Shown in pieces: positions 1 through 36,569 of a DNA stretch of 36,569 bases. The stretch covers positions 1-36,569 of the forward strand of contig JAHEYG010000026.1 in the NCBI GenBank assembly GCA_023251725.1, written 5' to 3'. Numbering within the stretch: position 1 is the first letter of the stretch; each line of letters begins with the position of its first letter. The notes beneath the pieces are model-generated. The model had not been told where the DNA came from. It did not search any database and worked only from the letters and a program-made list of their open reading frames with translations. A program made the position numbers and the translations under genes. Source of the stretch: Sphingobacteriaceae bacterium (lineage in GTDB: Bacteria; Bacteroidota; Bacteroidia; B-17B0; Aurantibacillaceae).

Positions 1-767
1 TTTCCTACATCGGTGCTTCCCGTAAAAGCAATTTTATTTATTTTGGGATGATTTACTAAAGCGGCGCCGGTTTTTCCGAAACCATTTATAATATTTACCA
101 CACCGTCGGGTAAACCACTGTCGCGAATTAATTCTGCTAATTTTAATGCGGTGAGCGGAGTGGTTTCGGCAGGTTTTAAAACAACTGTATTTCCTGTTGC
201 TAAGGCGGGCGCAATTTTCCAAGCCGCCATTAGTAAAGGAAAATTCCAGGGAATTATTTGTGCGGCTACACCAATGGATTGCGGTTTTCTGTTGGGAAAA
301 GTGTAATCTAATTTATCGGCCCAGCCGGCGTAATAAAAAAAATGATTGGCGGCTAACGGAACATCAATGTCTCTGCTTTCGCGAATTGGTTTTCCGCCAT
401 TCATACTTTCAATTACTGCAAATTCGCGGGCGCGTTCCTGCATTAAGCGGGCGATTCTAAAAATATATTTTGCGCGTTCTTTGGCCGGCATTTTTTTCCA
501 CACTTTATCGTAAGCGTTTTTTGCAGCGGTAACTGCGGTATCAACATCCTTTTCATTCGCTTCAGCGATTTCAGAAATTTTTTCTTCGGTGGCGGGATTA
601 ATTGTAGAAAAATACCCGCCCGACTGACTGGCGCCAGCCGTTCGGGCGGGTTTTTTGCTATTGGGTTTTACAAACTTCCCATTAATAAACAAATCGTATT
701 GCTTATTAATTTTTATATGATCGCTGCTCTCAGGTGCCGCGGCGTATTTCCATTCTTTTAATTCCAT
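1..767 (-). CDS. Aldehyde dehydrogenase (NAD(P)+-dependent), partial, 3' end outside window
   Basis: This is the N-terminal 255 codons of an aldehyde dehydrogenase, which oxidises aldehydes to carboxylates in the cytoplasm. The start is the ATG at 767. The family signatures are LFINGKFV (about residues 26-33), TINPATEEKI, the cofactor-binding PWNFPLLMAAWKIAPAL stretch, LKPAETTPLTA, and KIAFTGST just before the window edge. The catalytic Cys and Glu lie beyond the edge and cannot be checked, and the substrate cannot be told from this half. Residues 40-51 (PARTAGASQSGG) are an extra stretch encoded by a 36-bp palindrome, placed exactly between the FVKPNSKK and YFSTINPA segments that are normally adjacent. 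It lies downstream of deoC on the same strand, with a repeat hairpin between them. The family call is secure. Confidence 0.93.
   Translation of the reverse strand, partial: MELKEWKYAAAPESSDHIKINKQYDLFINGKFVKPNSKKPARTAGASQSGGYFSTINPATEEKISEIAEANEKDVDTAVTAAKNAYDKVWKKMPAKERAKYIFRIARLMQERAREFAVIESMNGGKPIRESRDIDVPLAANHFFYYAGWADKLDYTFPNRKPQSIGVAAQIIPWNFPLLMAAWKIAPALATGNTVVLKPAETTPLTALKLAELIRDSGLPDGVVNIINGFGKTGAALVNHPKINKIAFTGSTDVG
615..650. repeat. 36-bp GC-rich palindromic element inserted in frame in the aldehyde dehydrogenase gene
   Basis: The outer arms CCCGCCCGA (615-623) and TCGGGCGGG (642-650) pair perfectly. The centre is the perfect palindrome CTGGCGCCAG (628-637). The element is 36 bases, exactly codons 40-51 of the gene. 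It is far more GC-rich than its surroundings. On the + strand a run of six T follows, so it resembles a rho-independent terminator, although no + strand gene ends there. Confidence 0.85.
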
Positions 768-776
768 ATTCTTTTG

Positions 777-838
777 GTTCGGTGTTCGGCGTTAAGTGTT
801 CGGAGTTATCTACGAACTCCGAACCCCCAACCCCGAAC
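777..838. repeat. Inverted array of GTTCGG-type heptamers between deoC and the aldehyde dehydrogenase gene
   Basis: The left half carries GTTCGG-like units (gttcggtgttcggcgtt, then gttcggagtt). The right half carries their complement (gaactccgaac, then ccccgaac). The two halves fold into a hairpin around about 805-815. The element fills nearly all of the intergenic space and ends at the deoC stop codon. It may act as a processing site or weak terminator, but it has no T-run on the minus strand. It looks like a dispersed Bacteroidota repeat. Confidence 0.7.
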
Positions 839-1737
839 TAGTCTATACTAATATAATCCTTACTATAATAAACGCCTCTCTGTTCTTTTCCTAATTGCAA
901 AACAATATCATTGGCTAAACTGCTCGCGCCAAAACGAAACCATTCGTTGCTCATCCATTTACTTCCTAAGGTTTCGTAAAGCATTACTAAATATTGCAAA
1001 GCATTTTTTGCGGTAGAAATTCCGCCTGCGGGTTTCATTCCTACCATTTTTCCGGTTTTTGTATAATGATCATTTATGGCTTGCATCATAACTAACGTTA
1101 CGGGCATTGTTGCAGCAGGCTGAATTTTGCCTGTAGATGTTTTTATAAAATCTGCGCCTGCTAAAATTGCTAAATCAGATGCTTTGCGAATATTATCCAA
1201 GGTAGAAAGTTCGCCGGTTTCTAAAATAACTTTTAAACGCGCTTTGCCGCAAGCTTCTTTTATAGAAGCAATTTCATCAAAAACAAATTGATAATTACCC
1301 TGTAAAAATTCGCCCCTGCTAATTACCATATCCACTTCATCGGCGCCATCATCCACCGCTAATGTTGTATCTGATATTTTTATTTCGTGAGTCGAATTTC
1401 CGCTGGGAAATGCAGTGGCAACTGAAGCCACTTTTATGCCGGAGTTTCCTAAGGCTTTTTTCGCTGTTTTTACAAATGTTGGATAAACACAAACGGCTGC
1501 AACGGTGGGCAAATCTTTTATGTCATTAGCTAAATGCTGTGCTTTGTAACACATTTGTTGCACCTTGCCTTCGGTATCTTTTCCTTCGAGAGTTGTCAAA
1601 TCAATCATGCTTAAAGCCAGTTTCAAACCTTGAATTTTGCTTTGTTTTTTTATACTGCGTGTATTAAAACGCGCCACACGTTCTTCGATGCCAACCTGGT
1701 CAATTGTGGGACTATTATTAAAATCGATGTTCTTCAT
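838..1737 (-). CDS. deoC: Deoxyribose-phosphate aldolase
   Basis: This is a class I aldolase that cleaves 2-deoxy-D-ribose 5-phosphate to acetaldehyde and glyceraldehyde 3-phosphate during deoxynucleoside catabolism in the cytoplasm. The 299-residue protein has a 30-40 residue N-terminal extension relative to the short bacterial enzymes. Key motifs are present: GADEVDMVISRGEF with the catalytic Asp, KVILETGEL, GADFIKTSTGKI with the Schiff-base Lys, and VGMKPAGGIST with the second active-site Lys. It sits upstream of the aldehyde dehydrogenase on the same strand, so acetaldehyde released by DeoC could be the dehydrogenase's substrate; this is inference from context. It is divergent from cysC across 57 bases. 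Confidence 0.96.
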   Translation of the reverse strand: MKNIDFNNSPTIDQVGIEERVARFNTRSIKKQSKIQGLKLALSMIDLTTLEGKDTEGKVQQMCYKAQHLANDIKDLPTVAAVCVYPTFVKTAKKALGNSGIKVASVATAFPSGNSTHEIKISDTTLAVDDGADEVDMVISRGEFLQGNYQFVFDEIASIKEACGKARLKVILETGELSTLDNIRKASDLAILAGADFIKTSTGKIQPAATMPVTLVMMQAINDHYTKTGKMVGMKPAGGISTAKNALQYLVMLYETLGSKWMSNEWFRFGASSLANDIVLQLGKEQRGVYYSKDYISID

Positions 1738-1794
1738 TATTCCCTATAAAAATAATTCTTTTTTTGCTTCTTTAAGCGTAATTTTAGTGAATAA

Positions 1795-2325
1795 ATGTCA
1801 GTATTTAAACCAACCGTATTATGGATGACGGGCTTATCGGGCGCCGGAAAATCTACCATTGCGTATTCGCTTGAAAAAAAGCTTCAATCGGAGGGGATTT
1901 TGTGCGAAGTTCTGGATGGCGATGTGCTGAGAAACGGCGTAAATGCAGGTTTAGGATTTTCGGAAACTGATAGGAAAGAAAATATCAGACGTACTGCAGA
2001 AACGGCAAAAATTTTAGTGCAGAATAATTTTGTAGTGATTTGCAGTTTAATTACACCAACAAATGATTTACGAGACTCGGCAAGAAAAATTTTGGGAGAT
2101 AAATTTAAATTAATTCATATTTCTACACCGTTTGAAATTTGTAAGAAAAGAGATGTTAAAGGTTTGTATAAAAAAGCTGAAAACGGAGAAATCCCCCATT
2201 TTACGGGAGTAAGTGCTCTATTTGATATACCTAACAAAAGTGATTTTGAAATAAACGCTCAAAATGAAAGTGAAACGGTGAGTGTAGATAAACTTTATGC
2301 TTTTTTAAGAGAATTGAGTAAGTAG
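1795..2325 (+). CDS. cysC: Adenylylsulfate (APS) kinase
   Basis: It phosphorylates adenosine 5'-phosphosulfate to PAPS with ATP. The 176 residues are the usual length for a stand-alone APS kinase. The P-loop GLSGAGKST lies at residues 13-21, followed by LDGDVLRNGVNAGLGFSETDRKENIRR, the APS-binding segment, and then KKRDVKGLYKKAENGEIPHFTGV, the family's lid region. The sulfurylase genes cysD/cysN are not in the window. The only neighbours are the divergent deoC and a downstream GNAT-like gene. PAPS made here could serve assimilation or sulfation; the window does not say which. The start ATG at 1795 leaves a short N-terminus and the P-loop at its normal position. Confidence 0.95.
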   Translation: MSVFKPTVLWMTGLSGAGKSTIAYSLEKKLQSEGILCEVLDGDVLRNGVNAGLGFSETDRKENIRRTAETAKILVQNNFVVICSLITPTNDLRDSARKILGDKFKLIHISTPFEICKKRDVKGLYKKAENGEIPHFTGVSALFDIPNKSDFEINAQNESETVSVDKLYAFLRELSK

Positions 2326-2356
2326 TATTTGTTCTAATGAGTAATTTTAAATCTGA

Positions 2357-3604
2357 ATGTTTTTCTGCGATACCATAAAATCTATAAAGGGTGAAAAAAC
2401 ACATTTAAAATTAGAAAAAGAATTTACATTTTCTATTTTTGATAAAGCAGATTTAGTAAATGAACATGACTGGATCGAAGTTTTAGATCACCGCAATTTT
2501 TTTCTTGAACTTAAGTATCTCAAAATTTTAGAAAGTATTGAAAGCCGAACATTTGGTGCGCGCTATGTAATTGTTTACAAAAATAAATTGCCTTACGGGT
2601 TAATTTATTTTCAGATAATTAATTTTGAAGCTAAAGCCTTTGGTGATTTATTGGAAACGCAATTAAAAAATTTGCAATCGAAACGCAGCAAATTATTCGA
2701 AAAATATATTGACGAGAACGAGCGTGAAGTATTGATGCGTTTGGTAACTTGCGGTAATAATGTAGTAACAGGCGAGAATGCTTTTATTTTTAAAAAAAAT
2801 GGTTTAACCAAAAATAAAAACTACGACCTCGTTGAAAAAATAATTGATAAACTGGGAAGCAACGAAAAATTAAAAGGAAAAGTTTCAGCTATTTTAGTGA
2901 AAGATTTTTACACTCCAGTGGATACTCCAAGATCTAAATGTCCACTACGCAGCGAAAAATATGTTGGTTTTAAAGTAGAGCCTAATATGGTGGTGGATAT
3001 TCCTGAAAACGTAAACACTTTAGAACAATATATTTTATCGTTTTCTAAAAAATACCGCAACCGGGCGAAAGGAATTTTGAAATTAGGAAGTGCGCTTGAA
3101 CAGAAAGAACTTACGCAAAGCGATCTAAAAAAAGAAAATGATGCAGTTTATAATTTGTATTTACAGGTTTACAATAAAGCAAAATTTAAATTAATAAAAT
3201 TACCTCCCAATTATTTTTATGAATGCAAGCAGCAATTTGGCGATGCGTTTTTTATTATTGGATTTTATTTAAATAAAAAATTAGTGGCATTTTGCACCGG
3301 ATTCGAAATTTCAGCTGAAGAAATTGAAGCTCACTATATAGGATTTGAATACGAATTAAATAAGGAAATGGAGTTGTATCAAAATATATTATATAAATTA
3401 ATTGACACAACGCTTTTAAGAAAACTCAGAAAATTAAACTTAGGTCGTACAGCAAGCGAAATAAAAAGCACAGTAGGAGCGAAAGAACGCGAGCTAACGT
3501 GTTACATCATGCCGCAAAATACCATTTCTAAAGTGGTATTAAAACCTTTCATGCAATTATTGCAGCCATCAGAATGGGTGCCGCGTAATCCGTTTAAGGA
3601 GTAA
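2357..3604 (+). CDS. GNAT/BioF2-like acyltransferase domain protein (function unknown)
   Basis: This 415-residue soluble protein has no signal peptide or membrane segment. The C-terminal half (about residues 215-400) resembles the acyl-CoA N-acyltransferase fold of the FemAB/BioF2-like group: a YRNRAKGI helix, a strand pair AFFIIGFYLNKKLVAFCTGFEI, then YIGFEYELNKEMELYQNILYKLID and LNLGRTASEIKSTVGA, which I have seen in Bacteroidota acetyltransferase-like proteins. The N-terminal half is not recognised. It starts 31 bases after cysC ends, so the two are probably co-transcribed, but a functional link to sulfation is only a guess. The substrate is unknown and the fold assignment is moderate. Confidence 0.55.
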   Translation: MFFCDTIKSIKGEKTHLKLEKEFTFSIFDKADLVNEHDWIEVLDHRNFFLELKYLKILESIESRTFGARYVIVYKNKLPYGLIYFQIINFEAKAFGDLLETQLKNLQSKRSKLFEKYIDENEREVLMRLVTCGNNVVTGENAFIFKKNGLTKNKNYDLVEKIIDKLGSNEKLKGKVSAILVKDFYTPVDTPRSKCPLRSEKYVGFKVEPNMVVDIPENVNTLEQYILSFSKKYRNRAKGILKLGSALEQKELTQSDLKKENDAVYNLYLQVYNKAKFKLIKLPPNYFYECKQQFGDAFFIIGFYLNKKLVAFCTGFEISAEEIEAHYIGFEYELNKEMELYQNILYKLIDTTLLRKLRKLNLGRTASEIKSTVGAKERELTCYIMPQNTISKVVLKPFMQLLQPSEWVPRNPFKE

Positions 3605-3620
3605 GATTATTTTTGTAATC
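3605..3620. terminator. Weak hairpin between convergent genes
   Basis: GATTA (3605-3609) and TAATC (3616-3620) pair around a T-rich loop between the convergent GNAT-like gene and phhA. It is short and AT-rich, and is offered only as a possible bidirectional terminator. Confidence 0.25.
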
Positions 3621-3625
3621 CTTCC

Positions 3626-4345
3626 TCACAAAATAGCTAACTTCTTTTCAATTTCGGGCAACGAATTTATTAATTGCTCAAACGATGCAATTACAAAATA
3701 TTTTTCCTGAATAATATCTGTTCGGTAATTGGTGTTTAAAATAGTTTCAACATTAAAATTTATTTTTTTGGATTTTTCACTTAAAGCGAAAGTAGTTTCT
3801 CCAATAGAAGATAAAATTCCGGCACCGTAAATTCTTAATCCAGATTTTTCTTTTATCAGTCCAAACTCAATCGTAAACCAGTAAATTCTTCCAAGCAATT
3901 CTATGTATCTCGCATTATTTATATTTTTTAATGCCAAATCCCCAATGCCTTTAAAAAAATTGCAATACGTTTTATTAGTCAATAAAGGCGTGTGCGCAAA
4001 AACATCATGAAACATATCGGGCTCTTCTAAATAATCGAGCTGCTGCATATTTCTTAACCAGCAAGTAGTAGTGAATTTTTTCTGCGACAAAAATTCGAAA
4101 AAAGATTTTTGTACGCTAATGTTTGGCACTGTATACAAGGCCCATCCCGTTAGCTCCTTTAGAATTTTATTTACCTCCTTAAAATCCGGAATTTTATCGT
4201 AACGGAAATCAATTACTTCAAGAGCGGTTAAAAAATCCGCGGAAGCGTAATCTTTTAAAACCTTCATCTGACGTTTAAATAAAATTTCCCACACTTTAAA
4301 GTCTTCTTCGGTGTAGTTCTTGTAAATCTGAATGGTTGGTCGCAT
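3626..4345 (-). CDS. phhA: Phenylalanine 4-monooxygenase (phenylalanine hydroxylase)
   Basis: It is an iron- and tetrahydropterin-dependent enzyme converting phenylalanine to tyrosine. The 239 residues correspond to the bacterial single-domain form, without the ACT regulatory domain of animal enzymes. The iron ligands are visible: H113 and H118 in EEPDMFHDVFAHTPLL, and E160 in YWFTIEFGL. The segment RIYGAGILSSIGE is also typical of the family. The gene lies about 80 bases after a leader ORF and a terminator hairpin on the same strand, which suggests control by transcription attenuation through Phe/Tyr-tRNA supply. If Tyr codons cause the stall, the enzyme would be expressed when tyrosine is short, which suits a tyrosine-making role. 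It is convergent with the cysC unit. Confidence 0.95.
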   Translation of the reverse strand: MRPTIQIYKNYTEEDFKVWEILFKRQMKVLKDYASADFLTALEVIDFRYDKIPDFKEVNKILKELTGWALYTVPNISVQKSFFEFLSQKKFTTTCWLRNMQQLDYLEEPDMFHDVFAHTPLLTNKTYCNFFKGIGDLALKNINNARYIELLGRIYWFTIEFGLIKEKSGLRIYGAGILSSIGETTFALSEKSKKINFNVETILNTNYRTDIIQEKYFVIASFEQLINSLPEIEKKLAIL

Positions 4346-4364
4346 AGTATTTGTTTTAATTATA

Positions 4365-4397
4365 TAAAATAAAAAAGCCGAATCTTTCGGTTCGGCT
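4365..4397 (-). terminator. Intrinsic terminator of the putative phhA attenuator
   Basis: Read on the minus strand, arms AGCCGAA (4397-4391) and TTCGGCT (4382-4376) pair and are followed directly by a T-run (4376-4371) and more T-rich sequence. It lies between the leader ORF stop (4423) and the phhA start (4345), the position of an attenuator terminator. It could also end read-through from the persulfide dioxygenase gene. Confidence 0.85.
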
Positions 4398-4422
4398 GGT
4401 TGAAAATTACATTGAAATTAAA

Positions 4423-4506
4423 TTAGCGGTGTAATAAACAATACGGCATCGTTCCGAATGAATTTAGGGAACGATAATAATAAAATGTATTGTTGGTGAT
4501 TGGCAT
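4423..4506 (-). CDS. Putative Phe/Tyr leader peptide upstream of phhA
   Basis: This is a 27-codon ORF, ATG at 4506-4504 and TAA at 4425-4423. It begins MPITNNTFYYYRS and has F-Y-Y-Y at residues 8-11, then another Phe (16) and Tyr (21). Six of 27 residues are Phe or Tyr, the amino acids that phenylalanine hydroxylase consumes and makes. It is followed by a hairpin and an intrinsic terminator before phhA. The ATG falls roughly at the start expected from the TAnnTTTG promoter just upstream, so the message may be leaderless. The peptide itself probably has no function beyond regulation. Confidence 0.7.
   Translation of the reverse strand: MPITNNTFYYYRSLNSFGTMPYCLLHR
4448..4475 (-). promoter_or_regulatory. 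Leader hairpin (segments 1-2 of the putative phhA attenuator)
   Basis: ATCGTTCC (4475-4468 on the minus strand) pairs with GGAACGAT (4455-4448) around a 12-nt loop. The 5' arm begins at the last of three consecutive Tyr codons, so a ribosome stalled there would cover it. That frees the 3' segment, whose UUCGG (4458-4454) can pair with CCGAA in the terminator 5' arm. This is the 1-2, 2-3, 3-4 layout of trp-type attenuators. The 2-3 pairing I can see is only about five base pairs. Confidence 0.65.
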
Positions 4507-4510
4507 GAGA

Positions 4511-4540
4511 CAAATGTAAAAAGAATTATTTAATTGGCAA
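4511..4540 (-). promoter_or_regulatory. Bacteroidota-type promoter for the phhA leader
   Basis: On the minus strand TTG (4540-4538) is followed after 19 bases by TACATTTG (4518-4511), matching the Bacteroidota consensus TTG...TAnnTTTG with its usual spacing. Transcription would begin about 4505. The -33 element lies just before the stop codon of the upstream persulfide dioxygenase gene. Confidence 0.75.
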
Positions 4541-4548
4541 GAAATATT

Positions 4549-5991
4549 TTAAAACCAGCTCAGCGGGTTCCAGGAAAGTTTTTTTTCCGATTTTTTTTGA
4601 GAAGGACAATCAAAAGTAGTAGTTGGAATGTTTGTTTTTTGAATGGCCGCAAAACCTCCCGCAATATCTACCAATTTATTAAAACCCCGTGCTTTTAAAA
4701 TAGAAGCAGTAATCATACTTCTATAACCGCCCGCGCAATGAATGTGATATTCTTTGTTCTTATCGAAAGAGTTGGTCCATTCGTTAATAAAATCGAGCGG
4801 CTGATTTTTTACATCTTTAATGTGATGCGCCTGATACTCGCCCGGTTTTCTAACATCCAAAATATTTAAATTTGGATTTATACAAGTAGAAAATTCTTCA
4901 GCACTGATGGATTTAATATGGGAGATTTTTTTTCCTGCTTTTTTCCACGCTTCAATTCCGCCATTTACATATCCCAAACAATTATCATATCCCACTCTGC
5001 TCAATCGCATTACCACTTCTTCTTCTCTTCCTACGGGCGATACTAAAATTAGAGCTTGTTTTAAATCGGTAATTAAAGCTCCTACCCATGGTGCAAACTG
5101 ACCATCAATCCCAATAAAAATCGAATTAGGAATATGTTCTTTAGCAAATTCGAGCGGTTTACGTACATCTAAAATAATAGCATCGTTATTATTTACTAAT
5201 TCTTCAACTTCATTTGCGTTTAAAGCTTTATTTCCTTTTTGCATTACTTCTTCAAAAGAAGAGTAACCGTTTTTATTTAGCATTGCATTTTTTGCAAAAT
5301 ATTGCGGCGGCGGTAAAATTCCGGTAGTTAATTCTTTTACAAAATCTGCTTTTGAATTTATTACCAAAGCGTAATTTTTCTGTTTTTGATTTCCTAAGGT
5401 ATCAAATGTTTCTTTGCTCATGTTTTTTCCGCAGGCCGAACCGGCTCCGTGTGCTGGATAAACAATTACATCATCGGGCAAAGATTTTATTTTTTTCTGT
5501 AATGAATCAAATAGCATCGCTGCTAAATCATTTTGTGTTAAAGCGCTTTTAATAGCTAAATCCGGGCGACCAACATCACCAATAAATAAAGTATCGCCGG
5601 TAAAAATGCAGTACGGTTTTTTATTTTCGTCGAGTAACAAGTAAGTCGACGATTCTAATGTGTGACCGGGGGTATGTAAAACTTTAATGGTAATTTTCCC
5701 TATTTTAAATTCCTGGCCGTCTTTTGCAATGTAACTTTGGTAAGAGGTTTCGGCATTAGGGCCAAAAACAATTTGTGCTCCGGTTTTTTTTGAAAGATCA
5801 ACATGACCCGAAACAAAATCCGCATGAAAATGCGTTTCGAAAATATATTTAATTTTTACATTGTCTTTTTGCGCACGGGAAATATAAGGATTGGTTTCCC
5901 GCAAAGGATCGATGATGGCGGCTTCACCTTCTGAACTAATGTAATAAGCGCCTTGGGCGAGGCAACCCGTGTATATTTGTTCTACCAACAT
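4549..5991 (-). CDS. Persulfide dioxygenase-like metallo-beta-lactamase protein with two rhodanese domains
   Basis: The likely role is oxidation of glutathione- or low-molecular-weight persulfide to sulfite, in cytoplasmic sulfide detoxification. The 480 residues hold an MBL domain (about 1-240) with THFHADFVSGH (H54, H56, D58, H63), HTPGHTLES (H106, H110), GDTLFIGDVGRPD (D133) and YPAHGAGSACG (H181), the persulfide dioxygenase pattern. Two rhodanese domains follow (about 255-355 and 362-455). The second keeps the active Cys, C419 in CAGGYRS. The first has VSPVGREEE in that loop, without Cys, so it is probably structural. This layout matches CstB/PDO-rhodanese fusions. It starts immediately after the stop of the TauE/SafE gene (TAA then ATG with no gap), so the two are one operon. 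Confidence 0.88.
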   Translation of the reverse strand: MLVEQIYTGCLAQGAYYISSEGEAAIIDPLRETNPYISRAQKDNVKIKYIFETHFHADFVSGHVDLSKKTGAQIVFGPNAETSYQSYIAKDGQEFKIGKITIKVLHTPGHTLESSTYLLLDENKKPYCIFTGDTLFIGDVGRPDLAIKSALTQNDLAAMLFDSLQKKIKSLPDDVIVYPAHGAGSACGKNMSKETFDTLGNQKQKNYALVINSKADFVKELTTGILPPPQYFAKNAMLNKNGYSSFEEVMQKGNKALNANEVEELVNNNDAIILDVRKPLEFAKEHIPNSIFIGIDGQFAPWVGALITDLKQALILVSPVGREEEVVMRLSRVGYDNCLGYVNGGIEAWKKAGKKISHIKSISAEEFSTCINPNLNILDVRKPGEYQAHHIKDVKNQPLDFINEWTNSFDKNKEYHIHCAGGYRSMITASILKARGFNKLVDIAGGFAAIQKTNIPTTTFDCPSQKKSEKKLSWNPLSWF

Positions 5992-6810
5992 TTAGCTAAG
6001 GATGAGTTCTTTTATTATTACAAAGATACCTACAATTAAGGTAAACCACCCGAAAGCGGGCTTGAGTTTTTGTGACGAAACTTTAGCTGAAATTGCATTT
6101 CCAACGAGTACTCCTACTATACAAATTCCTGAAATACTCAATAAAAAGTTCCATTCGATGGTTATATTGCTGAAATTGCCTGTAAATCCTATTAATGAAT
6201 TTAGAGCAATAATGCATAATGAAGTGCCTATTGCTTTTTTTAAGGGAACGCGAATAAAAAACATTAAAACAGGAACGATAATAAAACCGCCGCCGGCCCC
6301 GATGAAGCCTGTAATAAATCCAACTAAAATTCCTAAAGTAATAACGAATGGTAATCGCATTGGTGTTTTTGCAAACTCGTCCCACATCACATCGCCAACA
6401 GGATTATTTTTACTTTTCCTAATCATTCTGTAAGAAGAGGCGAGAATTAAAACAGAGAACAAACACATGACCACTAATTGTTTGCCGGCTTCAAAACTTC
6501 CAATGGTAAAAAAAACATTTGGTAAAACAGGGATAAGAAATTTACGCAAACAAAAAACAGTTATCAACGAAGGAATGGCAAATTGAACAAGCGATTCAAA
6601 ACTTATTTCGCCTTTTTTAATTACAGAGAATGCGCCGAACAAGGAAGTAATTCCAACTATAAATAACGAGTAACCGGTGGCCGTGTCAATAGGATAATGC
6701 AATAAATACACCAATACCGGTACACCCAAAATAGAACCGCCGCCACCAATTAATCCCAATACAAGACCAATAAGCAAAAATAAAATATAGGCTAAATAGG
6801 GTTCAAACAT
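5992..6810 (-). CDS. TauE/SafE-family membrane exporter (sulfite export likely)
   Basis: This 272-residue polytopic inner-membrane protein has about eight hydrophobic segments. The two family repeats start with LIGLVLGLIGGGGSILGVPVLVYLL near the N-terminus and LVGFITGFIGAGGGFIIVPVLMFF near the middle. The family exports sulfite, sulfoacetate or related anions. It is the first gene of a two-gene unit with the persulfide dioxygenase, whose product is sulfite, so export of sulfite is the natural inference. A TAnnTTTG element lies just upstream (6824-6831). Confidence 0.88.
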   Translation of the reverse strand: MFEPYLAYILFLLIGLVLGLIGGGGSILGVPVLVYLLHYPIDTATGYSLFIVGITSLFGAFSVIKKGEISFESLVQFAIPSLITVFCLRKFLIPVLPNVFFTIGSFEAGKQLVVMCLFSVLILASSYRMIRKSKNNPVGDVMWDEFAKTPMRLPFVITLGILVGFITGFIGAGGGFIIVPVLMFFIRVPLKKAIGTSLCIIALNSLIGFTGNFSNITIEWNFLLSISGICIVGVLVGNAISAKVSSQKLKPAFGWFTLIVGIFVIIKELILS

Positions 6811-6823
6811 AAAATGTATTTGG

Positions 6824-6831
6824 CAAACATA
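6824..6831 (-). promoter_or_regulatory. Promoter -7 element for the exporter-dioxygenase operon
   Basis: TATGTTTG on the minus strand matches TAnnTTTG and lies 13 bases before the ATG at 6810. No good TTG is found at the expected upstream spacing, so support is moderate. Confidence 0.5.
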
Positions 6832-6874
6832 AACAATTAATTATTTTATTTGATTAAGAATTACATAAAAAAAA

Positions 6875-7699
6875 TTATTCTTTTTCTTTTGGTCGTTTTA
6901 TTTTTGTCGGTTTGTGCTTTTTTTGATTGAGTAATTTTATTTCTCCATCCGTAATTGTAAATTCATATTCTTCTTTTGTAATTTCCTGAAACGGTTCATC
7001 CATATCTTCATTCATACGAAGAAGCTTCAATAAAAATTTTCCATCGGCGTTTAAAATTCCATTAATAGTGCATTGCATGGCCACCGGCGGATCGCCGTAG
7101 GAGCCGGTTTGTCCCAATAAAAAACTTTGCGTTATATTATTTTTAAATACGGAGGTAAAATAAATATCGCTTTCTACCGAATACGGACAGGCTTCATAAG
7201 AAGAATTGCATAGCGCCCAAATTAATAATAAAGTGTTTTCATTTAATTGGATTTTTTTAAGCGCATAAGCATTCGAAAACTTGGTCATGCCTATTTCCAT
7301 GTGATTTGTCCATTCTAAATATTTTTTTTCTGCTTTCAATGAATCGATGTGATAAAATTTTTCGAGATCATAACTCAGGCCATGACTTAATTCGTGTTTA
7401 AAAACATTTTTACTGAGTAAAATAATTTCGCTGGTGCCAAGCGAATCGCCTGAATTTGCTTTATAGATAAATGCCGTGTCCACATCAAAAGGCAGCGCAG
7501 CGCTTGTTTTAAACAGAGAAATTAAATTTTTAATAGAATCATTTAATAAAGCAAATGGTTTAATACTATCAACGCTCAATGTTGTTACAGTTCGAATTTC
7601 AGAGGAATTATTTTTTGTTTGACCACAATTAAAAAATAAAAACGGCGCCAAACAATAAATAAAATATTTTGTAAAACGTAAATTAAACTTGTTTTTCAT
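6875..7699 (-). CDS. Hypothetical lipoprotein
   Basis: This 274-residue protein starts with a basic N-terminus and a hydrophobic core, and then a lipobox-like FLFFNCG with Cys at about residue 26, so it is probably lipid-anchored in the cell envelope. The mature part is mixed alpha/beta and ends in a basic tail rich in Lys (KKHKPTKIKRPKEKE). I do not recognise a family. It follows the 643-residue secreted protein by 18 bases and is probably the last gene of an operon with that protein and the trypsin-like protease. No function is assigned. Confidence 0.75.
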   Translation of the reverse strand: MKNKFNLRFTKYFIYCLAPFLFFNCGQTKNNSSEIRTVTTLSVDSIKPFALLNDSIKNLISLFKTSAALPFDVDTAFIYKANSGDSLGTSEIILLSKNVFKHELSHGLSYDLEKFYHIDSLKAEKKYLEWTNHMEIGMTKFSNAYALKKIQLNENTLLLIWALCNSSYEACPYSVESDIYFTSVFKNNITQSFLLGQTGSYGDPPVAMQCTINGILNADGKFLLKLLRMNEDMDEPFQEITKEEYEFTITDGEIKLLNQKKHKPTKIKRPKEKE

Positions 7700-7717
7700 A
7701 ACTATGAATAAAATTAG

Positions 7718-9649
7718 TTATTTACGCGGACTATTTTTTACGTTTACCACTGGAATATCGATGAGCAAAGAAATATTTAAAACATCGTGTGTTGGAAGCG
7801 TAGTAAAATTAGATCCTTGGCTATAAAATAATTTTGGAGTTGAGCGCCAGCCGATACAAAGCGCCAACGGCATTTTTGGGAAGGCGTACATTAATTGAGT
7901 AGAGGGCGAAAAAATACTTTCTAATTTCACTTCTTGTTTTAATGTGTCAGTGGTATTATTGGCTAAACGAAAAGAAACCAATGAGCCTACTTCAATAAGC
8001 GATGCAAATATTGTGAAGGCTCCGCCTTTTTTATTTTTTCCGATTCCCCAGCTAAAAGAAACTCCTAACGGTGCATAAGCTCCATAAGAATAAAACGGAT
8101 TTTTGGCAGTGGCAAAATCCATATCCACACCATAACCAATATACCCGTTGAGCGCAATATTAAAATAGGAATTTTGTTTTACCGAATAACTTCCGGGCGG
8201 TAATGCAACCGCATTTATTGCTTCATTCATTTCATCCGAATTAGAAGCGGACGCAATATTCGCTGCAAATACCAGATATTTACTTACTTTTTCAAATGTT
8301 TCGTTTTTAAAAATATTATTCTGTTTAATTAAAATAATTGAAGCATTAAAAATACCTGGGTAATTTCGTTGGTAAATATCAACACTCATATCTGCAGCCG
8401 ATTTTAAATTATCAATTAAAAGATTAAATTCATTTGGAATTGCTGCTCCTGTTATTCCTGAAAATCCTTTTGTGAAATGACCAATTGAACCTAAAGACGA
8501 AGAAGTTAATGAAGCGTAAGTGGCAACATCAATTTTTTGGCCGTTTTGAATTTGTTTTTTAATTCCTGAACAAGCCTGGTTAATATTTTCCAAAGCCGCC
8601 AATCCCGCATAAAACTCATATCTTTTTGAAATAACAGAATTAAAAATAGCTTCAAGATTTTGACCTCCCAGCGTTAAGTTCCCAAAACAAGGATTATTGA
8701 TATGTTTCTGGTACAATAAACCAACGAATGTATTTAGAAGATCTTCATTTGAAAAAAGATTTCTTAATTGCGTTTCATTCAAAAAAAGCCCTTCTTTGTC
8801 GTTATTTGTTCGTAGCGCATCCATGAACATGGCAATAAGTTTAATGTAAGAATTAAAATCATTATTTGCATTACATATCAGCGACTCGGAACTGACTGAA
8901 TTCATTATTTTAATGATGTTGTTGCCATCCATTACACCTTGAAGCACGGTTAACGGAATAACAAAAATTCTGGGATCCGGATTTGCGGTGGGTGAAAAAA
9001 TACTTTTAATTTCTCTGGTTCTTTTATAACAGACAGAATCATTATTGCATTCACGAAAGGTGACATCTCTTAATGATAATATGTTGCGCGGAATATTCAA
9101 AAGGTCTTTCATAAACGCATCGCGTAGCTCCTGCAATAATGTGTTAATATTATACAACTCGATATTTGATAATAGGTATACAGAGTGTGGGAATAATTTT
9201 TTTACTTCGGGATAATGTTTTAAATCTTCCTTAAACCTATTAAAAAAAGCCATCGATAATTCCTGTTTTGCGCGTTGAATTAAAAATTTAGCTAAGCCAT
9301 CTGCAAAATTTGTAACATTTAATCCCATAACAGAACCTGAAAACCCTTGGGGTGAGGCAGAAACCGGATCCACAGCTTCAGTAAAGTTCAGTTTTATTTT
9401 GTTGAGAAACGGATTAAGCTTAGGCCCTTTTTCCAATGTTAATTTAAAGTCGGAATGGCTGGTAATGTTAGTTCCAGAATAAAATGATGCAACACTTAAG
9501 AACTCATTTTTATTTATGCCGGTTTGCGCGGCTTTTAAATATTTCTGCGCATCTTCATATAAATTACCTGTTGCGCCAAGTTGAGCGAATGAATTTTTTG
9601 AAAAACAAAGTAGCGAGACCATAGCGAATAAAAAAATAATTTTTTTCAT
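7718..9649 (-). CDS. Secreted protein of unknown function with a possible outer-membrane beta-rich C-terminus
   Basis: This 643-residue protein has a clear signal peptide (MKKIIFLFAMVSLLCFSKNSFAQ). The middle (about 100-440) is largely helical, with three or more Cys. The last 150 residues alternate in short strands (YFNIALNGYIGYGVDM, YGAYAPLGVSFSWGIG, GAFTIFASLIEVGSLVSFRL, LNISLLIDIPVVNV), which is consistent with a beta-barrel-like or membrane-associated end. Its start overlaps the stop of the protease gene by four bases (ATGA), so translation is coupled. I recognise no named family. It may be a substrate, partner or target of the protease, but this is speculation. Confidence 0.75.
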   Translation of the reverse strand: MKKIIFLFAMVSLLCFSKNSFAQLGATGNLYEDAQKYLKAAQTGINKNEFLSVASFYSGTNITSHSDFKLTLEKGPKLNPFLNKIKLNFTEAVDPVSASPQGFSGSVMGLNVTNFADGLAKFLIQRAKQELSMAFFNRFKEDLKHYPEVKKLFPHSVYLLSNIELYNINTLLQELRDAFMKDLLNIPRNILSLRDVTFRECNNDSVCYKRTREIKSIFSPTANPDPRIFVIPLTVLQGVMDGNNIIKIMNSVSSESLICNANNDFNSYIKLIAMFMDALRTNNDKEGLFLNETQLRNLFSNEDLLNTFVGLLYQKHINNPCFGNLTLGGQNLEAIFNSVISKRYEFYAGLAALENINQACSGIKKQIQNGQKIDVATYASLTSSSLGSIGHFTKGFSGITGAAIPNEFNLLIDNLKSAADMSVDIYQRNYPGIFNASIILIKQNNIFKNETFEKVSKYLVFAANIASASNSDEMNEAINAVALPPGSYSVKQNSYFNIALNGYIGYGVDMDFATAKNPFYSYGAYAPLGVSFSWGIGKNKKGGAFTIFASLIEVGSLVSFRLANNTTDTLKQEVKLESIFSPSTQLMYAFPKMPLALCIGWRSTPKLFYSQGSNFTTLPTHDVLNISLLIDIPVVNVKNSPRK

Positions 9650-10578
9650 AGGATAGTTAAATTAAGTTTCGTGAGTAATTTATTTATGGGAAGTATATAA
9701 GAAAACTTATCGTCGCACGCTGTAATAATTCCTATTAATTCATTGTCGTTCGTGAAAGCCAATCCCCCAGAATCGCCCGATTGGGTGACCGGAAGGCAAG
9801 TCTCTTTGTCGCATTTGTCAGCCACCAAAATAACTTCATCAAAAGTAATGCTTTGAGCGTTTTTATAAGCTACACTTAAACGTTTACTTACCATTTCAAT
9901 AACAAGCGCGTCTTTTAATTTACATTTGTTACCGCGTACTTTTATCTTTAGTTTAAGCCAGTCGGTTTTCGAAATGCTTTTTATTTTATTATGAAACTGT
10001 TCGGGCGAGACAGTATTAATGAAATTTTCATTCTCAATAAGTGCTAATCCAAAATCGCCTTCCGCATTCATGTTGCTATAATACCATGAGCCTATTTTTT
10101 TATCGTCATATAAAACCTGTTTGGAATCGGTATTTAATAGCTGGTTTTCTAAAAAACCATCGCTTAAAACATGGCCGTTCGTTAATAAATAGTTGTTGCC
10201 AATATCATCCTGCATCACACAACAACCCGAACCTGTGTACTTGGGAGAATCTTCATGCGCCACCGCTCCATCCATTCCTGAAGTAATTTTTATTTCTCCC
10301 AAACCGCAAACTACATCTGTTTTTACATTCCTTATCTTATTTCCGGGCAATTTTACAGGAATTGTCTTCGGAATGTTTATTTTATTATGATCTTTTAAAA
10401 AAATCCCCAAAACATGTTGGTGTTTATCGTTTACAAGAATTAGCGAATCATTTAAATACTTAATATTTGGAAATTGCGCATGTAATTTTTTTTGATTTTG
10501 TTTTAAAGCGAGATTTATCAGTTGGTGTTGACCAATAGCTTTTAGTATTTTTTTTTTTGATTTTTTTGTTGTTGCCAT
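9646..10578 (-). CDS. Trypsin-like serine protease without signal peptide
   Basis: This 310-residue chymotrypsin-fold protease carries all three catalytic residues: His in NYLLTNGHVL (about residue 137), Asp in EGDFGLALIE (about 175) and Ser in TQSGDSGGLAFT (about 271). The first 95 residues are an unrecognised basic N-terminal region (MATTKKSKKKILKAI...), with no hydrophobic signal sequence. The protein therefore appears cytoplasmic or exported by another route. It is the first gene of a coupled unit, overlapping the secreted 643-residue protein by four bases. A protease without signal followed by an exported partner is unusual. The family call is firm; the biological role is unknown. Confidence 0.85.
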   Translation of the reverse strand: MATTKKSKKKILKAIGQHQLINLALKQNQKKLHAQFPNIKYLNDSLILVNDKHQHVLGIFLKDHNKINIPKTIPVKLPGNKIRNVKTDVVCGLGEIKITSGMDGAVAHEDSPKYTGSGCCVMQDDIGNNYLLTNGHVLSDGFLENQLLNTDSKQVLYDDKKIGSWYYSNMNAEGDFGLALIENENFINTVSPEQFHNKIKSISKTDWLKLKIKVRGNKCKLKDALVIEMVSKRLSVAYKNAQSITFDEVILVADKCDKETCLPVTQSGDSGGLAFTNDNELIGIITACDDKFSYILPINKLLTKLNLTIL

Positions 10579-10618
10579 TCTTATCTATAACTTAGCTAAT
10601 ATAAAGTAATAAATTGTA

Positions 10619-11095
10619 TTAATTGTTATGATCTTCCAAATCTTTTTTAAAATCGTATTGCAAATCTTCGTGCAATTTTGCTATAACAACATTAATTTTT
10701 TTGAGTTGATGGTTGTACAAATTGGTAATTAAGGCACTTTTATGAATGGGAATACCGGAATGTTTTAATTTATTGCAATAATAAATAAGCAACTCTGCCT
10801 CTGCAGGCTTAGAGCCCATGTGTTTAATGTATTTATTGGTAATGCGTAAAATTTTGCGCAAACTTTTTTTTGCCAAATATAAATTAGAATGATTTATCTC
10901 CGGAAACTGCTCGTCCATTTTATTTTTAATGGCAGCAATAAATGCAGGCTGGTTGTGACTCTCGAAAAGTAAATAGGTGAGGAGTTCTTTATTATCTTTT
11001 TTGTATTTGGCTAAACTCATGCAAAGTTCAACAAGAGTTTTCGGGTCGAGGTCGCTGAGTTCTTTTTTTATTTCGTTAACAGTGGCCGCTTTCAT
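10619..11095 (-). CDS. Conserved small protein, DUF6155-like
   Basis: This 158-residue, mainly helical, charged cytoplasmic protein has no membrane segment. The beginning, EIKKELSDLDPKTLVELCMSLAKYKKDNKELLTYLL, resembles the DUF6155 family as I remember it, a Bacteroidota protein of unknown function. Its ATG shares one base with the stop of the upstream DUF3820-like gene (TAATG), so the two are translationally coupled. No function is proposed. Confidence 0.6.
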   Translation of the reverse strand: MKAATVNEIKKELSDLDPKTLVELCMSLAKYKKDNKELLTYLLFESHNQPAFIAAIKNKMDEQFPEINHSNLYLAKKSLRKILRITNKYIKHMGSKPAEAELLIYYCNKLKHSGIPIHKSALITNLYNHQLKKINVVIAKLHEDLQYDFKKDLEDHNN

Positions 11096-11316
11096 TATTT
11101 TTTCTTTAACGGTTCCAGTAAATATTCTAAGCCGTTTAATTTTATTTCGTAAATAGTTTGGAGTAGCATTCCTAATTTTCCTTCCGGGAAATCCTTTCGG
11201 TTAAACCATTCTAAATACGATACCGGTAAATTACAAAGCAACCAACCTTTAAATTTCCCGAAAGGCATTTCCATTTTTACAAGTTCTAATAATAATTGCG
11301 GATTGGCTTCGTTCAT
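11095..11316 (-). CDS. DUF3820-family protein
   Basis: This 73-residue protein has the family core MPFGKFKGWLLCNLPVSYLEWFNRKDFPEGKLGMLLQTIYEI: a PFGKFKG segment at about 18-24, then Y-L-x-W-F and a helical end. DUF3820 proteins are small and have been annotated as putative quorum-sensing-regulated factors, with little direct evidence. The gene sits 12 bases after the RNA helicase and overlaps the next gene by one base, so it is probably part of a helicase-DUF3820-DUF6155 unit. The function is unknown. Confidence 0.75.
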   Translation of the reverse strand: MNEANPQLLLELVKMEMPFGKFKGWLLCNLPVSYLEWFNRKDFPEGKLGMLLQTIYEIKLNGLEYLLEPLKKK

Positions 11317-11328
11317 TTCGAGATAAAA

Positions 11329-12651
11329 TTATTTCATTTTACTGATGAATTTTGCTTCTTTTCTCCGCTTGGTTTCTTGCCGGCGTTTACCACCGAGATT
11401 TACTTTTTTATTTTTATCTTTCTTTTCGTGAAAGGCGCCTTTTGGTGTTGCTTGCTTATTAAATTTTTTAAGATTTTTATCTTTCTTAATTGGTTTTTCT
11501 TCGGGGATAAGAATATTTGAAATTTCAACTTCTAAGGGAAGATCCAACATGTGAATTTTTTTATTCATTAAAGTTTCAATTTTTATTTGAAACAATTTTT
11601 CGACTTCTGTAATAAAAGTAACGGTGGATCCTTCTTTATCGGCGCGTCCGGTTCTGCCAATACGATGAATGTAATCGCCGGGTTCTTTGGGTGTATCAAA
11701 ATTTATAACGTGACTCATTTCCGGAATGTCCAATCCGCGCGCAATGATATCGGTGGCAATTAAAACGCGGTTATTTCCTTCCAGAAATTTTTTAAGAGAA
11801 CTAAACCTTTGCGGTTGCGTTTTATTAGAATGAATGATTCCTATCTCACCAATAAATTTTGGTTCAAGGGATTTATATAAAATATCTCCCAGTTTTTTAT
11901 TTTTTACAAACACCAATACTTTTTTTATGGATTCATCAGTCAGCAATAAATATTCCAGCAAATTTATTTTGGTATTAAAATTAGGAACATAATATGCGTA
12001 TTGAGTAATTTTTTCGATGGGAGTACCTCGGGCTACTAATTCGAGATACACCGGTTGATGAAAATATCCGGCAATCATTTTTTCTACATCCTCATCTAAA
12101 GTAGCCGAAAATAAAAGATTTTGCCGCTTGGGCGGAATGGCTTCCATAATGCTGAGTAATTGCGGACGGAATCCCAAATTCAGCATTTCATCCACTTCAT
12201 CAATCACTAATTTTTGGATAGAGTGAAATTGTAAAGTGCGGCTTAAGAACATATCCATTAATCGCCCCGGTGTGGCAACAAGTATGTCGAGACCGTTATA
12301 TATTAATTGTTTTTGCGTGTTGATGTTGGCGCCGCCGTAAATTCCGGCGTAACGAATGTTGATGTAAGCAGTTAATTTTTTTATTTCATCAGTAACCTGT
12401 ACAACTAATTCGCGTGTAGGAACCACAATTAAAACGCGCGGTTGTTTTTGTTCCGAAAAATTTAATTGACGCAAAATGGGTAATAGGTAGGCAAATGTTT
12501 TTCCGGTTCCGGTTTGTGCAATGGCCACCACATCTTTTCCCGACATCACTACCGGAAAGGCTTTTTCCTGAATAGGAGTGGGTGTATCAAAACCCAGATC
12601 ATGTAAAGCTTTTAATAATGCAGGAGTTATATTGAGGTCTTTGAAATGCAT
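11329..12651 (-). CDS. DEAD-box family ATP-dependent RNA helicase (RhlE-like)
   Basis: This 440-residue helicase begins directly with the Q-motif region (FKDLNITPALLKALHDLGFDTPTPIQ). Motif I is AQTGTGKT, motif Ia PTRELVVQ, motif II DEVD, motif III SATL and motif VI HRIGRTGR. The C-terminal 65 residues are very basic (KKDKNLKKFNKQATPKG, GGKRRQETKRRK) and probably bind RNA. Its likely roles are ribosome assembly or mRNA remodelling. Motif II reads DEVD rather than DEAD; the two acidic catalytic residues are kept, so activity should be retained. It lies in a minus-strand run between nth and the DUF3820-like gene. Confidence 0.93.
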   Translation of the reverse strand: MHFKDLNITPALLKALHDLGFDTPTPIQEKAFPVVMSGKDVVAIAQTGTGKTFAYLLPILRQLNFSEQKQPRVLIVVPTRELVVQVTDEIKKLTAYINIRYAGIYGGANINTQKQLIYNGLDILVATPGRLMDMFLSRTLQFHSIQKLVIDEVDEMLNLGFRPQLLSIMEAIPPKRQNLLFSATLDEDVEKMIAGYFHQPVYLELVARGTPIEKITQYAYYVPNFNTKINLLEYLLLTDESIKKVLVFVKNKKLGDILYKSLEPKFIGEIGIIHSNKTQPQRFSSLKKFLEGNNRVLIATDIIARGLDIPEMSHVINFDTPKEPGDYIHRIGRTGRADKEGSTVTFITEVEKLFQIKIETLMNKKIHMLDLPLEVEISNILIPEEKPIKKDKNLKKFNKQATPKGAFHEKKDKNKKVNLGGKRRQETKRRKEAKFISKMK

Positions 12652-12667
12652 TGAATTTTTATTTTAG

Positions 12668-13351
12668 CTAAGATAGTGTTTTAAAGTAAGCGCAACTTTT
12701 TGCCACCACACATTCGTTGCATTTGGGGTTTGTTGGTCGGCAGGTTTCTCTTCCTAAAAACGAAATGGCCATACCAATTTGTCCCCAATCTTTTTCCGGA
12801 ATTTCTTCCATGATTTGTTTTTCCATTTTTTTGGGATCAGTGCCTGAAGCAATTCCCAAACGCGGCGCTACTCTTAAAACATGCAAATCAACAATCACTC
12901 CTTCGGCTTTTACGCCTGCTTCACGCATAATAACGTTCGCCGACTTCCGACCGATACCCGGAAGTTCAATTAATTCTTCCATAGTGAGTGGAATATTTCC
13001 TGCCTTGCCGGCAGGCAGGTTATCGTCTTTAATTTTTTGTGATAGTTTTAATATCCAACTGGTTTTGTTACCAAAGTTGCGCACTTTCCCAATAAATTTA
13101 TATAAAATTTCGGCGTCGGCACGCGCTAAAGATTTCATATCCGGAAACGCTTTAAAAAATGGCGGCGCCACTTCGTTAATATGCTTGTCGGAATCTTGCG
13201 CCGACAAAATCACCATTACCACTAACTGATAAATATTTTTGTATTCCAATGGATGCGGTTTATTTTTGTATTTCGCAAGCAGTGGTTTAAGCGCTGTTGA
13301 CCAATTGAGTTTTGCCATAATTTGATTTTTTGATTCTTTACTAATTTGCAA
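12668..13351 (-). CDS. nth: Endonuclease III (DNA glycosylase/AP lyase)
   Basis: It removes oxidised pyrimidines and nicks the abasic site in base excision repair. In the 227-residue frame the helix-hairpin-helix is LIELPGIGRKSANV with catalytic Lys136. The catalytic Asp is D155 in VIVDLHVLR, and the iron-sulfur cluster has C204, C211, C214 and C220 in the usual C-X6-C-X2-C-X5-C pattern. The better start may be the internal ATG at about 13318 (MAKLNWSTAL), since the first 11 residues are not typical. Residues 112-118, LPAGKAG, are an extra stretch encoded by a short palindrome just before the PLTMEELIELPG segment. Active-site residues are all intact. Confidence 0.95.
   Translation of the reverse strand: MQISKESKNQIMAKLNWSTALKPLLAKYKNKPHPLEYKNIYQLVVMVILSAQDSDKHINEVAPPFFKAFPDMKSLARADAEILYKFIGKVRNFGNKTSWILKLSQKIKDDNLPAGKAGNIPLTMEELIELPGIGRKSANVIMREAGVKAEGVIVDLHVLRVAPRLGIASGTDPKKMEKQIMEEIPEKDWGQIGMAISFLGRETCRPTNPKCNECVVAKSCAYFKTLS
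12999..13019. repeat. 21-bp GC-rich palindrome inserted in the nth coding region
   Basis: The outer arms are CCTGCC (12999-13004) and GGCAGG (13014-13019), and the centre is the perfect palindrome TGCCGGCA (13006-13013), with one unpaired base. Its length is 21 bases, so the frame is kept, and it encodes LPAGKAG. It is much richer in G+C than the flanks. The LPAGKAG peptide is, from memory, a recurrent insert in Bacteroidota and candidate-phylum proteins. Confidence 0.8.
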
Positions 13352-13426
13352 TTTTTTAGCGATACCTCAAAGTATTATTGTGAATTTTTGACTCTTTTCT
13401 TCGTTTTGCAGAGTTGAATTTACCAA

Positions 13427-16411
13427 TTAAACTTTAATCACCTTTTGTTTTAATCTTGTCGAGGTGTTTTCTCTGTCTAAAGTAGGCAATCGTTCCATTT
13501 TTGTAACTTCTATATTTAAAAAATCAAATTCTATCATTACTTTCCCAAATAATTTATAACAGCCGGGGCCTTTAAAGGGATATTGTTTTGCGGAAGGCGG
13601 AAAATGTACAGTATCAATCCACATCCCTTCGCTGTCTAAAAATGTTCCGAAATACATGCGGTCGCCTTTGCTGGTGGAAGTATGTTTTACATTTACGAGA
13701 TAGCCGATTATCTCTACATGTTTATTTGCAAATTGTTTTAATTCTGCGGCGGTTAAATTAAAAGCAGGTGTTTCACTTAATAAATTAAATGGCGAGGTGA
13801 GTGAAAAGCCGAGTAATTCTATTTCATCAAAAGCATCGTCGTACCAGTTATCAGTTAATTCGGGTAATTTAAATTTTCGCACTTCAATTTCAAAAAGTTC
13901 TTTGCCGACTTTCGGTTTTTTTATTGGGGAAATAAGCGAATGTGCTTCCCATAATAATTTTTTTTTATTTTTTTTGGTAAAACGTAAAGCCCCGACTCTT
14001 ATTAATAACCGTATTTGTTCAATGCTCGGATTAACACGCTTTACAAAATCAGGTAAATGTTTGAAGGCGCCGTTTTTTTCGCGCTCTTCTAAAATACTTC
14101 GAACTAACGGTGTCTCCACCTCCCCAATCATATTTAATCCTAAAAAAATATCTTTTCCTTTAACCACACACAAATACTCACTGTGGTTTACGCAAGGGGG
14201 CTCTATGTTTGCACCATGCAGCCGCGCTTCGTGTATGTACAATTCCATTCGGTAAAAACCACCGCCGTTATTTAATGTGGCTACCATGTACTCAATGGGA
14301 AAATACGCTTTTAAATAAAGTGCCTGATAACTTTCTACAGCGTAACTGGCCGAATGTCCTTTCGAAAAAGCAAAATTGGCAAAGCTTTCTATTTGATTCC
14401 ATATATCATTAATGGTTTTTTCTTCGTAGCCTTTTCCCCTACAATTATTAAAAAACTTTTCGCTTACTTCATTAAATTCGTTACGCTTTTTAAATTTCCA
14501 CGACATGCCCCGCCGCAAATAATCTGCTTCTGCCAATGTTAATCCTGCAAAAAAATGCGCCACTTTAATTACGTCTTCCTGATATACCATTACGCCATAC
14601 GTTTCTTCCAGTAAATTATATAACTCCGGAATTTCTTTTCTTGCTTTTTCGCGCAGCTCAACATTTCTAAAACGTAAAATGTATTCGCGCATCATGCCGC
14701 TTTTTGAAACACCCGGACGAATAATTGAACTCGCCGCTACCAGTCGCAAATAATCATCGGCCTGTAATTTTGCCAGCAACATTCTCATAGCGGGCGATTC
14801 AACATAAAAACAACCAATGGTTTTTCCTACACGCAATAAATCTTTTACTTTTTGGTCGCTCGTAAATTTTTTGATGTCGTGAATGTCAATTTCTATTCCG
14901 TTATTTTTTTGAACAATTTCTACGGTATCTTTTATTTTTCCCAAACCGCGCTGACTCAAAATATCAAATTTATACAAACCAATATCTTCGGCCTCCAGCA
15001 TACTAAATTGTGTAGTAGGATACCCTTTTGGCGGCATAAATGTTGCTGAGTACGCCGTAATGGGTTCTTCCGAAATTAAAATACCACTCGAGTGAATGCT
15101 TAAATGCGCCGGGAAACCATGAATAAGTTTACTGTAATTTAAAACCAGCCGGCCAATATCATCTGTATCTTTTGGGTGCTGCACTTTTTGTAACCTATCA
15201 ATTTCCTGCGCGGGTAAGCCGAAAACTTTTCCTAACTGTCTGGTTACCGCGTCACTCTGAAAAGTATTGTATGCGCCCAACAAAGCCGCTTTTTTATCGT
15301 TACCAAATCTTCTAAAAATATAATCGGTAATATCGTCGCGGTCGGTCCACGAAAAATCAATATCAAAATCGGGCGGATTGGTGCGGAACGGATTAATGAA
15401 ACGTTCAAAATATAAATCGAGTTCAATGGGATCGACATCGGTAATGTTTAGTAAATACGCCACTATGCTATTGGCACCACTTCCTCTGCCAACGTAAAAA
15501 TAATTTTTGTGGCGTGCATAGTTAATAATATCCCAGTTAATTAAAAAGTAGGAAGCAAAATGCATTTCAGCAATGATGTCGAGTTCTTTTTGAAGTCGTT
15601 CCATTACAATGTGGTTGGCATTTTTATAACGGTACGGTAAATTTTTGTAGCATTTGCGTTTTAATAATTCTAAATCAGACGAAACGCTATTGGTAAAATG
15701 TTTTAAATTTTTATTGGCAAATTTTCCGAAGGTAATTTCAATGTTGCAATCGTTTAAAATAAATTCGGTATTAATTATTATTTGCGGATATTCTGCGAAA
15801 GTTTTATACAATTTATCTTTAGAAGGCATTATTTCGTCGGGATGCGTTTGCTCATCGGACGAAAGCTTACTTAGCAGGGTATTTTTATCAATGGCACGAA
15901 GCAAACGGTGCGCGTTAAAATGTTTTTTTTGCGCGAAGGTTACGGGCTGGAGCACTACTAATTTTTTTAAATTGTTTTTGGCGGGAGAAAACTGCAGTTG
16001 CGATAATTCTTTGGAGGAAATACCAATGAATTCATTTTCACGAAGTGTTTTTCCCTTGTAACAAGCAAACGGATAAATAATATATGCGTGATTAAATTCA
16101 GGCGCTTCGTCTTCAAATTTTTCGCCGCTGTGTAAATGTTCGCTAAGATGTTCGTTGAGTTCTTTAAATCCCAAATTATTTCTGGCAATACCAATGTACT
16201 GTTGTTTTATTCCGTTTCTGAAATCAATTCCCAAAATAGGTTTTAATCCCATTTCTACAGCTTCTTTCACACCATAAATACAAGCCGAAGTATTATTAAT
16301 ATCGCTCAGCACAAAACACGAATAACCTTTTTGCTTTACTTCATCCAGCAACTCATCTGTAGAAAAAGTTCCGTAGCATAAACTGTAATATGTATGGCAG
16401 TTGAGTAACAT
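13427..16411 (-). CDS. Error-prone DNA polymerase III alpha subunit (DnaE2-like)
   Basis: This is a C-family replicative-type polymerase of about 994 residues, shorter than replicative DnaE, and is likely to act in translesion synthesis with the adjacent DinB. The N-terminal PHP domain starts MLLNCHTYYSLCYGTFSTDELL; the first metal-site His of the usual HxH is Asn here. The palm holds NPPDFDIDFSW with the catalytic Asp residues, followed by GAYNTFQSDAVTRQLGKVFGLP. The finger and clamp-binding middle is conserved (YVESPAMRMLLAKL, GVMVYQEDVIKVAHFFAGLTLAEADYLRRGM, FSKGHSASYAVESYQALYLKAYFP). An OB-fold ends the protein. I choose the ATG at 16411, where the PHP domain begins; the ATG at 16480 would add 23 residues encoded by a perfect palindrome. 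It lies 52 bases after dinB. Confidence 0.9.
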   Translation of the reverse strand: MLLNCHTYYSLCYGTFSTDELLDEVKQKGYSCFVLSDINNTSACIYGVKEAVEMGLKPILGIDFRNGIKQQYIGIARNNLGFKELNEHLSEHLHSGEKFEDEAPEFNHAYIIYPFACYKGKTLRENEFIGISSKELSQLQFSPAKNNLKKLVVLQPVTFAQKKHFNAHRLLRAIDKNTLLSKLSSDEQTHPDEIMPSKDKLYKTFAEYPQIIINTEFILNDCNIEITFGKFANKNLKHFTNSVSSDLELLKRKCYKNLPYRYKNANHIVMERLQKELDIIAEMHFASYFLINWDIINYARHKNYFYVGRGSGANSIVAYLLNITDVDPIELDLYFERFINPFRTNPPDFDIDFSWTDRDDITDYIFRRFGNDKKAALLGAYNTFQSDAVTRQLGKVFGLPAQEIDRLQKVQHPKDTDDIGRLVLNYSKLIHGFPAHLSIHSSGILISEEPITAYSATFMPPKGYPTTQFSMLEAEDIGLYKFDILSQRGLGKIKDTVEIVQKNNGIEIDIHDIKKFTSDQKVKDLLRVGKTIGCFYVESPAMRMLLAKLQADDYLRLVAASSIIRPGVSKSGMMREYILRFRNVELREKARKEIPELYNLLEETYGVMVYQEDVIKVAHFFAGLTLAEADYLRRGMSWKFKKRNEFNEVSEKFFNNCRGKGYEEKTINDIWNQIESFANFAFSKGHSASYAVESYQALYLKAYFPIEYMVATLNNGGGFYRMELYIHEARLHGANIEPPCVNHSEYLCVVKGKDIFLGLNMIGEVETPLVRSILEEREKNGAFKHLPDFVKRVNPSIEQIRLLIRVGALRFTKKNKKKLLWEAHSLISPIKKPKVGKELFEIEVRKFKLPELTDNWYDDAFDEIELLGFSLTSPFNLLSETPAFNLTAAELKQFANKHVEIIGYLVNVKHTSTSKGDRMYFGTFLDSEGMWIDTVHFPPSAKQYPFKGPGCYKLFGKVMIEFDFLNIEVTKMERLPTLDRENTSTRLKQKVIKV

Positions 16412-16424
16412 TTTTTGTTTGCAA

Positions 16425-16451
16425 CTTGATGTTCCAATTTGGAACATCAAG
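16425..16451. promoter_or_regulatory. 27-bp perfect palindrome between dinB and dnaE2-like genes (candidate SOS-type operator)
   Basis: The arms CTTGATGTTCCAA (16425-16437) and TTGGAACATCAAG (16439-16451) are perfectly complementary around one central T. The palindrome is the main feature of the 52-base gap between the dinB stop (16464) and the preferred dnaE start (16411). It has no T-run, so an operator is more likely than a terminator. The core GTTCC-N5-GGAAC is the kind of site bound by a dimeric repressor; which one is unknown. Confidence 0.6.
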
Positions 16452-16463
16452 ATTTCATTGTTT

Positions 16464-17648
16464 TTAACTTGTTTTTCCATTGAAGGGATTAAAATTATGG
16501 TGTTTTATTCCCATGCCTGCTGCCCGTTGTATCGCCTCTTTACCATATCGCTTTCTCAATTTATCCATTACCTGATACAATTGCATTTGTTCAATCGCAT
16601 CATCAAATAAATCGAATTGGTAATTGCCTTGTATTAAATGACTGAAACGTATTCCCACTAAACGAATAAGCATACGCTTTTGAAAAAGTTTATTAAATAA
16701 TTCTTTTACTCTATCTATGAGCACATGGTCTAAAGAAGTATAAGGAATACGCATTTGCATGGTATAAGTATTAAAATCGGAATAGCGTATTTTTACTGTT
16801 ACACAGGCGGTGAGTTTTTCTTCGCTTCGTAATTGAAAAGTAAGTTTCTCTGTCATACTGATGAGTACCGAATTTAAATAAGTCATATCAATGGTATCTT
16901 TTTCAAAAGTGCATTCGGTTGAAATGGATTTACGTTCGCTATATTGCTCCACCGGACTGTTATCAATACCATTGGCTTTTTTCCATATACCGATGCCGTT
17001 TTGTCCGAGCACCTGTTCCATAAGTTCTATGGGCATCTCCTGAACGGTTTTCACTTTTTCGACACCCATGCCTCTTAGTAATTGGTAAGTTTTGTCTCCT
17101 ACCATTGGAATTTTTTTTATTGATAGCGGTGCTAAAAAACCTTTTTCGGTTCCAAATGGAATTTCTTTGTGACCGTTAGGTTTCGCTTCGCCTGTTCCTA
17201 CTTTCGCTACAGTTTTATTGGTAGATAACGCAAAAGATATGGGCAATCCGGTTTCTTTAATTATTTTTTCGCGGAGTTCTCTGGCGGCGGCATAACACCC
17301 AAAAAATTTATCCATTCCCGTAAGGTCAATGTAAAATTCATCAATGGATGTTTTTTCATATAAGGGAACATTTTCGTGAATGATGTCGGTAATTACATTG
17401 GAGAAATAACTATACCGTTCGTGATCGCCTCGTTTAATAATAGCTTGTGGACATAATTGCCGTGCCATTTTCATAGGCATGGCCGAATGTATGCCAAATT
17501 CTCTTGCCTCATAGCTGCAGGATGCAACAACGCCTCTGTCGCTGGTTCCTCCTACCAATATAGGTCTACCATTTAAAGAACTGTCGAGCAAACGTTCTAC
17601 CGATACAAAAAATGTATCTAAATCCATGTGTGCAACTGTACGGTTCAT
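16464..17648 (-). CDS. dinB: DNA polymerase IV (Y-family, DinB)
   Basis: This is a translesion polymerase of 394 residues from the ATG at 17648; an upstream ATG at 17681 adds only 11 unconserved residues. The palm catalytic residues are D9 in HMDLDTFFVSVE and D103/E104 in KTSIDEFYIDLTG. YEAREFGIHSAMPMKMARQLCP, SFALSTNKTVAKVGTGEAKPNG and the helix-hairpin-helix IKKIPMVGDKTYQLLRGMGV follow. Near the C-terminus QFDLF (344-348) fits a beta-clamp-binding motif. It is the first gene of a pair with the DnaE2-like polymerase, an arrangement resembling the mutagenesis cassettes (ImuB-DnaE2) of other bacteria. Upstream are about 700 bases without a clear gene. Confidence 0.94.
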   Translation of the reverse strand: MNRTVAHMDLDTFFVSVERLLDSSLNGRPILVGGTSDRGVVASCSYEAREFGIHSAMPMKMARQLCPQAIIKRGDHERYSYFSNVITDIIHENVPLYEKTSIDEFYIDLTGMDKFFGCYAAARELREKIIKETGLPISFALSTNKTVAKVGTGEAKPNGHKEIPFGTEKGFLAPLSIKKIPMVGDKTYQLLRGMGVEKVKTVQEMPIELMEQVLGQNGIGIWKKANGIDNSPVEQYSERKSISTECTFEKDTIDMTYLNSVLISMTEKLTFQLRSEEKLTACVTVKIRYSDFNTYTMQMRIPYTSLDHVLIDRVKELFNKLFQKRMLIRLVGIRFSHLIQGNYQFDLFDDAIEQMQLYQVMDKLRKRYGKEAIQRAAGMGIKHHNFNPFNGKTS

Positions 17649-17714
17649 TTTTAATAAAAAAATAACAATGCATTTCCCCAATCTCTATAAAAAATTACAA
17701 AAACAATACCGATA

Positions 17715-17945
17715 ACCGATGGCTTATGTTGGGATAATTTAAATAGGAGTTTCATAACTCAAAGCTAAGCGAGTTATTAAAGAGGTGTTGCTATAAATTG
17801 TAGCATTATAGCGAACAGGTTAAATGTAGGTGACTTAGGATTTATCCTATCCATTTGTTCAGGTGAAAAGAGGAATGGGATTTATAGGAATAACATTTAT
17901 AAAAAGTCAATTTTATACGTACGGTGGTATAAAAGATAATGCTTT
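17715..17945 (+). ncRNA. Structured RNA-like stretch, possibly a degraded group II intron remnant
   Basis: Consecutive stems are visible: ATAACTC (17754-17760)/GAGTTAT (17771-17777), GCTATAA (17790-17796)/TTATAGC (17806-17812), TAGGA/TCCTA around 17840-17853, and an enclosing AAATG/CATTT with GAAC/GTTC. Near the end a hairpin TATAAAA (17898-17904)/TTTTATA (17911-17917) is followed by CGTACGGT (17918-17925). That matches the 3' strand of a group II domain V, including its two-base bulge. The 5' strand lacks the AGCCGT partner and the catalytic AGC triad, and no reverse transcriptase is present, so any intron is dead. The assignment is tentative and the boundaries are approximate. Confidence 0.35.
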
Positions 17946-18150
17946 ATTTAATTTGGAATTTTGTATCTGATGAAAAAACGAATTATTATTTTGACACTTT
18001 AATCTCACATTTTATTTTGTAAGGAATGAAAAGAAATAAAAAAAGATAAGCAATGTTCTACTTTAAAAACCTAAAACCGTACACACAACAATTGAAATTA
18101 AAAAAGGAAAGAATTAAAAGCCCGTCAACTATTCCGTTAACCAATAAAAA

Positions 18151-18173
18151 AACCCCGATAAATTACCGGGGTT
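18151..18173. terminator. Bidirectional intrinsic terminator
   Basis: AACCCCG (18151-18157) pairs with CGGGGTT (18167-18173), with A-runs on the left and T-runs on the right, so it would work on either strand. On the minus strand it follows the truncated tRNA-Lys tail in the same layout as the intact tRNA and its own terminator. Confidence 0.8.
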
Positions 18174-18188
18174 TTTGTTTTACTATTG

Positions 18189-18204
18189 GTGATCCCGCTG
18201 GATT
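18189..18204 (-). pseudogene. Truncated tRNA-Lys 3' end (remnant)
   Basis: GTGATCCCGCTGG at 18189-18201 is identical to 18365-18377, which is the acceptor and T-arm end of tRNA-Lys plus one flanking base. It then diverges after a one-base deletion. It is followed on the minus strand by a terminator, exactly like the intact gene. This looks like the tail of a second tandem tRNA-Lys copy whose body was deleted; an integration-site duplication is the alternative. Confidence 0.5.
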
Positions 18205-18327
18205 ATTACATGATCCCAAAAATATCCATTCTGATAATCGAAACCTGATTTACTGGCGTAAATCGGTTTTTTAATTTGCAATTGCTTATGAAAATGAAAA
18301 TATTTTCAACGCAATCACAAATTAAAA

Positions 18328-18353
18328 AACCCTGAGTCTTGCGCCTCAGGGTT
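18328..18353 (-). terminator. Intrinsic terminator of tRNA-Lys
   Basis: On the minus strand AACCCTGAG (18353-18345 complement) pairs with CTCAGGGTT (18336-18328 complement) through nine base pairs and is followed by TTTTAATTTG. It lies 12 bases after the tRNA 3' end. Confidence 0.85.
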
Positions 18354-18365
18354 TCGATTCATCTG

Positions 18366-18438
18366 TGATCCCGCTGGGATTCGAACCCAGGACCCTTACA
18401 TTAAAAGTGTAATGCTCTACCAGCTGAGCTACGGAATC
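18366..18438 (-). tRNA. tRNA-Lys (anticodon TTT)
   Basis: The 73-nt gene folds as a full cloverleaf. Acceptor GATTCCG pairs with CGGGATC (one T-G pair). The D arm is GCTC-AGCTGGTA-GAGC. The anticodon stem TTACA/TGTAA holds the loop CTTTTAA, giving anticodon TTT (Lys). The T arm is CTGGG-TTCGAAT-CCCAG. The discriminator is A, and CCA is not encoded. Confidence 0.97.
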
Positions 18439-18613
18439 ATCATTATGTTTATTCCCTCATAATGGAAGGATTTGGATGAAATTATACTGAAAAGAACTTT
18501 TTTATAAGGTTGCAAATATAAAAGCAATATTTACGACCTCAAAATTTTTTTTTGCATATATTTAAGCCTTGTTTTTCGTTATAAAATAGATTTTAAATAA
18601 ATTTAACCGGCAA

Positions 18614-19075
18614 GTGAGTTTTACCTTGGAAATACAGCTAATGAAGGGTTTCAGCAACTTCAATTTTGGTCAGATTGTGACCGATGCGGAGGCTCTTTTT
18701 GGTCTTGCCGATGAAGCTCAGACACTGGAAGACGATATTCTTGAAACTTCCTCTTATGTTATGCATTATTGGTCGCTGGGCTTTTCGCTTTTTTTTGATA
18801 AGAATAAAGGAAATGCGTTTAGCAGCGTTGAGGTAGATAATAAAGAAACACTGATGTTTAAACAAAAAGTATTCAGCATGAGCGAAAAGGCACTCATCGA
18901 ACTCCTTAAAGTTAATGGCTATAAGCTCAGCGATAGTGAAACTCACTCTTGGGGCGAAAAACGTCTTAGTTTTGATGACGCAGGTCTGGATTGTTACTTC
19001 GAAAACGGAAAACTTGTTTCCATTAATTTTGGTGTGGCAAATTTTGGCAGTAATTTCTCTTATTTTCCCAATTAA
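18614..19075 (+). CDS. Hypothetical protein
   Basis: This 153-residue soluble protein has no signal peptide, membrane segment or family I recognise. The sequence alternates strands and helices (VMHYWSLGFSLFFDKN, AFSSVEVDNKETLMF, LDCYFENGKLVSINFGVANF), suggesting a small alpha/beta fold with an internally repeated strand pattern. The start could be GTG at 18614 or ATG at 18641; the ATG gives 144 residues. It stands alone between tRNA-Lys and kdnA, 42 bases before the latter. G+C is higher than in most neighbours, a weak hint of different ancestry. Confidence 0.65.
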   Translation: MSFTLEIQLMKGFSNFNFGQIVTDAEALFGLADEAQTLEDDILETSSYVMHYWSLGFSLFFDKNKGNAFSSVEVDNKETLMFKQKVFSMSEKALIELLKVNGYKLSDSETHSWGEKRLSFDDAGLDCYFENGKLVSINFGVANFGSNFSYFPN

Positions 19076-19117
19076 AAAAAGCACATATTTACCTTATCTT
19101 TATAAAAAAATAATACC

Positions 19118-20326
19118 ATGCCCGGAAAAGAATTATTTGGCGAAGAAGAACGTAAAGAAATAAACGATGTTTTAGCAACGGGAATTTTATTTCGTTATGG
19201 TCACGATGCACTTCGCAACAACCATTGGAAAGCAAAAGATTTTGAAACCGAAGTAAAAAAAATTACAGGTGCAAAATTTGCGCACGCCATGAGCAGCGGT
19301 TCAACAGCCATTGCAACTGCGCTGGCAGCAAGCGGAATCGGCGCGGGTGATGAAGTAATTGTTCCGCCATTTACATTTATGGCAACCATTGAAGCCGTTT
19401 TGTTTATTGGTGCCTTACCTGTATTCGCCGAAATTGATGAAACATTATGTTTGAGTGCCGAAGGAATTAAACAAGCCATTACTAAAAAAACAAAAGGTGT
19501 TTGTTTGGTTCACATGTGCGGCGCTATGGCGGAAATGGATTCGATAATGAAAGTGATAAATGAAAATAAATTAATTTTAGTGGAAGATGCAGGGCAATCA
19601 TTTTCTTCTTCCTATAAAGGAACGTATACCGGTTTATTCGGAAAAGCGGGAAGTTATTCATTTGATTTTTTTAAAATTGCAACAGCAGGTGAAGGCGGCG
19701 TTTTAGTTACCAATGATGAAACCACTTACAAAAAAGCCGATGTGTATAGCGATCACGGACACAATCACGAAGGAAATAACCGCGGCATGGAAAATCATCC
19801 CTACTTAGGATTTAATTACAGAATAAGTGAATTGCATGCTGCTATTGGATTGGTGCAAACACGAAGAGTGCCCGCCATAAAAGAAAAAAATCGCCACAAC
19901 AAACAATTTTTAATTAATGAATTATCAAAAACAACGGGAATAAGTTTTTCGCGTTTAGCAGATCCTGATGGAGATTCAGCAACACATTTAAATTTATTTT
20001 TACCTGATACCGAAGCTGCAAAAAGAACAGTAACAGAATTAAGAACCGCAAATGTTGGCGGTTTTGATTATTGGTTTTTAAATATGTATCATTTCATTAA
20101 TCAGTGGGATCATATTAAAGAAATGCGTACTGTAAGTAAATTACCAATAGAAATTTTAGGCGCACCACAAGATTATAAAAATTTACAATTGCCAAAAACG
20201 CAGGAAGTGATCGGAAAATTAATTTCGTTTGGGGTGAGTTGTAAATGGACAGAACCCGAAATGCGCGAACTCGCTACAAAAATTTCGGCTTGCGTTACTA
20301 AAGCAATTAAGCCTGTAAATGCATAA
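19118..20326 (+). CDS. kdnA: 8-amino-3,8-dideoxy-manno-octulosonate transaminase (DegT/DnrJ family)
   Basis: This PLP-dependent sugar aminotransferase has 402 residues. The PLP-binding Lys is K186 in SYSFDFFKIATAGEGG, and D157 in LVEDAGQSF contacts the PLP pyridine ring. Other family segments are AMSSGSTAIATALAASGIGAGDEVIVPPFTFMAT and NYRISELHAAIGLVQ. The gene overlaps by eight bases with an iron-dependent alcohol dehydrogenase of the KdnB type. In Shewanella, KdnB oxidises the C8 hydroxyl of Kdo and KdnA transaminates it to make Kdo8N, which replaces Kdo in lipopolysaccharide. The pair here strongly suggests the same pathway and probable resistance to cationic antimicrobial peptides. A different sugar substrate remains possible. 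Confidence 0.88.
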   Translation: MPGKELFGEEERKEINDVLATGILFRYGHDALRNNHWKAKDFETEVKKITGAKFAHAMSSGSTAIATALAASGIGAGDEVIVPPFTFMATIEAVLFIGALPVFAEIDETLCLSAEGIKQAITKKTKGVCLVHMCGAMAEMDSIMKVINENKLILVEDAGQSFSSSYKGTYTGLFGKAGSYSFDFFKIATAGEGGVLVTNDETTYKKADVYSDHGHNHEGNNRGMENHPYLGFNYRISELHAAIGLVQTRRVPAIKEKNRHNKQFLINELSKTTGISFSRLADPDGDSATHLNLFLPDTEAAKRTVTELRTANVGGFDYWFLNMYHFINQWDHIKEMRTVSKLPIEILGAPQDYKNLQLPKTQEVIGKLISFGVSCKWTEPEMRELATKISACVTKAIKPVNA

Positions 20327-21398
20327 GAATTTTAAAAATATTGACAATGTAACTTACGGTCGCGGTGCGTTTTCGCAACTAGCCGAAACGGTTGAGCTTG
20401 TTCGAAAGGAAAATAAAAATTATTTTGTTTACGTTGTAGATAATTATTTTAAAGGAAAAGAATTAGCGAATAAACTTCAAAATAAAAAAGAAGATTTAAT
20501 TTATTTTATTGATGTTGATCCGCACGAACCAACAACTGAACAAATAGATGCGTTGCGCGACGAAATTATTTCTAAAAAAGGTTTACCAAGCGGTGTGATT
20601 GGAATTGGCGGCGGAAGCATTATGGATATTGCCAAAGCATTATCACTAATGTTAACCAACGAAGGCTCTTCCACTTTATATCAGGGTTTAAATTTAATTA
20701 AGAAACCGGGCGTTTATCATTTAGGAATTCCAACAATTTCGGGAACAGGTGCTGAGGTGTCGATGACAGCGGTGTTAACCGGTCCCGAAAAAAAACTGGG
20801 ATTGAAATGTGACTCAACGGTTTTTAATCAGGTTATTTTAGATCCCGAATTAATTTCAACGGTTCCACTCGATTGGTGGTTTTATACAGGCATGGATACT
20901 TACATTCATTGCATCGAAAGTGAAAGCGGTATTCGCAATAATGCTTTTAGTTTAGCTTATGGCGAACAATCTTTAAAACTGTGCCGTGAAATTTATTTGG
21001 GAGAAAAAGCCGGACAAACCAATGAGAACAATGATAAATTAATGGTGGCTTCGTTAATGGGAGGTTTAAGTTTAACGTATAGTGAAGTAGGAGTGTGCCA
21101 CGCCGTTAGTTATGGATTATCAAAAATTTTGGGAACACGTCACTGTTATGCAAACTGCATTATTTTTCAGCACTTAGAAGATATTTATCCGAAAGGAGTT
21201 TCTGAATTTAAACAAATGATTCAAAAACATAAAATTGAACTGCCTCAGAATTTAAGTAAAGACTGGGATGATAAAACTCTCACCGCAATGGCCACTGTGT
21301 CGTTCAATCTTCCTTTCATGTGGAATCATGCTTTCGGCGATAATTATAAAGAGATTGCAACAATGGATTATATTATAAATTTATTCAGGAGATTATAA
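20319..21398 (+). CDS. kdnB: Iron-containing alcohol dehydrogenase, 3-deoxy-octulosonate 8-oxidase
   Basis: This 359-residue type III alcohol dehydrogenase has the NAD(P)-binding loop GIGGGSIMDIAKAL (about 95-108). It also has GIPTISGTGAEVSMTAVL, and iron ligands D193 and H197 in GMDTYIHCIE, H261 in VCHAVSYGLS and H275 in GTRHCYAN, with spacing as in the family. Translation is coupled to kdnA (ATGCATAA overlap). The predicted reaction is oxidation of the C8 alcohol of Kdo, feeding KdnA. It ends 25 bases from the convergent GH18 gene. Confidence 0.88.
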   Translation: MHKNFKNIDNVTYGRGAFSQLAETVELVRKENKNYFVYVVDNYFKGKELANKLQNKKEDLIYFIDVDPHEPTTEQIDALRDEIISKKGLPSGVIGIGGGSIMDIAKALSLMLTNEGSSTLYQGLNLIKKPGVYHLGIPTISGTGAEVSMTAVLTGPEKKLGLKCDSTVFNQVILDPELISTVPLDWWFYTGMDTYIHCIESESGIRNNAFSLAYGEQSLKLCREIYLGEKAGQTNENNDKLMVASLMGGLSLTYSEVGVCHAVSYGLSKILGTRHCYANCIIFQHLEDIYPKGVSEFKQMIQKHKIELPQNLSKDWDDKTLTAMATVSFNLPFMWNHAFGDNYKEIATMDYIINLFRRL

Positions 21399-21423
21399 AA
21401 TAAATATTTTCGTTTAAAAAAAA

Positions 21424-23229
21424 TTATTTTGTGAAGATAATTTTATGATTTTCCACTCCGATTGAAGTTTGAATTTTTAAATGATAAATTCCTTCGGCCA
21501 ATTTTAAACTATTTAAGTTTAGAGGAAAAACTGAATTGGCAATTGCATTTACGCTTTCATTTAAAATTAATTTTCCTAACTCATTATACAAAAATATTTT
21601 TGCGGGAGAATCTATTCCAAAAATAATATTTATATTTTCATTGGTAGGATTCGGATAAACTAATAAGTTATTCTGCGAAAAACTTTGTCCTTCAATTCCG
21701 GCAGTGGCTACGCAATTATAAATTATTTTAAAACCAAAAGAAACTATTCCTCCGTCGGATTTAAATCTTAAGGTAATTGCAGTGCCAGTTGAGGTAATTG
21801 TACCCGGACTGTTAGTTCCTGTGTAACTTCCCATTAACGGAGAGGCGGTTGTTCCTCCATTATAAATAAATAATGAATCGTACCCTTGTTCGGTACCAAA
21901 ACTTTTAAATTGTAATTGCACGTTGTTTATACCGTTAGGAGTAATGCTGTAAGTGTAACTTTCGTTATCGTAATAATTTCTTGTTGGGCCCCCCATATCA
22001 AATAAACTATCGGTACACGGACGAACTTCACAAGTAGAAAATTTATCTTTTATTAATTGCCAGTAATCGCTGTAACCATCATCATAACCCAGCGCCCAAA
22101 TTCCTATTCCCCCAATACCAACCTGATTCACATAATCAAATTTTCTTCCCATACTATAAATATCATCAATCCAGCACTGGCGCCATAAACCTGCATTTAA
22201 GTAAGTGAAATATGGGTTGTAACAATTTGTTTCCCATTTTTTATTTCCGGCAGAGTAGGTAGCGGGATTATTTTTTACATAATTATAAATGCGTGTGCTG
22301 TTAAATCCTCCGGTGGTGTTGGCGGGCGCGGCATTACTAACGGTTTCCCACTCGCGGCCATAATAAGGCAATCCCAATAATAAATTATTTCGGTTCATAC
22401 CTTGTTTTAAATAATAAGTTACCGATTTTGTTAATGTATAATTATAGCCTGTTTGAAAATTATAGAGAGGGGCTTCGGGTCCTGCTTGCGCGCTGCCCGA
22501 ATAATAATAATCGTATCCCATAATAATGGCATTATTTAAAATAGGATTTAAATTGGGTATATCAAAAACACCGCTCCAGTCAACAGCATACAATGCAACA
22601 GAGAGTTCATAATTTGGATTAGCTGCCAGTAAAGCGGTTTTTAAATTCACCATAAAATTTTTAAAAGGAACTTTATCGGAAGCACTCATGGCTTCAAAAT
22701 CAATATTTACACCATTACCGCCACGACTGTTTAAAAGCGAAACCATATTATTAATAAAAGTAGTTTGTGCCGATGGGGTTGCCCAAAATGTGGCATGACT
22801 TGCAAACAACGTTGCGCAGATATGAATTTTTTTTCCGTTCGCTTTTGCCGCCGTAACGGCGGCGCTGGTTGCCCACGCAAACGAACCGTTAGTATTTTGC
22901 CCCGTAGTTGGAGAAACCGAATAATCGAAATAACAAAAATCGCTGATCATGGTCCAGTCGTAATTCAAATAAACATTTCCCACCCAATAAGGATGCCATC
23001 CGAAAACACGTTTTTTTAAGGTGCAGGCTTGTTCTGAATTATTTGTTTTTAGATTTAGCGAAGGAGAAACGCCATTGGTTATTTTATTTAAACTATCCCA
23101 CGAAGTTTCTTTACTTAAAATAAAACTCTTGTAAAACTCGGATTGCTCCTGCATCACTGATTTATGCGAGGTTTGCGCCGATAAGATAGCAATGAAAAAT
23201 AAAAACAGAAAAGTAAATTTAGCTTTCAT
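21424..23229 (-). CDS. Secreted glycoside hydrolase family 18 protein with CUB domain and type IX sorting domain
   Basis: This 601-residue protein (ATG at 23229; the ATG at 23253 adds eight residues before the signal peptide) starts MKAKFTFLFLFFIAILSAQT, a signal peptide. Residues about 75-395 form a GH18 TIM barrel with GGNGVNIDFEAM: the catalytic E179 and preceding D177 are present, but the first acid of DGxxxDxE is Asn (N172). WYPYWxG-like HPYWVG and GLPYYGREW follow. A CUB-like domain (about 405-515, DMGGPTRNYYDNESYTYSI...) and a C-terminal type IX secretion domain (NNLLVYPNPTNENINI ... GIYHLKIQT) end it. It probably degrades chitin or peptidoglycan-like glycans outside the cell, or binds carbohydrate. 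Confidence 0.92.
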   Translation of the reverse strand: MKAKFTFLFLFFIAILSAQTSHKSVMQEQSEFYKSFILSKETSWDSLNKITNGVSPSLNLKTNNSEQACTLKKRVFGWHPYWVGNVYLNYDWTMISDFCYFDYSVSPTTGQNTNGSFAWATSAAVTAAKANGKKIHICATLFASHATFWATPSAQTTFINNMVSLLNSRGGNGVNIDFEAMSASDKVPFKNFMVNLKTALLAANPNYELSVALYAVDWSGVFDIPNLNPILNNAIIMGYDYYYSGSAQAGPEAPLYNFQTGYNYTLTKSVTYYLKQGMNRNNLLLGLPYYGREWETVSNAAPANTTGGFNSTRIYNYVKNNPATYSAGNKKWETNCYNPYFTYLNAGLWRQCWIDDIYSMGRKFDYVNQVGIGGIGIWALGYDDGYSDYWQLIKDKFSTCEVRPCTDSLFDMGGPTRNYYDNESYTYSITPNGINNVQLQFKSFGTEQGYDSLFIYNGGTTASPLMGSYTGTNSPGTITSTGTAITLRFKSDGGIVSFGFKIIYNCVATAGIEGQSFSQNNLLVYPNPTNENINIIFGIDSPAKIFLYNELGKLILNESVNAIANSVFPLNLNSLKLAEGIYHLKIQTSIGVENHKIIFTK

Positions 23230-23299
23230 ATTACAGGAAACTAAGTTACACAAAAATTAGTGTGTTTAAGAATGAAATTCTATTAAAACAATTTAGAAA

Positions 23300-23932
23300 C
23301 TAAATATATTTGCTCTTGCGTGCTTTTTCGATCGCCTCAGCTTTAGAATGCACTTCTAATTTGAGATAAATGTTTTTAATGTGCGACTTCACAGTTTCTT
23401 TATCAATAAATAATTGTGTGGCAATGGTAGAATAACTTTTGCCGGATGATAATAATTCTAAAACTTCTAATTCGCGGGCCGTTAATGGTGTTTGTCGGTT
23501 TTTGTGAAATGAAGAAACCACCATGCGCGCAATGTTGGTACTCATAGGTGCGCCGCCACTGTCTAATTCTTTAAGCGATTCAATTAATTTTGCCGACGGT
23601 GTATTTTTTGTGAGATAACCGCTGGCACCTTCGCACAAAGCTTTAAACACCAAATCGTCATTTTCATAAACCGTAACCACTACAACATGTGTGTCGGGCA
23701 AAATGGCTTTAATTTTAGGAATGGCATCGATGCCGCTCATGCCGGGCAATTCAATGTCCATCAAACAAATTTGCGGTGCATCTTCTTTTATTTTTTTAAT
23801 GGCGTCTTCGGCATTTGAATATGCATTTACAACAATGTAATCGCTGCTTTGATTTATTAAAGTAACAAATGCTTCTCTGATAATAACATCATCTTCAACA
23901 ATAATTAATTTTTTGGCCATTGCATTTTTCAT
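23300..23932 (-). CDS. LuxR/NarL-type response regulator
   Basis: This 210-residue regulator has an N-terminal receiver domain with acidic pocket EDD (13-15), phospho-acceptor D59 in CLMDIELPGMSG and K109 in GYLTKNTPS. A C-terminal LuxR helix-turn-helix follows (LTARELEVLELLSSGKSYSTIATQLFIDKETVKSHIKNIYLKL). The upstream sensor kinase ends six bases before it, so they are one two-component pair. The alternative start at 23920 (MAKKLIIVEDD) would suit receiver domains equally well. Target genes are unknown; the secreted GH18 gene lies directly downstream on the same strand and is a plausible target. Confidence 0.95.
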   Translation of the reverse strand: MKNAMAKKLIIVEDDVIIREAFVTLINQSSDYIVVNAYSNAEDAIKKIKEDAPQICLMDIELPGMSGIDAIPKIKAILPDTHVVVVTVYENDDLVFKALCEGASGYLTKNTPSAKLIESLKELDSGGAPMSTNIARMVVSSFHKNRQTPLTARELEVLELLSSGKSYSTIATQLFIDKETVKSHIKNIYLKLEVHSKAEAIEKARKSKYI

Positions 23933-23938
23933 TCTAAA

Positions 23939-26900
23939 TTATTTATTTAAAGTTAATATTATTTCAGTTCCGTTTCTAGGATGAGAATTAACATTTAATT
24001 GCGCTCCTACGCGAGAAGTTCGTTGTTGCATATTGGCCAAACCGAAACTATTTTTATTTTCTTTTAATTCAAAACCGACACCATTGTCTCTTAATGTTAT
24101 AATAAAATGCTCGTGGTTTTGTTCTACTTGTAAAAGAACGTTACTTGCTTTGGCATGTTTTAGTACATTGGATAATCCTTCTTTAAAAATCATAGCAATG
24201 TTTCTTCCGGTTCCGGGTAATTCTTTTTTATTTTTTAACTCATCTGAAAGTCCGCGCACTTCAAAATTTGTTCCGGTGCCGTAAAATAATTCATCTGCAA
24301 AATCTTTTATCCTAATAATAACCTCATATAAATTATCGTTACCGGGGTTAATAGACCAAATAAAATCTTTTGTGCCCTGATACAAGCGCGACGAATTTTG
24401 CGCAATAACATCCAGTAATTGATTCGCTTCTTTATTTTCTTTCACCACTTTTATCCGTGCCATTTCTACCAGCATGGAAATTCGTGTTAAACCATTACCA
24501 AATTCATCGTGTAAATCAAGCGCAGCCGCTTTTCTTACTTTTTCATTTTCTTCTTTACGAATATTTTCTTCCTGACGTAAACGGTTAATTTTATTATTCA
24601 AACGAATTCGATAAATCATTCCGCTACTCAATAACGCAATTAGGATGGTAAATAAGTAAAACCACCAGGTGTTCCAGAAGGGCGGATCAACAATAAATGA
24701 AAATAAAAACGGTTGGGATTCAACACCTTCAGAAGTCACCGCTTTTACTTCCATATTATAATTACCGGGCGCCAAACCCGCAAAAACCAAATTAAAAATT
24801 CCCGACGGATTTATTTCAGTCCATTTATCGCGCATGCCTTTGAATCTATAAAATAAACGAATATTTTTTGCACCTGAAAAATCGGGAACAGAAAATTCGA
24901 AGTGTAATTTATTTTCGTTGTATTTTAATTTTAAATTTTTTGGCATACCAAGTAAAGTATCAAACGGTACATCATCAATTTGTAAAGCACGCAACAAAAT
25001 ATACGGTTCATTTTTATTGACGATTTGTTTTTCGGGATAAATACTTACTAAAGCGCCAATGCCACCAAACACCAATTCACCATCAAATGCTTTATGAAAA
25101 CCACCGGAGTTAAATTCGTTAATGCATAGGCCGTCGGTGGCATTGTAATTTTTAAAAGAATAATTTATTGGATCAAAAACGGTAATCCCAAAATTAGTAC
25201 TCATCCAAAAATTACCATTATTGTCGCGCAACAATCCGTAAATAAAATTATTGGCCAATTCTTTTTTAGAATAAAAATTCAAGAAACCTGAATTGCCATT
25301 TGTGTTTTTTAGTAAACTTAAGCCCTTTGTAGTAGCTACAATAATTTCACCTTTGTTGGTTTCATTAATATCCATAATTGAATTCGCGAGCAGGCTGCTA
25401 CTATCAGACGCGGTATTTTTATAATGAAAATTATGTCCTGTTTTTTTATCCATATAATACAATCCATTTAAACTGCCAAACCACCAGTTTTGTTTACTGT
25501 CGACAAAAATGGAAGATACCGATTGAAATTTTTGCGAAACATCATCCAGTTTTATTTCGCTTTGCAAAGTGGTTGCGCCGGTGTTTTGATTGTAAATTAT
25601 TAAGCCCTGCCAACAGCCAATTAATAATTCATTCTTATTAAGTTCTACAATTTTTAAAACATGATTTCTTTTCCCATTCGAAACCAAAGCGTCGGCAATC
25701 AATTCTAATTTATTTTTTACTTTGTCTATTTTATAAAGAGAATTTCCTAAACCTGCCCAAACGGTATTATTTTCATCGCAACATAAAGCTTCAATGGGTC
25801 GCTGTGCTTTTAGAATTTCATCTCTCAAATCAATATAATCGGCTTTTTTAGTGGCAGAATTAATTTTGCATAACCCGAAATTCATTCCCGACCAAATAAC
25901 ACCGTCCTTGTCTTTTACAATTCCGTAAAAATTGGGATCCACTTTATCAAGTGTTGAAGAGGGTAAGGAAAAAGAATTTTTAGAATAGCTGTAATTAAAA
26001 ATGCCGGCATCGCGCGAGCCAATCCAAACAATGTCATCTATTGAATTCGCATTCTGATACAATGAAGAAACGGCATTGGTTATTAAACCAAAACGGGAAT
26101 TATCATTTTTATTGAAGTGTTTTTCGATTTTTAAAGAATCATTTTCATTAATAGTAATGCGAAAAAGTCCGTTGCCATCGGTACCAATCCAAATATTATT
26201 CTGACGATCAATAACACCGCTGCTAATTAGTGATGAAGATTCTTTATTTAAAGTAAGACTTGTAGTTTTGGCAGTGGTGGTGTTATAACAATAAAATAAA
26301 TTATTAAGGGAAAAGTAAAGTTTATCCTTTTTCCAAAATACAGTGTAGGCTAATAAAGGAATTTTGTTTTTTGAATCGTTTAATCCTGAATTAACTTTAA
26401 GAGGTAAAAAACTTTTTTTTGTTTCATCAAAATAAAAAATGCCTCTGTTTGTACCGGCGTAAATTTGCCCTTGATCGTTGGCGCAAAGCGAAAGCATCGT
26501 TGGTTTAAAATTTGTTTCGTCAGTTTCAAAATCGAAGGGTAGAAAAACGTATTCGTTATTTTTATTTTCAATTAACTCAACAAAACCATCGGAAGTATTT
26601 AAATAAATTTTATTATTCAAGCACCAAACTCTTCCAATGTTAATTGTTTTACCGGGTTCGCTTTTAATTTTTTCATTAATATGTGTGACCTTAAAAGTTT
26701 GTAGATTCATTTTATCCAAACCACCGCCACTTACAATCCACAAATTATCAGATTTATCAACACTCGATGAAAATATATTATCACCTGAAATAGACTGCGG
26801 ATTGAACGATTGAAAATTAAATTGATCAATTTGCCGGCCGTCATAACGGTTCAATCCATCTTGGGTGCCAAACCACATATAACCCTTTTTATCCTGAACA

Positions 26901-27040
26901 ATAGAGCTGATACTGCTTTGTGATAAACCTTGTTCTAGCCAAATATGATCGAAAAAACCATGATCTTGTGCTTGTAAATTAAGCGTATTGCAAAGAAAAG
27001 CGAAACCCGCAATAATGTATATTTTAACTCGAAGAATCAC
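23939..27040 (-). CDS. Two-component sensor histidine kinase with beta-propeller sensor (Reg_prop, Y_Y_Y)
   Basis: This 1033-residue inner-membrane sensor starts with GTG at 27040, which keeps the signal peptide (LRVKIYIIAGFAFLCNTLNLQAQ). A periplasmic part of about 750 residues consists of repeated propeller blades (VQDKKGYMWFGTQDGLNRYDG, NNIWIGTDGNGLFR, DNNGNFWMSTNFGITVF) and a Y_Y_Y domain near 690-765 (KLHFEFSVPDFSGAKNIRLFYRFKG). One transmembrane helix follows (WWFYLFTILIALLSSGMIYRI). The HisKA_3 phospho-acceptor is H844 in AALDLHDEFG, and the ATPase N-box (EGLSNVLKHA) and G-boxes (DNGVGFE, FGLANMQQR) are intact. It pairs with the adjacent LuxR-type regulator. Ligands of this family are often glycans, but here the ligand is unknown. 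It is divergent from the desaturase. Confidence 0.94.
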   Translation of the reverse strand: MILRVKIYIIAGFAFLCNTLNLQAQDHGFFDHIWLEQGLSQSSISSIVQDKKGYMWFGTQDGLNRYDGRQIDQFNFQSFNPQSISGDNIFSSSVDKSDNLWIVSGGGLDKMNLQTFKVTHINEKIKSEPGKTINIGRVWCLNNKIYLNTSDGFVELIENKNNEYVFLPFDFETDETNFKPTMLSLCANDQGQIYAGTNRGIFYFDETKKSFLPLKVNSGLNDSKNKIPLLAYTVFWKKDKLYFSLNNLFYCYNTTTAKTTSLTLNKESSSLISSGVIDRQNNIWIGTDGNGLFRITINENDSLKIEKHFNKNDNSRFGLITNAVSSLYQNANSIDDIVWIGSRDAGIFNYSYSKNSFSLPSSTLDKVDPNFYGIVKDKDGVIWSGMNFGLCKINSATKKADYIDLRDEILKAQRPIEALCCDENNTVWAGLGNSLYKIDKVKNKLELIADALVSNGKRNHVLKIVELNKNELLIGCWQGLIIYNQNTGATTLQSEIKLDDVSQKFQSVSSIFVDSKQNWWFGSLNGLYYMDKKTGHNFHYKNTASDSSSLLANSIMDINETNKGEIIVATTKGLSLLKNTNGNSGFLNFYSKKELANNFIYGLLRDNNGNFWMSTNFGITVFDPINYSFKNYNATDGLCINEFNSGGFHKAFDGELVFGGIGALVSIYPEKQIVNKNEPYILLRALQIDDVPFDTLLGMPKNLKLKYNENKLHFEFSVPDFSGAKNIRLFYRFKGMRDKWTEINPSGIFNLVFAGLAPGNYNMEVKAVTSEGVESQPFLFSFIVDPPFWNTWWFYLFTILIALLSSGMIYRIRLNNKINRLRQEENIRKEENEKVRKAAALDLHDEFGNGLTRISMLVEMARIKVVKENKEANQLLDVIAQNSSRLYQGTKDFIWSINPGNDNLYEVIIRIKDFADELFYGTGTNFEVRGLSDELKNKKELPGTGRNIAMIFKEGLSNVLKHAKASNVLLQVEQNHEHFIITLRDNGVGFELKENKNSFGLANMQQRTSRVGAQLNVNSHPRNGTEIILTLNK

Positions 27041-27163
27041 TTATACAAATGTCGTATTTTAAGTTAAAGTGTGCTCACCCTTTTTGGGGTATTTTGGATT
27101 AATGGGCAAAAATAGTGCTATAATCGAACATTAGTAATAAGAACGAAAACAGATTAAAATCAC

Positions 27164-27171
27164 TATCTTTG
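27164..27171 (+). promoter_or_regulatory. Promoter -7 element for the desaturase gene
   Basis: TATCTTTG matches TAnnTTTG. It overlaps the GTG at 27171, so that codon would precede transcription start; the desaturase therefore begins at the ATG at 27195. No clear TTG lies 19 bases upstream. Confidence 0.55.
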
Positions 27172-27194
27172 TGCCAGTAAATTCTGACCTTAGC

Positions 27195-27929
27195 ATGTAC
27201 ATTTTAATATTTTTTCTGGCGCACTGGTTTCTTTCCTTGTTTTGTCAAACTTTTTTTCTGCACCGATACGGTTCACATAAAATGTTTACGATGAATAAAT
27301 TTTGGGAACGTTTTTTTTATTTTTTTACTTTTTTCACTCAGGGTGCTTCTTTTTTAAATCCGAGAGCTTATGCCATTATGCATCGCATGCATCATGCTTA
27401 TAGCGACACAGAAAAAGACCCGCACTCGCCGCATTTTTTTAAAGATGTTTGGCACATGACCATGAAAACAAAAGATATTTATTTAAATTATGTAAAATAT
27501 AATGTGGAACCTGAAAAAGCGTTTCGTGGAAATTATCCGGAATGGAAGTGGATGGATAAAATAAGTGATACATGGTTAGTACGTTTAACCTTTGCGGCTT
27601 TATATATTTTGTTTTATGTAAAATTCGCCACTGCTTGGTGGATGTTTATTTTATTACCCATTCATTTTTTTATGGGACCTGTGCATGGTGCTATTGTTAA
27701 TTGGTGCGGACATAAATACGGGTATTCTAGTCACGACAATGATGATCACAGTAAAAACACGGTTCCTATTGATATTTTTTTAATGGGAGAGTTGATGCAG
27801 AACAATCATCATAAAAGCCCGAACAGCATTAACTTTGCAAAAAAGTGGTTTGAATTTGATCCTACATTTCCCATTATAAAAGTGATGCATTTCATGGGAA
27901 TAATTAAAGTAAGAAAAGAAGAAGCGTAG
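27195..27929 (+). CDS. Acyl-CoA/fatty acid desaturase (membrane di-iron enzyme)
   Basis: This 244-residue membrane desaturase introduces a double bond into fatty acyl chains, probably at delta-9. It contains the three histidine boxes: HRYGSH, HRMHHAYSDTEKDPHSP, and NNHHKSPNS near the C-terminus. Hydrophobic helices include MYILIFFLAHWFLSLFC and LTFAALYILFYVKFATAWWMFILLPI. Short length and box spacing match the SCD/DesC-type bacterial desaturases. The start chosen is the ATG at 27195, because a TAnnTTTG promoter overlaps the upstream GTG at 27171. It is divergent from the sensor kinase and convergent with the SpoIIE gene. Confidence 0.92.
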   Translation: MYILIFFLAHWFLSLFCQTFFLHRYGSHKMFTMNKFWERFFYFFTFFTQGASFLNPRAYAIMHRMHHAYSDTEKDPHSPHFFKDVWHMTMKTKDIYLNYVKYNVEPEKAFRGNYPEWKWMDKISDTWLVRLTFAALYILFYVKFATAWWMFILLPIHFFMGPVHGAIVNWCGHKYGYSSHDNDDHSKNTVPIDIFLMGELMQNNHHKSPNSINFAKKWFEFDPTFPIIKVMHFMGIIKVRKEEA

Positions 27930-27941
27930 TTAGCTTTTATA

Positions 27942-30101
27942 TTAAAATCTTATTCCAATAACACAAACGTCATCCACTTGTTCCAAATTTCCCTTCCATG
28001 CATTGAAAATGGTGACGAGATTTTCTTTTTGTTGAGCAGGTGAGAGGGATTCATTTTGCAACATTTCCTTTAAAGGTTTATACTTAAACTTTTTCCCCTT
28101 TTCACCTCCGAACTGATCGGCGAAACCGTCGGTAAAAAGAAAAATGGAATCTCCTTTTTTTAATTCTAAGGTATGTGTGGTAAACGGTTTTGGGTGTTCT
28201 GTTTTTCCAATGGGTTGTTTGTTGGCTTTAATTTCTTTTATTTCGCTGTTTTGTAAATACCACAACGAATTATTGGCGCCGGCCCAATATAAAGTTGTAA
28301 GTTCTTCTGTTGATTTTTGATTTACATCTTTTGATTTTGTAATGGCCGCGAGCGAAATATCCATTCCGTCTTTTACATCGGTATCGCTTTTAGCAAAAGT
28401 TTCAAGAACCAATTCTCTGGTTTTATCAAGTATTTTTCCGGGATCTGTTATTCCGAATTCGTGAACACTTCTATTTAGGGCATTGGAACACACCAGCGAC
28501 ACCATAGCACCCGGAACGCCATGTCCGGTACAATCGGCAACGGCAATCAGAATGCAGTCGGCAGTCGGTAGTTGGCAGTTGTTTTTTTCTAACTGCCTTC
28601 TGCTTTCCGTTTCCTCCCAACTGATTTTTTCCATCCAATAAAAATCTCCTGCCACAATGTCTTTGGGTTTATAAAAGATGAAACTTTCGGGTAAATGTTC
28701 TTTAACGAAATTATCGGGTGGCAATATCGCTTCCTGCAATCTTTTAGCGTACGTAATAGAATCGAGAATTTCCTTTTGTTTAACTTCAACTAAATTTTTT
28801 TGTTCTTCAATTAATTTTTTTTGTTTGGCGGTAATTCTAAGGCGAGTGAAAACAAAAAAAGCAAATAACATTACCAACACCAATCCTCCGGCGGTAGAAT
28901 AACTTATTATTTTTTGTTTTTGTTCTTTTTCATGGGATATTGCCATTTCGTTATCGTGTTCTTTTTCATCGAGCGCTTTTTGTTTTTCATAAGCGTATTG
29001 CATCTCCTGCTTCATCATCCCCTGTTTATTTTCGTTGCTTAAAATACTATCTCGCATAAGGATATACAGTTTATGCATTTCAAGAGCCTCTTTAAACTGT
29101 CCGGTTTTCTGAAAGCTTTCAAATAAAATGCCACTTGCTGTTTTGGCGTCGGCTGCAGCTCCTACTTCCTGTGCAATTGATAATGCTTTTTTGCAATAAG
29201 AAATGGCTTTTAAGAGGTCACCTTTTTTCTGATACATGTCTCCAATACCTATTAGTGTTGAGCCAACACCTATTTTGTCTCCCATTTCCTCTCTTAGTTT
29301 TAAACTTTTGTTATAATACTCAATGGCTTTTGCATAATCGCCCTGCGAAGAATATACGCCTCCAATATTGCCAATAGTTAAAGCGGCTCCAATTTTATCT
29401 TTACCTGATTCTTGTATTTTTAGGGCTTGCTCATAATACTCTTTTGCTTTTACCAAATCGCCGTAGGATTTATAAAGCGCCCCTAAATTATTATAACATA
29501 AAGTGATGTTTTGTTCGTAGCCAATTTCAATACTCAATCTTAAACTTAAGGTATCGTAACTCAAAGCTTTTTCGTAATCGGCCAGCGTATAATAAATCAG
29601 TCCAATGTTACCCAGCGAAATAGCAACGCCTCTCGTATCCCCAATTTCCTCCTGAATTTTTAAACCACGGCTATAATAATCAATTGCTTTTACATAATTA
29701 GCTTGCTCGTTATAAACAAGGCCAATATTATTAAATGTGGAAGCTACATTTTTTTTATTTCCTATTTCTTCAAATAATTTTAGGGCTTTTAAATAATAAT
29801 CTATTGCTTTTGCGTTGTTACCCCGCATAGCGAGTGTTATACCTTGCAAAGAGAGCGCAATAGCCTGATATTTTTTTAATCCTTTTTTAAGTGAGTAATC
29901 GTATTGTAAATGCGCATAATAAAAAGCACTGTCGGGTTTAGAATATAAATAGCCATGAAGCACAATAACGGCCATCGATTTTATACGGTTGGTGTCAGAT
30001 TCCTGAGGGTTGTTCCATACTTTTAAAAGGCTGTCGAGGTTTACCTGCGCTGTTCCTGCCAGAGCATTAAAAAAAAATAATATAGATAAAAAGAGTTTCA
30101 A
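27942..30101 (-). CDS. TPR-repeat membrane protein with SpoIIE/PP2C serine phosphatase domain
   Basis: This 719-residue signalling protein has a TTG start, a signal peptide (KLFLSILFFFNALAGTAQ), and six or more tetratricopeptide repeats (about 40-340, for example KAIDYYLKALKLFEEIGNKKNVASTFNNIGLVY). A transmembrane helix near residue 400 (GGLVLVMLFAFFVFTRLRI) and a coiled-coil linker ending DSITYAKRLQEAILP follow. A SpoIIE phosphatase domain (about 465-719) carries AGDFYWMEK, VADCTGHGVPGAMVS, DGMDISLAAI, LFTDGFADQFGG and DDVCVIGIRF, whose aspartates bind the metals. Residues about 493-516 are an extra loop encoded by heptamer repeats. It is likely to dephosphorylate an antagonist-type protein; the SiaB/SiaC genes at the right end are candidates for the same circuit. 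Confidence 0.92.
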   Translation of the reverse strand: MKLFLSILFFFNALAGTAQVNLDSLLKVWNNPQESDTNRIKSMAVIVLHGYLYSKPDSAFYYAHLQYDYSLKKGLKKYQAIALSLQGITLAMRGNNAKAIDYYLKALKLFEEIGNKKNVASTFNNIGLVYNEQANYVKAIDYYSRGLKIQEEIGDTRGVAISLGNIGLIYYTLADYEKALSYDTLSLRLSIEIGYEQNITLCYNNLGALYKSYGDLVKAKEYYEQALKIQESGKDKIGAALTIGNIGGVYSSQGDYAKAIEYYNKSLKLREEMGDKIGVGSTLIGIGDMYQKKGDLLKAISYCKKALSIAQEVGAAADAKTASGILFESFQKTGQFKEALEMHKLYILMRDSILSNENKQGMMKQEMQYAYEKQKALDEKEHDNEMAISHEKEQKQKIISYSTAGGLVLVMLFAFFVFTRLRITAKQKKLIEEQKNLVEVKQKEILDSITYAKRLQEAILPPDNFVKEHLPESFIFYKPKDIVAGDFYWMEKISWEETESRRQLEKNNCQLPTADCILIAVADCTGHGVPGAMVSLVCSNALNRSVHEFGITDPGKILDKTRELVLETFAKSDTDVKDGMDISLAAITKSKDVNQKSTEELTTLYWAGANNSLWYLQNSEIKEIKANKQPIGKTEHPKPFTTHTLELKKGDSIFLFTDGFADQFGGEKGKKFKYKPLKEMLQNESLSPAQQKENLVTIFNAWKGNLEQVDDVCVIGIRF
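28554..28623. repeat. Inverted heptamer-repeat element within the SpoIIE domain coding region
   Basis: Four heptamers gcagtcg, gcagtcg, gtagttg, gcagttg (28554-28581) are followed by a T-rich spacer and then complementary-type heptamers aactgcc, ttctgct, ttccgtt, tcctccc (28591-28618) and aactg. GGCAGTT (28574-28580) pairs with AACTGCC (28591-28597). It encodes roughly residues 493-516, including CQLPTADC, between the YWMEK and ILIAVADC segments that are normally separated by only a few residues. The frame is kept. Confidence 0.8.
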
Positions 30102-30254
30102 AATATAAGGGTTGAAGGTATAAAAATTTGTTGAGTTAATTTAAAGAAATAATAATTTTTTAAAGCGTAAAATAAATGCGCTGCCTATTTGAAACCGTCC
30201 TTTTTCCCGATTCTTTTAACTAATTTTACAGAAGTAATAAATTCTGAAAGGTTA

Positions 30255-31877
30255 ATGAAAAACGAAACGTTCATTTTAATTTATTTAAGAATAACCTTAA
30301 CGTTGTTTCTTTTTTTATTTAATAAATCAATATACAGCCAAGTTTATCCTTCCAATGCCGTGGTTTTAAATCATGTTCACATCATGTTTGAATATCCTCA
30401 GGTAAAGGGTGCAGAGCGTTATAAAATTCAAATTGCAAAAAACAATGCAGCATCTTTTGATAAGAATATTATTTATGAGGGCAATGATAGTTCAACCTCC
30501 CACTTAATACATGAAAAAATAAGATTTGGAAATAAATACCGCTGGCGTTACGAAGCGTATAAAAGTAAAAATAAATTATTTTCATCGGCCGAATTTGAAT
30601 TTGAAACCGTAAATACCAAATTACTTGACATTTTTAAAGCAAATATTACAAAATACGACAGTACAAAAGCGTTGCCGGGTTTAATTTTTTTAGATTATGG
30701 TGTTGTAATTGACCGTAAAGGGAATTTAATTTTAGTTACAGATAGTTTTGGCGTTGAAAAAAGAGATTTCTCAATGACACTTAACGGAACAATTACTTAT
30801 GTGAGAAACGGAGTGGCCACTGATCAAAATTTGAACGGAGATGTTTTGTGGCAAAGTCCGAAAATTAAAAATGATAAATATGTAGTTTTTGATTTTCATC
30901 ACGATGTAACTAAACTCAGGAATGGAAATTATTTATCGTTGTGTAAAGTAAACGATTTAGTTAATGTTTCATACAATAAAAAATTTAATGAAGCCATCAT
31001 CGAATTAGACCCTAAAAATAATTTGGTTTGGTTGTGGCGCGAAAAGGATTACATCAGCGATACCACAGGAATGCCAACCACGCACTTAAATTCTATTTTT
31101 TTGGACGAGAAAGAAAATAAAATATTTGTAAGTGCCCGCGACATCAATACTGTTTTTACAGTGAACCATAAAACAAGTAAAATTGAAGAATGTATTGGGA
31201 GAAAAATAAATAAGGAGAGTGAATATTATCCGCAAGAATGGTTTTCGGGTCAGCATAGCGCGCAATTGGTTGATAATGGAAATATTATTTTATTCAACAA
31301 CAATACCATGCCTGGCAGAGGAAATATAACCGGTATTATGGAAATGAATCGTCCCACTCCGCAAAAAAAAGAAATTGAAATGGCTTTTTTTTATTATTAT
31401 GATTTTGGGAAGGGAGAAAATTATTGTGCTAAAGGCGGCGATATTAATAAATTAAAAAACAACAATTATTTAATAAGTTCCAGTGCTTATAACCGTAATT
31501 TTGAAATGACACCGGCGCAGGAAATTGTATGGGAATGTCGCCCGGAGAGATTAGATACTGTTTCGAAAACCTGGAGCGGTATTGGAAGTTACCGTATAAA
31601 TTATTTGGAAACGCTTTACCCTTCGTTTTTTACCTTAGAAATGGTTTACTTAAATGATAAATTAAGCGGCTACAAAATTGTAAATAGGGGTTCGGGTAGC
31701 GATGAATATGAAATTGTAATAAAAGATCTTTCCGGTAAAACAATAGAAACCGTAAAGAAAACTCTTTTGGCCGGAAAATATTTTCTAATTAATGCAAATA
31801 TTTCAAAAATAAGCGCTATAAAAGTTACATCGCAAAGCAATCCTTTTCAACCTAAGGAAATTAAAAACATCAAATAA
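30255..31877 (+). CDS. Aryl-sulfate sulfotransferase-like protein
   Basis: This protein has 540 residues from the ATG at 30255; an upstream TTG at 30189 adds 22 residues with no signal character. The N-terminus (LIYLRITLTLFLFLFNKSIYSQ) is a signal peptide. About 30-120 resemble a fibronectin-like fold, and the rest reads as a beta-propeller with FDFHHDVTKLRNGNYL, LNSIFLDEKENKIFVSARDINTVFTVNHKT and SGQHSAQLVDNGNIILFNN, the histidine-bearing segments of arylsulfotransferase families. Family members transfer sulfate between phenolic compounds in the periplasm without PAPS. Thirty-eight bases separate it from the dihaem cytochrome gene, so the pair is probably co-transcribed. Assignment to the superfamily is fair; the substrate is unknown. 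Confidence 0.75.
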   Translation: MKNETFILIYLRITLTLFLFLFNKSIYSQVYPSNAVVLNHVHIMFEYPQVKGAERYKIQIAKNNAASFDKNIIYEGNDSSTSHLIHEKIRFGNKYRWRYEAYKSKNKLFSSAEFEFETVNTKLLDIFKANITKYDSTKALPGLIFLDYGVVIDRKGNLILVTDSFGVEKRDFSMTLNGTITYVRNGVATDQNLNGDVLWQSPKIKNDKYVVFDFHHDVTKLRNGNYLSLCKVNDLVNVSYNKKFNEAIIELDPKNNLVWLWREKDYISDTTGMPTTHLNSIFLDEKENKIFVSARDINTVFTVNHKTSKIEECIGRKINKESEYYPQEWFSGQHSAQLVDNGNIILFNNNTMPGRGNITGIMEMNRPTPQKKEIEMAFFYYYDFGKGENYCAKGGDINKLKNNNYLISSSAYNRNFEMTPAQEIVWECRPERLDTVSKTWSGIGSYRINYLETLYPSFFTLEMVYLNDKLSGYKIVNRGSGSDEYEIVIKDLSGKTIETVKKTLLAGKYFLINANISKISAIKVTSQSNPFQPKEIKNIK

Positions 31878-31915
31878 TTTTCGAATTAATTAAAAAAGAA
31901 AGCTATTTTTATACT

Positions 31916-32908
31916 GTGAAAAATTTAATTGCAATATTGGTTTTAATTATTTTATATACTGCCTGCGAATATAAACCGCCGGTTATAAAATCTGATTCGC
32001 AAAAAAAAGATTCTTTGGTAAGTGAACTCGAAATGTACAAAGCACCCGATTCTTCTTCCTTAAAAAATGATGATTGGGGAAAAATGGTAAAATATGGTTT
32101 GTTACTTGTAAAAAACACGGCGTATTACATTGGGCCGGATGGAATTGTCGGTAAAAATTTGCGTAACAAAATGAATTGCACTAATTGTCATTTAGAAAAT
32201 GGTACCAAACCTTTTGGATTAAATTTTTTTAATTCTCATAAAACGTATCCACAATACCGCGCGCGCGAGAATAAAATTTTAACCATGGCCGATCGGGTAA
32301 ACAACTGTGTTGAGCGTCCGCATAATGGTATTGCGTTAAAATTAGAATCAAAGGAAATGACGGCGATTGTTTCGTATATAAAATGGATTGGAGAAAACTA
32401 TGATGCGTCAAAACATCAGGGCTATAGTTTAAAATATGTAGAGTACAAAAATTTAAAAGCGGATCCTAAAAATGGAGCATTGGTTTATGAAACGCATTGT
32501 AAAAGTTGTCACATGACCGATGGAGAAGGTAAAATGAATTTAGAAAATGTAACTTATACTTATCCGCCTTTGTGGGGAAAAAAAGCTTACATGGAAGGAT
32601 CGAGTATGCACCGTGTAATTAAAGCCGCCAGTTTTATAAAATACAACATGCCCAATCTTAAAACCAATTTCGAGAAACCAACATTAACTGATCAGGAAGC
32701 TTTGGATGTGGCCGCATTTATTAATGACGGGAGCATTCACGAGCGGCCAAAATTTAAAGGCATTTCTTATCCAAATATTCATACCAAACCAATCGATTAT
32801 TTTCAAGGGCCGTATGAAGATGGATTTGCCGAAGCGCAACATACATTTGGACCCTGGGATGAAATTGAAAAATTTTATATCGACGGGGGACTGAAAGTTC
32901 ATAAATAA
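31916..32908 (+). CDS. Dihaem c-type cytochrome, TsdA-like (thiosulfate dehydrogenase family)
   Basis: This 330-residue lipoprotein-type protein (GTG start, signal ending LYTAC) has two haem c motifs: CTNCH (residues 88-92) and CKSCH (195-199). C131 in RVNNCVERPHNG lies about 40 residues after the first haem motif, where TsdA enzymes have the unusual Cys ligand of the active-site haem. The overall order (KMNCTNCHLENGTKPFGLNFF, RVNNCVERPHNG, GALVYETHCKSCHMTDGEGK) matches this family. TsdA oxidises two thiosulfates to tetrathionate or the reverse; other TsdA-like proteins have untested functions. It follows the arylsulfotransferase-like gene by 38 bases. The location would be the periplasmic face of a membrane. 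Confidence 0.82.
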   Translation: MKNLIAILVLIILYTACEYKPPVIKSDSQKKDSLVSELEMYKAPDSSSLKNDDWGKMVKYGLLLVKNTAYYIGPDGIVGKNLRNKMNCTNCHLENGTKPFGLNFFNSHKTYPQYRARENKILTMADRVNNCVERPHNGIALKLESKEMTAIVSYIKWIGENYDASKHQGYSLKYVEYKNLKADPKNGALVYETHCKSCHMTDGEGKMNLENVTYTYPPLWGKKAYMEGSSMHRVIKAASFIKYNMPNLKTNFEKPTLTDQEALDVAAFINDGSIHERPKFKGISYPNIHTKPIDYFQGPYEDGFAEAQHTFGPWDEIEKFYIDGGLKVHK

Positions 32909-32925
32909 TATTTTAAATTATTTAT
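32901..32925. terminator. AT-rich hairpin between convergent genes
   Basis: ATAAATAAT (32901-32909) and ATTATTTAT (32917-32925) are perfectly complementary around a 7-nt loop and overlap the ends of the cytochrome and TPR genes. It is all A/T, so it is a weak candidate for a bidirectional terminator. Confidence 0.3.
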
Positions 32926-34273
32926 TTAGTTCATTTAAATTTCTTTCTAGATATTTTTCCGAAGGCAATAGAGCTGTTTGAATTCGCTTAGCGTAATGTA
33001 TACTATCTAAAATTTCTTTTTGCTTAACCTCAATAATTTCTTTTTGTTTTGTTATTTCAATATTCGCTTTTTGTTTTTGTAAGAAACTTCGGTAAGCAAA
33101 TACTGCAAAAACAATCACTAAAATTAATATTCCGAACACGCTCCATATAATTATTTTTTGCTTTTTACTTTCTGCGAATGAAACTGCTTCTTTTTTTTCC
33201 TGTTCTAATTTTGTTTCTGCTTCCTTTTTTTCGAAATCAAAATTCATCTGAGAACGTACAATTTGTTTGGTGTTTTCTTCATTGGTAAGGCTATCTCGTG
33301 CAGATATGTAAAATTTGTAATATCGTAATGACTCTTTCCAATTAGTTTCAGACTCTTCTAATTCACATAAACCTAAATAAGCGTCACGACAAATATCATT
33401 CGCCTGAATTTGTTTTGCGATAGAAATAGTTTTATTAAAATTAATTCTTGCTTCCGATTTTAAACCTATACGTGTATTTAAAATACCAAACGAAAGATAA
33501 CAATAAGCGATTCCGTTATCATCTTCGTTTTCTTCAAATATTTTAAGTGCTTTATGATAATAAGGTATGGCTTTATTAAAAAGTTCATTCGAAGTTGGAG
33601 ATTTTTTTAATGAAATAGCCTGAGCTTCATAAACGCTTCCAATATTTACAAACAAACTCGCCATTCCATAATTATCCGATAATTCTTCATGAATTTTTAA
33701 AGCGTCGAAATAAAATTCTAATGCTTTATCAAAATTATTTTGCTTCTGATAAACACTTCCGATATTATCAAGATTAATGGACTTCCATTTTTTATTTCCT
33801 GTTTCTTCGTTGAGTTTAATAGCTTTAAAATATTGTGCAAGGGCTTTGTCGGGATCATTTGTTATACTATAAAGGTTTCCAATATTATTAAGTGCTGCGG
33901 CTTGTCCCTTTTTGTCGCCTATTTCATTACTTAATTTTAGCGAATTAAAATATTGTATAAGCGCTTTAGGATAATTGCCTTGTTTATGAATTACAATTCC
34001 CATGTTGGAGTAGGCGTATGCCATTGCTTTTTTAATGTAGAATGACGGAACAAGAGTTTGACTGAGATCAATAACATTATTGGCGCATTGGAAGGCTTTT
34101 GTATAATTACCCGTACTTAAATATTGAAAAGTTAATAAATTAAGGGTTATAACTGTACTGCTATCATTTTTTTGACCTTTTAATAAATTCAGAAGCGAAT
34201 CGATTTTCGATTGCTGTGAAAAAATATTCGTGAAACAAATAACAATTAAAAAAATATTTATACGTCTAAGCAT
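32918..34273 (-). CDS. TPR-repeat membrane protein lacking an output domain (paralogue A)
   Basis: This 451-residue protein has a signal peptide (LRRINIFLIVICFTNIFSQQ), about seven tetratricopeptide repeats (for example KALIQYFNSLKLSNEIGDKKGQAAALNNIGNLY), a transmembrane helix at about 374-398 and a coiled coil. It ends DSIHYAKRIQTALLPSEKYLERNLNELNK. That linker precedes the SpoIIE phosphatase domain in the 27942-30101 gene, but here the protein stops and no phosphatase remains are seen downstream. The ATG overlaps the stop of the upstream paralogue by eight bases, so translation is coupled. The last 78 residues are nearly identical to the upstream paralogue. It may be a decoy, scaffold or partner for a separate phosphatase. 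Confidence 0.85.
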   Translation of the reverse strand: MLRRINIFLIVICFTNIFSQQSKIDSLLNLLKGQKNDSSTVITLNLLTFQYLSTGNYTKAFQCANNVIDLSQTLVPSFYIKKAMAYAYSNMGIVIHKQGNYPKALIQYFNSLKLSNEIGDKKGQAAALNNIGNLYSITNDPDKALAQYFKAIKLNEETGNKKWKSINLDNIGSVYQKQNNFDKALEFYFDALKIHEELSDNYGMASLFVNIGSVYEAQAISLKKSPTSNELFNKAIPYYHKALKIFEENEDDNGIAYCYLSFGILNTRIGLKSEARINFNKTISIAKQIQANDICRDAYLGLCELEESETNWKESLRYYKFYISARDSLTNEENTKQIVRSQMNFDFEKKEAETKLEQEKKEAVSFAESKKQKIIIWSVFGILILVIVFAVFAYRSFLQKQKANIEITKQKEIIEVKQKEILDSIHYAKRIQTALLPSEKYLERNLNELNK

Positions 34274-35699
34274 TTAATTTGTTTAAATTCCTTTCAATGA
34301 ATTTTTCAGAAGGTAGCAAAGCAGTTTGTATTCGTTTGGCATAACGTATACTGTCTAATATTTCCTTCTGCTTTAATTCAATAATTTCTTTTTGCTTGGT
34401 TATTTCAATGTTCGCTTTTTGTTTCTGTAAAAAATTTCTGTAAGCAAAAATGGCGAACCCAATCACTAAAAGTAAAATTCCGCTAACGCTCAGGATAATT
34501 ATTTTCCGTTTTTTGCTCTCAGCAGTTGAAACTGCCTCTTTTTTTTCCTGCTCTAATTTTGTAGCGGCTTCTTTCTTGTTAAAATCGAATTGCATTTCAA
34601 GACGAACGATTTTTTTTGTATTTTCTTCGTTAATCAAACTATCTAATAAGCTTATATATTTCTTATAATGATTCAGCGACTCTTCATACTTTCCCTTCGC
34701 CTCACATATCATAAATAAAAGTTTTTCGCATCCCACAATACACCTTAATTCTCCTATTTCGCTAGCTATTTCCTTACTTTTTTTAGCGAAAGCAAATGCT
34801 TCGGTATAGTTTTTAGATTCAAGATAAATTTTCCCCAGATTTACATAATTTAATGTACAGCCGGCTTTGTCACCAATTAATTCATCTAATTTTAAAGCCT
34901 TATATTCAAATTCAAGTGCCTTCACATAATTTTTTTGTTCACCGAAAACAGAAGCCATATTACCGTAAGATTGTGCAAGCCCTTGTTTATCGCCAAGTTC
35001 TTCTCTAATGGCAACCGCTTTATAATTGTAGTGCATCGCAGTTTCATAGCTTTTCTGATCTAAATAAATTAACGCTATGTTATTTAAAACAGTGGCATAA
35101 ATAAGGTTTTTTTTATTTGCGGATTTTTCAAAAATATATAAAGACATTAAATAATATTTTAGAGCGTTCACTTCGTCTTTCTGGTAATGGTACACCAAAC
35201 CAATATTATTATAGGGAGAAGCTTTTAACTTTGGCTCTTCTATTTTATCACAAATTGCAATAGTTTCAAAATAATATTCAAGTGCCTTGAGGTAATTTCC
35301 CTGACTGGTATAAATGCTCCCAATATTATTTAGAGTGCTTATAAGGGATTTATAATTTCCTAATTCCTTTTTAAGTAGTAAGCTTTTTTTGAAATATTCG
35401 AGCGCTCTAGGATAATTGCCCTTCGAATAATTAACCGCGCCAATATTATTAAACGCTCCGGCCTGACCTTTTTTGTAATGTAGTTTTTCGGAAAGATCTT
35501 CTGTTTTTTTGAGTTGATAAAGCGCTGTATCATAATCTCCTTTTTGAATCAGAAAGCTTGCTAGTGCAAGTCGCGCATTTACATTATTCGTATCTTCCTT
35601 AGAAATTTTTAAAACAGTTTGTAATGAATCGATAATTTTATTTTGGGAAATTCCAGAAAAAGAAACAAAAAAAATAAATATAGATAATACGCGTTTCAA
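34266..35699 (-). CDS. TPR-repeat membrane protein lacking an output domain (paralogue B)
   Basis: This 477-residue protein starts with TTG at 35699, as no upstream ATG is in frame. It has a signal peptide (KRVLSIFIFFVSFSGISQ), about eight TPR units (RALEYFKKSLLLKKELGNYKSLISTLNNIGSIY and similar), a transmembrane helix from about residue 400, then a coiled coil ending DSIRYAKRIQTALLPSEKFIERNLNKLNA. As in the downstream paralogue, there is no SpoIIE domain after the linker. The gene is first in a coupled pair (overlap ATGCTTAG) and divergent from the SiaB-SiaC operon. The TPR parts of A and B differ more than their C-termini, so sensing surfaces probably diverged while the linker was kept. Confidence 0.85.
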   Translation of the reverse strand: MKRVLSIFIFFVSFSGISQNKIIDSLQTVLKISKEDTNNVNARLALASFLIQKGDYDTALYQLKKTEDLSEKLHYKKGQAGAFNNIGAVNYSKGNYPRALEYFKKSLLLKKELGNYKSLISTLNNIGSIYTSQGNYLKALEYYFETIAICDKIEEPKLKASPYNNIGLVYHYQKDEVNALKYYLMSLYIFEKSANKKNLIYATVLNNIALIYLDQKSYETAMHYNYKAVAIREELGDKQGLAQSYGNMASVFGEQKNYVKALEFEYKALKLDELIGDKAGCTLNYVNLGKIYLESKNYTEAFAFAKKSKEIASEIGELRCIVGCEKLLFMICEAKGKYEESLNHYKKYISLLDSLINEENTKKIVRLEMQFDFNKKEAATKLEQEKKEAVSTAESKKRKIIILSVSGILLLVIGFAIFAYRNFLQKQKANIEITKQKEIIELKQKEILDSIRYAKRIQTALLPSEKFIERNLNKLNA

Positions 35700-35820
35700 A
35701 CAATAATTTATTTTAAGAGAATGAAGATAGAAATATTTTATTGCATTTCAAGAAGAATAAACACATTAAAATCACTTCCCCCGGAATCGTTTATTCCGAT
35801 TCAAAAACACCGATATCACA

Positions 35821-35892
35821 ATGAATTCACCCCTTATTATTCGCTTTTTAGGTTTCGGGTTTATTGCTATATTTGTTAATACCATTTTATAA
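35821..35892 (+). CDS. Possible small hydrophobic ORF coupled to siaB-like gene
   Basis: This is a 23-codon ORF (ATG at 35821, TAA at 35890-35892), very hydrophobic, with a PLIIRFLGFGFIAIFV core. Its stop overlaps the siaB-like ATG as TAATG. It could be a small membrane peptide or leader. Against this, a TAnnTTTG promoter element lies inside it (35868-35875), in which case the ORF would not be on the message. Confidence 0.25.
   Translation: MNSPLIIRFLGFGFIAIFVNTIL
35868..35875 (+). promoter_or_regulatory. Promoter -7 element for the siaB-siaC operon
   Basis: TATATTTG matches TAnnTTTG and ends 16 bases before the ATG at 35892, giving a short 5' leader. The upstream -33 position holds TTTTTA rather than TTG, so support is moderate. 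Confidence 0.45.
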
Positions 35893-36437
35893 TGCTTGAG
35901 GCCACATTCATACATGAATTATTTAAATATATGAACGATAAGGGAGTGGTGATGTCTTATTCCGGTGATTTTAATTTCGATGCCGCCAATTCACTGCTGT
36001 TTTCAGTAAAGAATATTATTAATTCTTCTGAAATGGATTTTTTAAATAAAAAACGATTTTATGCAATAGTTGCTGAAACACTCGACAATGTGAGCAAACA
36101 TAGTTTTAAAAATCATACCGGTGAAAATGCTGAATCTCGCGATAAAATATTTTTTAATATTACAGAAACAACCGATTGTTTTTCGATACAAGCTGGGAAT
36201 TACATTCATAAAAATACCTTACCGGTACTTTCAGCAAAATTAGAAAAAGTTAATTCGCTGGATAAAGATGGTTTAAAATCTTTTTACCGCGATAAACTTT
36301 CGGAAAGCCCCGATAAGGGCGGTGGATTGGGAATTATTGACATGTCGATACGCAGCGGCAGCAAAATAACTTACGAATTTAAAACCATTAATGAATCTTT
36401 ACTTTTTTTTATTATACAAACCACCATTAAAAAATAA
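35892..36437 (+). CDS. SiaB-family protein kinase (DUF6272-like)
   Basis: This 181-residue GHKL-ATPase-like protein is related to SiaB, the kinase that phosphorylates SiaC in partner-switch control. The N-box is AETLDNVSKH (E62, N66), the G-box DKGGGLGIIDMSIRSG (141-156), and the strand order fits an anti-sigma-factor-type kinase. The downstream gene begins 3 bases later and starts like a SiaC-family protein, so this is a SiaB-SiaC operon. Its phosphatase partner could be the TPR-SpoIIE protein at 27942-30101 or a gene outside the window. It is divergent from the two output-less TPR genes. Confidence 0.85.
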   Translation: MLEATFIHELFKYMNDKGVVMSYSGDFNFDAANSLLFSVKNIINSSEMDFLNKKRFYAIVAETLDNVSKHSFKNHTGENAESRDKIFFNITETTDCFSIQAGNYIHKNTLPVLSAKLEKVNSLDKDGLKSFYRDKLSESPDKGGGLGIIDMSIRSGSKITYEFKTINESLLFFIIQTTIKK

Positions 36438-36440
36438 ATT

Positions 36441-36569
36441 ATGGACCAAATATTAGTAGTTGCAACCGCCACCACTCCAAAAGTAATTATGGATCCGGTA
36501 AATAATAAATTTGAAATTTCAGGTGAATCGCGACCCGAAAACGCAGCGAAGTTTTATTCGAATATTATC
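36441..36569 (+). CDS. SiaC-family regulatory phosphoprotein (DUF1987), partial, 3' end outside window
   Basis: The first 43 codons, starting MDQILVVATATTPKV, are in the window. The FEISGESRPENAAKFY segment is characteristic of DUF1987/SiaC, the small protein whose phosphorylation state controls output such as a diguanylate cyclase in Pseudomonas. It starts 3 bases after the SiaB-like gene. The phosphorylation site lies beyond the edge and is not visible. Confidence 0.85.
   Translation, partial: MDQILVVATATTPKVIMDPVNNKFEISGESRPENAAKFYSNII

Follow-up and report, generated by a model that had tools for sequence, protein, structure and literature searches.

The window analyzed here, a continuous stretch of 36,569 nucleotides, carries on its minus strand the gene phhA (3626-4345), which encodes a protein of 239 amino acids and is the gene that we consider to be regulated at this locus. 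The protein matched the NCBIfam model NF008877 (E = 2.2e-81; 272.8 bits vs. a cut-off of 247), scored slightly below the cut-off of TIGR01267 (254.6 vs. 264.75 bits), and had PDB 1ltu as its best solved-structure match (E = 1.8e-58). On the basis of the family model and of the similarity to a solved enzyme across the catalytic domain, it is a short-type bacterial phenylalanine 4-monooxygenase. The gene upstream of the phhA leader lies on the same strand and ends at 4549. The region 4549-6810 (minus strand) encodes a metallo-beta-lactamase/double-rhodanese protein, with a TauE-like membrane protein ahead of it, and we take both to be probably involved in sulfur metabolism; these two proteins, which precede the leader on the same strand, gave only family matches below cut-offs. 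Elsewhere on the minus strand, inspection by eye revealed a DnaE-like polymerase alpha subunit (1017 aa) overlapping a DinB/UmuC-like polymerase (405 aa) at 13427-17681, as in damage-tolerance cassettes. Three TPR-like proteins with coiled-coil linkers were also noted by eye at 27942-30101 and 32918-35699; the first has a SpoIIE/PP2C-like end, and its two neighbors share the linker and stop before that domain.

The original prediction had described, ahead of phhA on the minus strand, a promoter, a 27-codon open reading frame (ORF) with Phe-Tyr-Tyr-Tyr at residues 8-11, a hairpin, a segment UUCGG and a terminator, and all of these were confirmed base for base. The Bacteroidota-type promoter (4511-4540) consists of TTG at 4540-4538, a spacer of 19 nt and the -7 box TACATTTG at 4518-4511. 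The 27-codon leader ORF (4423-4506), MPITNNTFYYYRSLNSFGTMPYCLLHR, starts with an ATG at 4506, 4 nt past the -7 box. Its candidate regulatory codons are Tyr9-Tyr10-Tyr11 (TAT TAT TAT, 4474-4482); Phe8 stands directly before them, and a further Phe occupies position 17. In the putative protector (1:2) hairpin (4448-4475), AUCGUUCC at 4475-4468 pairs with GGAACGAU at 4455-4448. These arms, ATCGTTCC and GGAACGAT, are exact complements over eight pairs, and the hairpin, with 9 pairs, lies within the minimum-energy fold, its 5' arm beginning inside the last Tyr codon (4476-4474). The candidate antiterminator segment UUCGG (4454-4458) can pair with CCGAA at 4395-4391 or 4390-4386, and the intrinsic terminator (4366-4397) is composed of the stem-loop AGCCGAACCGAAAGATTCGGCT at 4397-4376 and the T-rich tail TTTTTATTTT. 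The fold of the 167-nt leader was 3.25 standard deviations below its shuffles. When both strands of the 36.6-kb window were searched, a single combination of a Tyr-rich short ORF and a terminator was found, namely the phhA leader. Searches of the window with the Rfam covariance models revealed no cis-regulatory family at the gathering score, and the sole match was a tRNA at 18366-18438.

To survey the leader in other genomes, we searched relatives and the wider class. With short and long types pooled, phhA was found in 19 of 60 relatives and in 101 of the 396 class genomes; to these we added named loci, which are the best 80 of 590 confirmed in a scan of GTDB species genomes. Upstream regions were obtained for 156 loci, and after removal of the duplicates L028, L080 and L092 there were 135 short-type and 18 long-type loci. 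Left out before counting were L008, whose contig begins inside phhA; L018-L022, which comprise a fragment and partial long-type genes; genome G276, whose phhA is interrupted by stop codons; and the short fragments from G066, G146, G165, G252 and G313. Degenerate phhA copies or fragments, interrupted by in-frame stops, were observed at G276:C4:144956-145644 and in L022 (G011:C43:43668-43793). A leader was defined as an ORF of 9-48 codons in which a stretch of five codons contained a minimum of three Tyr, or three Tyr/His with at least one Tyr among them. A stricter rule accepted Tyr only (three in five codons) and required a terminator, within 350 nt, and the shuffle control was run on this strict rule only.

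In this set, in which the named loci are the best 80 of 590 confirmed, 70 of the 135 distinct short-type phhA loci have a Tyr or Tyr/His leader followed by a terminator, and none of the 18 long-type aromatic hydroxylase loci does; the latter are 18 of the long-type matches. Among the 65 short-type loci without a detected arrangement, nine have a leader-like ORF and no detected terminator. Under the strict Tyr-only rule, 56 of 137 real phhA upstream regions were positive vs. 1 of 1,370 dinucleotide-shuffled regions (ten replicates of 137). When residues were ranked by how often three in five codons were clustered ahead of a terminator at the 137 loci, Tyr came first (56) and Leu next (25); for four in five codons, the counts were 37 for Tyr and 11 for Leu. 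Examples of the leader peptides are MKKMNTSFYYYYLLSVMKR (L007), MTNMNSKYYYYYYYRITPFGVGVVCS (L060, Fulvivirga sediminis), MNFTHNTYYYYYQAPKGIGNGSVMHMM (L061, Marivirga sericea) and MHLFSQSYYYYYPTCQPTGFGNGRVCTTASEQTQ (L091, recorded as Solirubrum puertoriconensis). The Tyr runs, the promoter box, the terminator and their position thus recur before phhA in both near and distant Bacteroidota; the related genomes in the set do not count as independent cases. Two further loci, L150 and L151 (G201 and G345), have a strong terminator hairpin approximately 50 nt before phhA and no Tyr leader, and their genomes possess TyrA.

An alternative reading of the arrangement in the window is that the terminator simply belongs to the upstream gene, that the ORF between the two genes arose by chance and that phhA has a promoter of its own downstream of the terminator. 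The metallo-beta-lactamase/rhodanese gene is indeed co-directional and ends at 4549, so that the terminator could end its transcript. However, an ORF with a Tyr run, the box and the terminator are again found ahead of phhA at loci with a different upstream gene, a chance ORF together with a terminator was nearly absent from the shuffled regions, and the leader codons track the contents of the operon, as described below. We consider this explanation highly unlikely.

Of 68 leaders, 41 have a -7 box that matches in at least 5 of 6 positions and stands 4-5 nt upstream of the ATG; such a box preceded 6 of 439 control ATGs. In leaders with several in-frame ATGs, the ATG with the best box was chosen; among those with exactly one possible ATG, 27 of 48 had the box. 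In the rest of the leaders, the box is poorer or is spaced differently. A -7 box placed 4-5 nt ahead of the ATG suggests that the message is probably leaderless, as had been raised as a possibility in the original prediction, and the mRNA probably begins with the leader ATG or one or two bases away from it, the exact start being deduced from the promoter position. Leaderless mRNAs are otherwise few in this phylum: 5' UTRs under 10 nt account for 3.7% in B. thetaiotaomicron, and leaderless mRNAs account for 5.5% in F. psychrophilum according to a study that describes the group as being without Shine-Dalgarno sequences (PMC9723704).

The leader of the window had originally been interpreted as a Phe/Tyr attenuator, and its Phe8 beside the Tyr run, its Phe17 and the occurrence of some Phe in 27 of 47 Tyr-type leaders might suggest that both the substrate and the product of the enzyme are sensed. 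However, only 4 of the 47 have a Phe immediately ahead of the Tyr run, and these leaders contain on average 4.6 Tyr vs. 0.8 Phe. Moreover, since the enzyme uses up Phe, there would be no metabolic logic in inducing it when Phe is scarce. Phe as a co-signal was rejected on these codon statistics, and dual sensing seems very unlikely; the tyrosine part of the earlier interpretation stood and the phenylalanine part did not. Judged by its codons, the amino acid sensed by the leader is Tyr, not Phe.

His/Tyr-mixed leaders, such as MNPTPRTYVHHSYHLLH, VYHYHYYY and AHHYYYYY, are common in Cyclobacteriaceae and Roseivirga. In these groups (L051, L054, L058, L073, L074, L084 and others), phhA was seen by eye to head an operon with hisH-hisA-hisF-hisI; family models identified hisH, hisA and hisF for L084 and hisH and hisA for L054. 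Several Cyclobacteriaceae loci also have a DAHP synthase gene (by family model for L084) and a TrpA-like gene (by eye) just upstream of phhA. At least two His within 7 codons were found in 22 of 23 leaders with hisH downstream vs. 3 of 47 without it (Fisher's exact test, p = 6e-14, kinship ignored). In the Fulvivirga locus L060, whose leader has seven consecutive Tyr, the genes after phhA encode an aminotransferase and prephenate dehydrogenase. Among the hisH-bearing loci, 14 of 38 (duplicates included) have no leader with a detected terminator, and six of these have an MNPTPRT-type ORF alone. The match between leader codons and operon products, with His added to Tyr where hisH is present, is hard to explain except by attenuation. 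Queuosine is a tRNA modification common to the His, Tyr and Asn tRNAs; sensing of queuosine-modified tRNA by the His/Tyr leaders was considered and dropped, as the his genes downstream already account for the His codons. His-rich short ORFs were also found before hisG at 14 of the 18 relatives' loci with a located gene start (L173-L192; 21 examined), scored on the ORFs alone with no shuffle baseline; the ATG lies 4 nt after a -7 box in some of these leaders and at a longer spacing in others. These ORFs suggest that peptide-based attenuation is probably general here and that phhA is one of its targets.

To evaluate the RNA structures, 30 of 71 leaders were hand-picked for spread and aligned with MAFFT (alignment A2); alignment A3, with four Algoriphagus-type leaders, was used for inspection only. 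The RNAalifold consensus of the 30 leaders contained the terminator only. In all 8 of its 8 consensus pairs, both sides had changed with the pair kept, in 1 to 15 of the 30 sequences each. Comparison of the upstream regions of related Bacteroidota, which had been proposed as a check of the original prediction, thus revealed compensatory changes in the terminator in addition to the recurrent Tyr runs. The leader segment does not stay in register from one lineage to the next, and the antiterminator was therefore judged by exchange and shuffle tests, and not column-wise on A2. The antiterminator-duplex, ribosome-position, spacer-shuffle and arm-exchange tests were run on 71 leaders, with the duplicate L080 still included.

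In 40 of 70 leaders, the leader's own segment outperformed 95% of its shuffles in pairing with the 5' arm of the terminator (median fraction 0.05), and its pairing with this arm was better than that with the median foreign arm in 62 of 70. The median swap rank was 0.16, which is only moderately specific because the terminator arms resemble one another. In arm exchanges between 35 nearest-neighbor pairs, the own arm outperformed the exchanged one in 21 cases, was outperformed in 8 and tied in 6 (Wilcoxon test, p = 0.0005). With a modeled ribosome on the last clustered Tyr/His codon, the terminator 5' arm was paired upstream with a mean probability of 0.67 over the 71 leaders, vs. 0.15 with the ribosome on the stop codon and 0.35 without a ribosome. 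Shuffled spacers gave a mean of 0.46 in the stalled state; the observed value was higher in 67 of 71 leaders and significant (0.05) in only 28 of 71, so this contrast is partly unspecific. Across the family, an antiterminator that excludes the terminator is therefore supported statistically, with 40 of the 70 leaders supporting it singly. The weakness of the antiterminator in the window, which had been acknowledged from the start, was borne out: the duplex has approximately five pairs (-6.3 kcal/mol) and is matched in strength by 56% of shuffled segments and 70% of foreign arms, and 15% of shuffled spacers sequester the terminator arm equally well. Once the whole terminator is available, it is the minimum-energy fold of the window leader even with a stalled ribosome. 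With a weak antiterminator and a terminator that wins at equilibrium, the switch in the window copy must rest on kinetics or be leaky, and only kinetic competition could favor readthrough there.

Another possibility is that the phhA terminator is controlled without a ribosome, through T-box-like tRNA binding, another riboswitch or a leader-binding protein. RNA structure is present in the leader, as this would require, and nothing else was found in its favor. Rfam detected no family but a tRNA at threshold in the window, and the element conserved upstream of the terminator is an in-frame run of Tyr (or Tyr/His) codons with variable flanks, the consensus fold of the 30 leaders keeping only the terminator. 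Such non-ribosomal control appears extremely improbable.

To relate the leader to tyrosine metabolism, TyrA was counted as a match to PF02153 with E < 1e-20, and weak partial matches (approximately 20-28 bits) were ignored, including one marginally over the family cut-off in the leader-bearing genome G290 (27.7 bits). Among the 60 relatives, TyrA was found in 9, PheA (PF00800) in 11 and chorismate synthase in 58. In the genus of the window, no TyrA or PheA above the cut-off was found in eight genomes, five of which have an estimated completeness of 98-100% and of which the window's own has 75%. In the family of the window (f1, G000-G036), 33 of 37 genomes are without PheA and canonical TyrA, and chorismate synthase is present in 36 of 37; where phhA is also missing from f1 genomes without PheA and TyrA, this suggests tyrosine auxotrophy or an unknown route.

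Among 58 genomes with short-type phhA for which the upstream region was retrieved, a pure Tyr leader was present in 27 of the 39 without TyrA (26 of them with a terminator, L009 being counted as a leader without a detected one) vs. 1 of the 19 with TyrA (p = 3e-6). When counted by genus, by hand from labels and with the mixed genus g30 scored as leader-bearing, Tyr leaders occurred in 16 of 24 without TyrA vs. 1 of 11 with it (p = 0.003). His/Tyr leaders, a class defined in this tabulation by hisH downstream, were present in 5 of the 19 genomes with TyrA and 2 of the 39 without. In 10 of the 39 TyrA-lacking genomes, phhA has no such leader. At eight of these ten loci, the upstream gene runs in the same direction and ends less than 100 nt before phhA (less than 10 nt in L005 and L115, and 36-93 nt in the other six), so readthrough from upstream is possible. 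The occurrence of Tyr leaders mainly in TyrA-lacking genomes fits a role of phhA as a tyrosine source, and it looks as though phhA supplies tyrosine in the Tyr-leader genomes from phenylalanine that would mostly be taken up. Based on GapMind and mutant fitness, phenylalanine hydroxylase has been proposed to act in tyrosine synthesis in Echinicola vietnamensis, beside a dehydrogenase, and likewise in Dyella japonica and Legionella pneumophila, where the dehydrogenase was not confidently identified (PMC7311316). Echinicola vietnamensis is a member of the Cyclobacteriaceae, and its phhA leader lies outside the set surveyed here.

Taken together, it is very probable that the phhA leader is a ribosome-mediated transcription attenuator that senses charged tRNA-Tyr, with somewhat lower confidence for the window copy than for the family. 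The attenuator reading made in the original prediction is supported by the parts of the leader, their conservation at the 70 loci, the covariation of the terminator, the family-wide antiterminator statistic, the match between codons and operon genes and the link to the absence of TyrA. From these features we infer the transcription start, leader translation, stalling and tyrosine response. Transcription would start at or next to the leader ATG, and the leader ORF would be translated from a probably leaderless message by a ribosome close behind RNA polymerase. When Tyr-tRNA is plentiful, the ribosome would pass the Tyr codons to the stop codon and cover the antiterminator segment, so that the terminator would form and transcription would end before phhA. 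When Tyr-tRNA is short, the ribosome would stall on the Tyr run and cover the protector arm, the segment just downstream would pair with the terminator 5' arm, and phhA would be transcribed, with tyrosine then being made from phenylalanine. If there is no translation, the protector hairpin would leave the terminator free. The switch most likely lets the cell make the PhhA enzyme only when tyrosine is short, and the earlier proposal that low charged tRNA-Tyr allows phhA to be read fits the absence of TyrA from most leader-bearing genomes. On a broader scale, we think it likely that TyrA-less Bacteroidota form tyrosine via phenylalanine hydroxylase, as animals do, under the control of a leaderless tRNA-Tyr attenuator to which His codons are added where his genes share the operon, so that a single switch would respond to either one of two unrelated amino acids.

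The trp, his, pheA and ilv leaders of E. coli are ribosome-mediated attenuators of amino acid operons. Like them, the phhA leader combines a short ORF rich in the cognate codons, protector, antiterminator and terminator hairpins, and a biosynthetic gene downstream; unlike them, it has Tyr codons, phhA as its target, a Bacteroidota promoter, an ATG adjoining the presumed transcription start and no match to an Rfam leader. Within the same phylum, leader-peptide attenuators have been suggested for Flavobacterium psychrophilum, with new 5' elements before pheA, hisG and other genes that are present in other genera; the attenuator section of that study makes no mention of phhA, and the word 'phenylalanine' is absent from its main text (PMC9723704). 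Attenuators in front of tyrA operons, among them the pheA-hisHb-aroA-tyrA operon of Bacteroides thetaiotaomicron, have also been proposed on the basis of database predictions (PMC1173090). These likewise concern tyrosine-forming operons; they differ in lying ahead of tyrA and in that no leader codons are shown, and phhA is treated there under catabolism and PhhR (PMC1173090). In the open-access full texts, a body with most subscription journals and supplementary files outside its scope, we found no paper on phhA attenuation or a tyrosine leader, nor the phhA target, the Tyr specificity or the version with both His and Tyr. The terms 'phenylalanine hydroxylase' and 'transcription attenuation' occur together in one paper, whose title points to amino acid production in E. 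coli and Corynebacterium (PMC11802643). The mechanism seems to be classic attenuation of the trp/his type, and the target gene and the sensed amino acid seem to be undescribed.

The natural series of leaders, with Tyr only, Tyr with His, or His-rich, tracks the operon genes and provides a test set for changes in attenuator specificity. In addition, leaders whose start follows closely on the -7 box point to a way for attenuation to operate in bacteria described as having no Shine-Dalgarno sequences. Leaderless initiation has been discussed for the leader peptide of the ilvBNC attenuator of Corynebacterium glutamicum, which differs from the phhA leader in belonging to an Actinobacterium and in concerning branched-chain amino acids (PMC11857589). 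The PhhR/phhABC system of Pseudomonas aeruginosa involves the same enzyme and differs in using a protein activator with sigma-54 for catabolism (PMC1173090), whereas the phhA leader would be an RNA switch, most likely for synthesis. It would thus represent cis-acting, tyrosine-specific control of an enzyme that is often discussed as catabolic in bacteria, tied to genomes without the usual tyrosine dehydrogenase.
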